Shown here piece after piece: positions 1 to 64,000 of a stretch of 64,000 bases of DNA. A model generated the notes under the pieces. It was given only the letters and a program-made list of their open reading frames with translations. It was not told where the DNA came from and ran no database searches. Where the stretch lies: positions 233,731 through 297,730 of the forward strand of contig VXCM01000413.1 in NCBI GenBank assembly GCA_014773175.1, written 5' to 3'. Position 1 is the stretch's first letter; every line of letters begins with the position of its first letter. The DNA comes from Lucifuga dentata (lineage: Eukaryota; Chordata; Actinopteri; Ophidiiformes; Bythitidae). The position numbers and the translations under genes were made by a program.

Positions 1-1278
1 ATAAACAGCTCTGATGTCTAATGTTCCTGTATTTTCACATAAAATCATAAAAGTGGAACATGTCCAATTGAAAGAAAGTCTTTTATACCATTTCTAATCT
101 ACATAAACTTTCACACTGAGCAAAAATAATTAAGCTGATGAAACTAGTATGCAAAGTCTGACTTTTAGGAGAGTTGATGACCAAAAGTAATAACTTATTG
201 AATGGTAACCACAATGTTATCACTATTATCACTATATTATTATTACAGATGTAAACAACTTGTTAATTAAACATGGATGGAAACAGCTTGTTAAACAGTT
301 TGTTAATCAACTAGGTGGTAACTGTTACCATGACCACAGATGTTAACACTTGTTTTCATGCATTACAGATACATCTTCCAATGACTGATAACCATTTATA
401 TTCACACAATATTTTCAAACACACAAACCAACAAAACCCGAGTTATTACTCAGAATAATAACTCATTGTATTCAACATTGCAGACAAATACATGACTGAT
501 CAAAGAGGAGCTGAGCTGGAGTACCAACAGGAGCCAGTTGCATTCCACAGACAGTTATAATAAGACACCATGACATGTCTGTTTTCCCTCTCTCCACATA
601 CAGACACACACATACATATACAGTACATATACAAAACACACACAAGACACACTCGCAGACTGACAAACACTCACCAAGGAATTCATTTCCTGTCTGGACA
701 GGAAGTTCACTAGAGAATGGCAGATTACTCACACACTCAAACACACATAGATTGTGACCAGAAAAGTTGAAACACCTGTTCACTGTAATCACAATCCAAT
801 ACAACAGTCCTGTAATAAACACTAACTTTATGAAAGTAATCATTTTTAGTTGTTGACATTGTGTCAGAGAGGTGTTGATTCAGCTCTATGGGCATTTTTG
901 AGGCTGGAGTCTGTTTCTAATATTTTGTCTACTTCATTCACTTCTAAGGAGGATATTGTGCAATAGTACAATATTTTGTAGTTTCTAGTTTTTATTTCTA
1001 TGGCCATTGGGTGTACACTCATAAATACACATTTCAGGTACCTCTCTTTAAAAAAAAAAAAAAAAATCAATGTACAACTATACTGTATAGGCACGTGGAC
1101 AGAGTACTGCTCTGCATTTAGATAACGGTCTGGACTGATCTTCTCTCTGAAGAAAGCATAGAGTGATCACAACATGTGAAACATTAACCTGCTTGTTAGA
1201 GGTAATAATGTTGGAAATCAGAGTAATTCTATGCAGCAGAGGAACCAGGTGTCATCAATCAACAATCTGCCTGCTTCA
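1..1278. other. Intergenic stretch, no gene recognised
   Basis: AT-rich sequence upstream of the histone gene. Open frames here are short and low in complexity (CA-rich near 600-760, an A run near 1050-1066), with no recognisable domain or splice pattern. It may hold distal regulatory sequence for the histone gene, but nothing specific is visible. Confidence 0.6.
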
Positions 1279-1285
1279 TATAAAA
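1279..1285 (+). promoter_or_regulatory. Candidate TATA box of the histone H2A-like gene
   Basis: TATAAAA lies about 30 bp upstream of a plausible non-coding first exon that ends in a good donor (CTG|GTAAAT at 1352/1353). Position and match fit a TATA box. The transcription start near 1310 is inferred from spacing only. Confidence 0.5.
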
Positions 1286-1309
1286 GCAGCAGCTTGGCGT
1301 TTGTGGCAT

Positions 1310-1352
1310 AATCTGCTGCTTCACCTTCAACTGCAGGAACTTGTTGGAGCTG
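1310..1352 (+). other. Predicted non-coding exon 1 (5' UTR) of the histone H2A-like gene
   Basis: The start is set only by distance from the TATA box. The 3' end is a donor, CTG|GTAAATG. It would pair with the acceptor TCTTCTTTCAG at 1573-1583, making a 231-bp 5'-UTR intron (1353-1583). The acceptor sits seven bases before the histone ATG, which argues that the coding exon is spliced to an upstream exon. RNA evidence is lacking. Confidence 0.45.
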
Positions 1353-1590
1353 GTAAATGTGGAATTTTTTTTTTTTTAATTTTTTTTTTTTAAATGGTGT
1401 CATTGAAGCTGTATTATAAGATGGTGTTGTCTGAAGTTTAAACCACCATGATGCAAAAGTCTGCAGCTTTTAATTGAAGTTTTAGTGACTGTTGTAATTA
1501 ATGTCCTTATCTGACTTGAGGTTACATCAATGAAATAATGCTGCAGGCTCCTGGGTCATGCTCAATAGTATCTCTTCTTTCAGATTAAAG

Positions 1591-2007
1591 ATGTCTGGCC
1601 ATGGAAAGAAAGCTGCACCCAAAGCTAAATCAACCATATCCAAGTCTGCCAGAGCAGGAATAACTTTCCCAGTGGGCCGCATCCACAGACTGCTCAGGAA
1701 GGGGAACTACGCTTCGCGAGTGGGCACAGGTGCTTCAGTGTACCTGGCAGCCGTCCTGGAGTACCTCTGTGCTGAAGTCCTGGAACTGGCAGGAAACGCC
1801 AGCCGAGACAACAAGAAGCTACGCATTGCTCCCCGACACATCCTGCTGGCAGTCAGAAACGATGAAGAGCTGAACAAACTGCTTGCTGGGGCCACCATCT
1901 CTCAAGGTGGGGTCATGCCAAACATCCACGCCACCCTTCTCTCAAAGAAAACAAAGGTGGCCACAGATGACAACAGAGCCAAAAATGTTGAATCTCAAGA
2001 ATTTTAA
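1591..2007 (+). CDS. Divergent histone H2A variant with C-terminal SQEF (H2A.X-type)
   Basis: A 138-aa histone H2A that would form the H2A-H2B dimer of the nucleosome in the nucleus. Visible H2A hallmarks are [44 protein letters not shown] and NDEELNKLL. The acidic-patch residues of these motifs are retained. The protein ends in SQEF, the SQ-E-hydrophobic motif that PI3K-like kinases phosphorylate in H2A.X. In vertebrates an SQEF ending is known from the H2A.X-F type of frogs and fish. It differs from canonical H2A at many sites: [10 protein letters not shown] for the usual [16 protein letters not shown] for PRHLQLA, and [21 protein letters not shown] chose the ATG at 1591 because an in-frame ATG at 1558 lies upstream of a clear splice acceptor ending at 1583. 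No histone stem-loop is seen after the stop; a poly(A) signal follows. This suggests a replication-independent, perhaps germline or oocyte, variant. The H2A identity is certain; the exact orthology is not. Confidence 0.92.
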
Positions 2008-2040
2008 ATGTATGACTTAATTTTTTTCTTTTTAAATTGT

Positions 2041-2046
2041 AATAAA
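2041..2046 (+). terminator. Poly(A) signal of the histone H2A-like gene
   Basis: AATAAA lies 34 bp after the stop codon, with T/G-rich sequence downstream (TTTTAGAGTTTGTATCTTGG). Replication-dependent histone genes instead end in a stem-loop, which I do not see here. Confidence 0.7.
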
Positions 2047-3053
2047 AATCTATCTTACTTTTAGAGTTTGTATCTTGGTAACTAATGAGGTCAGATCAAT
2101 GTGATACCACTGACTAAACAATTTGCAACTGAGATGATTATGGCACAAAAGGGAGGGAAAAGGGACATGATGGAAGCCACAAAAAAGATGCTCAAAATGT
2201 CTCGGATTGAGTGTCTGAATTGTGAAATCAAATAGACTTCTATTTCCTAAAGTCAGGACACTAAGACTCTTCATGGGTGACTTACCATCTCACTCTTATG
2301 TCAAGGTGTTAATATGGATGTGATGAGCAACTTTATCATTCTAATACATTTCCACACACTGGTAATGCAGCATGTAAAGGAAGCCATAATTGTCATGGTT
2401 TATGTTATAAGTTTTACAAGGATTGGTGTTAGATTTGAAACTTTTGTACATGGCAAGCTTTTATTACACATTTTTCATAGAGCTGATGTTAAACCCATTG
2501 CTTGATTCACACTAAAATACTAATGAAAGCAGAACTCCTCAATCTCTATAGAGGAACGACTGTGTCCACACTCTAAATTGCTTTTAAAAAAAAAAGTCTG
2601 TCTTAATTTAGGTAACCTTTCAAGGTGAACATACTGCATTATCATGAGGTTAAAATTAGGAAGGTAATAGCTAAGATGCAGCTGTGTGACTTAAAGGAAA
2701 AAAGATATCAGGTGTTAGCAATAAAGAAACTCACATCAAACGTGAATTCATGTGTTCTCTTGTTTTCTCACGTTACATAAACAGGCATTTTCTTTTATTT
2801 ATGCTGCTTAATGACAATATTATATCATAATATAATGTAACAAGAAATGAATAGATGAGAAATAAGGTGAACGAATTCAAACAAAAACTGAAGACAGCCA
2901 ACATGGTTAAAAAAAAAAAATCTTAGAACCAAAACAATCACTATACCATCAAATTATCACAACAACAAATGTTCAAAGAATGAATGGCAAAAAAGAAAAT
3001 AAATTAATAAGAACTAAAAACTTTATGCGAAACAAAACATTTCACTGAGGAAG

Positions 3054-3110
3054 AATGCTGCAGGCTCCTGGGTCATGCTCAATATTATCATATTAAATAT
3101 GTCAGGGTCA
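3054..3110 (+). pseudogene. Degraded duplicate of the histone gene's intron/exon 2 junction
   Basis: Bases 3054-3084 match 1537-1567 over 31 bp without a difference, and the match runs about five bases further after one mismatch. After a gap that removes the pyrimidine tract and AG acceptor, it resumes weakly: ATTAAATATGTCAGGG against ATTAAAGATGTCTGGC at the true start codon. No histone frame follows. It is either a truncated tandem duplicate of the histone locus or a short local duplication. Confidence 0.6.
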
Positions 3111-3310
3111 CTCTTGTGCCAGGACCAGCATTACACATTCCCATTCTGACATAAGCAACAGCTGGCTTGCTTTTGGAATCATGGTCATGAGTGTGAATGT
3201 GTAGAATGTGTGTCTGTCTATGCAAGGAGAAATGTGTGTGTTTGCACATTTGTTGTCTCATCTTTCTCTGGCTCTCCTCACTACTTCCTTAGACTGTCAA
3301 CGTGAGTGTG

Positions 3311-3313
<3 letters not shown>

Positions 3314-3372
<59 letters not shown>
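3314..3372. repeat. (TG)n microsatellite
   Basis: About 29 uninterrupted TG units in non-genic sequence. Confidence 0.98.
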
Positions 3373-3376
<4 letters not shown>

Positions 3377-4492
3377 AAGTGATCTGACCAGGTGGTATGA
3401 TCAGCAATATTAGCCCACTGACATTCCAGCCTCCTCCCCCAGGTCTCGCCATCTCTACCAGCCAGCAGCAACTTTCATTGGCTGAATTTGAACTGAAGGT
3501 TTCCATCCAAGGTACATCATAAACAAACTGCCAACTACTGGACATTGTTGGTACAATAGTCAACATGTTGGCTTTTCTAAGGCTTATAATCTGGTTTAAA
3601 TGGTATGAAATATGGCCAATGTAATGTGAGACCAAACACTCTTAGAGCAGTTTATGTTTGCTATTCTATTAAACAAATCACAGTTTAATGATGATCATAT
3701 TAACTCTAATCCAAATACAAATGCATCCAAGTACAAGGAAAAGACAAACAACAGTGTACATCCTCTCCTCTCCTCTCCTTTAGAGCTCCTCATTCGCATT
3801 AGCATATAGCCTCAGCATCAGTATCTGGTGTACTTATATGCTAACAGGCATCCTGCTGGCAGGCTGGGAGAATCACCACAGGCACTTCCACGTCAGGAAG
3901 AGCACAAAAATACAGAAATACAGAGCTGGAAGCCAAATAAAACATAATTCATTAGTCAAAATGGTCAAAGGGGAAGATAAAGATTTAGGAAATGTTCCAT
4001 GTGTGCAGATATATATATTTTTTAAATTAAAGTCTGAATTTCCGGTGTGATATAGCTGATATTTAATATATTTGAGTAAAAACAGTAATTTGTGACATTT
4101 TGCAATGACTTGATAAAATACATAAACAACTCAAGTTATGTTCATCTCTTAAAGCTTTAGTAGGAGCTGTTCTAAAGAGTGAGTCTACATTTTTTGAGAA
4201 ATACCCCCTGGTCAATATAAAGTGATGCTTTTGTGCTTTAGCTTATTTAGAATAAACAGAATAACTACCGGTAATTAGAAGAAGTAACTACAGTGGCTGA
4301 ACAGAATAGAAAAGAGATCCACCTACAGAGTTGATGAAGATCATATAGAATCAACAGCCAGTACTGGCTGAATGTATCAGTCAGTCAGACCAGTAGACCT
4401 GCTCATTGTTAGATGTAGTACTTACTGGCTTGGCATATACTGTAATTGCTTGAAAAATATTCCAGGAAGAAGGAAAATAAAATCTGTTCTTT

Positions 4493-4498
<6 letters not shown>

Positions 4499-4561
<63 letters not shown>

Positions 4562-4569
4562 NACACACA

Positions 4570-4617
<48 letters not shown>
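4499..4617. repeat. Compound (AC)n(AG)n microsatellite, duplicated around a single N
   Basis: An AC run followed by an AG run (4499-4561), an N at 4562, then the same AC-AG compound again (4563-4617). The repetition across one N suggests two unmerged reads or contig ends over one locus rather than a true double array. Confidence 0.9.
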
Positions 4618-4619
<2 letters not shown>

Positions 4620-5973
4620 CTTCCACACATACATGGAACCAAATCATCAGGGTTGAGCAGAATCTGAAACCTCTTCATCTTGATGCCATGATTGGATCTT
4701 TTGTAGCCCAGATAGATGCTCTCTGTGACAGAGAAATCAATTAACTTTGAGAATCTAACTTTATTTTCTTTTTATTTTGCTTGGAACTCATATTTTCTTC
4801 TGACCTGTGAGCCCTGTTTTTTATGTTAAGAGCATTACATGGAGCAGTCTGAGAAGGACTTTGCTGTTACTGCTGTCCTCTTAAGTAAAACCTGGTTCTT
4901 ATCTGTTGAATTTCTCAATTTTGCAGAGTATGTAACTTATTAAGGAGAAAATGTAGAGGACAACTGGACAGGAGGAAAAACGTGTCCTCTCAACCTTTAT
5001 TTCCTGAACAATAATGCAAAAATTTAATATCTGATGACAGCATATGGATAGAACTTTCTTTTTTCAATCTCCACCATGTCCTATATGTCCTTCGTTCCAT
5101 TAAAACAACTACGACAATCACACACTGGACTGATTAGAGAAAAGCTGAAATGAAATAAATTCAATAAAATACAACTTTGTCTTTGCTCATCATATACAAT
5201 TAACAGTGAAATATGGATGTATGTTGTGACAAGATTATAAACAAATTACGGCCTGGTCTACATTCATTATATTCATGTGGCACTGACCTTTCACTTCTCC
5301 TTGCATCCAATCACCTGGGGCCTTACTGTACACATCACATGACCCATTGTGATAGGAGGGTGAGCCTGAGGATGGGTTGGGGGGAGGGAAGGGAGTTGGC
5401 ACCCTTGTTCTGTAAGCCCAGTAATACTGAAGAGAGAGTTAATTTTGGCGTCTTGTGAGGAAGCGAGTCTGTGGCGATCACCACAAGACTCTGTTGTTAT
5501 CGATGGGAAAGTATGAAATGATGAGTAACATACAGGATATTTGCATATTGATGACAACAGAAAATGGAATTGTGTTCTTTTCCTAGGATATGTATAAATA
5601 TTTATATAATTTATAGATATTTAAGACATAAAGGTCACATAGGTCATTTGGACATATTCATGGACTTTTGCTGAATTGCACGAGGACACTGTCTGAGACT
5701 GCTTCTGTCAATTTATTTTTTTCTTTTCTGTTGCCTGACTCTTTATTAATCTCCACTTCATAATTCAATTGTTTATTCCAGTTTTTGTCACATTAATGAG
5801 ATAATTTATGGTTTGGTAAATTTCTTAGATCTTGTTTAATCTTGCATTACATTTTCCTTTACTTTTTTGCTAGCATGATTAATTCTATTGAACTAAGAAG
5901 TAGAGACAAAGAGATGCAAAAAAGTGTGACTGTGAGAGACAAAAACAGGGATGGAGACGGTGGGGGGGGGGGG

Positions 5974-6186
5974 NNNNNNNNNNNNNNNNNNNNNNNNNNN
6001 NNNNNNNNNNNNNNNNNNNNNNNNNNNNNNNNNNNNNNNNNNNNNNNNNNNNNNNNNNNNNNNNNNNNNNNNNNNNNNNNNNNNNNNNNNNNNNNNNNNN
6101 NNNNNNNNNNNNNNNNNNNNNNNNNNNNNNNNNNNNNNNNNNNNNNNNNNNNNNNNNNNNNNNNNNNNNNNNNNNNNNNNNNNNNN
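5974..6186. other. Assembly gap (213 N)
   Basis: A run of N flanked by a G homopolymer (5962-5973) on the left and a GGAGA pentanucleotide array on the right, so sequencing probably failed in a purine-rich repeat. Nothing can be said about its content. Confidence 0.99.
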
Positions 6187-6227
6187 GAGAGGAGAGGAGA
6201 GGAGAGGAGAGGAGAGGAGAGGAGAGA
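6187..6227. repeat. (GGAGA)n pentanucleotide satellite
   Basis: About eight tandem GAGAG/GGAGA units running from the gap edge. The array probably continues into the gap. Confidence 0.95.
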
Positions 6228-6646
6228 AATAAAGGAATGACAAAAAGACGTGGCAAACATAATCTCTCCATCACATCCCTTTGCTTCCCTTTCCTCCTTT
6301 TTCCCTCCAAACATCTTTTTCTCACATCCATGTGGTAGCTCCTCCTGTACAAATCACTGCAGTAATTACAGCTAATTTTCCCTCCACGTGTGAGTATTAT
6401 AGAGGTATTAGGCATATTAGTCAAAGGCTCAGCTTTCAGCACTGTATTTGTGTCAGTCCAATGAAGCATACTGAGGATGTCAGAGAATACTCATCTAGCT
6501 GATTACATTTGATTTGCCACATTTTGACTGTTTTAAGTTGATTTATTATTAATAAGCCATAAGTAATGCTCTCATATAAGGAAAGGGGAATTTGGTTAAA
6601 ATAAACTACTTCTCAAAGTGTACTAGTATTAATTACTAGTATTAAT

Positions 6647-6781
6647 TTTAGTGTATTATTATGTTAATCTTTTAATCAAATTTTGATTAGTTAGATGAAG
6701 TCATAATGATTCTNTTTAGTGTATTATTATGTTAATCTTTTAATCAAATTTTGATTAGTTAGATGAAGTCATAATGATTCT
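6647..6781. repeat. Exact 67-bp direct duplication joined by one N
   Basis: Bases 6647-6713 are repeated without a difference at 6715-6781, separated only by the N at 6714. This is the signature of two overlapping contig ends placed side by side instead of being merged. Confidence 0.9.
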
Positions 6782-9700
6782 GTGTGAAAACAGGACACAG
6801 CATCAGAGAATAGACAAATGCAAAGATATCAGAAAATAATTTAAACAACTGAAGATACTCAAAATAATACAGTCACACTTGATAGATGGGGATAAATGTG
6901 TTCAGATGTAAAAATACACTGGAGGATATTCACATTATTTTTTATTTTCAACTTGCCTGAGGAGCTCAGACAAAACTTAAATTAGTTTCCTTTTTAAATT
7001 GTTAAAACTGGCTTTTCTAGACTTGCTCTGGTGCAGTGATTTTTTTTTCATGCTTTTATGGTTTGATTTACATGCTTGTTCATGTTTTTTATATTTCTTA
7101 CTTTCACTGCATTTGCTTTTAAATGGAGCATACTCAGTACAGATTTCCATGTTCTTATTTTCATTTAGTGTATATTTTGAAATCTTTGCCATGCTTTACT
7201 TTGAAAAATACACATTGATTCACTTGTACTTTCCCTTGCTGCAGCACTACTGCACACACAGAGTGAAAAAGTCTATTTTAGTTGCTGTCTCTGTAAAGTC
7301 CCCTCCTGAAAGCTCCTCTGTTCTGATTGGCCCACTGCATCAGGCCTGAGCTGTTTAAACACTCAGGTATTGGTTGGTGTGTCGAACAAGGTCTGGTTAC
7401 ATGCTGATGTCAGCATGTTACAGAAGTAAAGGGTGAATCAAAAAATGGAACTTTCACGGTTCAAAACCTAAGAGTTTGTCTTACTGGATGTATTTATGTA
7501 TTTGGCATTAAATTCATCATGTTTTATCACTTAAAACATGTTTAACATAAAAGAAATACACACAACAAACATTAGAGAAATAAATTAGCAAAATAAATGC
7601 AATATATGTCCCCTTTATATGTACAGATAGACTGTCCAGGTTGCACTTTGACTCTCACCCAATGAATGATAGGATTTGTTCCACCACCCCAGTGCAGTAT
7701 ATACACAGTATAACCAATATTGCTGACTAGATGAGACACAGCAATACTATTGAACAGATTTTCTTATTCTTTCAAAGTAAAGGAAGCTGCCAAGTGATTA
7801 TTTCCGTTTGACCTCAGATTTATCGCTTCAGAATGTTTAATTAGGTCTAAGTGCATAAAATAGGCTCTCGTCTCTGTTTCAACCACAGCACTGATGTTTA
7901 TATGTATAGTCCCATATGGCACAAATACAGGAATATTTGCACAGATCCATGATGTGGAGTGTGGCATGCATGAGGCCTGCTGAAGCTATAACAGCCATGG
8001 GCATGCTGTTAAATCAAAGTTGAATACACAGTTACACTACAGGCTAAGATCAACATTAATGCCTGTTTACAATGTACATTAAGAACATCCACCCATAACA
8101 CAGGCCAGCTACATTCCACTGCCTGCCCACACACACACAGCAGCCAGGCTATGATGATGTTCCTTCACTTTGACCAAGAACAATTTTCACTTGATCAGTT
8201 ATAGTCTTTTAATAATAAAAATAAACGTGTTTCAGGGGTCAAGGAGAGAAGAAATGGTACATAAAAATTCTCCCAGCCACTTGACTGTACTGGACTGAAC
8301 TGTAACTGTGTGAATTTAAGAAAATTACGTTTTCTAATCCTGTTTTACAATCTAAAACCAGGATTAGTTCACACAGTAAACACTTTTTGTTCACATCCTT
8401 TGCTGCCGAGTCCATTTAGAAAAATATCCAGAATAAGAGAGAAAGACGCTCCATTCATAAAGGCCAGAGCAGCAGCAGCGGCAGCGGGAGGTGTGTGTTT
8501 CTTCGACTCCACTCTGGGTAAAGTGCCAGTAACCACAGAGGCCAGAACATAGCTGACATTCCTCTGCTCACTGAAAGCACGTTTAGCAGCCAACACCTGT
8601 TTCCCTGCTCCGTCTACATTATGCCGCTTTACTGCAGCTCTGCCTGCTGCTAGATTCAACCATTACTGGTCTGAAAAACCAGTACAGCTATTTTTGGAGT
8701 GTAGCTAATAGATTAGGTATTTAACTCTTATTCCAAATGATGACAACACGAAAGGAAACAGCATTTCAAACTTAAATCTCTTGTTTGAAATTCAAACTAA
8801 TGAAATTCTATTATTTGATTAATAGCTTTTTAAAGAGATAGTCCAGTTTTGTGGGGAATTTAACGTAATTTTTACTGCTTACAAACAGCAGAGCAAACTT
8901 ATAGATAACTTTTCATTTCTCTGCAGCTTAGCTTCTGTGTGTACCTTTAGATGGCTGGTCTCAATCAATGACATGATGTAACTTAACTATTTCTAAAATT
9001 GCTGAATTCACTGATAAAGGTACAATCTGTGGTCTAAATGTAAACAGCCCACCTATTTAAAAAAAAAATCAAGACACAGGAGCACACTCAGATTGATTGA
9101 CAGGTCTTTTAATGGGGATTTCAGTCCAGCTGAAAACAACACGTTAATTTTAACAAGCCCTCAGACAAGGAGGAGGAGCTGATCAGTGAATCCAGCCTGA
9201 GAAGCTTTTGGTTGGACTGAAAACTTGTAGCCTCTCAGCTGTTGGAACTGGTTTGAGACATGATCTACAGTAAAATTCAACAGAATTGGCAGTGGCCATG
9301 AATGTCAAATGGCTCCACATTATTGGTTGATGGACAAGTTGGAAAAAATCAGAACAAGTAAGTCAGAAACATGTAAATACTATAACTTCCATGTGACATG
9401 GCCTAAATCTGGTCCCAATGAATGAAGGGCTTTCTCCTGTCAGGCATTTATAATACAAAAGCCCATTGACTAATAATGTCCAGTTTACTGTATGTCAGTT
9501 TGTTCTTACTGTATGTCCATTCATTTTCCCTCCTCTGACAACCTCCTGCAGTGCTGAATCTCCTTAAACTTACATTCTCAAACACAGACACACACTTCCT
9601 CTCCCAGCCATGCTTTGTGTGTAATTGGTTAAATGTTGGCTAAATATTCATAGAGGAAATTATCATTATCCTGTCCTCCTAATGTTGCTACAACAAGTCT

Positions 9701-11586
9701 CTTAATCATAATGCAATACAATAAGCACACTTCATAGAGACTATATGAAGATAATGTGTTGATGTAACATTTGACCTGATTTTAAATCATCACATCAATC
9801 AGAGCACATATATTCAAAGCTCGGTCAAAGAAAGAAAAGTCAAAGAAACTCATCTGAATCTTACATTTTACAGTATCAAATGCAGTATCAAGAAACTGAT
9901 GCAGAAGACACACACACGTACACACACACGCACACACATGCGCGCACACACCACCACCACCACTAGTGGGGAATTCCTTGCTCTGCCATCTGCCTGTCAA
10001 TCATCATCATCCTCTGTATTATGTGACCTAACCTGCTGCTACTGTCCCATAGCTGCCCATAGCTGACCATTCCACACATACCAGAGCCATGGAGGGACAT
10101 TCCTGGACCATTCACTCTGATTGTGTTTTCACTTTAAAGCTTCCACATTTCCACTGAATCCACATTTCCACTAAGGATGAAAACAACTAAAGGTTGCTTT
10201 CCTCAGGGACCCTTTATTATCGAAACAGGGTGTTTGTGTTTGCACAAAGGCTATAATGATTTGAGTTTTAAGGCCAATATTTTTGTATTGAGGGTAAATT
10301 TTTGCACTGTGATAAATTTCAGTTAAAAAGTTATAATAACAACAATAATAGAACTTTTTGTCATCAAATTTGCTCCTAGCTGCATGGTAACCACTCAAAA
10401 TACATCTACTTATTTCTGTATGTCCATATTCTGAATTTCTTGTCGTGCACAAAGTGAAAAGTGCACAAACTTATTCACATCTAGGGCCAATATTTCACCT
10501 GACTTGCATGTCTCTGAAATATGAGGGAAAGGAAACCCAGTGAACAAGGACAAAACATCCAAAGCCCACAGTATATATCATATTCATGAAATTAGAAGTA
10601 AATGACTCCGACTGATATCTGAATTTAAGAAAAGACAATATTTGCACTAGAGAGCTGAAAATTATTGGTGTAGAAAAAAGATGTATAAACCTCAACCAAA
10701 AACCACCCAGCCTGTGAGAGTGTGTCTCCGTGTGTGTTTGTGTGTGTATGTGTGATCATGTCAGCAGAGAATGTAATCTGAGGGATAATGTGCTGCTTAT
10801 CCAGCTGATCCCCCACCTCCCCTGGTTCTGACAGGTTGACACCCATCACTCCTCACATCAACTTTGCCTAATTGGCAGCTAATTCCCTGCTTCCCTATTG
10901 ACCTTCTACTGTCTGTATATTGTCCTGGTACTCAGTCCCTACTGTCTCAGGCTTTATCTACCCATCTAGCCAGACTCCCTGCAGCCAAAGAGACACTCAG
11001 CAGGGTTTCTTGTCCAGGCCCAGAGGCCCCATTATGTCCTGTCAATGCAGCCTGAGGTTGAAGTTGGGAGCTTCCTCCATGACAGCGGCCTGCATGCTGG
11101 GAATCTCTCCTAGACTGACAGAGGAGCCAGCCCCAAATCAACCTGCCAGCTCCAGCTTATCCTCAAAGACCCACCCATCCTTTTCAACACACTCCTCCCA
11201 TCTTCCCTAATAGGAATATCAAGATGATGGTCAATCTATTGGTTACCTGAGATTTTCCCTTGAAAATAATCAATAACCAGTGTTTCCAGAAAATCTTCAA
11301 TTCTGCAGGTGAATTTAGTTCACATTTACATGGTCCAAAACTTAAGAACCAGGACTTGAAGCAGCAACTAAGCCACCTAAAATGATGTCAGTAGGGCTTT
11401 TAACAGACTGAGCGTCCTATTAAGGAGTAAATGTTGTTTCAGATGTTTTCCCGCTATGACTAATATGAGGAAAATGCAATTTTTCTTTTTTAGATTTTAG
11501 CATTAGAAACTATGGAAGGTTTGTGCAATAACAGGAAAAAATATGCAGATGTAAAACTAATCATTCTACTGACAGTGCAAATGCTA

Positions 11587-11587
<1 letters not shown>

Positions 11588-11649
<62 letters not shown>
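11588..11649. repeat. (CA)n microsatellite
   Basis: About 30 CA units in intergenic sequence. Confidence 0.97.
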
Positions 11650-11650
<1 letters not shown>

Positions 11651-12094
11651 TCCAGCTGTACTGTAGCTCTCGTCCTTTCCTGACAGTGATTGACAGGTGT
11701 TTGCAGAGCCACTCTGCAAAGTCAGACATGATACATATGGGAATCCCGCCCTCCTTTCATGTCTGCCTTCCTATGAGTCCTTTGTGGCTGAGGTGGAGGT
11801 GGCAGAAGCAGTCAGGAGCATGTCAGAGCAACAGGAAGAGGCTAACACAGTTACTCACAGACACACAGACACAGCTTCCCTCATACACTCTCTCTGTCAG
11901 CCCCCCTGTGAGTGTGTCAGCTGTCATTAACTTCCAGACTTCCAGTGAACAGGGGAGCTTCCCCTTGCTCCCTCCCCCAAACAGGTGACTCTCACTGGGG
12001 CTCCATTCTGGGGGGTGCCAGCCTTTCTGCTGGAAGTCTCCTTCCTAACTTCTGAGCCAGCCAGAGGCCAGAAAAACAAAAGTAAGTGTGTCTT

Positions 12095-12096
<2 letters not shown>

Positions 12097-12143
<47 letters not shown>
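12097..12143. repeat. (TG)n microsatellite
   Basis: About 23 TG units, followed by TATGTG. Confidence 0.95.
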
Positions 12144-12149
<6 letters not shown>

Positions 12150-12831
12150 TTCAGTGGTGTAGTTAAAAAAAAAAAATTATCTCTATAAATCAACATATGT
12201 GTGCATGTTTATGGTGCATTTGTATTGATCACTGTGAGTTTGTACCTACGAATATGATCGTCCTTGTGCAAGCATACATACATGCAAAAATGTATAAGTT
12301 TCTAAGCATCTATGCATGCATTTTTATGTCAGCATGTATGTTTATTTGGTTATGTGTGTGCTTAAGTTTATCGACATGTTGACATTGTAGTGTGCATTGC
12401 TGTACTATATACATGTATGGGTTTGCTTATGTTATTATGTGTGTTTCTTCATTATATGTATAATATATAGTATGTTTGCATCTATCTAGATTTACATTCT
12501 TTTTTTTATTTCTGTATGAGTCTCCTCTTTCTGTCTTTCCGTCTGTGCATGCATGCGTGTATGTGTATGTGTATGTGTGTGCGTGTGCGAGTGTGCTTGT
12601 GTGTGTGTGGGAGCATGTGTGGAATGTTGTGTGATATAAAGGCTCTCTCCTCACGCCACAATGGTGTCTTTGACAGGCGGGAGAAGGGAAGGCTTTGTTT
12701 GGTGACACCACACAGTGTTGTGAATGCCCGACATAGCTGCCATTCCTCTGTCCATGCCCTCCGCCAGGCTACAGGCTTATCAGGGATTCCTCTCCTTTCT
12801 ATCGGCCCACACACACCAATCAGTGTCTATG

Positions 12832-12839
12832 TGTGTGTT

Positions 12840-12896
<57 letters not shown>
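12832..12896. repeat. (TG)n microsatellite, interrupted
   Basis: TG units broken twice by TTTG. More TG-rich sequence lies at 12555-12620. Confidence 0.95.
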
Positions 12897-12898
<2 letters not shown>

Positions 12899-15800
12899 GT
12901 GAGGGGAAGAGTTTTTGCTGCTAACACCAAGGAAAATGTAAATGAGCTGAGGAGGAGAATAGACCCTCTGTTCGGTTACCGCTCTCTCCACAAGTGGACC
13001 AATTTGGCTGTCACATTTCCATACAGTTTCATGTAGCATTCAAGTGATTTCATGTCATTCATTTCTTTATGGTCATTACATGAAAATAGAAGCACTACAC
13101 TAATGCTACAAAGTACATTAAAACAATCATAGAATACTTGTATTGATATGCTAAATGCATCCATGCTGCTGCTGTTGATGACAGCATTGCACCGATGAGA
13201 GCTATTTTCATGATTCAACGTGCAATTCAATTAACTGGGCTAAGAGCAGTGCACATAAGGCTATATCAGTGGATTTTATTCGCAATTTGATGCCAGCTAA
13301 CCAACTGAATGATCAACTGAATCAGTTACTCTTATCCCATTTAAAAGCAGTGCCCTCCAAGCAATGAAGTACTGATTTGTAATGTAGAACAGAGTCTGGA
13401 GCATTTTCTCCAAATAGGAAATAAATAATCACTGACAAGAGCAATTATGATGATGATGCAAACAGTGACAACGGGAGAAATCACCACCTCAGTTAAACAT
13501 AAATTCAAAATGAGACTCATAACAGCTAATAATTGTAGAGCTACTGTATGATGTCCACAGCAAATATTCTTTACAATTAAATTAGTACTGGTTCTTACTT
13601 GTCACATTTTAAAAAAAGACCCAAATAATAAATGAGCCCAGAACCGAGAAGCTCTTAAGTGGATTTGCACTTGCTGAATATTATATTGTCTACATTTATA
13701 GCCGTAATAATTTCGATGATTGCAAAATGTATCCCTTTATCCCTGCAGAAAGAGAAAATACAGTCTGCTCTCAAACTCAGCAGTGAGATCAGTGAGGGCC
13801 GTGCATGATACAGACAGTCCAGCATTCCTGCAAATTAATAAATATGTTCAGCTGCAGCTTGAGCTGGTTACCAGCTGTGGCTACTGTTTACTGGACCAGC
13901 AAGCAATTATTTAAAAGACACTGAGTAAAAGCAATTCTATGAAAATACATTTGAAGAAATGACTGGAGAGATGGTTGTACTCAAGCAGGTTGTTCCAGAA
14001 ATCATACCCTCTTTTCCCATCCTCTGTTCCTCCTTTCTCGTCATTCTCCCTTACTCATGGTTTACACTGTAAGCTAGTATGGTGGTGAAAAGCCAATAAA
14101 TAAGGTTCTCTCTGGCCCCAGTAATCATGCAGGCTCTCGCAGCTCTCACGCTAATGTTGTAGTTGCCAAGAGGACTGATACAGTGCAACTTAAATAGGTA
14201 TGGTGTCCACATGTGTGCAAATTGCAAATTGTGCAAACACAAATGAGGATGCATACACGTGTGGACACACACACATACATACACAGCTGGTTATATGCAT
14301 TTTCACTGCCAGGGCATTGTTATGTGTTTGATGTGTTTATATGAGCTTTGATGGGCCTAACAGTGTCTTGGCAGCAACATTGGCAGCAACAGCACATTGG
14401 CATGTTGGAGTACAATTAGGCTGATGTTGGTTTGATGATATATGTCCAACGTTGCCACTTAAAGGCATTATCAGTAATATGAGGAGCATGGACATTATCA
14501 GTTGTAGTGGCAGTAGTATTGAAAGTGGTGTTTTTTGACATGTAAAAATTTTGCAAACTGATTATTCATTCAAAGTATCAGTAACTTCTCTCTTCACTAG
14601 CCAGCAGACACTCCTGCCAGCTAGTTTCATTGTTCTTTCTTTTTTTTTTTTTTTTTTTCCTTTTTGTTGGTAGGGGGTGGGGGGGAGGCTCCTCCTTGCA
14701 AGCTTGGGAAAAATCAAAAAGACAGAGCGTTATTTCTTTCTCTGCTTGCTGCTATGAATTAAAAGCATGTTAAGTTAGTTTCATTAGTGCAAATGTGGTA
14801 AAGGGTACAAGTTGACTCCAAGCTCCAAATGCTAAAGGGCATCAAGCAGATTTTGGCACTGGAGAAATTGGTAATATAAACTGGCATCAGTGACTGGCGA
14901 TCACAGTGTTACTTGCAAGGGTATGGCCAGGAGAGGTGACCTCCTTATTCTAAGCTGTTATTGCTGAGCTTTTGTGTCAGATCAGGTTTGTAATGGTATG
15001 TGGAAGGTAACATCCTAGACCACTGCCTTTATTTTAAAGAGGGACTGGAACATCATCTTACCTCCATCTGGTGATGAGATGAATCAGATTCTTGGGAGGC
15101 TTCCAGACCAAAATATGCTGTGGAGGATTGTAGTTGGAATGATTTCAGGTTTTACCATTAGCAAAGTTGGGTTAGAAGGTAGCTCTAGCTGTGGCCAGAA
15201 GGTGGTTACTACTTATTTTGGCAGCAGCCTATCTGTTGTGGAGACTGGTGGTGGGTGGTGGTGTCCAAAGAAATCCCTTTGATGGTTAATAGGCAACCCA
15301 GACTCAGTGGAGGGGTACCAGCAAGCATGAAAGGTTACAGCTGTGGTAGGATGTGAACAAATAATTTGTAGACTGAAAGGTTCTGGAAAACCATTTGGTG
15401 ACTCAGGAGGGGAGGATAGCATTTTGTCAGAAGGTGGATGGAGCAATCTGAGAAACTCCTATACTCAATAGATGTGGCCAGGAAGATTCAGTCAGTGTCC
15501 ACTCCATTTTAAAGTCAAGAAACATGTTTGTCTTCATGTTTAGAGATGACAAGAATACTTATTTTATATACCCATATGTTCCATGCATCTAATATCTAAA
15601 TGCAGTATTGTCTGTAGTTAGTTGCTTAACAAACTTGAAGAACAGCTATGTTGTGTCAAATTTAAAGTACATTCCAGAGACAGAGGTTGGCACGCTTTCA
15701 GGAACCAAACCAAACATATTTGGTGTAACCTCTTCACAAAATATGACAAGAATTTCTCCCAACTCTAACCTGATTTTGAAACAAGAAACAAGTCAAGATT

Positions 15801-16470
15801 CATGATCATGTCATATTTCAAATATTACAAACCAGGGTATTTGTAGTCATTTTCTGTCATTTTGTTAGTTGGCCTCTCCACTTACACTTTGTCTCTCACT
15901 GGTCTCTTCCAGATGCCATTTTCCTTGTATGAATGGTCATATTTTTGGACACAGTTATCTTAAGACAAGAAGACAAGAACCTGAGTAAAGAATTTTAAGT
16001 GTGATCCTCATATGTGGCAGGTCTGCCTTCCAACATTACTTTGCTTACCTTTCCAACAGCAAGGCAAGGATTTACTGAAGGACTTTGATATTTTTTGTGT
16101 TTTCCCATTGTTCTTTCAACCACAAAGAACTAGAGATCTTCACTCTTCATCTACTTTAAATGTTGCCGGTGTTTCTGTTGGGATGGGGGATGTTGAGTTA
16201 TTCTTCTTTCTTTCCTAGCACTGTGCCTTTAGGGAACAATTAGGTTCTTTTTATGTTGTTGTAACTTATTTCATCACACTCCTCCACTGGTCCTCCCTTG
16301 GATGGAAGAGATGCAGACACTCAGATACGCACACATGATAATATGAACACGCACGGGCCATTAACTCCACAATCTCCCAGGAGCCTCCTGCAGCCGAATC
16401 TCAGCCATTCCATCAGACTCATCAGCACTGCTGTGGGAATAACATTAACTGAGGAATTAGCCTTTCCTTT

Positions 16471-16519
<49 letters not shown>
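16471..16519. repeat. (CT)n microsatellite
   Basis: About 24 CT units in intergenic sequence. Confidence 0.97.
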
Positions 16520-16521
<2 letters not shown>

Positions 16522-19500
16522 ATCTCCTATTAGGTATGATATGATCTGACGCACACCCTCCTGTCTTTAGACATGTATGTGTGAGCATGTGAGTGTGTTG
16601 CAGATTCTCGTGTCCCTGAGAACGAGGCCAGATCTGATTGGACAGACTGTTTATTTCCAAACACCAGTGTCTGGCCTGTAGCCTGACACACATTCCAGTA
16701 CTTCCAGACAGACTTTCAGAAGGAGGAATTAAATGACATTGGAGTCATTTTAAACATGACATTCCCAAAAAAGGGCTGCAAGGCCCCGAGACTACCCAGA
16801 AACATCCCACATGACACAATCCTGAAGGAATTACAGCACCGCCAGGGTCATTGAAGAAAGTCCTCTTACTGATATAGTCTCTGTATTACCCTCACCTCTT
16901 CTCTGTCTGTCCTTCTACTTCTCTCTCATCATTCTCTCTTACATACTCTACAATCTTTACATAAAAGCTCTTTTGCTCTCCTCAAAGATTCCTACTGTAA
17001 TTGATGAGTGTAATATTTGGGTGTACATACACTTATGATGGCCATTAGATGCCTGCACATGTTTATATGAGAGTTAAACTCTTAGAAACTGTTGTAAACT
17101 GTTATACAGTATAGTATTATCACACCAAAAAACCTATAACAAGCATAAGTCTTATGTTTACCAAAGGGATTATCTGATATAGTGGTATTGAGAAGTGTTG
17201 TCAACCTCTGATTGGATGGATATGATGAAATTTAACTGAATTATAAATTTGTAATTGATCAGCACTGCACTTGCTGTATTTGGGAAAATATTAAAGGACA
17301 ATACTGGTGATTCTGCACTTTGGGCACAATAAATATACCACACACACACACACACATACACACACAGAGGAATGTTGTATGAGCTATGAGTGGGAGTTGA
17401 GGTCAAAATTCACCGTCAGGCTCTGTGTTAATGTATTCAGCTTACATAGAGGCTGACTCAGGCTTCTATCAGTTTAACAGCGGCTGAATTCATCCTGATG
17501 TCAGAGAAGCCGAGAAATCAGCAAGGTTTTTTTTTTTTTTTTTTTTNTTTTGTTTTTTTGACACAACAAAAGTGACTGTTTCACAATTTTAAAGAGGCTG
17601 GTCCACCTAATTTACTCATTTCCAAGCATGTCTGGTGAACATACATTGCCTCAGTGTCAACTTCTTTGAAAGTGCCACACTGCAAATACATGATGAAATA
17701 TGTAGGATTGTCATGGGGACTACCTTCGTCCCACATATTTACAAGTCATGTCAGAAAGAAAAATATGTAAAAGATATAACATTAAGTGGCATGTACACTA
17801 TAGTATTATAGGAAGAACAGAAATGTAATAAATTTGTAATAAAACTGTTTCTGCCACATTTATGCAGTGTTATTCTCATCCACTTTAACATAAGTAAATC
17901 CCATTCATATTTTAGTGCCAGAATAATTAGACTCATCTAAAAGTCGATTAAACTATGAATCCACTGAATAATTAAAACCTTTTCAGACATTTCCATTAGA
18001 AAGTTTTTTTTTTTACAGAACTTCTCATGAATAGGACTAACATTACTCGTCCTAACACCTTCCATGAGCCCCAAAGGCCTTGTACAGTACGTAAGGGGTA
18101 AACATTAAAATATTCATGTATCAATTAAATCTGTAGAAATGAATCTAATAAATATAATCTGACAAAGCTATTATAGCCTCTTAAACACTAGGAGTTCTTA
18201 TGAAGATAAATCCTGCAGGGTTTTGATGGTAAAACTGGTTGTATGAGTAGCAGTTATACAGATGGACTGGAAAGAAATTACGAGATGCAGTCCAGCATCA
18301 TAACAACATAAACAACATTATATCACTTAACATTATGTCACTAACATCACAGCTGGTCTGTGAGATATTCTACATTATCTAATACAATTATAGTTATTTC
18401 ACAATCTATCCTTTAAATGTCTGACTGGAAAAACCTCTGAAAAATTATTTCGGCCATAATGTGACGTTATATCTGATCAAAATATAGTTTAGAGTCTGTA
18501 AGTTTTTACCACATAAATTATACATTATTCACATATATGAATTATCTAGTTTAGGCTCAAGAATATGAGCCTGGTTCTTTACAGTAGCATCTAAGTTAAT
18601 GGGACAGCAGTTACTAAGCCTGTCACAGCTTTTGATCCATTCTTCCAAAATGCCTGTGAGCAAAACCTCCATTTTCTAGCTTTCAGGATTGCTCCTAACT
18701 GACCCCTGACTTTGACCTGCTGGGAAAATATGAAGAAAGTGTTGAAGTTAAATCAAGAATCAAAGTCATTTTTAATCAAGGTCCAATATTGGCCCCATAT
18801 GCTGGCCAACTTACAGTACATATTGGCCTAATCCTAAGGTAGCCATTATGCCTCTCATTTTTATAGGTTTTTCATAATGTTTCAAAAATATATTTTCAAT
18901 ATGGAAAAGCCCATAAAAGCCTCAATATGGGGGCTTTCCATGCCCAGGGATGAAGGGAAGTGTCCTGGCTCTAAGGCCTTGTAATTGCTCCNCCCCCCAA
19001 CCCCAGATCCGTCTTTACAGCTTCCATTAGCATACATAATACTGCTCTGTGGACTCAAAGAGACATGCCAATTGAAAAGCAATCATTTTCACAGCAGAGC
19101 ACTGCCATCACCACTTTAACTGAGTGTGTGAGTGTGTTGCGTGTGTTTGTGCATGGCTTTGTATCAAGAGACAGGAGATAATTGGTTTTTCCAAAAGCAC
19201 ATAGCAATATGTTGTTAATTCAATGATAGGACCTGATTGCTTTTGTTTAGTTGTATCTTCCAGGCTCACTCAGTGGGATCATATATGTTTGTCATGTTTG
19301 TCAGAAAACAGAAGGTGCACATGATAACTGCCGGCCACATCCCTGTAGACTGTCTGCTCTGCCTCTGTGTATCCATCAGCTTCTACACACAAATACAGTT
19401 CACAAACACAAACACATGCAAACCAAAATCACTTGGATTGTGTGTTACAATCAGGGACCTCAGGGCCCTATAAACTCTGCTACAATAAAGGGAAGAATTG

Positions 19501-19829
19501 GATCTAATGTGAATGTCCCACTGCTCAGTGATAATCAGATCTAATCATCTTTTTTATTATTATTTTCTCTTGGTGGCTTTTGATAATTGCTGGATAAACA
19601 GAGACACATTTGAATTGTTCCATCAAAGAATCACTAAAGCTCTGTCTGAGAGTTGGTTCAATGATATGGGAGTACAGCAACAGACTACAGATCACATATG
19701 TAAAGCTGCACATGAACAGCCTCTAGCTTCTAACCTTAATTCTGATGTCTTAAATCTAAGCCATGCACTCGCTTTCAGGTACGCACAGGTGCACTCATCA
19801 CATTCATTTACGCACACATGCACAGAGAA

Positions 19830-19831
<2 letters not shown>

Positions 19832-19870
<39 letters not shown>
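19832..19870. repeat. (GA)n microsatellite
   Basis: About 19 GA units in intergenic sequence. Confidence 0.97.
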
Positions 19871-19873
<3 letters not shown>

Positions 19874-21400
19874 CACACAAACACACAGACCGATGATGGT
19901 TCAATACTGTCTCCCTTTCGCAAAAACAAACAGCATACAAACAACATAGCTCCAAACAGGAAAGTTTCATCAACAGTATATGGCCAATGAACATAACAGA
20001 ACACTAATTTCCATACAAAGTGGACAAAGCAAATAGCTCTCTAATGAAGATCAGTGTTAATATGTTAGCAGCCTAATTTCTCTCAACGTCAGCGAAACCC
20101 TGCAGGGACAAAGTGATTGAATCACGAGAATGTGTATTAATGGCAGCGGCTGCTAATTACCCAAACATAGAAAGAGGACATTAATCTTGAAGCCTTGTTG
20201 TACACTGCTCAAGTCTAGAGCAAACTTGGCACTGCCTGCCAAACATAATGGAGAAATGAAATGCCTTGCTGTGGGTTAGAGTGGGACTCAAGCAGCAGAG
20301 GGGTTAATCTGTGGATATCCATTACAAGAGTGTCTGTGTTACTCAGTAGTGACATTGTAGGCATTTTGCCATTATTCATAGTGGGTTTTTTTTTTTTTTT
20401 TTTATTTCCTATGATATCCCCATTATTCCCATGATATCCCCCATTTCCTATGATAGCCCCATTAAATTCCAATGGAAATGTTACAGTAATGGTTTATTGT
20501 TGTTGTTGCTGTTGTTGATAGGTTCTATTACACAGATTTGAGCCTATCTTGGCTAAGTTGAATAATTACTTAAAATCTTCTGTAATATTATTAAAGGGAT
20601 TTGGTGTTTTATTTTATTTTATTCTTTTATTGTGTGTGTGATACAACATGTTTGTGTGTTTACAATGGTACCAGTACTGCTCAGGAAATACATTTTCACT
20701 GTGATAATTAACTAGAGTTCCTCCTAGTATAAATTCAGGTCAAGTCAGGACTCTGGACTGAGTAAAAAAACATACAGGTTCTGTTCCATGGTTCTGTCTC
20801 CTGACATAAGAAAGTGAGATATTTAGCACTGAGTGGGTAGACTAGTGCAGCAGCTGCTGCAGAAAGACGAGTGGGAGCTTTTTCTCTGTGATGGAGCACT
20901 GACATCCACTGGCCTCTCAGTGTAAGTACATTAAATGCAAAAGCACTCCATCTGTTAGCCATAGAATAAAGGTAATTCCCTCAGGCTGTTAAAAACTAAA
21001 ATTACACAAAACATATTCATTTATAAAATTCAGCCCAAAGCAGATTTAAGACAAATAAAAAGCCAGATTAGCACTCACCTGATCTTAACCAGAATCACTC
21101 ACTTTTTCAACAAATATAAACTGTAATCTAAATAAAGTTATATGAAAACAAAAGGTTTTCATGTAAGTAAAATTTCTCTGTATCATCTGTCTTAATCATA
21201 AGAAATGTGTTAGACATACTGTGTGTACTTATACTACGGAAAGGGCTATTATGATTAAACTTGCTGTATGTGCATTACCAGCCTTTGAACTCAGAAAAAA
21301 AAAAAAAAAACNAAAAAAAAAAAAAAAAACTAAAATAGCTGAACTAAGTTTTACTGAGTAAATTTGCTATTATTAGGGTGAATACACCTTTAAACCTTTA

Positions 21401-21412
21401 GGTCACGTGACC
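21401..21412. promoter_or_regulatory. CACGTG palindrome in the ccdc138 promoter region
   Basis: GGTCACGTGACC is a perfect 12-bp palindrome about 240 bp upstream of the ccdc138 start codon. It is followed by a short CpG-containing stretch (GCGGTCGCCGCC). TCACGTGA is the core bound by USF and MiT/TFE-type bHLH-zip factors. Its role here is inferred from position and motif only. Confidence 0.5.
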
Positions 21413-21655
21413 TGCGGTCGCCGCCAAGTTTGGATTGTGTTTCCATAACAGGGCCATAAACACGCTGCGATTACTAATTTAACATGAATAAGTAGAATGA
21501 TAATAAATTAGATGATTAGGATTTAAAATTATGTACCTCGAGTGGTGGAAATACAATTCGCATTAGTTAAAGTTTTGGTTTAATTCGACAGTTTAACTGG
21601 AAGCTTATTTATTTTTGTGCGTAGACTCTTGGAAAGGTGCAGTAAAACCTGCGGA

Positions 21656-21736
21656 ATGAACCAGAATTATAAAGACGCAGACGTTGATATTGCAGCCGAG
21701 AAGCTTAAGCGGAAATATTTGGAGAGGAGGAAAAAG
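21656..21736 (+). CDS. ccdc138: ccdc138 coding exon 1
   Basis: Encodes residues 1-27, starting MNQNYKDADVD and ending LERRKK, before donor AAG|GTACGA. The AEKLKRKYL stretch resembles the start of mammalian CCDC138. Phase 0 at the 3' end. Confidence 0.85.
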
Positions 21737-22962
21737 GTACGATTTTGACTTTAGTTTAAATAGCGTTCGACTTGTCAGTCTCCACTCACAGTGTTTGGTA
21801 TAACTTCAGACTAACGATGCTATAGCTAACTTGTTGGCTAACATGCTAGTCCCTTCCGCTATCAATAGTCCAGTAGCCATCTAGCTGCTATATAAAATAA
21901 ACGTGACTGAATACTTAACTGAAATACTTTCAAACAGTTTATAGAAATTATATCGTGATTTATAACGTGTGTTACCCTGCTCATTGGTTGAACTGTTAAT
22001 TAAATAAATCATATTTGATTTAGTGGCTTTGTTTCACAGCAGTGACTTAAACTGTCACCTTAACGTTAAAGTTGTTTTCCTATGTTGTAGCTGCCATCTT
22101 CAGAAGAAACCACTTTGGGAACTGGTGATGGTAAGTGTGCTAAACACAAAAACTCCATATTGGCCGGGTGTTCCTCAGGGGTTCTTGATCAGCTTCTTGG
22201 TACAAAAAGTACACATTAACATACAATCCTGTACAACAGGCTTGCAAAAACCCCACTTTGTGAAGTGATATTGTTCATCTTTTGTCTGAGAAGTGTTTAT
22301 GCAACTTTAAGGCAGATTGTTGCATTGGGCTGAACAATATTTAAAAGTGTTTCCACTTTGTCTGTTATCCAGATAACACAGTATAACCATGGGGGGCACG
22401 AGGCAGAATATTATTCCCAATGTGAGAATAGTTAGAGGGTGTGTAGGGTGATCACAGCTTCACTCACCTCGTGACTGTCTCCTCACCAGAGTATAAGCAG
22501 CTTCATAACTCTGACTCAGGTGATCTAACAATGAACAGTCCTAATCAGGCCACACCATACCTTGGTGTTTTGTGATATTTGACATTATAACATTACTTGC
22601 TATAAGTTTAAATGCTCACAACATGATGTATATCTTGCTTTGTGTGTACTGTTTTAGAAGCAGTACGACAGAATGTTCTGTCCTCCAGATCCAAACGACC
22701 AAGCAAAGAAAACATGAAAGGCTACAACAAAGCATTACATGAGCTCTTTAAAGCTATTATTAACCCTCCAGACCAGTAAGTATCATGGCTAAACTTTCAA
22801 CAATATAATTCTACATGTTTGTGACAGTAATGCAACAAGCAAAACATGCCGCCTTGTTTTTAGTTTGATCTGTGATCGTAGTCTGCCTGACAGCGATGAG
22901 GACCTGAGTGGGGACTGTACAGCTGCTCCCCTTCAAGGCTCTCAGGTGCTGGTTACAGAAAC

Positions 22963-23007
<45 letters not shown>

Positions 23008-26000
23008 CATATGTGTCTGATTTTGTAGTCACCAGTGTGTGAGCACAAAGGGGTCATAATCTAACTGACAGCTCATCTTCTCACAGCTAATCACTCATTT
23101 CCTTTTGTTCTATGATGAACATTTGGGCTAAGCAACTAATAAAACTGCAGGTCCAAACTGGGTTCAAACGTATTAGAAACCCTGGTACCTGTCCATTCTG
23201 ACAACTAGTGTGTGTCTAACAGTCTTTACACATAGATATTATGCTTTACCTCTTTCTTATTTGTCCAGATGTGACATTGCCCTCCTGTCTGAATGGCAGC
23301 CTGAGGTCCTGGGAAACCGAGGCCAAAAGAGACACAGAGAAAGTCTGCCAACTCTCCAGCTCCTTCTCTTCCTTTTCTTCATTTCTAGCTAAGGTTTACC
23401 AGGAGATGTTGACCATCTATGAGCAACTAAAGGTAAGAGAGCAGAGCTGCCTTAATAACAGAGACTGTTTAATATAGCTCATTTATGTGTGATTTGCATT
23501 TTTACTTTCTAGTTGTCGTAACTGGATTAGATGAGTTAATTGTGTCGCAAATGGTGTTAAACATTGTGATGTCATGTGTGAAGGCATTAGTGAAAGTAAT
23601 GTCTCTGCAGCACTAACTGGGTTATGTAAATAAGTTTAATTCATATTATCTATTGTTTTCAGTCCAAGTTATCAGTAACTCCAGGTTGAAAGTACAGAGT
23701 AGAAAAAAGTGATGCTGTGATGGTGCATTGTTCTTGTCATTAGATGAAATTTATGGGTGTAGCATCTGTGGAGAAGTGTGTTTGAAAACTGTGCACAGGC
23801 TTGCAATATCTTCCAAGTAGAGTAAGATAAATGTGTGCGTATGCAGGCAGAGCGATTAAGCCAGCAGAGGTGGGAGAAGAAGCTGCAGGAGCGAGAGAGG
23901 GAGCTGGAACAGAAGGAGGCGGCCCGAGAGAGGCTGGCTGGGGTGGAGGAGGTTCTTCACACTCACATAATGGCTGTAGAGGAAGTGAGAGACACAAACA
24001 GACAGACACACACACACACACACAGTCCATCCCATCATATTAAGTTTTAGGCAACACAAGCATCCTGATATTTATTCCCCTTCTTGTCAGCTTCCAGAAC
24101 TAGTGTTAGATGTGGAGCTCCCTGCCTCCAGGTCAAGCAGCATGAACAGATTCTGACACTGTAGAAACATTGTGTGATTTTGTCTCAGCAGAAACACCAG
24201 CAAGACGTGAGCAAGCTGCAGGATCTGCTTCAAGAGAAGAGCAAGGAGAACAGGAGGCTCAAGTCCAACTTTGACACGATCAAGGAGCTGAATGACAGCT
24301 TGAAGAAACAGGCTAGAATCTCACAAGACACACACACACGCACACACGCTGCAATCATATCTTGACAACTCTAATTAAGACATATCTAGCACTTTTTACT
24401 TTTGACCACAGGAGGGCGCTATGATATAAGGTATTATATCTTGGTATTTGCTGCTGTTGGATGAAGCTTTCCGTTCTCTAAAAACACAAAAAATGTATAT
24501 TTTAAAGATGACCAAAGGCAGACTTTCAGGCATATTTGTGTTTATTGAATTACGTAAAATCAGAACATGCTTCAACTGCCTTCACTGGTACTTTTTTTTT
24601 TTTTTAAATAAAACCAACAGTTGAGTGAGATCACTGAGCAGAATAAGAAGTTGGAGATTCAGTCCAAGAGGCTGCAGGCTCGGCTTGACAACCTACAGGT
24701 AACGTCACATTAACTAATATAACCTCTGTACAGGTGATATGCAGTAGTGATGATTACTTTATTAAACATGAAAGAAGATGTCATATTTATTCATTCTCTC
24801 ACTCATTCACAAATTTATTTTGCAGAGGAAACTTGAGCACAACATGGCGTTGAAAGACCGCCAAAACGTGTGCATTAAGAGCACTGACTGTACTAAACCT
24901 TCCAAACAGGAGAAAAGTGCTGCCTCTGGAAAAACCAGCAACAAGGTACCTCAGCAATTGTGGGTGTGTGGATGCTGGATGATGTGCACAGCATCTTTCT
25001 AACAAACACATTAAAAATAAATGAGGCAATGTAGGCCTAATTACAGCAAATCCCACTGATTAGTTTCACAGTCAACCACAAAACAAACAAAAACAGACGG
25101 GCTCACACACACACATACTTATATTTGCACATACCCATGCTGGAAACATCAGTGCAACACTTGCTCTCCACAAATCACACTCACACACACCCTGCCAGCT
25201 GACATGATAATTCCTTGCTTGTGATTCTGTTATGATGCTGTTATCATTATCATGTTAAGCTCAATAATTACAGTTTCATTTCAAGGCTGATATCTGAGTT
25301 TTTTGCTTGTTTGATTGTTTTATTCAGAGCCCTGTGTACATTTCCAGCATCGCCATGCTTTTTCTTTATAACCTTTTCTACACACTGATACCTGATTTCT
25401 TCAGTACAGTCACACAGGATACATAACATGTAGTGTTTGAGCTGAATGTGAAGTTTGGATACTGTGAGATCACACACTGTAACTGTGCTCACCGTGTCAC
25501 CTTTACTAAAATGCGTACATAAAGGGTGATCCATGGCTGAAAGTTTATTATGTGAACTTCAACTTAACACACTCATCATAACACTTCTTGTCACATTGCT
25601 TGAATGGTCATTTTGACAACACTAATGATGATATGACCTCTGTATGCATGAATGTTAGCCAGTGATGAAGCCAGCTGCTGAGGCATTAATTGCATTATTT
25701 CACCGTTCTCCCCTCAGAGAAGCTCAGGCCCCACCACTCTGAAACTCCTGGCTCTGCTTTTGGACTGGATTCTTGATGGACAGACCATCTCAGCAGCCGG
25801 AAATGAAGGAAAAGCTCTCGACCAGTGTCTGCCTTCAGAGGCGTTGCTCAACGAGAGATGTCTGAAGGTAGCTAGCTTCACTATAGTTTCCTTCTAGTCT
25901 TGTGATTTTCAACACAGCTATATAGAAATGTATGTTGTTGCTGTCCTGACCAGAAAAACATAACATACATGAAGAGTTTTATTGATATCAAAGTCATAAC

Positions 26001-29000
26001 AAACAAAATGATCCTCGTTTGCTCAGGTGCTGCCGTTACTAGCAGATCAGCTTCATCACACTCCTTTGTCAAAAGCTGACCTCCTCCTCAACCTCCTTCG
26101 GCTCATCCATCAGGCCTTGAGACACGTTGACAAAACTATGCAGGTAAAAATTAGATTAGATAATGTCTCCGGGTAAACCGGATGAAAAGTTAACAGATAG
26201 GTAATTCATAAAAAAATAATTTAACAAAACAATCAGTATTAGCACAGCAAAATCACTTTAAATGTAAAGGGCAGTGCATTGAGATGACAGGTGGGACAAC
26301 ATTCTGTATCCTTTCCGAGATATTCACCGCTGACGGCACAAAAGTTACCAAGTGTAGAGATGCACTGATAAAGGGAATGTCAGGATGAGATACTGGAATG
26401 CTACATCTGATACTGATGATGCTCTTATGCAAGAAGGCTGTAAATTTTTCAGATAAGGAATGTTCACCTCAAATTGATACATGATGGTTTAACAGACGGT
26501 CTTTTGTGGGAAAAAGGAAAATCTTTTTGAAATTGTACTGTCTCATACTTTTGATTTCTGAATTATAGCCATATAGCTATGTACTTATAAATGTCACAAT
26601 GTATTAGCAGTATTTTCAATATTGTTTTCCTCATCTGTTCACTGTTTTTGGTTTCAGCCACTATTTCAGGATTTTTTTTGTTTTTACTCACTTTTAAAAA
26701 TTTTTTCAAATTTTTAAAGGTCCTGGAAAAAAAAAATAATTTCATAAATATGTCAAGCAAGTATGTCACCCTTTTCTTGCAAAACATCAAAGATTTTTTC
26801 ATTTCTATCTTGCACTTAGGGAAGTTTAAAAAAAAAAAAAAATCCAATAAAAAGGATCAAAGATTTTGGGTGATCGAGCCCCTCCCATGATATAAATCCT
26901 GCAAGTCTACTTTTGTCCTGGACCTACAGTAAGTAGCACTGGACCAGTAACGTGGGTCAGAAGTTTACATTTGAGTATCACTTTACTGTTGAAATCTCTT
27001 TGTTATTCAGATGAAGTGCCTCCCAGAGTCTGGCTCTGCCCCAACATCCTGTACGGTCACACATTAATCCACAAATTATATTCTCATGGGACCTTTATAC
27101 AGCAAATCAACCAACCAATTATTAAGAAGTTAGCAGGCAAACAGAAGTGATCCATGCCTGTACTGTTTAACTTAATAACAGCTTATGTGTATGTATGTTT
27201 TTGTGATGTATTAATCTGAGTTGTCAAGAAATGACAGCGCAGAGGTGGGAGACAACATTCTATAACAAAACACGACAACAGTAAATTCATTCTTAGACCT
27301 GCAGTTTTCTTTGTTTTTGCTTTTTGGCCGTGCAATTGATGAATTATAGTGTACAAGCAGACAGCTGCTGGGCTACTATCACAACAGCCATGCAACAAAA
27401 ACCAAACTCAACACACGTTTCCTCCACAAGACATAGCCACGCATCAGGGGATATCCGCTTTATCGCAACATCTCCCTTCACAGCACGACAGCCTTTAATG
27501 CGTGGAGGTCCTGTCGAGTTCCATCTTGTGTTCAGATGAGAAGTGTGATTATCTAAAGTCCCCTGCCTATCTCTCTGTTGGACAGAGACTAGACATTGAA
27601 ACAGTACGTCCCTGTTTTTGTGGCTTTGAAGAGGATGTGGTGAACTGCCTCCATCACTAATACACAGGCTCAGGTCCCGGCTGGGGTTGGTGGTCTCATG
27701 GTGTGTTTGTGTTTGGAAAATAGGATAAAGGACTCAATGGAAATTGTTTTTGGTAAGAGTGTTGAGCCTAAAATGTGTGTACAATATAACATGCCACCTC
27801 TGTGTGTGGATCTACAAACATTACTAAGTTGACAAATGCCTACTACTTAGTATTGACCACTTCAGCCCCACTCCAAACCCGACGCTCAGGCCCGAGGCTT
27901 CAGGCTATCCCAAACCCAGATCTTGCAAGCTACAGCCCATAACTTCCTTTCAGTTTCAGTGCACTGCTCCAGTCCTGATGCAAAAAGTCCTTCCATGTTT
28001 GTTTGTCAGGCCAAATATGCTTGATGTTCAGCTGGAATCATATGCTCACTTACTGCTGTAACCTGTGTTCGCAAAAAGATGAAAACCCATTAGCACCAGG
28101 CCAGAATCCACAAATAGAGGGAGATGGATTCAAAGTCTGGGGTTCCAGTGAAGGGTGATGTCGACTTTGCAGAGAGGAGAATGGCTGATGGGAAGAGGGA
28201 GCTAGTAAGTTAGAAAAACCTAAATTGCTCCAGGAATTTGGAAGTAGACAAATCTCCCATACTAGCTGTATTGTATTGCTCTGATTTATTGTCTCAATTA
28301 TTTATTTGGAGAAGCCTGGAGAGCCATCAGAATCTCCTAAAGGTTTCTTGAAAGTCAAAACATTGCCATATTTTTCATTACATTTGATGGAAACAGTTGT
28401 AGGCATATCAGTCTTATTTTGACAGTTGAATAACAAAAGTAACTGAAATGAGACACTGTGTGTGTGTGTGTATTTGAGCAGCACGTAGCCCTGTCTGCCA
28501 CTCTGCGGCGTATAGGAGAGGAAGTATCAAAGCCGCCTCCAGCCCAGCTAAAGGTGTCCGAGTCTGAAGATCCAGATCTACCCAAGTCATGCGCTGGAAG
28601 TGGTGGACCCTTCAGAAACAGGCCCCTTTACAGGAGCCCCTGTCCACACACACGCGTCCTCTCCATTCTCATCATCCTCCGCACTGTCACACAAGGTACT
28701 GAAACCTTATACATATATTCTATGTGCTATATACTTTATCATAGGCATTGTAGTTGCAAAGTGTAAACAGATGCATTTTTAAATAGAGTTATAGAGCACA
28801 GAAGGGTTAGAATGATGAGTAATGTATGGGAAGCCATAAACTCGATTGATTCCACACAAGAGTATTATATTTATACACCTGTCCCTCCTTCCTTCTGTCC
28901 ATTTTATTTACACCCATATATTATTGTCATTTTTAGTTTTAGTGCCCTCAGTGCAGCAATGATCAGATACAATGCCAGCAGAAGGGATGTCTAGCCTCCA

Positions 29001-32000
29001 GATATCCAGAAACTCTACAGTGAGGTTTTATAGCATTGCAAAAGTAAAACTGCAAACATAGTGAATTTGAAGCATTAAAACATTTTAAACTTTAGTCAAA
29101 TCTTCTCTTTACATCGTGTACCTCTTGCTGGTATCAGAGACTTTTATTGAAAGGAAATGATAACATATACATATACGGTAAATGCTTTAAGTAAAGTCAA
29201 GAATTGGCTTGTGGCAAAGATACAGACAGAAACATACTTTTATATATTGAGCCAACATTCAAAAAAAGGCAAAACAATATTGTACAGGGAACAAAAAAAA
29301 TTTCAGTAAGCTCTCTTTCCCTGTGATTATGTCAAGATGCGGTTTCAAAGGAAAAAGATCACAGAAAGAAAAGACCTTCTGGCTAATGGTGAAACATTTG
29401 GGGAACAAAATGAAAAAGGTGTTAGCTATTCAGATTACGCTGGCATGCATTTAATGACAAAGATGACACATGAATTAGAAAGCACATACAAAATATTGTG
29501 CTAATTTGGCCACTTTGGAGAGGTTTTGGCAGACCTTTGGCACAAGGTGACACCATTCACAAAAGAAAAATCCCTCCGGCTCATTCTTTGGTGTAGAGGT
29601 ATAAAATATTAGACCATGGTGGTTGATATAATGATCAAGCATTATCCAAGTTTTCAGAGGGCTGGCATAAATTGTGACAAATCTGCTTATTTAGAAAGAT
29701 GATTTTTTTTTTTTTTCTTAAAACAAGAACAAAAAAATGCAGGTTTGTTCTACCTTGTAACTTCATTTTCTCACACTATGTCCACACACACTAACATTCA
29801 CAGATACTTTAGACGTCCAATTTCAGATGAATCCCACAGCCATGAATGTAGTTATCACAGATTCCGAGTTCTAAGCTGATATACTATATATGGGCATTTA
29901 AGTAAGGCAGAATTTCCCCCCAAAAAATACAGACAGGGTGCTTGCAGGTACATTTACATATTAATTACATACATAGAGTAATTATGGTAAATATTTTCAT
30001 TTCTTTATATTTCATTTTGAATTCATATTTCCACTTTACTGCTCGTTTGATTCACTGTTTGTAGCAGTTTTTAAGATTCATGTAGAGTCACAGAAACCTG
30101 AAATCTGCTGTATGCTTTTTCAGAACACTGAGGAGGGAAGGTTTCTGCAGTGTTTAGTCAGATAGTCATGGACACAGATTTTTAACACATATACACATAT
30201 ATCCCATGCAAATGGGAAAAAAAGCTTTTAATCACATCCAAGTTTTGCTCCTTGGTCCTCAACCTGTAAATCCAAGAGCACTGTGGGTGTAGCCCACTCA
30301 TCCGGCGAACCTCTCCACTGAAAAATGGACTTCCATCTGCTCATCCCTTCAGGACTCTTTCATCAAGTCTCAACATCCTTTTTATCTTTCAGTCTGTTTG
30401 CCAGGCCCACTTACTTACCTTCTGAGGATTGACATGAAACCAGATTGAGCGTAATGGAATGGTATTTGTTCTCTTTACGTTTACTGGGATTCTATACATA
30501 ATAGGTACCCTTCTTAGACGGATCTAACCGAGCTTCTTCCAGCACAGTAATAAATCTTTTATTCCATGTCATGTTGCATAAATCCAGACCATTTGGGCAT
30601 CTTAAAAGCAATTTCTTTGATCTTTCAGTTAAGATGATCACAGACCAAAGGTTTGGGTTTGACATGCAAAATTGTTTTTGGAACAGGTTTTATTCTGAGT
30701 TGGACCAGAGAATAATGGCAGCAGGTATTATGGGCAAACTGGAATGCAGGAGTGTTTGAATGATTGCTTGAAGGTTAGTAAGATGTGGATAAATGGAAGA
30801 TTTTCTCATCAAAAGTTAAAGTCTTATTTTAGAAAACTAAGAAAAATTACATAAGGGAAAAACAGATTCAGATATGCTGTAGAAGCTTTCAGAGTATTGA
30901 ATTCCACACAAGTGTTGACAGATAAATTCTGAGCCTGGAATAGAAAGCTCTAGGTGTTATTCATAGTTAACCAGAATTTGATACAGTTTATCTCAGTTGA
31001 TAGAAGTCCTTTTTTTGGGTTTCAAATCCTCCTTAAGCCACATCAATAACTTGGGCAAAATGGCTCCAGCAAAACATTTTTCATGTTTAGGAAGTCTGAG
31101 GGGTCAACTCAGGTGAGTAGGGGGCGTGTTGAACTAGTTCAAAGTCACTGTCATGGCTACTAGCCATGGCACAACAGATGTGTGTGAAGGTGCACTGTTG
31201 GTCCATTGTAAAACTCACAGAAACTGAGATGTTTGTAGGTGAGAATCACTTCATTCAAATGAATGCAGTTAATGCAAAACAATGGAATCAGTCAAGCAAT
31301 CACTGCACACCTGATTATGTATCAGGCTCAGAACTTTTCAGTCAGTCATTCTCTTACTTGTTTGATCATCATTCTGGTCATCATAGACAAAGTCTACAAA
31401 GTCTCTGGTCCTGTGTTTGGTGGTTTAGGTGATCCATGGATCACAATCTGTGGATGAACCAGATGCTTGTGTTTGTGTAAGCTTTGGATGTGTCCTGTCT
31501 GCAGCAGACGTGCTGGCCCAGGCTGTGGACGTCCTCCATACTGAGCTGTTGTGTGAAGAGAGCCAAGGCCTCTTCATCCACTATGGAGGTGTGACTGTGA
31601 TCCTGTGGGTGCTTCGGGCTGGCCGTGGAGCGCCACACACACTCATAGACATTCTGATGCAGCTCACCGAACAGTCTCGTGAGTAGACGTGCTTGTACAC
31701 ACACGCACGCACACACACACACATTCATACTTATGTGCATTATCCATGCTCATCAGCTGTGTGTTTTGATGAACTTGTCAACAATAACCACACAGCACAG
31801 GTTCATGTTATTTCTCAGAAAATGAATGATAAATAGCACTTTATTTGAGTAATGAACTTAGCAATTCAGAAGAAAGCGACAACAACTAACAATCTTGGAG
31901 AAATCTGGCAGTTCTGAAATTAGGGTTTATGTTAAGCTACTTTGTCAGCCTAATTAGGCAAATCTCTTATGATCACTTCAGATCTGATTTTGAAATTGTA

Positions 32001-35000
32001 CAGTTCACTTATCGTGGAAAATCTTTTGACGTTAACATAGCCTTGAAAACTGCTGCGATCACTCTTCTAGATTTGTAGACTGCCATTGCTATCACTGTTT
32101 ACCTTGATTTACTGCAGCACCTCCTGCCATATGACTTCTATGAAATCCACCTGAGAAGTAGTGCTTTGTCCAAGCTAGCATCAGTCATTCAGTCGTTTGG
32201 GGGCCATTTTATAGGAAGACAAAAGACTTCATGCAGATGAATGGGGAAAGAGAACAGCTGCAGTACGTTTCCACAGAAGGCAGTGGAATTCGAAAAGGTT
32301 ATGAGCCATATCATTTAAGACTGCTGAATGCTGATATACAACAGAGCCACATGCCAGAGGCCACTTGGCCAGGATCATATACAGTACATGTATGTGCAGT
32401 TGTATGTGCTTCTACCAGACTGCATTAAGACTTGCTAATTATTGTGTTTTATAAGCAGTAATGAGGAGAGACAGGAAAGGGGTAAGGAGGAGGGGAGAGA
32501 GACTTACACCTGAAGCTTGCCAACAAAAGCTCTGGTTGTGCAAAACACACACACACACACACAGACACACGCCCTTATGCGTTCATGTTCATGCGGCAAT
32601 AACTATATGGCATGGAGAATGTACAGACATACCTATTACACAACACACCTCGTGAATACCATATTAATGGATCACAAAAATGTGGTTTGCAATCTCAGAA
32701 TGCACACACACGCTCAGCAACAGTTTATTCTGGCCTAAATCAATAATGTCTGGTTTTGTGGGCATGTTAACTATCAAACTTCTTGATTTACTCAACTTCC
32801 AAGGATACTATGGACACACTACCTACTAGGTGTGGTGTGTTTGTGCATGTGTGTTTGTGCGTGTGTGTTTGTGCGCGTGTGTGTGTGTGTGTGTGTGTGT
32901 GCATTCCTCCTCATCCCCACTTAAGTCTCATTCAAGGTACTAAACCCATGTTGCCCAGATAGAGGTATGTGTGTGTGTCTGTGCGTTGTTTTTGGGGCTG
33001 TTACTGTGAAGACAAAGCCTCTGTCACCCATTTGAATCACTGTGAAGGGAACTACTCACCCTTGTTTGCTACTGATTAATGTCTCCCACAGCATCTGATG
33101 TCACGAGGAAACATAGTGATGTGTGTCCATCTGTGTTTGTCTAAGCACACTTATAGAATGTAGCACACATAGAAACCATAGCAAGCACCTTTTTCTTTTT
33201 GGCTCCTGGTCTAAATATGTCTCAACAGTGCAGGCGAACATCCAGTATTAGTGGCTGTGAAGCAGATCAAATGAAGGGACGATTTAGAAGCACTTCAGGC
33301 AGCAACAAAGCCGAGCTGACTGGTGCCGTAACACCTCATACTTCATGTTATGAAGAGAGTCTCCAGCCACACATCTGAAGAGTACTGTTCAGATGTCAAA
33401 CACTGCTACAAAGCTTCTTTTTCATTCATCTCATACTACCACACAAGTTTTTTGTCATCATCATATTATCCAATTCTATTCTTCCAGCTCTTCCCATTAT
33501 ATGCCAGCAGAATCACTGTACCAGCAAAAAAAAAAGAATCCCTGTGCTACTCAGATGATATTCTTCTCTCACACCCACGCACAGTTCAGGACAACAGAGG
33601 GTTGGTTTTTCAAGCAGCAGGAATGTGACTCAAGCTAAAACAAATGTTTATTTACTAGGAACTGACTCATTTTTGGACTTCATAAGGTCCACATTTCACT
33701 TTTATTGACTAACAAACCATGCAGCTCCCATCTGTGCAGTTTAACACTTTAGTCTTTTCTTTGTTTGATTATCCCAGTGTGTGAAGTTATGATTTGATGC
33801 AGAGAAGGTCACAGTAAATGACAATATGGAGGCTCATCCAAAATCAACACATCATCGCTTAGACCAGCATGTGCGTCCTCGTTTCTGTTCGGTTTGATCA
33901 ATCAGTTTATTTGCATGTGTGAGCATGTGTGCATTTTTATGCTTCCTTGTGTTCATTGTGCAGACTGTGTGTGGGAGTGTGTAGCTTGCATTCCTATGCA
34001 AATCTGGAATGTTTTGTTAAATACTATCAAAACAAAGAGCTTTGACATTGAATAAAAATGCCTAAGACCAACTGTTCTGTCACATAATATGCTAACTGCT
34101 CTACTGAAGAAGACTGTTCATCTAAGCAGCGATCTGGTCTGTAGCACTGTGTTTACATTTTGAGATTTTTAACAAGCTTAGAATTGCATTCAGCTGTAGA
34201 CTGAAATGGACCGGCTGACGGTCAAACTGCAGCCAATATTGGCAGACAACTTGCTGAATTCCAGCTGAAATTTTAAATCCAGTAAAGAAATCACCTGGGG
34301 TAAGTATAAAATGTTTAAACGGTAAATGTAATAAAATGGCAACTCATTCGTTGTTTATTGCATCACATCACTCTGTGTGTGTGCTTGTAGGTTATCTGAC
34401 TCCCTTTCTGGAAGCATGTAGCTGTGAGGAGTTTTTCCAAACAGCCTCCCAGCTCCTTAAAAACTCATGTTTGGAGCTTCCATCACTGGAAAAACTTTCC
34501 ATCTTGCTCCAGAAACTCTCCAGCATCAGGTACACACACTGAGCGAGGATTTACATCTGTAAACAAATGGATTAGTATGTTGTAAACATCTACATGCTCA
34601 CCCATACACAGATAAGTATAATTCCCTTCTCATGTCTGTGGAGGCTGATCACAGAACTGACAAAGATGCAACATTTAGAGGCAGAAATAAATACGAATAA
34701 AAACCATTAACAGAAAGCTTTTGACTGTTCTCTTGCCCCCACTGTTCATTTAGAATGACAGCAGCAGAAATGAGAATATAAGATTTTTTTATGTGTTATT
34801 TTTTTAATCAAGATGTAGAATCAAGTCAATTTATAATAGAAACCCAATGGTGTGGGAATGGGGGGAGTTGCAATAAGTTGGTAAGATACAGAAATTTGCA
34901 TTTCTTGCGCAAAAAAGGGACAGCTCAGATTAATGATATTAATGAAAAACACCATAATATTTGGCATTTTACCTGTTTTATTATGAATATACTTATGGAT

Positions 35001-35227
35001 GTACAATATACTATACTATCGCAGAGTCCTAGTGAGGCTTATAGGTTATGAGTGACCGCATTTTTTTTTTTTTTTTTTNTTTTTTTTTTTTTTTTTTCAG
35101 GAAGAACCGTCGTCTGTTTGAGATGTCCTCCCTACACGTCCAGATCCAGGAGCTTCATCACAAAACCAACCCCACACACAGCTTCCTCTGCCTCAATCTG
35201 CGCTCTATCCTTCATAACCTCAAATAA
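21656..35227 (+). CDS. ccdc138: ccdc138, coiled-coil domain-containing protein 138 (15 coding exons)
   Basis: The coding exons (21656-21736, 22091-22130, 22658-22775, 22864-22964, 23269-23432, 23847-23984, 24189-24311, 24621-24698, 24826-24945, 25718-25867, 26027-26143, 28482-28695, 31505-31678, 34391-34529, 35101-35227) join in frame to 1884 bp, 627 aa plus stop. Human CCDC138 is a little longer (about 665 aa). Matching segments include KSNFDTIKELNDSLKKQ and QARLDNLQ (coiled coil, about residues 169-300), then a helical C-terminal part with LILRTVTQ-like, PFLEAC and LEKLSILLQKLS. Proteomic work on the family places it at centrosomes or centriolar satellites; its molecular function is not established. 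Fourteen introns were inferred: all GT-AG except intron 7, which starts with GC. The first exon begins at the first in-frame ATG downstream of a CpG-containing promoter-like stretch. The gene is tail to tail with edar, as in mammals. Identity is very secure; the first two exons are the least conserved part. Confidence 0.95.
22091..22130 (+). CDS. ccdc138: ccdc138 coding exon 2
   Basis: A 40-bp exon (LPSSEETTLGTGD) between acceptor TGTTGTAG and donor GATG|GTAAGT. It ends in phase 1 and joins exon 3 as a Glu codon. It is short and poorly conserved, so it rests on splice sites and frame closure. Confidence 0.75.
22658..22775 (+). CDS. ccdc138: ccdc138 coding exon 3
   Basis: Acceptor TGTTTTAG, donor CCA|GTAAGT. 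Encodes a basic segment with SSRSKRPSKENMKGYNKA and then a predicted helix, LHELFKAII. Ends in phase 2. Confidence 0.9.
22864..22964 (+). CDS. ccdc138: ccdc138 coding exon 4
   Basis: Acceptor TTGTTTTTAG. The acidic stretch LPDSDEDLSGD is followed by a linker. The donor ACAG|GTGTGTGT opens directly into a (GT)n microsatellite, so the exact donor is inferred from frame. Confidence 0.88.
22965..23004 (+). repeat. (GT)n microsatellite forming the 5' end of ccdc138 intron 4
   Basis: About 20 GT units start at the donor dinucleotide itself. Every unit offers a possible GT donor, and the usual +3 to +6 donor consensus is replaced by repeat. Confidence 0.95.
23269..23432 (+). CDS. ccdc138: ccdc138 coding exon 5
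   Basis: Acceptor TTGTCCAG, donor AAAG|GTAAGA. Encodes a Ser-rich linker, then FLAKVYQEMLTIYEQLK, which matches the HQIYDELFQIHLKL helix region of mammalian CCDC138 in position and type. Ends in phase 0. Confidence 0.92.
23847..23984 (+). CDS. ccdc138: ccdc138 coding exon 6 (coiled coil)
   Basis: Acceptor TATGCAG. Encodes a strongly charged coiled-coil segment (WEKKLQERERELEQKEAAR) and GVEEVLHTHI. The donor is GAGGAA|GTGAGA. Read-through would run into CA-repeat codons and stop, so splicing here is needed. Confidence 0.93.
24189..24311 (+). CDS. ccdc138: ccdc138 coding exon 7 (coiled coil, GC donor)
   Basis: The acceptor is a CAGCAG tandem (TCTCAGCAG), so the exon may start at 24189 or 24192, with or without one Gln. 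Encodes SKLQDLLQEKSKENRRL and DTIKELNDSLKKQ. No GT donor exists at the end of the homology. The frame requires AAACAG|GCTAGA, a GC-AG intron. Confidence 0.9.
24621..24698 (+). CDS. ccdc138: ccdc138 coding exon 8 (coiled coil)
   Basis: Acceptor AAACCAACAG, donor CTACAG|GTAACG. Encodes LSEITEQNKKLEIQ and QARLDNLQ, the most conserved end of the coiled coil. Phase 0 on both sides. Confidence 0.95.
24826..24945 (+). CDS. ccdc138: ccdc138 coding exon 9
   Basis: Acceptor TTTTGCAG, donor AACAAG|GTACCT. Starts RKLEHNMALKDRQN, matching the RKYEFMTIQR-type continuation in mammals, then a Lys/Ser-rich linker. Confidence 0.92.
25718..25867 (+). CDS. ccdc138: ccdc138 coding exon 10
   Basis: Acceptor TCTCCCCTCAG, donor CTGAAG|GTAGCT. 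Opens the helical C-terminal region with TLKLLALLLDWILDG, equivalent to the ELLTVFMDWISD helix of mammals. Confidence 0.93.
26027..26143 (+). CDS. ccdc138: ccdc138 coding exon 11
   Basis: Acceptor TTTGCTCAG, donor ATGCAG|GTAAAA. Encodes VLPLLADQLHHTPLSKADL and a leucine-rich helix. Aligns with KLLPLMTEQLQWMPF of mammals. Phase 0 on both sides. Confidence 0.95.
26144..28481 (+). other. ccdc138 intron 11, nothing recognised inside
   Basis: A 2.3-kb intron with A/T-rich and low-complexity sequence (for example 26670-26845). The short frames inside lack recognisable domains. No transposon ends with target-site duplications were identified. Confidence 0.6.
28482..28695 (+). CDS. ccdc138: ccdc138 coding exon 12
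   Basis: Acceptor TTTGAGCAG, preceded by a short (GT)n tract. Donor CACAAG|GTACTG. Encodes LSATLRRIGEEV, a Pro/Ser-rich acidic loop, then RVLSILIILRTVTQ, which matches the LSTLIVLKTVTQ block. Ends in phase 1. Confidence 0.95.
28696..31504 (+). other. ccdc138 intron 12, nothing recognised inside
   Basis: A 2.8-kb AT-rich intron. Between about 29130 and 30560 the sequence is largely unique and free of long frames on both strands. A nested non-coding transcript cannot be excluded, but I see no gene. Confidence 0.55.
31505..31678 (+). CDS. ccdc138: ccdc138 coding exon 13
   Basis: The acceptor CTGCAGCAG is again a tandem pair; the first AG gives TVTQ-ADVLAQA, matching mammals. Encodes ADVLAQAVDVLHTELLCEE and IDILMQLTEQS. 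Donor TCTC|GTGAGT, phase 1. Confidence 0.94.
31679..34390 (+). other. ccdc138 intron 13, nothing recognised inside
   Basis: A 2.7-kb intron with short CA/TG tracts (31699-31721, 32544-32564, 32871-32900). No supported coding or mobile feature was found. Confidence 0.55.
34391..34529 (+). CDS. ccdc138: ccdc138 coding exon 14
   Basis: Acceptor GTGCTTGTAG, donor ATCAG|GTACAC. Encodes YLTPFLEACSCEEFFQTAS and LEKLSILLQKLSSI, the strongest match to mammalian CCDC138 outside the coiled coil. Ends in phase 2. Confidence 0.96.
35061..35097 (+). promoter_or_regulatory. Extreme poly-T tract at the acceptor of the last ccdc138 exon
   Basis: About 36 consecutive T, broken by one N at 35079, directly precede CAG|GAAGAAC. 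It serves as the polypyrimidine tract. Its true length is unknown because the N marks an unresolved homopolymer. Confidence 0.8.
35101..35227 (+). CDS. ccdc138: ccdc138 coding exon 15 and stop
   Basis: Encodes KNRRLFEMSSLHVQIQELHH, then KTNPTHSFLCLNLRSILHNL and a TAA stop at 35225. It aligns with NKKLFELFTIHLMLQEI and the TTNPEHAFLCINLNSTLFNL block of mammals, where the protein continues a little further. Confidence 0.96.
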
Positions 35228-35585
35228 CACACACTTAACTTGTTCCTGCCACATTTTCATAAGGTCTGCAGAAAAGCACCAGCATGCATGACCATGACCA
35301 TGCTGTTGGCTCACTCGTGGCCTCATTGGAATTAACACACTTTCAACAGAACTTGAACGCAGCAGCTCTGTCCCGGTCAGCCTTGAATAATATACAGAGA
35401 TGCATGCTTTCATTTTTTTTACAGTTACATATTTTAAAGTTCTTTTAGCTGTCAGAAGTCTTTTTGTGTGTGTGTGTGTGTGTAATGATGCATATGTATC
35501 TTTTGCACTTTGTAACCCTCTGTTTTATGTTCCAAAATGCTAATCTGATGCATTGTCTCTTCCTGTGATGAAAAACCTTCCATGA

Positions 35586-35591
35586 AATAAA
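35586..35591 (+). terminator. Probable ccdc138 poly(A) signal
   Basis: AATAAA lies 359 bp after the stop, followed about 30 bp later by the G/T-rich GGGTGTCTCATGTGC. A second AATAAA lies near 35673. Either would give a short 3' UTR. Confidence 0.6.
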
Positions 35592-36705
35592 CGCCATGTT
35601 TGCCTGTGGCCTTAATGGGTGTCTCATGTGCTAGGAGGAAGGGAGGCTGTGACTGTGAAGCTTTTTAATGGCAATAAACAAAAAGAACTGAAGGACTTTA
35701 AGATTGGTCCATGTATGAGTTACTGAAATCCATATGTTTTGTATAAACTCATCTTATTTGTTTGTTCCAGAACATGGGTGGGTTGATGGGAGTAATGGTC
35801 TCAGTATGGGATGTTCTGGTGCTGTTGGTTGATGGAAGAGATTAGATGGATTGAAACCATTACATCTGATACTTAGACCTCACTCAAGGAATAGATATCT
35901 GGTTAAAATATTACTTTAAAAAGCTATTACCAGGAAATGGGGCAAACCGGAATAAAGGAAGTAATTTAAGAGATCTTCTGATGGAAAAACTGACACATTT
36001 TGAAATAAAACAGCTGGCGATAAAACAGGAGAAACTGACATTTAAGACCCACAGTGGAGAACAGAAGAGGTAATCCAGTAATAAGACTTTAAGAATCTGG
36101 AATCCCAAAACTAACTGCGTTCAAATCAGAGTTTACTGTTATTTGCAAATCTGGTTATTTATAATGATGATAAGTACTGAGGACTTGCTATATCCCCATG
36201 TCAAACCATTTTACTTACTGCATCACATACTATAAACATTTATGTTTAAGTGTGTTCAGGGCCGTATCTGTCTTTTTGACTGCATTGTTTAGCTTTCTAA
36301 AGGATGAGAAGTGAAGGCCCTGTGTGACTTGGCATGGGAGTGTGGAATTGTCTATTGGCTGATAAATGTCAGACTATTTGGATTTTTCCTCATTGAATCA
36401 TGTAGCATTGGTGATTAAATATGACCACCAAAACTTTCGTGTGAATGCAAATCCATGTGATCTCATATTTACAACTTCTGGTTCACTTATAATAAGTCAG
36501 CATGAAACCTAAGTGGAATATAACTAAAAGCTTCAGTGCAACAGTGATTATTTTATTTTTTAGTGATGTACTGGGCTACAGTTAGTGTTTATAGCGTTAT
36601 AAGAATAATTTCAATTTTGTCCACATTCGCCCTTATTAACTAAACGGTTTCTCTCCAAACTGATCCCAGTCCGGTACTGCTAACACAGTCTTAATGGGGC
36701 CTTAA

Positions 36706-37272
36706 AGGATCATCCTGGCCATTTTGCATGTTTGAGCCTAATATATTCAATTTTCATACATGTTACGTTACTGACAGCCATTTCCCAAAGGATAAAACTG
36801 TGTTTCAGCTTTCCTAATATTTTGCATAATCTTTCAAAATCAAATATTCAAGTGATTCACCCACCTTAAAAATCAGTGTTTCACCTGCTAATTGTTATGC
36901 AGCCTTATGAAGTCACAGTCATTAAAATTATTCGATAAATGCAGGTCTTCTTTTGGGACTATATTCCCTGGTGGAGACATACAGTCACTCTGCGCTTTTT
37001 ATTGCGCTTAAATGCTAAAATTATGTAACTTTAAAAAAAAACCTGTCTTGTTTGCGATGATAGATTACCTATCCCAAGAACGTTTCAGGTATCAACAAGT
37101 TTATTTTAATAGCTTACCAGAATGAACTGAAACCAATGGCAGTCTGAAAGGTAGGAAAAAATAATAATTCACCGTTCCAGTAGTATGCTTTAGGAAATGA
37201 TTGTCAGCAACGTTACATGTATGAAAATTGAATATATTAGGCTCAAACATGCAAAATGGCCAGTATGGTCCT
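36706..37272 (+). mobile_element. TTAA-flanked MITE, copy 1 (567 bp)
   Basis: Non-autonomous DNA transposon. It is bounded by TTAA on both sides (36702-36705 and 37273-37276), with long imperfect terminal inverted repeats beginning AGGATCATCC and, on the other end, AGGACCATACTGGCC. The repeats share GCATGTTTGAGCCTAATATA and the following bases. TTAA target sites are typical of piggyBac and Kolobok families; which one applies is not decided. A second copy in inverted orientation lies at 43675-44251. No transposase is encoded. Confidence 0.88.
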
Positions 37273-38970
37273 TTAATGCTTCTTCCTCCACCAGGAGCTG
37301 TCAACGGTTAGATTTATTTACTTTCATGACTTCAATTAAATCTGGTCAGCACTGCAGTCTGCGTGGCCATGTCTGCTCTGTGTTCCCTAACACATTTAAC
37401 TCAGCCCATCTACTCTGCACAGCATCACCCACACAAGTTTATACCAGACATCTTGATTTATGTTTGGGTTTTTTTTCCCACTAGACCAAAAAATCCTGGA
37501 AACTACACTAAAGGGTTGCTTTGCTCCAGTCTGGCTGGTAAATCTCATTAAAAGGTTATTTAGTAGGTAGGAGGGGGGCTGGTAAGGAGAAACATTAGCA
37601 GTTCAGCCTCGCCAAAACCATAAAGTCAAGTTAATCAGTGTTTTGACGTAGCAGACCACCAAATGTATAGTATGTTGCCTACTACACTATGCATGAATAT
37701 GCTTTTTGAGAAATGCAATAATTGCATAGAGATTCTGAAAATACTGTATGTGTGGTGGTGTGTAAAGTAGCTGTGAGTGGAAGCAGCTGTAAGGGCTGAT
37801 TCATGGCACACAGACCGGATTCAAACTGGTTCCCAGCTTTTTATTCAGCTTTACTGTCATAAAAAAGTGATAAGTGGCATACATGATGTTTGATGTAGGT
37901 TTTATCTGTTTAAGTGATGTAGAATAGAAAACGTTCATATATATTGCATATCATTCGCTTCATGTTATCTACAACTTGATGTGTGCCCGTGCTTTCAAAT
38001 GCTTTCCTTGTTTTCTACTGCAAGTTGTACATATTGTCCAAAACAGCAAAATCTTTCAAAAGTGAGAAAAGAAACAAGATTGAAACAAGTCTAATAATCC
38101 AATGCAGATGGTGTTCAATGAGATAATTTTCCTTAGGTAACTGTTGATTTGAGACTTTGTTGAATTCCTATTTGCAGTTTATGACTGACTGGAGGACTTG
38201 GTACTTCTGCGGTTTCATGTACGTTTGCAGATGATTGACAGGAAGTATGTGCATATAGCTTCTGAATTGGCAGATGTTTAATTAGCTTGATGGTTGGCAC
38301 TCCTTGCCCTGAAGAGAGATTACATGACTTTATCTTCCTCATTACATACCAAGCCAAGCGCTTAAGACAGAAAAATAGACCCTGAAGACATGAGGACACG
38401 TATGCACACATTTCCGCATATATGTGCGTGTGTGTGAGAGGTGCGACTGTTTCTCAGAGGTCTTTTCTAGCAGGTAGGATTATTTTTGGGTACTTGTTAC
38501 TGTGTGAAACCTGATGAGAAAAAGACCTGAGTGCTGCTCTGCCCCACAGCAGCATCACAGCATCACCATGACCTGACAGCCCTTTTCTTAACCAACCTTA
38601 AGATCCCTCGCCAGCACATACACACCTCATCATTTAGCTAAGGCCTTGGGAATCTTGGCACAAATACACACACAGAGTAAAAACCTGTTGACAGAATGAT
38701 GTAGAATGGTGATGGCCACCATTGTGATAGTTAATGCCATAATGGTTGAGGGGAAGTATAAAAAAAAAAAGAAAAGATGACGACTTTACTTTTGTTTTGT
38801 CCAAAATATGATTTCTCCAGGCTGAATGGATTTGTGATGTCAGAAGAGTATTTCACGTATTTCATCACTTTATGTAAAAGCACGATTCCATTAGATTTTT
38901 AAAGTTGCCCTGTCTTTATTGCGCATACCAATGTCTTTTATTCTTATTTGGAATATAGAGTAGTTTATAC

Positions 38971-39453
38971 CAGTCATCCTCAAAGTCCGGACTCTGGTCC
39001 AGTTCTGGACCGAACAACAACTGTCTCTGGACTCGAAGCAAATTATACTTTTATAATTTGTATTATCTGCGAGACATTGCTGTGACGCAACAAGTCAAAA
39101 TTCTCTGCTTCCTCCTCTGCAAGCAGCGCTCCGAATGTCCGACTGCTCCACTGTCTGTGAGAGAATGTCTACTCTGCTTTGGTTTGGTCCAGTCACATTC
39201 AGTGTCCCGTCATCTCCATGACAACGANATGTCTACTCTGCTTTGGTTTGGTCCAGTCACATTCAGTGTCCCGTCATCTCCATGACAACGATGGCTTGAC
39301 ACAGCGTTGGGCTCTTTTAGAGTTGACAGTGCAGATTGAGAGTTGACAGCAGAGGGATTCTGGCGACTTAATAAACAGACCTTTGACTTATTGAATTTTT
39401 TTTTTTTTTTTTTTTTTTTGTGGACCTTAAAGATTTGTATTTGAGTACCCCTG
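38971..39453 (+). mobile_element. Non-autonomous hAT-type transposon with 8-bp target duplication
   Basis: Bounded by identical 8-bp GTTTATAC at 38963-38970 and 39454-39461. The ends, CAGTCATCCTCAAAG and (reverse strand) CAGGGGTACTCAAAT, form an imperfect inverted repeat of hAT type (CAG..., CTCAAA). No transposase is present. The element contains an exact 63-bp duplication around an N (39165-39291), so its true length is probably about 64 bp less, and a poly-T run. Confidence 0.85.
39165..39291. repeat. Exact 63-bp direct duplication joined by one N
   Basis: Bases 39165-39227 recur without a difference at 39229-39291, with a single N at 39228. It has the same signature as the duplication at 6647-6781 and is probably an unmerged assembly overlap. 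Confidence 0.88.
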
Positions 39454-40224
39454 GTTTATACTGTTCTGTTCAAAAACCATTTTTCTGTACTGCTTTAAGA
39501 ATAGTAATGAGCAACAAGTAATATGTTTGGATATGACAGAAAGAGAAGCAGTTTGGCTTCTCACACTCCTTCTCAACTTGCAGTAGCAAGTCAGCGGAAG
39601 AGATGAAAGTGGATTAGAGGGTGAGAACTAAGGCCTGAATTGTTATTCTTCATTAATCTGTCCTACAGTCTTTTTCCAGTGAAATCATCTCTCATTTCCT
39701 AAGTCATCTATATGTCATATTTAATGAGCTATAATTAAATGGGGGTGTGTTGAGTGAATTGGTAATTCCTCTTTCAGTTGGCATTTCTAAGGTGCAAACA
39801 AACTGTCAGTCTGTGTTGGAACAATATGTGAGACCATGCTACCTTTTAGAAACTTAACAGGCAGAGTGTTATCTGCCTCTGACATGGTGCAGTTTGGTTA
39901 CGTTTTATGTTAATGTTAGAATTAACCCAGTGGTATTACTTTTTGGTGTCCTTGTGGTTTTTGCTGTTTCTGAAATGTTTCCACCCAAACAAACAGATTT
40001 TTGTACTGTTTTTTTTTTTTTTATAGCATAGTTGTTCTTTTATTTATACTTTTATGTCTGTATGTATGTATATGTGTACACGTGTGTGCATACATGTATA
40101 CATATGTTTTTATGTGAACTTATATTTTGTTTATACATATACAGTATTCTTTCTATATAATTATGCACTCTCATTATCCTTTGCACTTTGCATTTATTAT
40201 ACTTGCTCTGACTTTCGGACTCTT

Positions 40225-40310
40225 CATGTCTTGTAAAGGAGTTTGGGCTGAGTTTTGGTATGAAAGGTGCTACACAAATAAAGGTTATTGTTATATATTA
40301 TTATAAATGT
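40225..40310 (+). mobile_element. LINE/SINE-like 3' tail
   Basis: The segment GGTGCTACACAAATAAAGG followed by TTATTGTTATATATTATTAT has the form of the 3' tail shared by fish L2-type LINEs and derived SINEs (…GCTATATAAATAAA plus a short tandem). No upstream body is recognisable, so this is a 5'-truncated remnant at best. Confidence 0.45.
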
Positions 40311-40676
40311 TTTGGTTTGCTTGGAGGTGGAACTTGGTGTGAGAGCCACTGTCAAAAAATATGGGCATCTTCATGCAGTAAATATCAGTTCCACCATTAA
40401 AAACCCCACATGGGGGCCACACCCTAAAGGATTCAATTACTGCTTTACAAAAATATTCAGAAAGTATTACTACATTGATGATTAAAGGAAACATAGTTTT
40501 GTTTTTTTTTTAATAAAAGCCACAGTTAGTTGCCTTTAAAATAACGGCATCAAATCAAGATTGTAAAAGGCAACTTAGAAGAAATGTGAAAAGTCCAAGT
40601 TCCTAATTCTGAGTCATGATCACAAACATCTTTTCTCAAAGATAAAATAACGACCAAATCCACTTTTCCATACATC

Positions 40677-40682
40677 TTTATT
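40677..40682 (-). terminator. Candidate edar poly(A) signal
   Basis: TTTATT on the plus strand is AATAAA on the edar strand, about 2.4 kb after the stop codon. This would give a long 3' UTR. Nearer ATTAAA-type variants occur (for example at 41697-41702), so the real end is undecided. Confidence 0.3.
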
Positions 40683-41639
40683 AATGTGTACATTATGTGC
40701 AATAATAAGTTATATATACAGTTACATTTTGGTTCCATGATGGGTTTGCTTCCTCTGTTTCTACATGTTTTATTGTATGTGCTACTGAGGTAAGTATCCA
40801 TGGTTGGCTATTGTATATCATTCTATAATATGTCAGATGAGATTTTATCAAAAAAAAAACAAAAAACAAAAAAACAAAACAAAACAGTGCAGGAGTCCAT
40901 TTCAGTTCAATCACCAATTTGATTTTTAACAAAAATCCAACAGCACTGAAAAACACAAATAACAGCTTAAATATCCTTTTTATGGTGTGAATTAAATGTA
41001 TAACTCTGATGAAAGAAGGCAGTATAGTAAACTGTGAGCTTTTTGCTTTGTCCTGAAAGGAGATCTAAAACAAAGACGAATACATGCTTAATAAACATGC
41101 ACATTAATTCATTTAATTACCGGAGTCCAGCCCCAAAGCAAGCAATGATAAATATGAACAAAACAACAAGAGAAAGCAGAACTTGGCACAGAGTGATACG
41201 TTTGATTCCATGCAGAGCAGTCGTGTGACATTTTGTTGACATTAGGCATCAGACAAAATAAATCTCGTCCTGTTAAGAAATGTGATCAAGGAGAGTCTTG
41301 GCATCACTTCCTAATTTTAAACTTTGGAGCTTAATTTTGTATGTTGAATCTCAACAACAAAAGTAAGAAACAAGACCTTGTTACCTAAAACATTTTTATC
41401 TCCAAAGAGAATTGTAGTATTAAGACGACTAGCAGCCTTTCTAAATGTCTATACGTAGAGCACAATATTAAAGTGGATTCAGCTGCTGTTTTACAAGTGG
41501 ACAAAACTGCATGTTGTTCTTGTTTGCCATATTAGTCCCACAGGGAAGAAGGGAGTTTAAATTCTGTCTGAGCATGACTAACTCAACCACAAAACCTGAG
41601 TAAGATCAGACCGTATATGAAGACCGTAGCCCTGCTTCC

Positions 41640-41900
41640 ACCACGACTATTTAAACTGCAGCAGCCACCCCAGGGGCAGTTAGTCATTCTCTCTCTATTT
41701 AATTAAGCCTTTACAGCTTTTCCACTGGGCTTTCAGTGGTTAAGTGGCCCTAAATGCTTAATTGGGTGCTGGAAATCACAGACACTTTGCACCCGCTTTG
41801 TAAACCGCAACACTTTAGCCTATTAGGGGCCCGGACGGCTACACGCCAAATAATTAGAGCTGGGGCAGTGCGAGACCGCAGCATTGGGGTGAAAGTGTAA
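41640..41900. promoter_or_regulatory. Candidate conserved non-coding element downstream of edar
   Basis: A non-repetitive block with several TAAT-core sites (TTTAATTAAGCC, CTTAATTGGG, CAAATAATTAG) and an E-box-like site, unlike the low-complexity sequence around it. It lies in the putative edar 3' UTR or flank. Conservation is suspected only from its appearance. Confidence 0.3.
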
Positions 41901-43101
41901 TGGGGGGAATGGAAGAATTATGAGGTGGTCACAGACTGGGTCACTGCTGGAGAGTAGTCGTAGAAAGAAAGTTCGTTGGCCTGTGTGAGTGTTTCAGCAT
42001 GTGAAAAGTTGATTTATGTGGATGTTTGGGCAGGAGGGTTACGCTGCATTCAGGTTTTGTAGGGAAATAACAGCCACAGTGACCAACTCAAATTAAACAC
42101 CCATAAACTGTCCACATGGACAAAATTGTTTAAAAAAAACTCTCCTTGTAAGATTTCTGGAGACTTTGGCTGCTTGTGATTAGCATTTCATAAGACATGT
42201 TATAGTAGTGCCCTAGAATTAATGCCCTCCCATATCCCCGTGTTTCCTGTCACTCTACTGTTTACTACAGTTATGTATTTCCTGCAATGTCAGAATTACA
42301 CCGAGAAAAACAGGATCACCAAATATCAAATTCTCAAACAATATTTACCAGCTGAGCGCTGAGCTCAGTGATGTTTTAGCATTTCCAGCTGGGCAAAATG
42401 GTTGTATTTTTAGAAGGCAGCTCATATCTCTTGTCTTTCATGTGTGATGAGAGTAAAGCCTGCAGCACAGTAATGATTGTTAACTGATTCTGTGGTCAAA
42501 TCAGGTCGCATTTTTTTAACAGGCACAACCATTTAGTTACTCAGCAGTACAGAGAATCAGAAAGTTCAGTGAGAGCACAAACAGAAGACAACCTCATTCT
42601 TCCCCTAGAATGGCTAATGAGTGGCCATATCCATCAGCAGAATGCTCTGTCTTTTTACAGCCACAGCCTTGGTGTTCAAAACAAGTACAACCAAATGAAT
42701 TCTTTACCAAAGCCTTGGAAAGTATAGTATGTCTAAGCTGCTAGTGGCGTCCAGTGCAAGTTTTGTACCGGCCTTTCTCCTAAACTCATTTGTAATTGAA
42801 AAACAGAAAATCTGAAAAATGTAGCATCTGATCTTGAGAGAGAATATTTGTGATCTGAGGGCTTAATTTTTTGTTGTTCTCAAACTCCATATTACTGAAG
42901 AAAGACAGAAAATTAAGGCCATACAAACTAGTTCAGAATAGTAGCTTGTTGACAGAGAAAGCCTATATGGAGAAAGAGGCCTACGCCTGGGGAGTTTCAT
43001 TGACATTCTTCATGTGATGGGTTAGTATCTGTGTATATTTGCTGTCTGTCTCATCACAGTATTTGTCCTTGCATATATTGCATCTCTGTGACAACAGACT
43101 T

Positions 43102-43487
43102 TTATACACTGGCACAGCGTTGGGAAGGAGATGGGCATGAGGATGAACAGGTCAACTGGCTGTGAATACTACCGATGCCCTGCCGTCCAACTGTCATCGC
43201 CATCTCACTGCTGCCAAGCACGTCTGAGCAAAGCGACTCCACGGCGTCCAGCCTCTCGATCTGCACCAGACGGGTCAGGAGGTCAGGGATGCTGTATCCC
43301 GCCGTGCTCACTCTCTCAAAGAGCTGCAGGCCATCACTCATGCCACCAATTTCGTCACGTTTGAGGCCGAAGCTCTCGGCCAGGTGTCTCCACGTCTTCA
43401 CCACAGCTGCCTCGCTGCTGTAGGAGGAGCTCAGCATGCGGCTGGCCTTCTCCAGGCAGTCAAAGGGAAGCTCGGTGGGACTCAACC
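43102..43487 (-). CDS. edar: edar coding exon 11 (death domain and C terminus)
   Basis: Acceptor CCTCTCCAG. Encodes [38 protein letters not shown], and [18 protein letters not shown]. In family members this domain recruits EDARADD. The tail after SDVL (GSSEMAMTV... to ...CASV) is longer than in human and unrelated to it. TAA stop at 43104-43102. Confidence 0.97.
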
Positions 43488-45188
43488 CTGGAGAGGTGAA
43501 AAAATACTCGTGAAAATGTTGCCATTGTAGTGAGCTATTTACTTCTTTCAATGCAGTCTCCCGTATCTGAACAATTTTTCTTTTCTCACACCTATAAAAT
43601 ATAACGCTTCAAGACAGCACTTGAAATGAGGAAAATTGCATCACAAGGAAATTAAATAGCAGATATGTATTTAAAGGACCATACCATCCATTTTACATGT
43701 TTGAGCATAATATATTCAATTTTCATACATATAAGGTTACTGACAATCATTTCCCAAAACATACTACTGGAATGGTGAATTAAAAATGTTTTTCCTGCTT
43801 TCTAGACCACCATTGGTTTCAGGTCATTCTGGTACGCTATTAAAATCAACTTGTTGATAATTGAAGTGTTCTTGGGATAGGTAATCCATCATTGCGAACA
43901 ACACATGCATTCAGGTTTTTTTTTTAGAAGTTATGTAATTTTAGCGTTTAAGCACAATAAAAAAGCACTGAGTGGATGTCTCCACCAAGGGAGTATAGTC
44001 CCAAAAGAAGACCTGCATTTACCGAAAAAGTTTAACAGCCATGACTTTATAAGGTTGTGTAACTATTAGCAGGCGAAACATGGATTTTTAAGGTGGGGTT
44101 TATCGCTTGAATATTTGATTTTGATAGATTAAGAGATTTTGCAACATATCACGACAGCTGAAATATGGTTTTATCCTTTAGGAAATGATTGTCAGTAACA
44201 TAACGTGTGTGAAAATTGAATATATTAGGCTCAAATGGGTAGTATGGTCCTTTAAGAAACAAAGATGATTGAGGTTTGGTGGGATATGTTTTCTGTGTGA
44301 GAGAGACTTACCCTCTGTTGCATTACAGGCTCTGGCATACAAATCCAAGATCTTTTTTCTTCGACTTTGTAGAAACTGTGGTCAAAAAAACAGATGCGTG
44401 GGATTTACAGATGATACTGAAGATTTGTCAGAAAATAAAATCTGTAAAAGCTCTTCAGTCTTCTTACCCCTGGTGTTTTGTTGTTGTTGATGGCATTCAA
44501 ACTGCTGATGTGGTTAGTGTTGGCAATCTGGTTGCTGATGTTGTTGGAACTCGGGATGCTATTAGCTGATCCGGCTACGATGGCAGGGGTCCCGTTGCAG
44601 GCACGGTCTCGATCCAGGAGCCCCAAAGAGAGCAGGCACAGGTCAGGCTTGTTGCTCAGGTTGACGAGGCACACGTTGGGATTGGGGTTGCTGGTTTCGA
44701 CTGATCCCTGTTTTTCTGACGCAGCCTCCTCATCGCTGTCGATACTGCGGCTCAACAGCTGTTCGTTCTCTGATGAGGCGTCATTTTCACTACAGACAAC
44801 ATGCATACACATTTGAATAATATTCATATTTCCATGTGTTCATAGACAGGTTTCATGGATTTAGTTTATTTAAATGGCAAGTTTTGATCTGTTCTTGACA
44901 CATTCTAGTGTCATTCTGCTCAAACAGCCTCTTCTTCAGGCTTCAACCTCTGCATCTCACAGGTCCCCTCATTCTGTGCACTGGTACTCCCGGTGTTTGA
45001 ATACCTTCTCCTGCATAACCCTTTTTTATCTTTCTTTTTTTAACATGCAGATTTCCACAGGCTTTTACCTGTGACACAGCAACAGCATGGAGACAATGGG
45101 ATACCAGTCTATAAATTAACACAACAGAAGCTTAACAAAGGAGCAGTAGTTATCATAGCGCTAATTTAGCATGTGTTTTCACAAATTN

Positions 45189-45227
<39 letters not shown>

Positions 45228-45536
45228 TACCATCTAAAAGGTGTATGTGTCAATATAAGCGTAGAACACCACAAAAAAAGACCAGGTCAAATAAATTGCA
45301 ATATATTTGGTTACTTTGGTAACATTTTACATTTTTGGCCCTTTTGGACACCTCACTCCATGCCTAATTGCCTAATTGTATGCATATGCTTGCAGTAATC
45401 AATCACTAAGTTATTCCACATAATTAAATCAGCAATGGAAAGAATGCTAATGTCGGTGGTGTTGTGTCTAAGCCGTTCCTGCAACATTGAAATAGCTGCG
45501 TGTTTTTCAACATGATACTTTGTTATATCATTTATT

Positions 45537-45592
<56 letters not shown>

Positions 45593-45906
45593 GCCCGCAC
45601 TTGATTTTCTCCCAAAATCACCTTGTCTGCAGAGGTTCTTAGGGATGCTCACAGAATGCCATTGTTTCACAAACCCACGCTCCATCCCTTAACTCACACA
45701 CGCGCGCGCACATACACACACACACACACACAATGTAATTGTTTCACAGTCCCACGCTTTATTCCTTAACACACACATGCACACAGACATGCACACAAAA
45801 CAGCATTGTTTCTCAGTAATCTAACACCCAATCTGGCAGCGAGTGCAGTGAGTTAGCACATCCTCTGGCATGCTGATACACCACACTGTTTAGGCTATTG
45901 ATGCTG

Positions 45907-45959
<53 letters not shown>

Positions 45960-48487
45960 GTGTGCATGTGTGTGTATCTAATCTATTCCACAGTTTACGC
46001 CCCCTGATACATGGGAACAGTATATCAAAGTACGCATGTACGCTACAGGGACTGTAAAATGTGAATACAATGGCTCAGTGTGTGTTTGTGTGCAGCACTT
46101 ATCCTATCATGTATTTCCACACTTCCCGTGAGTATTAGCCACTAGCTTCCATAAAGCGGCATTGTCTGCGTGCGGTGGATGAGATGTTCTGTATGCAGAA
46201 AGTCGAAGGTGAGCAAACTCGTCTTTTGTTGTCTGCTGGAACGTGCTTTCACCTGGTGGCGGTTTAAGCCCAAACCCAGGAATAAATACCCCCATCTACC
46301 CTNGTCTCTCAGTCACTTCTAGACTGCAGGGCTCATCTGTGCTGTCTCACACCCCCAAACCACCCACCCCCACTTCTTTCAAAGCCACATAATAGCTCGA
46401 TGATTCATTAAAAGCATAAGAAAAAAATCAAGTGAGCTTGATTTTTACATGCCATGCCCACGCAGAGGAGGGAGCACACATATATACACACACACACAGT
46501 ACATAGATACAGCAATAAAAAGGCCAGCAGCAATGATCCTACTACTGCTCTGACTTGTTCTGTGGTGTCTTAATTATGGGCAGATGCTGAAAATATGATA
46601 AAAGCATCTTTATGGGCCTCTGTGACGCCACACACACACGACCGACAACACAGACAGACATATACACACACTCAAAGAGCCAGACATAATGGTGTAAAAT
46701 AAAACCAGTGTACATTGTCCATAATCAGCATGTGCACATTTAAATAGTGTGACACACACAACAGTGAAGGATTACCATAAAATGGTGTGTACAAATGTAC
46801 TCGCATACATCCACATATCTTACAGCCTGTATCGTATACCGACACACACCCAATTTGAACATTGACATTTCAGATGGTTGTTAAAATTCTGGTAAACTAA
46901 ATAGATAATGTATAGTAAGGAACAAATTTCTCAGACATGGTAAATAGAGCACTTAGGAACTTTGTGTGATGTTTGACTCACTTTACAAAAGAAAGCTGTT
47001 CTGTTAAAATTTCATTCAGCTTTGGTGATTTTTCACTTGAAGAGTTGCATGTTTTACTAATTCTACCATTATTATCAAGCATAAAACCTGAAAAGCGGCA
47101 AGTGGTCAAGCTAAAGAAGAGCCTGCTTATCTTATCTCATCTAATATCAATATTTCGGAGATATACCCGCTTACTAATTCAACCTGCTAATCATCGATTT
47201 TAGTTGGTTGGATAATAGCTACCTTCAGTCTTTTGTGTCCCTCAGATTTAGTACACTTACTGGGTCTGACCTCAGTTGTTATCTAGTCATGTGTTCAGGT
47301 TTCATGTTGCATAGAAAATCGCATTATAGCAATGCAGTGCAGTTATGTGTGAATCAGAAGCATCTCTCACCTTTTCACCGTCTTCTGAGGAGGAGCTTTT
47401 ACTTTGTCAAACTCATCTTTCTCTGAGTAGATCACCACATTGTCTGAGAGAGCGAGAGAAGATGCAGGTTTCAGATATTTTTCTCACAATTCACTAAAGA
47501 AAAGACAATGAACGAAAAGACACAAATCATAGCTTACAATTATACTTAAGATCTCTGAGAATGTTTGTCCAAAATCTGCTGAACTGAATTTGTATTGAAT
47601 TAATAGAGAATATTGATGCTAGAGGATCTATGTGAAGTAACCTTGAATATAGGAAGAAAGATGTAAAAAAAAAAAAAAAAAAAANAAAAAAAAAAAAAAA
47701 AAAATGATTATAGGCACTATTAAGTTGGATTCCACTTACAGTACATTACAGATACTGATACAGACAGAGTAATGAGTGAATACAAGTGGAACAAATTCTG
47801 TGTGTGTGTGTGTGTGTGCGCGCATGTGTTTGTGAAAACGTCTGTGTCTTTCATCTTATAGCCTTATCAACTTAATGTCAATGTGAGTGACAGCTAGCTC
47901 CGGTACAGCTTGAAGCAATGGGCTTCTCTCCCATGTATACATTCCAGTCATCCATCATATAATCACATGCAAAGACACACACACAATCACGATAACCCAA
48001 AATTAAATAACAACGCAGACATCTATTTCTTAATTGCATTCTAACTACTTTATCGTGGTTTTGTAGCCATTATATTTTTAGGTTATAGACCTAGCTGTAC
48101 CACATAATGTGTTTGTGGGTACTGTGTGTGTGTGGGTGTGTGTGTGTGTGTGTTCAGCCACACCACATGTAAGTGGTTAGTCAGTTGGTCTGAGAGTTAA
48201 ATTAAACAGAGCATCACTGTCAGGAAAAATGGCGCCTAAAGCAGCGCATGGCTTTAACATTGGAAGCTTCAAATTCCACCAGAGTGTAGTCACGCTGCAC
48301 GCCTGTCAGCCTCCACACACATATATAGTACACATGCATGGGCATATACACTATATTGTACATACATATATTTACATCCAAGAGGCCACAAAGCACAAAT
48401 ACACAATCACTGTTGTCGGTGAAAAACTTTTTCCCAGCTACAAAAACAGCCTTGTTTTAAATTTGATGAAAATGATTCTTTATTCTT

Positions 48488-48526
<39 letters not shown>

Positions 48527-48987
48527 TTCTTTAAAATAATCTTAATTCCTATAAGGTTTTGATGAGAAAAAGTTTGAGATTTTTTTTGTCAACCCAAAAA
48601 GGAGCTTGCAAAAACAAAAAGTAAATATACAGTATTTTGATCAAATACTCATAAATACCACAAAATACTGTATACCTGTATTACTGAATACAGGTATACA
48701 GTATTTTACTCTGGATTTCAATACAGAGAAGGATTTTTTTTTTTTTTTTTTNTTTTTTTTTTTTTTTTTACGCTGACAAGGATGCTGTTCTTAAATGCAC
48801 TAGTCATGATTTTTAGATTATCATTATGAAACATCTAATAATATCATGAAAAGTATTGGCCTTAAACTATGTATGTGCATGCATGCATGTCTGTGTGCTG
48901 TCTCACCAGGGACATCTTTCTTGTCTTCCTGTTTGTTGGTCTGAGCCTCCACTGTCTTCACTACTTGTCCAGAGCAACATGCTGTAG

Positions 48988-49019
<32 letters not shown>

Positions 49020-49733
49020 GAAAAGTTACAACAAGCAAATGACAAAATTTAAGGAGAGAGAGAGAGAGACAGAGAGAGAGAGTGTCTCACCCTGGCTGCT
49101 CGGTTTGGCCTTCAGGATATAAAACATGATGATCAGGACAATGGCGATGGCCATAATGAAGATGGTTGACATGGCGATAATGAGAGCTGTTGCTAGGTGA
49201 CCCTGACCAGTGGGGTCTGAAACATGGAGGCAATGATGGAAATTAGGCTGGATAATTTGTGTTTGTGTGCATAGTTGCATGCATGCATGTATATGTGTAC
49301 CTTTATATGGATGAGGGAATACAGTTGTGCTGCCAGGGTCACTTGGTGCTTTTCCTGATGCAGCTGCATTGGTCCGCATGCCTGTGAAACACACATATGT
49401 TAGATGTGTCAGAATATTTTGTTCACAACCATTAGACATGGAACTTCAGCCTCCACAGGGTGGGCTGTGATTTAAGTAGAAGATGCATCCCCACTTTCTT
49501 CCAACATTTTCATAATTATGCAGAGTGACCCAAGGGGGGCTTTGGCGTTGCATCTTGTTGATTTAGTGGTGTAAGTGCACATTCAAGATGTTCTGTAATG
49601 TGACAACATAACATCAGTTTTCTGGCAGTAATGCTTCACAAACTAAAATTAGCAGAGATAACAGTTTGTTCTAAAACTCTGACCGCCTCCCCTACAGTAA
49701 ATAAACTGTATATAGAAGATCGTAGTCCAGATT

Positions 49734-49795
<62 letters not shown>

Positions 49796-50280
49796 TTATC
49801 AACTGTTCTTCCTCTTTCCTAATGGAGCTGCAAACCCCTGGCAGCTCATAAATCAGCTCCTTTAATCAGTCTTTTATTTCACCCACTTGATATATTCTGG
49901 AACTCTTTGGCATGTGCCCTGACACTTCCTGTGGTCTGAGAGCTTCATGTTCACACACACTACACACACATCCCCGTGCCCTGTGGCTGCAGACATCAAC
50001 TCGGGGTGTGTGTTTACACTCTCTGGTTAAGGACGTGAGTTTGAACTGGAGTTGTGTTTAGTAGATTGTGGTTTCGTGTCTTAATCATGTCTCGCAGGCT
50101 GAACTCATACTGAGCAATTATAAGTCTGCAGGCCGTTCTGGCTACTCAAAGGAGGAGGAGAATATAATGTAGATATAAACATCAAAGCATTTTTATCTGA
50201 GGCGTGGATCTTGATACTTTGATAAACGGGGATGAAGCGAAAGGAAGAGACGGGTGTTTCAGTGTTGCTGTGTCTACGCT

Positions 50281-50315
<35 letters not shown>

Positions 50316-51635
50316 GTCATAACATACTGTACATAAACAGAGACCTGTGCTCTAGATTATATGCATTGCTTCAAAAGGCTATTGGTGTAAAACAGAGCAG
50401 GTTGGAGGATGAAGGAGACACGACTTGTACAGCTCTTATAATAGGCTCAGTAGGCATGGATCATAAGAGTTTTATCAAAATGGATTTCACTGCAACTCCA
50501 CGTTTTGTCAGTTTAGATGCATCTCACATCTCTCAGTATGGTTACACGTACACTATACTCTTATTTTTCTCTGTCATGTAATTAAGGCAAAAATGTAGCG
50601 CCATACATGGATGGAATTAAGATTGTATTGTTTGCCAAATATACATGACATTGCTTAATTTGGATTACAAGAGGAAGCTAATTGTAAGAAAATGTACATG
50701 CTTGAATAAATCAAAAACACAAACTAGATATATATGCCGATGTTGATATATGCCTATTTCAGTCTGATTATGCATGTAAATGTACTGATTTTGATTGAGC
50801 TTGAGGTTTATTCGTTTCATAAAAAGTACTTATAGTGTCAATATTTATTCAGTAACACACATTTGAGCAATGACAATGTTCATGTAACTCCTAAAATGTA
50901 GGAAAATGGTGCTGTGTAATGTGGTCCCAATGCTGTTTTCTGGAGGGCTGCAGCATTTCACAGAACCTTAAATAGTTTTTATAGCTCCATAAAATATCTG
51001 TGCAGAACCATGTCTGTAGGGTGCAATCAAGAACCTTTGTAAAGGTTTATCACAGCACAGAATAGGGTTCACTACTGTTTGCTATCTTATTAGAGTGTAT
51101 CTAGGAGCAAATGGTCGCATGGCGGCAAATTGCGGCAAGTATCGGAAGAGGACAGAGGAAATGGAGCAAAGCAATGTCTACAGACTCGTACTGTCTGCCT
51201 GTCAAAGAGTAGCATCAGCACAAGCACGAACATGCTAATCATCCTTCATTCTCATACTGAAGACTGAAGTTTTAATTATCCCACAGAGCTTGGCAGGGTA
51301 ATTTACAGATTACACAGCGAGTGTCAGCCTGTCTGCCATCAACAAGTGAGACTCCAGCTTCCAGATACATTTTTACTGTTTCTGAACTCTCAGTTAATTA
51401 AATGCACCACTGTCTGGCTTCACTGCTGGAAGGAAAGGCTGAATAATGTAAGTTTTTTTTTTTTTTTTNTTTTTTTTTTTTTTTGTTTTTCCAGACATAT
51501 CAAATGTATTAATTGGCAAAGTTCTCAGGAAAATGCTGTTTCCAGCTTTCTGTCACAGATCAATCGCAGCTCCTTCCTTTATACAGAAAGTGATGCAATT
51601 TATGGCCCAGGTAGTCCTCCAGGTCATTGGATATC

Positions 51636-51684
<49 letters not shown>

Positions 51685-54600
51685 TGTAGTCATAGTAGTA
51701 GTTGTTGTTCTTGTTGTTGTTCTTGTTGTTCAAGGCAACTGGACTTCTTGTTTCATCTTGAGGACTGATGATGATAGAATAACTAAAAAAGATCTGTCTG
51801 TGTGGAATAAAACTTTGGGTAAAGACATCCCAAAATCAGCTTAATGAATCTAAAAACAAGATGAATTACCTGCCAGACTTTCCATTTTTTTCTGTCTCTT
51901 TGTTCTGCTGAAACTCTCTATCATTATATCTCTCATTTTCTCTCCTTTGCAGCATCATTCAGTCATTCATTTCCATGCCTGGAGAAACAATTAGGGCACT
52001 GTTGAAAAGCGACTATTTGTTCGTACGCACACATGTATACACTCCCTGCTTCTACTCGACGCCTTTTCTCTGCAGGCCCAGGCTGCTTTTTGGGGTTTTT
52101 ATATTTCAAACACTTTCATTAAATATGACACAATAACAACACCATTTATTTCCAGGATCTCCAATAACACTCCAGGGTGCTTTAGCAATTGTGTGGGCCC
52201 ATAAATGTTATTTCCATGGCTGCGTTTATCAATAAAGGACAAAAAAATGCTTAGATACAATTACATCACCGCTTTGCTGGATCAATCAGATGTAATTTAT
52301 CTATCAATCGTGTTACATCTGGACAAGCAGATGGAGAACAGCGATTCACTGTTTTCTCCTTTCTTCAAAATCCTTTTTTTCCTGCTTTAAGTTATTGACA
52401 CTTTTATGCTAGAATGAAGGGATATGTCAGTGGAAAGCAACGCATTCATCTCTGAAACAGATTCAATTCTTACACTGCTAGACAAAATGAATGAAATGAA
52501 TGTGAGCATGGACATTAATATTACAGTTATCTGTCTAATCAGTCTCACATTATGCATTTGAATCTAATCTCGCTCTTCTCACTTTCACGGTCTTTTCACT
52601 GTGTCTGAGGAAAATAAAGAAGGAGATGATAAGACACCTAATGATTTTAGTCATTACGTTTTACATTTTAGACATTTATCTGACACATCTGGAGTGTCTT
52701 TGAAATCTTCTCACTACTTCAATGCTTAGAGAAATGAAAAGCAACCAAAATGAGAGCTTGAGCCCAACGTTCAAAGAGAATTTGGTTGGAAAAAATTTAG
52801 AGGCCATGCAGTTACCTGAAAAATTTAATGGCAAAAGAGTAGCAAAGATTAACTACTCCACACGATGAACATTCAGACAACTTCACACAGTTTGAAGGAG
52901 AAGTTAATAGCAATAAGAATATTTTGCTATGTCTATTTATAATAAATAACACTTTAATGTATGAAATTGGTAGAAATATTTCTATAAGCCAGATACTACA
53001 AACGAGACAGTGATTGTGGAAAAGGGTCAAAATATGTGTGAGGGAATGAAATATTCAAGTACCATATAACATATATTGTTGAAGTTTTAATTAAAGTCAA
53101 GTACATTGACCTAAAACAGGAAAAAAAAATGTTTTGATGAGAGCTGGATTATAAGTCTGCTGCGTTCTGTTGGGTTATGCAGTATCATAAAAATTGCTTG
53201 CATGCCTCTGCTTATTTTTCAATCCTGTTCAAAGAGAACTAAAGAACTAACCTCCTGCATAAATTCATAGCTGAAATATTCCTGTGAAAATAGGATGTTT
53301 AGTCTCATTTAAGCATTAATGTTGCATTTGTGTTTCTGTATATTGGAGATAGTAAAAGTGGCATTTACCTTCTAAAGAGATTCATAGCGGCAAGTAAAAA
53401 AAAAAAAAAAAAANAAAAAAAAAAAAAAAAAACTATCACCAAATGCTGAGAGAGAAACTTTCCTAAATTTTTAGAGTTTCAAAAAAGAAAAGCAGGAGTT
53501 GATATGTGAAGGATGAAAGTAAGAAATGGAATTCTGAAATATGAAAAGTTGCTCTTACATTCTTTGGTGTTGCGTGGTGCGTTCTGGCAGGAGTGGCAAA
53601 CCATCCCGTACAGGTTCCTGGGTCGGTTTTCCAGCATGTAATACCTAAACAAAAAAGATTATTAAAAAATGTCTATTGCTTCTTTATTCTCGTATAATTT
53701 CACTTCCACTATTGAGACCAGGACCTTCATTAGTCTCCTTTCCTGCACCATCAGGGATCCGTTGAAACCCACCCGAATCTGAATTTGACTTTTACACTCG
53801 CATAGCAGAGAAAAGATGACAACAAAAGGAAGAACACTGAAAAAAGCTGTAAAAGGAAAAATTCTTGCAGGGGCTTAAAGCTCATTTTTATCTGTCATCT
53901 GGGCTAGCGCTTCGGGAAGGACTTACCTGCATGATGCTTTAAGACTATTTTCACCTGAATGGAAAGCAGCTGAGGTGAATATTTTGACAGATAATCACCC
54001 CGTCATAAAGTTTAGCCTGAATAAGCTGAACCATGAAATAATCTGAGTTGGAGAATATGATGGATAAATGACTGGCACCTTCACATAGAGTATGTGGATA
54101 TATCTGGATCCAGCGGTCAGCCTCAGGAGTCTTTTTTAGCCCTTTTTTTTTTTTCACCATATGACTGTTGTAGGGATCAGACTTGTGATACTTGGTCTTT
54201 CTGCTACCTGATTTTTTTTTTATCAATTCTTTCTAATTACAGCTGTATCAAGTGATTTTTAGGGGTTTTTCATGGAAAAACATGGTTTAGATGTGTTAGA
54301 TGTGTACAAAAGTTACACAATTATTGAATCTTTCTGTTCCTTTTGTGTTCAAAGTAAGTAGTTCTGCAAATACGTAAGTTGTATAATATCATCTGTGCCA
54401 GACCCATCAGGAGCCAAAGCTATTTGATTATAAAATGTTTATCACCATATGAATTATGATTCAGCAAAATAATCCCTGATTATATTAACAACCACATCTG
54501 AGTAAAACATGTCTCACAACAAAACCATTTAGTTTAAAAATAGACAGTTTATAAAGAATTTGAAATAAACATTAAAATGTAATGTTGCCAGTAAAAATCT

Positions 54601-55886
54601 ACCACAGCAGAGCTGAAATCTCTGGATAAGCTGGAAAATGTTTTGGGGGAAAATGAAGGAGATTTCCTCATCAACTTGGAGTCTATTATTCCACTGTTAA
54701 TCCCAATTACAATAAAAATGCCTCATGTGACCGCCTCGGTTACATGAATTTTCCATTCTTTCCATTTGGAAAGAATTGACTTGAATAATCTGTGTGACAA
54801 TTAAAAATTTTTCATGTATTTGCTCTTTCTGTTTACTTTCCATTTTCAGGATATTGAAGATGTTCTGCGGGGAAGATGCACCACTCTGTCTTCCACTCTT
54901 ACATCTAGTGCTGCGTCTTTCCCAGGAAAACTGTCTTCCAATAAGTGATGTTTTAGTTTGGGGAGATTGGGTGTCGGGGCGGATGCTGCCGATGGCTGGT
55001 TTTAGTTTTGTAACTGCAGTATTTATACCTTCCAGTAAAATTGTGTGTCAGAACAAAAGAACCTCAGTAAACTAATTAGCTGACTGTTTGATGCAGGTCC
55101 ATGTTTTTATCTGTTCATGATGGATGCTGAATACACACTTAAAAACCAGAATCAGACTGATTTCATTTGGAAAGAAAAAAAAACAGCCTGTATAATTGCA
55201 TAAACTGCTAAAGTGCCCTTCAGCAAGGCATTAAACATCAGTGGCCAGTGAAAGACAGTGTGTCAGATTGTGTCCACTGGATATCTGCTGATGAACAATC
55301 GGAAGAAAAGAAAAGATAAGGAAAAATACGGTAGATGTACTTTATTTTGTAACTTGGATTGTCACACGTCTTTAATGAGTGATGTGTGTGTGTGTGTGTG
55401 TGTGTGTTTGTGTGTGCACATTATGTACCCAGATAAACGTGTGTGTGTGTGTGTGTGTGTGCGCATTATGTACCCAGGTAAACATGTATGTGTGTGTGTG
55501 TGTGTGTGTGTTTGTGTGTGTACATGCACATTATGTACCCAGGTAAACGTGTATGTTTGTGTGTGCATGTGTGCATTATGTACCCATGTAAACATGTATG
55601 TTTGTGTGTGTGTGCGTGCATGCATACAGCGTGCATTTTATGTACCCAGGTAAACGTTTGTGTGTGTGTATTATGTACCCAGGTAAACTTGTATGTTTGT
55701 GTGTGTGCGTGTGTGTGTATTATGTACCCAGGTAAACTTGTATGTTTCTGTGCATGCATGCATGCATGCGTGTGTGTATTATGTGCCCAGGTAAACATGT
55801 ATGTTTGTGTGCGTGCGTGTGTGTGTGTGTATTATGTACCCGGGTAAGCTTGTATGTTTGTGTGCGAGCATGTGTGTGTGTGTGTN

Positions 55887-55930
<44 letters not shown>

Positions 55931-56956
55931 GTACCAGGTAAACTTGTATGTATGTGTGCGTGAGTGCATGCATGTGTGTGTGTATTATGTACCCAGGTAA
56001 ATGTGTATGTTTGTGTGTGTGTGTATTATGTACCCAGGTAAATGTGTATGTTTGTGTGTGTGTGTATTATGTACCCAGGTAAACTTGTATGTTTGTGTGC
56101 GTGCGTGTGTGTGTATTATGTACCCAGGTAAATGTGTATGTTTTTGTGCGTGCGTGTGTGTGTATTATGTACCCAGGTAAATGTGTATGTTTGTGTGCGT
56201 GCGTGTGTGTGTATTATGTACCCAGGTAAACGTGTATGTGTGTGTGTATATTATGTACCCAGGTAAACGTGTATGTTTGTGTGTGTGTGTGTATTATGTA
56301 CCCAGGTAAACTTGTATGTTTGTGTGTGTGCGTGTGTGTGTATTATGTACCCAGGTAAATGTGTATGTTTGTGTGTGTGTGTATTATGTACCCAGGTAAA
56401 CTTGTATGTTTGTGTGCGTGCATGTGTGTGTGTATTATGTACCCAGGTAAACAGGGTCCACACTCTGCGTCGCTCTCAGGAGTTCCTAGTACAAGAACCG
56501 TTGCCCGGTAGAGGGCGTCACAATCTTTATGTCTTCTGCAGATCTCGTATTTCCCCTTGGAATATTTTCCCTGTGGGCAGGGCACACAGGCAAAGTCCTC
56601 ATCCTTCACGCCATAGCCACAGATCTGCAAAACACACACACACACACACATACACACTTACAGTGAGACGTGTTCACACAGACTCCGTTCCATTCTAAAG
56701 TTTGGTTATGAGAGCTGACTTTTATCACCTGGTCTGTTTATTCGTGTGCATTTGATATAATGCATTTTAAAAGAGTAACACACTATTCATAATTAATAAG
56801 ATGATTTGTGAGTGTGTTGTGCAAACACACATTCAAGAACACACTCCACACACACAAACACACATCTGTTTCTATCCATATCCTTAACAAATCGGACATC
56901 CCCATTTTTAGACAACAAAAAAAAGAAATTTGATTGGTCACAGAGATCCCTTTGGT

Positions 56957-56998
<42 letters not shown>

Positions 56999-58429
56999 AT
57001 GTGTGTGTGTGTTCCATGCCTGGTTGTGTTTAAGATGACCAAGCCATCTTTCTTTATTCTATCTTTGGTTTCCTATCATCTCTGCATTTTAATTATGCAC
57101 ATTGGGGAGGCAGAATATCAGGCCACACACACTCACACGCTTTCATCTTTCATTTGTCTGTTACTTTCATCTGTCTATTAAAACAAGCCTCTGCCTTTTA
57201 GCTTTGAGACAGAAACCTAATATTCCTTCCCTTCATGTTTTGCTTCCACACATCTTCCTGTGATTGTCAGACATAAAAACACCGAGCCGGCAGCAAGATT
57301 TTGTCCCCGTGCAAAAAGTCAAATTTGGGGTTTTGGATCATGGACGGATTTCCCAATTCTGCTTCTGTTCATGTGAAATCTTCTTCCTGTTAAAAAAAAA
57401 AAATTGTTATGTCTGTATCTTTGGCAACATGTGGATGAATGAAACCTAGAATTAACACCAAACATGTTCTTAATACTAAGCAGCACACGCCATGCCAGCT
57501 GTCCTCCGGCTTCAGAATCCATCTTTAATTTTTATAGCAGTTGTTATTCCAAACAAGCAAAGAAATCTGCATCCTGATTCTGGAAACTAAATGTGATTTC
57601 AGCAGAGACGTGTCTATGATCATGTCATCCAGATCTGATGTTCATACAATCTGGATACAAGTCGCGTGTTAACGGGGTCCTTAGATGTCTTCATTAATGT
57701 GTAGTTTATCAAAGGATCCTTCTGTGTCCGTGTTTTTGTGTGCTCTGAGTGTTGTATTGAAGTCTCAGGAGGAAGCCTGTGGTTATCATGTGATTAAAAG
57801 GGTCTCAGACACATGCACATGCGCAAACACACGCACACTTGCAGGGAAAGTCAGGCCAGGAGAAAAACGTGAATTACAGGCTTCAACACCCAGAGGATCA
57901 GACAGGTAGAATAAAATGCAAAGGGAGCTCTCATCTGACTGATTTAACTGCTTTCTTCTCTCTTCTGTCATGTTTTTATGAATCACAAATGGAAAATTTA
58001 CTTATTATGACAGAGTTTATTATCTGTCTTACAAAAGAGACAAGTGGATGTTTTTGACTGAACACATTACCAGGAACAGTAACACAGTGTTGGATGGATG
58101 GATGGATGGATGGATGGATGGATGGAAGGAAGGAAGGAAGGAAGGAAATTGTAATTTAAAAATGGATGAGACAACAGAGAGTTTAGTCTGTGATGTTGCT
58201 TGTTTTTACTAAAGTTTCTTAAAATAAGATTCTGACACTCATTTTATTACTCATTCTGGGTGACCAAAAAAAAAAGTAAAAGTGCAGTACTAGTACATTT
58301 TTTGAACAGTAAAATTCACAAATGAACAGGAAATTAAATAATACCTAATAACTTAGTAATAATTAAAATGAGCATATAACAGAAAAGATTTCACCCAAAT
58401 TAAGAAAAATAAGGGTTAACATACCTGTA

Positions 58430-58467
<38 letters not shown>

Positions 58468-58711
58468 CTCTATAAAACCTTTATGTATTACAGTTTCTTG
58501 ATGCAAGTCTGTTAATGTATATGCTGATACAATATCTGATGGTATCAGCTGATGAAATACATAAGGGTCTGCAAAAGTTTTACACTCTTGTAACTTATGA
58601 CACACAAAAAACTAAATCTCGTGAACAAAAAGAATATCAAATTTGTGCTGACACCTACTCAGTTCCATGACTGAGAGAGTGAACATCAATCATTGATTTC
58701 ATTCACAGACA

Positions 58712-58742
<31 letters not shown>

Positions 58743-59826
58743 TGTGTGTGTGTGTGTACGTGTCTGTGTGAGGCACCCTAAGGTGCACAGTGAGGCTCTT
58801 TGCTCTGTTTGCTTTGGCTGTCAGCACACTGACTGACTGACTGACAGGAGGCCAAATCGCCATGGCTACTGCTCATCTTTCATGTGACACATCCCTTCAC
58901 ACTAACGTCAGACGGATTGACCAAGCAGAAAGAAATCCTTCATTAGAATTTAGTCACACTTCAGTGTGCAGCAGTGTGTATGTGGCTTTGTTTTAAACTT
59001 AGTCCTATCTGAAGTGGCACAAAAGTAAAGACTGATGAATTTTTTCCATTGTGACAATTAGTGACACTGCTGTCCAGGGGCAGATCTAGGATTGGTTGAG
59101 ATCTGGGCTTAGCCTAGTTCAAAGCTATTTTATATCTACCAAAGCTAAATATAAATTTTGGGAAATGCTTAAGAAATGTAACAAATCATGTTACATCTTT
59201 TAAAAAGTTATATGAAGTTTAAAATCTTTTAAAACGAAAACCTTTACAATGATCTAAACAGTGGAGCTATATGGTGCATCATGTCCGTTTTGTCCACCAA
59301 TTCAGTCCAACCAATGTGTTCACAACACTGTGGTTCCACCTTGGTGATGAATTTGGGTAACTGCAAATTCATCAGAAAATTCAAAACACACTATTACAAA
59401 AAAGATTTGGGACTTTATGGAAAACATCCGGGGCTTAAGCCCCATAAGCCGACCCCTAGCACCGCACCTGCTGCTGTCAATTGACAAAAGAGCAAAATAC
59501 TCCAATTTGTGTTAAAGGACAACAGACTGCAGCAGCACCTTGGGAATTTATAGTTTCTTCTGCTGCAGCGAGTCACTGAATTTTCCCTTTAAAATGTTGC
59601 AGCAACATCACTTTCAGCAGTGACAGTAATGCAATCAGTAATTCACAAGGCAAAAGGTATTTCTCATGAAGCCGCTTTCTACTGTTAGGAACAGTGTTGA
59701 AGAGATCAGACGCAACCATGCAGTAAAACATGCAGCAATAAAAGCAAACCAAAGCATTTTATCTGTGAAAACTTAACCTCTATCAGAAAACTTACTCAAG
59801 GCTTGTGGAACAGATGTGGAATAACA

Positions 59827-59889
<63 letters not shown>

Positions 59890-60022
59890 CTCACCATGTG
59901 TGGCTCCTGTCCAGGCTGGCACTGCGGGCAGGCCTGGCAGCTGTTACTGGTCTGGTTGAAGAACTCATACTCTCCACAGCTTGAATACTCAGCACCAGCA
60001 GACAGCATACAGCACACCTGTA

Positions 60023-60054
<32 letters not shown>

Positions 60055-60298
60055 GATTCAGGAGATCAGTGTGTGTGGGTGTGTGTGTGTCTGTGCCATT
60101 CAGACTGAGTGACTTTAAAAAAAAAAACAACTCATCTGCAGTCTAGAAAATGATGGAGGGATGAAAAATAAATGAGTGCATGACTAACACTCTCCATCTT
60201 TCCTCTACATCCATTTTCTATTATCTAATAATGTCTCTTTCTTTACTAATAACTTTTGATATACATGCACAAGGCAGTGTTTGAACGAAGTAGCACCA

Positions 60299-60357
<59 letters not shown>

Positions 60358-62606
60358 GTTTATTGGATCCCCATTAGCTGCAGCAAATGCAATTGCTAGT
60401 CTTCCTGGGGTTCATCATGTGTGTGTCAGTTTGAAGTCTAGTCCTCTCAGGCTTCATATGCATTATGTTAAATTAAATACAATTACAAAGATGGTTTTTC
60501 GTGTCTTTGGCTTAATGAGTTTATGCTTGTAATGTTTTTTTTTACTCTATATATCTCTTTTCTGACGTAGATGTTATCCGTTACAGTTTGTATTTCGGCA
60601 CATTGACACATTGTGTACGACACATGCAACATAAGCACATTGTAGCAGAGAAACATTCATTTCTACTTCATTTGAAGTAGACTTTAGGAGCAGAAAGACA
60701 TCTCAATGCTCAACATGCGTGCTCTTTGTGCAGGACCTCCAAGGTGAACTTAAACTACAGGCCAGACGTTTGAGGCCACCCCCAGATTTTTTTTAAAATC
60801 ATCATTGTTTGTTTCACAATTAATTGCACAGGAAATGACATAAAATTATAAAATAAATGTAACTAATTAGTTTTCAAGAAGAATTTGTCAACAAGAGCAC
60901 ATTATGTAGCCACTCTAGCTTAAGAAATGATTTTTAATGAAGGCATGCCCAGTCTGTATTAGTGCAATGGCACTCCAGTTGTGTTCCAGCTCCCATGCTG
61001 ATGTTTTAACATTCTATTCAGTAGCTGCTGTCTGCCTTCTCCCACATCATTTTGTGATTAACTTGCTATGTGCTATTGCTCTGGATGTAAAACATGAGGG
61101 GTTCAGTATTGCTGTGGGGGTGTTTTGGGGGAGAGAGATCTGGAAACTTGGTCCAAGTTAAAGGAATTATGAAGAAAGAGAATTACTATTCCATCCTTCA
61201 AAGACATGCGATTCCATCTGATTTACGAATCATTGGTCAAAATTTCATTCTTCAATAGGACAACGATCCAAAACATTCATCAAAATTATTGCATCCATTC
61301 AAAAGAGAAGCAAAAGGTTTTGAGAATTATGACTTGGCTGGGGGGGTTACTTTGACAAAACCAAAGTCTGAGCCTGAAATGACTTCAAAGTGCTTTTATG
61401 TTGACAAANTTTTTTTTTTTTTTTTTTTTTAATCTGGGGGTGGCCTCAAACTTCTGGCCTGTAGTGTATGTCTTTTGTTTTTGTACTTTTGATACCTTAC
61501 TGTAATTGTTCCAAATATCACATGACTGGTTGTATTGCCAGTGAGGGGGCCATCACTTTTGTTTCATCTTAAAGTTTCACAGAGTATATTGTAGCCTTTA
61601 GTGACCTGTATTTATACAGTCTAATAACTGTATATGTTCAGTTCAAGTGCAATTTACTGCTGTAGTAACGAGCAAATTAGAAATGCAGTAGAGAGCTGCT
61701 GCTGTCATCTTCCTTGTACAATCTAACATTAAAAAAAAAAACATTTCTGCAGCTCTGATTTGCAGACAGGCCTGTGTTGATTTGGCATTTTCCAGTATTG
61801 CCATCTTTTTATATCAGCAGCATCTCTGCCTGACTGCTACTTGACTACATAATCCTGTCAGTCATTAGTCATTGTCTGCAGCAATGTTGGCTATTGACAT
61901 CAGCGGTTTTAGGTTTTAGCAGTAGTTTATATCTTGTGCTTTTTCTTAGTGGTTTAGTGACTTGACACCAAAGTCTTAATCCAACTATTTCTCCCTTTTT
62001 CACTAAGTGCTCTGGTGTCAGTCTGCATGTACACTTTTGACTGGTGAGAGAAAAAAAAAGGCTTTAAAGGAGGAGAAGGCTCTTGGGAAAGCTGCCAGTG
62101 GGTTTCAACATCAAAATAAGTAGAGAATCTCTGAATTCACAGTCAGATTATAAAGATGTCAGCTCTCTGAAAAGTCTATGGGTGAATAATTGGTACAAGT
62201 GCTGCAGAGCTGTGCAAGATGTTGGCAAGTAGCATCTTAAGTTTGGGTGCCACTGTGCCAAGTGGAGCTGACCAGCTGTGGGTTTTTTAAGGCAAATACC
62301 ACTGCGATGATTCTGGATTAAAACTAATGCTGGGCAACAGAGAGGACAAAGTACAGATGGGGAGAAGCAGAGGAGACAAAAACAAAACGGGTAAAGAGGA
62401 GGAGGAAGAAGGGCCAAGAGGAGGAGAGGAAAGAATTAATGGAAATAAACATCAAAGGAAATTTGGGATGGAAAATCCGGAGACTGCAGGAAAAACAGTT
62501 AATTAAGAGGAAAAGTCAAAGTTAGGACAAAGGAAATAAAACTGAAAACATTTACCAGTAATGAGGACAGAAGGATGGATTTCATCTGACTCCTCCTCTC
62601 AGACAT
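43102..62606 (-). CDS. edar: edar, ectodysplasin A receptor (11 coding exons)
   Basis: A type I membrane receptor of the TNF receptor superfamily. Family knowledge: it binds ectodysplasin A1 and signals through EDARADD to NF-kB in skin appendages such as scales, fin rays and teeth. The coding exons (62606-62556, 60017-59895, 56624-56443, 53644-53559, 49381-49301, 49216-49091, 48981-48907, 47443-47371, 44789-44468, 44375-44312, 43487-43102) total 1569 bp, 522 aa plus stop. Seen: a signal peptide (about residues 8-25), exactly 14 ectodomain cysteines (31 to 148), a conserved N38QT glycosylation site, a membrane segment (about 183-209), ENEQLLSRS...SDEE, and a death domain after residue 395 with [21 protein letters not shown]. 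Val423 and Glu432 sit at the positions of human V370 and E379. The protein is longer than human EDAR (448 aa), mainly through an Asn-rich linker in exon 9 and a longer C-terminal tail. It is convergent with ccdc138. Confidence 0.97.
43675..44251 (-). mobile_element. TTAA-flanked MITE, copy 2, inside the last edar intron (577 bp)
   Basis: Same family as the element at 36706-37272 but in the opposite orientation. TTAA lies at 43671-43674 and 44252-44255. The ends are AGGACCATACCATCC and the inverse of AGGACCATACTACCC. It fills about 70 percent of the 824-bp intron between edar exons 10 and 11. No coding capacity. Confidence 0.88.
44312..44375 (-). CDS. edar: edar coding exon 10
   Basis: A 64-bp exon with acceptor GACCACAG and donor GAGG|GTAAGT. 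Encodes [20 protein letters not shown], matching [16 protein letters not shown] just before the death domain. Confidence 0.95.
44468..44789 (-). CDS. edar: edar coding exon 9 (expanded cytoplasmic linker)
   Basis: Acceptor TGTCTGTAG, donor CCAGGG|GTAAGA. It starts [16 protein letters not shown] and keeps LCLLSL, then carries an Asn/Ser-rich stretch ([20 protein letters not shown]) absent from human EDAR. AAC codons cluster near its end. It accounts for most of the extra length of the protein. Confidence 0.94.
45189..45224. repeat. (CA)n microsatellite in edar intron 8
   Basis: About 18 CA units directly after an N at 45188. Confidence 0.95.
45540..45590. repeat. (TC)n microsatellite in edar intron 8
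   Basis: About 25 TC units. The edar transcript carries GA here. Confidence 0.97.
45909..45955. repeat. (TC)n microsatellite in edar intron 8
   Basis: About 23 TC units, followed by TGCATGTGTG. Confidence 0.97.
47371..47443 (-). CDS. edar: edar coding exon 8
   Basis: Acceptor CTCTCAG, donor AAAG|GTGAGA. Encodes [20 protein letters not shown], close to DNVVMFSEKDEFEKL of human. Ends in phase 2. Confidence 0.95.
48495..48524. repeat. Poly-A run in edar intron 7
   Basis: About 30 A preceded by a short T run. Other long homopolymers in this intron carry single Ns (47665-47704 and 48734-48769). Confidence 0.9.
48662..48707. repeat. Perfect 46-bp palindrome in edar intron 7
   Basis: Two 21-bp arms (48662-48682 and 48687-48707) are exact reverse complements around the 4-base loop ACTG. 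The left arm begins AAAATACTGTATACC. It would form a strong hairpin in RNA or a cruciform in DNA. It is too short for a typical pre-miRNA. Confidence 0.95.
48907..48981 (-). CDS. edar: edar coding exon 7
   Basis: Acceptor GTCTACAG preceded by a (TG)13 tract in the transcript, donor CCTG|GTGAGA. Encodes [20 protein letters not shown], matching the human ACCTSHPGKSVEAQ block just inside the membrane. Confidence 0.95.
48990..49016. repeat. (CA)n microsatellite next to the edar exon 7 acceptor
   Basis: In the transcript this is a (UG)n tract ending about 8 bases before the exon 7 acceptor AG. Confidence 0.93.
49091..49216 (-). CDS. edar: edar coding exon 6 (transmembrane segment)
   Basis: Acceptor TGTTTCAG, donor CAGG|GTGAGA. 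Encodes [16 protein letters not shown] and the rest of a hydrophobic helix ending [10 protein letters not shown]. Nearly identical to the human membrane segment. Confidence 0.97.
49301..49381 (-). CDS. edar: edar coding exon 5 (juxtamembrane stalk)
   Basis: Acceptor TTTCACAG, donor AAAG|GTACAC. Encodes an Ala/Ser/Gly/Pro-rich stalk ([18 protein letters not shown]). It corresponds to the GASANFPGTSGSSTLSPF region of human EDAR in type and place. Confidence 0.9.
49741..49793. repeat. (TC)n microsatellite in edar intron 4
   Basis: About 26 CT units. Confidence 0.97.
51640..51684. repeat. (TAG)n trinucleotide repeat in edar intron 4
   Basis: About 15 GTA/TAG units, then a degenerate TTG/TTC-rich continuation to about 51730. 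Confidence 0.95.
51950..52240. promoter_or_regulatory. Candidate conserved non-coding element in edar intron 4
   Basis: A non-repetitive block with CAATTAG, TTAAATATGACA, AATAACACTCCAGGG and ATTTCCATGGC motifs. It differs from the surrounding simple-sequence DNA and could be an edar enhancer. This is judged by eye only. Confidence 0.25.
53559..53644 (-). CDS. edar: edar coding exon 4 (CRD3)
   Basis: Acceptor TTGTTTAG, donor GAAT|GTAAGA. Encodes [19 protein letters not shown] and NTKEC. Supplies the last three ectodomain cysteines, the third completed across the next junction. Confidence 0.96.
55421..56442. repeat. Minisatellite built from the edar exon 3 / intron 3 splice junction
   Basis: Twenty tandem units of mostly 34-66 bp (one of 95 bp) precede the true junction at 56433-56460. 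Copies start near 55421, 55465, 55531, 55575, 55636, 55670, 55720, 55779, 55831, 55926, 55984, 56025, 56066, 56115, 56164, 56213, 56250, 56293, 56342 and 56383. The shared core on the plus strand is ATTATGTACCCAGGTAAAC, that is, GTTTACCTGG|GTACATAAT on the edar strand: the last 9-10 exonic bases plus the intron start. Between cores lies variable TG-rich sequence. The edar pre-mRNA thus has the real donor followed by about 20 copies. One N lies at 55886. Confidence 0.95.
56443..56624 (-). CDS. edar: edar coding exon 3 (CRD2)
   Basis: A 182-bp exon encoding [26 protein letters not shown] and ECGPCLP, among the best-conserved ectodomain segments. Acceptor TTTTGCAG. The donor CCTGG|GTACAT is the edge of a minisatellite in which this same junction is repeated about 20 more times. 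Ends in phase 2. Confidence 0.96.
56961..56998. repeat. (TG)n microsatellite in edar intron 2
   Basis: About 18 TG units, then CATGTGTGTG. Confidence 0.95.
58091..58147. repeat. (GGAT)n(GGAA)n tetranucleotide repeat in edar intron 2
   Basis: About eight TGGA units change into about six AGGA units. Confidence 0.96.
58711..58757. repeat. (TG)n microsatellite in edar intron 2
   Basis: About 23 TG units with one TATG interruption. Another (GT)n tract lies at 58435-58465. Confidence 0.94.
59075..59470 (+). mobile_element. Non-autonomous hAT-type transposon in edar intron 2 (396 bp)
   Basis: Bounded by identical 8-bp CTGCTGTC at 59067-59074 and 59471-59478. The ends, CAGGGGCAGATCTAGG and (reverse strand) CAGGTGCGGTGCTAGG, form an imperfect hAT-type inverted repeat. 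No transposase is encoded. Near the right end GGGGCTTAAGCCCC is a perfect 14-bp palindrome. Confidence 0.87.
59829..59886. repeat. (TG)n microsatellite just after the edar exon 2 donor
   Basis: About 28 TG units on the plus strand, (CA)n in the edar transcript, starting about 9 bases into the intron. Confidence 0.96.
59895..60017 (-). CDS. edar: edar coding exon 2 (end of signal peptide and CRD1)
   Basis: A 123-bp exon, phase 0 on both sides, encoding VCCMLSAG (end of the signal peptide) then [19 protein letters not shown] and further cysteines. Acceptor TGTACAG, donor CATG|GTGAGA. It is flanked by complementary repeats in the transcript: (UG)n before the acceptor and (CA)n after the donor. 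Confidence 0.95.
60021..60053. repeat. (CA)n microsatellite just before the edar exon 2 acceptor
   Basis: CA-rich on the plus strand, (UG)n in the edar transcript, running up to the acceptor TGTACAG. It is complementary to the repeat on the other side of the exon. Confidence 0.94.
60301..60357. repeat. (TG)n microsatellite in edar intron 1
   Basis: About 28 TG units. It abuts the LINE-like tail at 60359 and may have grown from that tail. Confidence 0.96.
60359..60420 (-). mobile_element. Retroelement-like 3' tail fragment
   Basis: TTTATTGGATCCCCATTAGC and CTTCCTGGGGTTCATC resemble a tail seen in many fish interspersed repeats. Read on the minus strand it ends in GGATCCAATAAAC followed by a CA microsatellite. 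I recognise the motif but am not sure of the family. Confidence 0.4.
60758..61461 (+). mobile_element. Internally deleted Tc1/mariner element in edar intron 1 (704 bp)
   Basis: TA target sites flank it (60756-60757 and 61462-61463). The terminal inverted repeats begin CAGGCCAGACGTTTGAGG and, on the other end, CAGGCCAGAAGTTTGAGG, and continue through CCACCCCCAGATT. Inside is a dead transposase 3' half. A GGGGGTGTTTTGGG stretch resembles the WGCF motif. Near 61255-61280 the frame reads Q-stop-DNDPKHS, with a TAG in place of the second Gln of the usual QQDNDPKH. Autonomous Tc1 elements are about 1.6 kb, so more than half is missing. One N at 61409 lies before a T run. Confidence 0.88.
62157..62555. 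other. Start of edar intron 1, nothing recognised
   Basis: Purine-rich, GA-containing sequence (for example 62385-62435) without a supported feature. The nearby open frames are compositionally driven. Confidence 0.5.
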
Positions 62607-62621
62607 TTTTTCGTCTTCTTC
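62556..62621 (-). CDS. edar: edar coding exon 1 (start codon and signal peptide), with part of the 5' UTR
   Basis: Coding part 62606-62556: [17 protein letters not shown], donor TTACTG|GTAAAT, phase 0. A second in-frame Met (residue 8) would start the signal peptide directly. Upstream, a long T/C-rich tract ends in CTCCAAG|GAAGAAG at 62621, a good acceptor. A non-coding first exon further upstream is therefore likely, as in human EDAR, but it was not located. Confidence 0.85.
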
Positions 62622-63198
62622 CTTGGAGACGAAAAAGAAAGAAAGAAAGAGCGAAAAAGAAAGAAAAGGTTATTCATTACAAATACATTTATTCAAACCT
62701 TGCATTCAGGATTCTGCACCAAACTGTGTGAAACAGCAGAGTCATGAATGCAACCATTCCTGCCAACAATAGTGCTGTCAGTATGAACCGTGTGTGTGTG
62801 GCCCTGATGATTTCACTGTCTCGTTACCAGCAAACACGTCATGGCTCATAAATGCTGGATAGCCGAGCAGCTGATGGCATTCCTCAGGCTCATACCTGCC
62901 AGCCCACATCACCGTTAGCTAACCTTCGCTGAATGGAGGTGACATCATCACTTAATCACATTTAATTATCTGCCTCCCTCTATTATGTCTGTTTTGCTCG
63001 GGGCTAAACTTTTTGTCCAGTCCCTCAGCTACTTGAAACACCAGTAGAAACAAGGTGGAAACCTCAGGCTGTGCCAACATACTACAGCATTCAAAATTGC
63101 AAGGTCACAATTATATTTATGGTGATATTTCAATGATATGATGCAATACAATTCTTCTTCTATACAATTTACAGTGTAAAATTAATACAATCAAAATT

Positions 63199-63863
63199 AT
63201 GCTTCTTTTGGTATTTGAAGAAAAATGGTGTAGAGATATTCTGTTAAAACCAAAATTGTGGAGTTTTATCCAAATTAAGCCACAATATGGCTCTGAAGTT
63301 TATGTTACATCATGCCTATCAAGAAACCAGAGACCTTTAGTTGCCCAGATGCAAAGAGGCATCCTTCCTCTGAATGTTGAATTGGTAGATTTAAAACCAT
63401 CCAGGAAGAAAACAGACTGTGATTTATGTGAGTTTAGAGAAGCTGAGAATGAGAGGCACTTTCTCTTGTATTGCACTTAATATGATGATTTAAGATGACC
63501 AATGTCTGATAAAATATTTGACCAAAACCCAGAGAGATTTTGGTGTGGTGACTATGAAAAATTAGAAAGACTGTTTATTTTTAAGGTTTTTAAGCTGGCT
63601 AGTTTTGTCTCCACAGTCTGGAAAATAAGGCAAGAGGGTTTGTTTCTTTATGTTTAAAATCTTGTGTGGTTACTGATATGGTTTTGATTCCACAATGTAT
63701 AGGAAATTTTTATTTTGTTTGACAGGATATAGTATCACTGTATCTGTGGAAGTTGTGTTATGCTGAGTCCAGTTTGTATGAAAAGTGTTGTCTTGTCAGC
63801 CATGTGGGCTGGGTATATATTGTATATGCAAGACACAATAATAAAACATTAATTCATTCATTC
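63199..63863 (+). mobile_element. 3' fragment of a non-LTR retrotransposon (LINE), inactivated
   Basis: Reads as the C-terminal end of a LINE ORF2-type protein, with RGILPLNVELVDLK, then CDLCEFREAENERHFLLYC, a CX2C...HX4C-like motif common at this place. The frame is broken by TAA at 63478 and TGA at 63496, yet continues recognisably (KLERLFIFKVFKLASFVS, VWKIRQEGLF) to a TAA at 63655. A 3' UTR follows and ends in AATAATAAAAC and a short ATTC tandem near 63863. The element is 5' truncated, as usual for LINEs. The clade was not decided. Confidence 0.75.
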
Positions 63864-63969
63864 TTCTCAATATTATCAAAATATACAGTATGACTGAAGA
63901 ATGTCGACATTTTTAACATCAAGACTTTGACTTCACAAAACAGCTTCATTCTCTGAAAATGGCTAAAAG

Positions 63970-63971
<2 letters not shown>

Positions 63972-64000
<29 letters not shown>
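63972..64000. repeat. Poly-T run at the window edge
   Basis: A homopolymer of at least 29 T that continues to the end of the window, so its full length is unknown. Confidence 0.9.

Follow-up and report, generated by a model that had tools for sequence, protein, structure and literature searches.

The stretch of Lucifuga dentata DNA analyzed here (the window; 64,000 nucleotides of contig VXCM01000413.1) carries edar on its minus strand, with exons placed from 60.0 to 43.2 kb using human EDAR as a guide. The coding exon at the center of this work (56443..56624, minus strand; 182 nt) encodes ICGYG...CGPCLP plus the GG of the next Gly codon, and we call it exon 3 after the numbering of a preliminary description of this DNA, coding exon 1 not having been located. 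Its 3' end is ...GGACCCTGTTTACCTGG, followed by GTACATAATACACAC, so that the boundary reads ...CCTGG|GTACAT, and the core of the functional junction, GTTTACCTGG|GTACATAATA, occupies 56433..56452 (minus strand) with the donor G at 56442. The next edar exon (53559..53644, minus strand) begins at the acceptor TTTAG|GTATTACATG and completes GGG TAT TAC (G-Y-Y). The 90-residue translation of the two exons joined matched PDB chain 7x9g_C (EDAR) with an E value of 2.3e-45 and without gaps through CLPGYYML, the next-best of 10 matches having an E value of 5.3e-06; the exon-exon join was itself an assumption, and the EDAR match agrees with it. Because this homology includes the Gly-Tyr-Tyr-Met-Leu completed by the exon starting at 53644, as in EDAR, it fixes the position of the functional donor. 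The exon-adjacent donor is thus the functional one, as set by protein homology rather than by RNA, in agreement with the preliminary description, which had taken the exon-proximal copy of a repeat to be the junction itself. A likely linker exon (49270-49420, minus strand), ending AAAG|GTACAC, sits between the 53.6 kb exon and the transmembrane exon, and its donor likewise starts with GTACA.

Behind exon 3 lies a CA-rich array, roughly 1 kb long, with 21 cores in all, namely, the exon junction and 20 intronic copies, which together span 55419-56452 at the place where the array had originally been noticed; TRF delimited the repeat at 55391-56453, with a period of 49 and 22 copies. The unit common to the junction and the 20 copies comprises, with few changes, the last 9-10 exon bases and the first 9-10 intron bases, which bears out the earlier proposal that exon end, donor, and intron start form a single repeated unit. 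The intronic cores (55419..56401, minus strand) have their donor G at 56391, 56350, 56301, 56258, 56221, 56172, 56123, 56074, 56033, and 55992 in the proximal ten and at 55934, 55839, 55786 (GC), 55727, 55678, 55645, 55583, 55538, 55473, and 55428 in the distal ten. A pattern search allowing up to 3 mismatches returned 20 matches, all on the minus strand within the array and 15 of them exact, including the junction, against a chance expectation of 0.07 matches and a maximum of 1 over 100 shuffles. The 18-base core was exact in 14 of the 20 intronic copies, and the exonic 10-mer GTTTACCTGG was absent outside the array on either strand of the whole window. GT was retained in 19/20 intronic copies, the copy at 55777..55796 (minus strand; GGGCACAT; donor position 55786) having GC. 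The copy with its donor at 55934 (55925..55943, minus strand; CTG|GTACAT; donor score 3.38) carries a 1-nt deletion and escapes the ungapped search, the other 19 intronic copies being ungapped. This deletion and a change at +9 in the copy at 55637-55654 come in addition to the altered copies named in the preliminary description. Donor-to-donor distances ranged from 33 to 95 bp, the gapped copy counted, and the spacers were CA-rich, with AAACATACA or a close form preceding the core in most. A long CA/TG run within the array (55871..55927, no strand assigned) holds a single N at 55886, leaving both the length of the run and the array copy number near it uncertain. Rfam at gathering thresholds gave no match in 42-64 kb, and the exact 18-base core had no match in a set of viral contigs, a collection that is uninformative for a vertebrate.

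The donor shared by these copies is weak. With the donor matrix used here, TGG|GTACAT scored 1.86 bits, the lowest of 8 edar donors, a set that leaves out the exon near 44.6 kb; the other 7 ranged from 3.98, in the linker exon, to 10.54 bits. The duplex of TGG|GTACAT with the U1 sequence used here was calculated at -5.3 kcal/mol, and 27 of the 131 GTs in exon 3 and intron 3, two or more array copies among them, outscored it. Changes in the 19 ungapped copies affected 1 of 38 GT bases and 5 of 304 other core bases (Fisher p 0.51), revealing no preferential preservation of GT over the rest of the core in those copies; by halves, 4 of 171 exon-like and 2 of 171 intron-like bases had changed. Nearly every copy had been described as keeping a usable GT donor context; the GT itself is indeed present in 19 of 20, but "usable" was an overstatement for a donor that is weak throughout, the true junction included. 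With so weak a donor, and with the exon body upstream of the junction alone, the decoys would mostly be passed over.

Were the decoys used, the predicted products would differ sharply with position. The nearest decoy (56382..56401, minus strand) would extend the exon by 51 nt, in frame and open, so that a leak to it would add 17 residues, and the second (56341..56360, minus strand; +92 nt) would shift the frame. An in-frame TAA contributed by the intron side of the second decoy would enter the products of all 18 farther decoys, giving a predicted outcome of 1 in-frame, 1 frameshifted, and 18 stop-containing messages. Use of any decoy beyond the first would therefore lower functional edar, and leakage may reduce edar dose on a scale set by copy number.

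The divergence of the cores offers some indication of how the array arose. The most distal copy continues into AATGTGCACACACAAAC(AC)n and then into unique intron, and this AATGTGCACACACAAAC(AC)n is plausibly the old intron start. At +10, the four most distal copies have G, whereas A is found in the junction and in all 15 remaining ungapped copies. Compared over 19 bases, a stretch that takes in +10, the copies differed more from the junction the farther they lay from the exon (Spearman 0.68, p 0.0009, n=20, the gapped copy being compared out of register and counting 6 mismatches), as they did when the gapped copy was omitted (Spearman 0.74, p 0.0003, n=19), and the 18-base core showed 0 changes in the 10 proximal copies versus 6 in the 9 distal ungapped ones (permutation p 0.011). 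Similarity of whole units, however, was no lower for units farther apart (rho -0.035, p 0.32). The spacer of the junction likewise resembled some mid-array spacers as closely as it did proximal ones; the gradient in the core therefore rests on few changes. These few changes suggest that the old intron start is now distant from the exon and that a younger, homogenized part of the array contains the working donor. As its +10 base is the one most copies have and not the G of the four distal-most, the working donor itself has probably turned over along with neighboring copies. The anatomy, in its CA-rich setting, fits the earlier suggestion that the array grew by slippage or unequal exchange, and from this observed anatomy we infer the following order of events. 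An early tandem duplication would have joined the exon edge to a CA tract close to the intron start, making a single unit of the final 9-10 bases of the exon, the donor, and the opening bases of the intron. Slippage and unequal exchange between the CA spacers would then have multiplied and homogenized this unit. The functional donor is whichever copy has come to adjoin the exon body.

Folding predictions raised the question of whether the copies interact in the RNA. Through UACCUGGGUA, a part of the core, one copy can pair with another over 10 bp, two G-U pairs counted, and the core-core duplex was calculated at -13.8 kcal/mol (ViennaRNA). In a predicted fold of 1244 nt, the main partner was another core for 15 of the 20 decoys and mostly spacer or exon for the other five; the main partner of the junction was decoy 55992, and its openness was 0.40, with three decoys more open. 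In local 300-nt folds, the junction was 0.53 unpaired versus 0.28-0.36 for the ten nearest decoys, and across all 20 decoys two were more open than the junction and one was equal. The exon folded without the array gave a junction openness of 0.36, and the array therefore does not clearly alter the openness of the junction. Of 3000 random 20-mers, 6.6% self-paired as strongly as the core, and among five other edar donors three reached -11.2 to -11.8. We offer pairing of the decoy cores among themselves, as these models would allow, as a hypothesis only.

Complementary dinucleotide tracts add a further feature to the locus. A (GT)9 tract (56632..56649, minus strand) just upstream of the acceptor of exon 3 is complementary to the CA tracts of both the array and the start of intron 2, with calculated duplexes of the (GT)9 stretch of -45.7 kcal/mol for the proximal array versus -49.1 kcal/mol for the intron 2 tract. 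Intron 2 holds a (CA)29 tract 8 nt past its donor (59829-59886, minus strand) and the (GT)9 directly before its acceptor; a layout of paired AC/GT repeats is described in a review for zebrafish introns spliced without U2AF2, and edar intron 2, having both tracts, shares it. Intron 3 opens with the CA-rich array but holds no GT tract of at least 6 units, and the lack of complementary tracts at both ends sets it apart from those zebrafish introns.

IFI6 (6-16, G1P3) is an interferon-induced gene with a minisatellite of short in-frame units. That minisatellite was reportedly shown by Turri, Cuin and Porter in 1995 to supply multiple splice donor sites. A later source reports two downstream repeat units as used donors (PMC4526556). 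The edar array resembles the IFI6 case in that its unit consists of the end of the adjoining exon plus the donor, with GT in 19 of 20 copies, though low-scoring; it differs in its 33-95 bp CA-rich units, mostly frame-breaking with a stop and only putative donors, as against the short in-frame units of IFI6 and their reported use. The original judgment that a tandem of near-identical donors is unusual thus stands, but the kind is not unprecedented, as papers citing the IFI6 minisatellite indicate. In UBC, tandem dual-specific splice sites are described (PMC10809524), and there too splice signals are repeated in tandem within one gene; the UBC repeats, however, are coding monomers whose sites double as donor and acceptor, whereas those of the edar array would be donors only, within an intron. 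In human segmental duplications, internal tandem repeats at the borders of exons and introns (PMC2812944) likewise represent minisatellite expansion at such a boundary and are linked to altered splicing; their units are 30 bp on average and four in number, tied to new introns, whereas edar has 20 extra copies and no new intron. The zebrafish edar mutant fang carries a new intronic donor that takes 74% of transcripts in homozygotes and has defective scales and teeth with normal fins (PMC2542418). Both fang and the array place an extra donor within an edar intron, and that of fang competes with the normal one; fang is, by the same account, a single point-mutation donor demonstrated in RNA, whereas the array has many candidate donors. 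Because the fang product is described as truncated past the transmembrane domain, its donor lies in a later intron than the array. A literature search that excluded most subscription journals turned up one seemingly unrelated paper and no publication on an edar splice-donor array, and the titles and abstract openings surveyed held no further direct precedent. The novelty lies in the gene, in units that are long, CA-rich, and frame-breaking, and in the divergence of the core away from the exon; the kind of array is already known.

Taken as a whole, the locus is best explained, in our view and with some confidence, by a duplicated and then homogenized exon edge whose decoys are mostly passed over and whose leaks lower edar dose. 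The readings weighed against it are not mutually exclusive, and the likelihoods attached to them overlap. An ordinary CA-rich minisatellite that trapped the exon edge by chance and leaves splicing unaffected is a serious contender, falling somewhat short of an even chance. CA/TG tracts are numerous in the window, minisatellites are known in fish introns, as in the seabream growth hormone gene (PMC3045353), and GT is no better preserved than the rest of the core, all of which fit such a neutral passenger; set against it is the fact that the donor contained in the unit belongs to a dose-sensitive gene and that the unit immediately follows that donor. It is rather unlikely, conversely, that the array is an active device for splice choice, in which several decoys, mainly the first and perhaps the second, see regular use and yield a receptor longer by 17 residues alongside unstable messages, with array length setting edar dose. 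The GT in 19 of 20 copies, mostly with the donor bases of the functional site, the open and in-frame nearest decoy, and the presence of same-base donors at distances of 51 and 92 nt from the functional junction would suit such a device, as would the downstream donors of IFI6 (PMC4526556) and the sensitivity of edar to an extra donor in fang (PMC2542418). The weakness of the donor, the absence of preferential GT preservation, and a stop within the insert for 18 of 20 decoys, with a frameshift for one more, count against regular use.

Similarly doubtful is a role as a CA-rich enhancer or structural element, whether through hnRNP L bound to the CA repeats and helping a weak donor or through pairing with (GT)9 that favors exon skipping or circle formation. 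The calculated pairing of (GT)9 with the array (-45.7) comes near that with the intron 2 tract (-49.1), and the literature links hnRNP L to CA repeats; duplex energies, however, are silent on proteins and competition, loss of the 182-nt exon would shift the frame, and intron 3 itself lacks a GT tract of at least 6 units. An assembly artifact, with copy number inflated or collapsed, is very improbable. The single N at 55886 inside the long TG run would allow for one, but the spacers vary in both length and sequence (33-95 bp donor to donor), a pattern not expected from repeated mis-joining of one unit, even though the exact number of copies stays uncertain.

This rare arrangement could tune the amount of correct edar message, although most copies look weak and may be ignored. 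A more elaborate version, which we consider a long shot, would make the array a length-variable dosage knob, in which copy number and pairing set the share of correct message, the decoy cores pair off and thereby keep the exon-adjacent donor open, and array copies repeatedly replace the working donor. If this were true, natural array-length alleles would be expected to produce graded variation in scales and teeth, like the single-donor fang mutant. Given the sensitivity indicated by fang (PMC2542418), changes in copy number within edar would readily supply heritable graded variation. Near-identical competing donors would also constitute a natural test of how the spliceosome chooses among equals, with the sequence near-constant and position, exon context, and structure varying, and a working donor would here share concerted evolution with silent copies.

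On the plus strand, the same cores (55419-56452) read CAG|GTAAAC, which scored 7.29 bits with a U1 duplex of -9.6 kcal/mol, a better donor match than the edar strand, and an antisense transcript of the array would contain many such sites. Antisense donors were set aside as an explanation, there being no sign of transcription on the plus strand. A role as a U1 mimic was likewise rejected; UUACCUGG is common to the core and the U1 5' end, but the edar strand has just one CAGGTAAA within 43-64 kb. Elsewhere in intron 3, at 53926 (minus strand), a perfect CAG|GTAAGT donor precedes the next exon by 282 nt and has, 28 nt upstream of it, an acceptor-like TTTCCATTCAG; this site is possibly a microexon or a recursive splice site.
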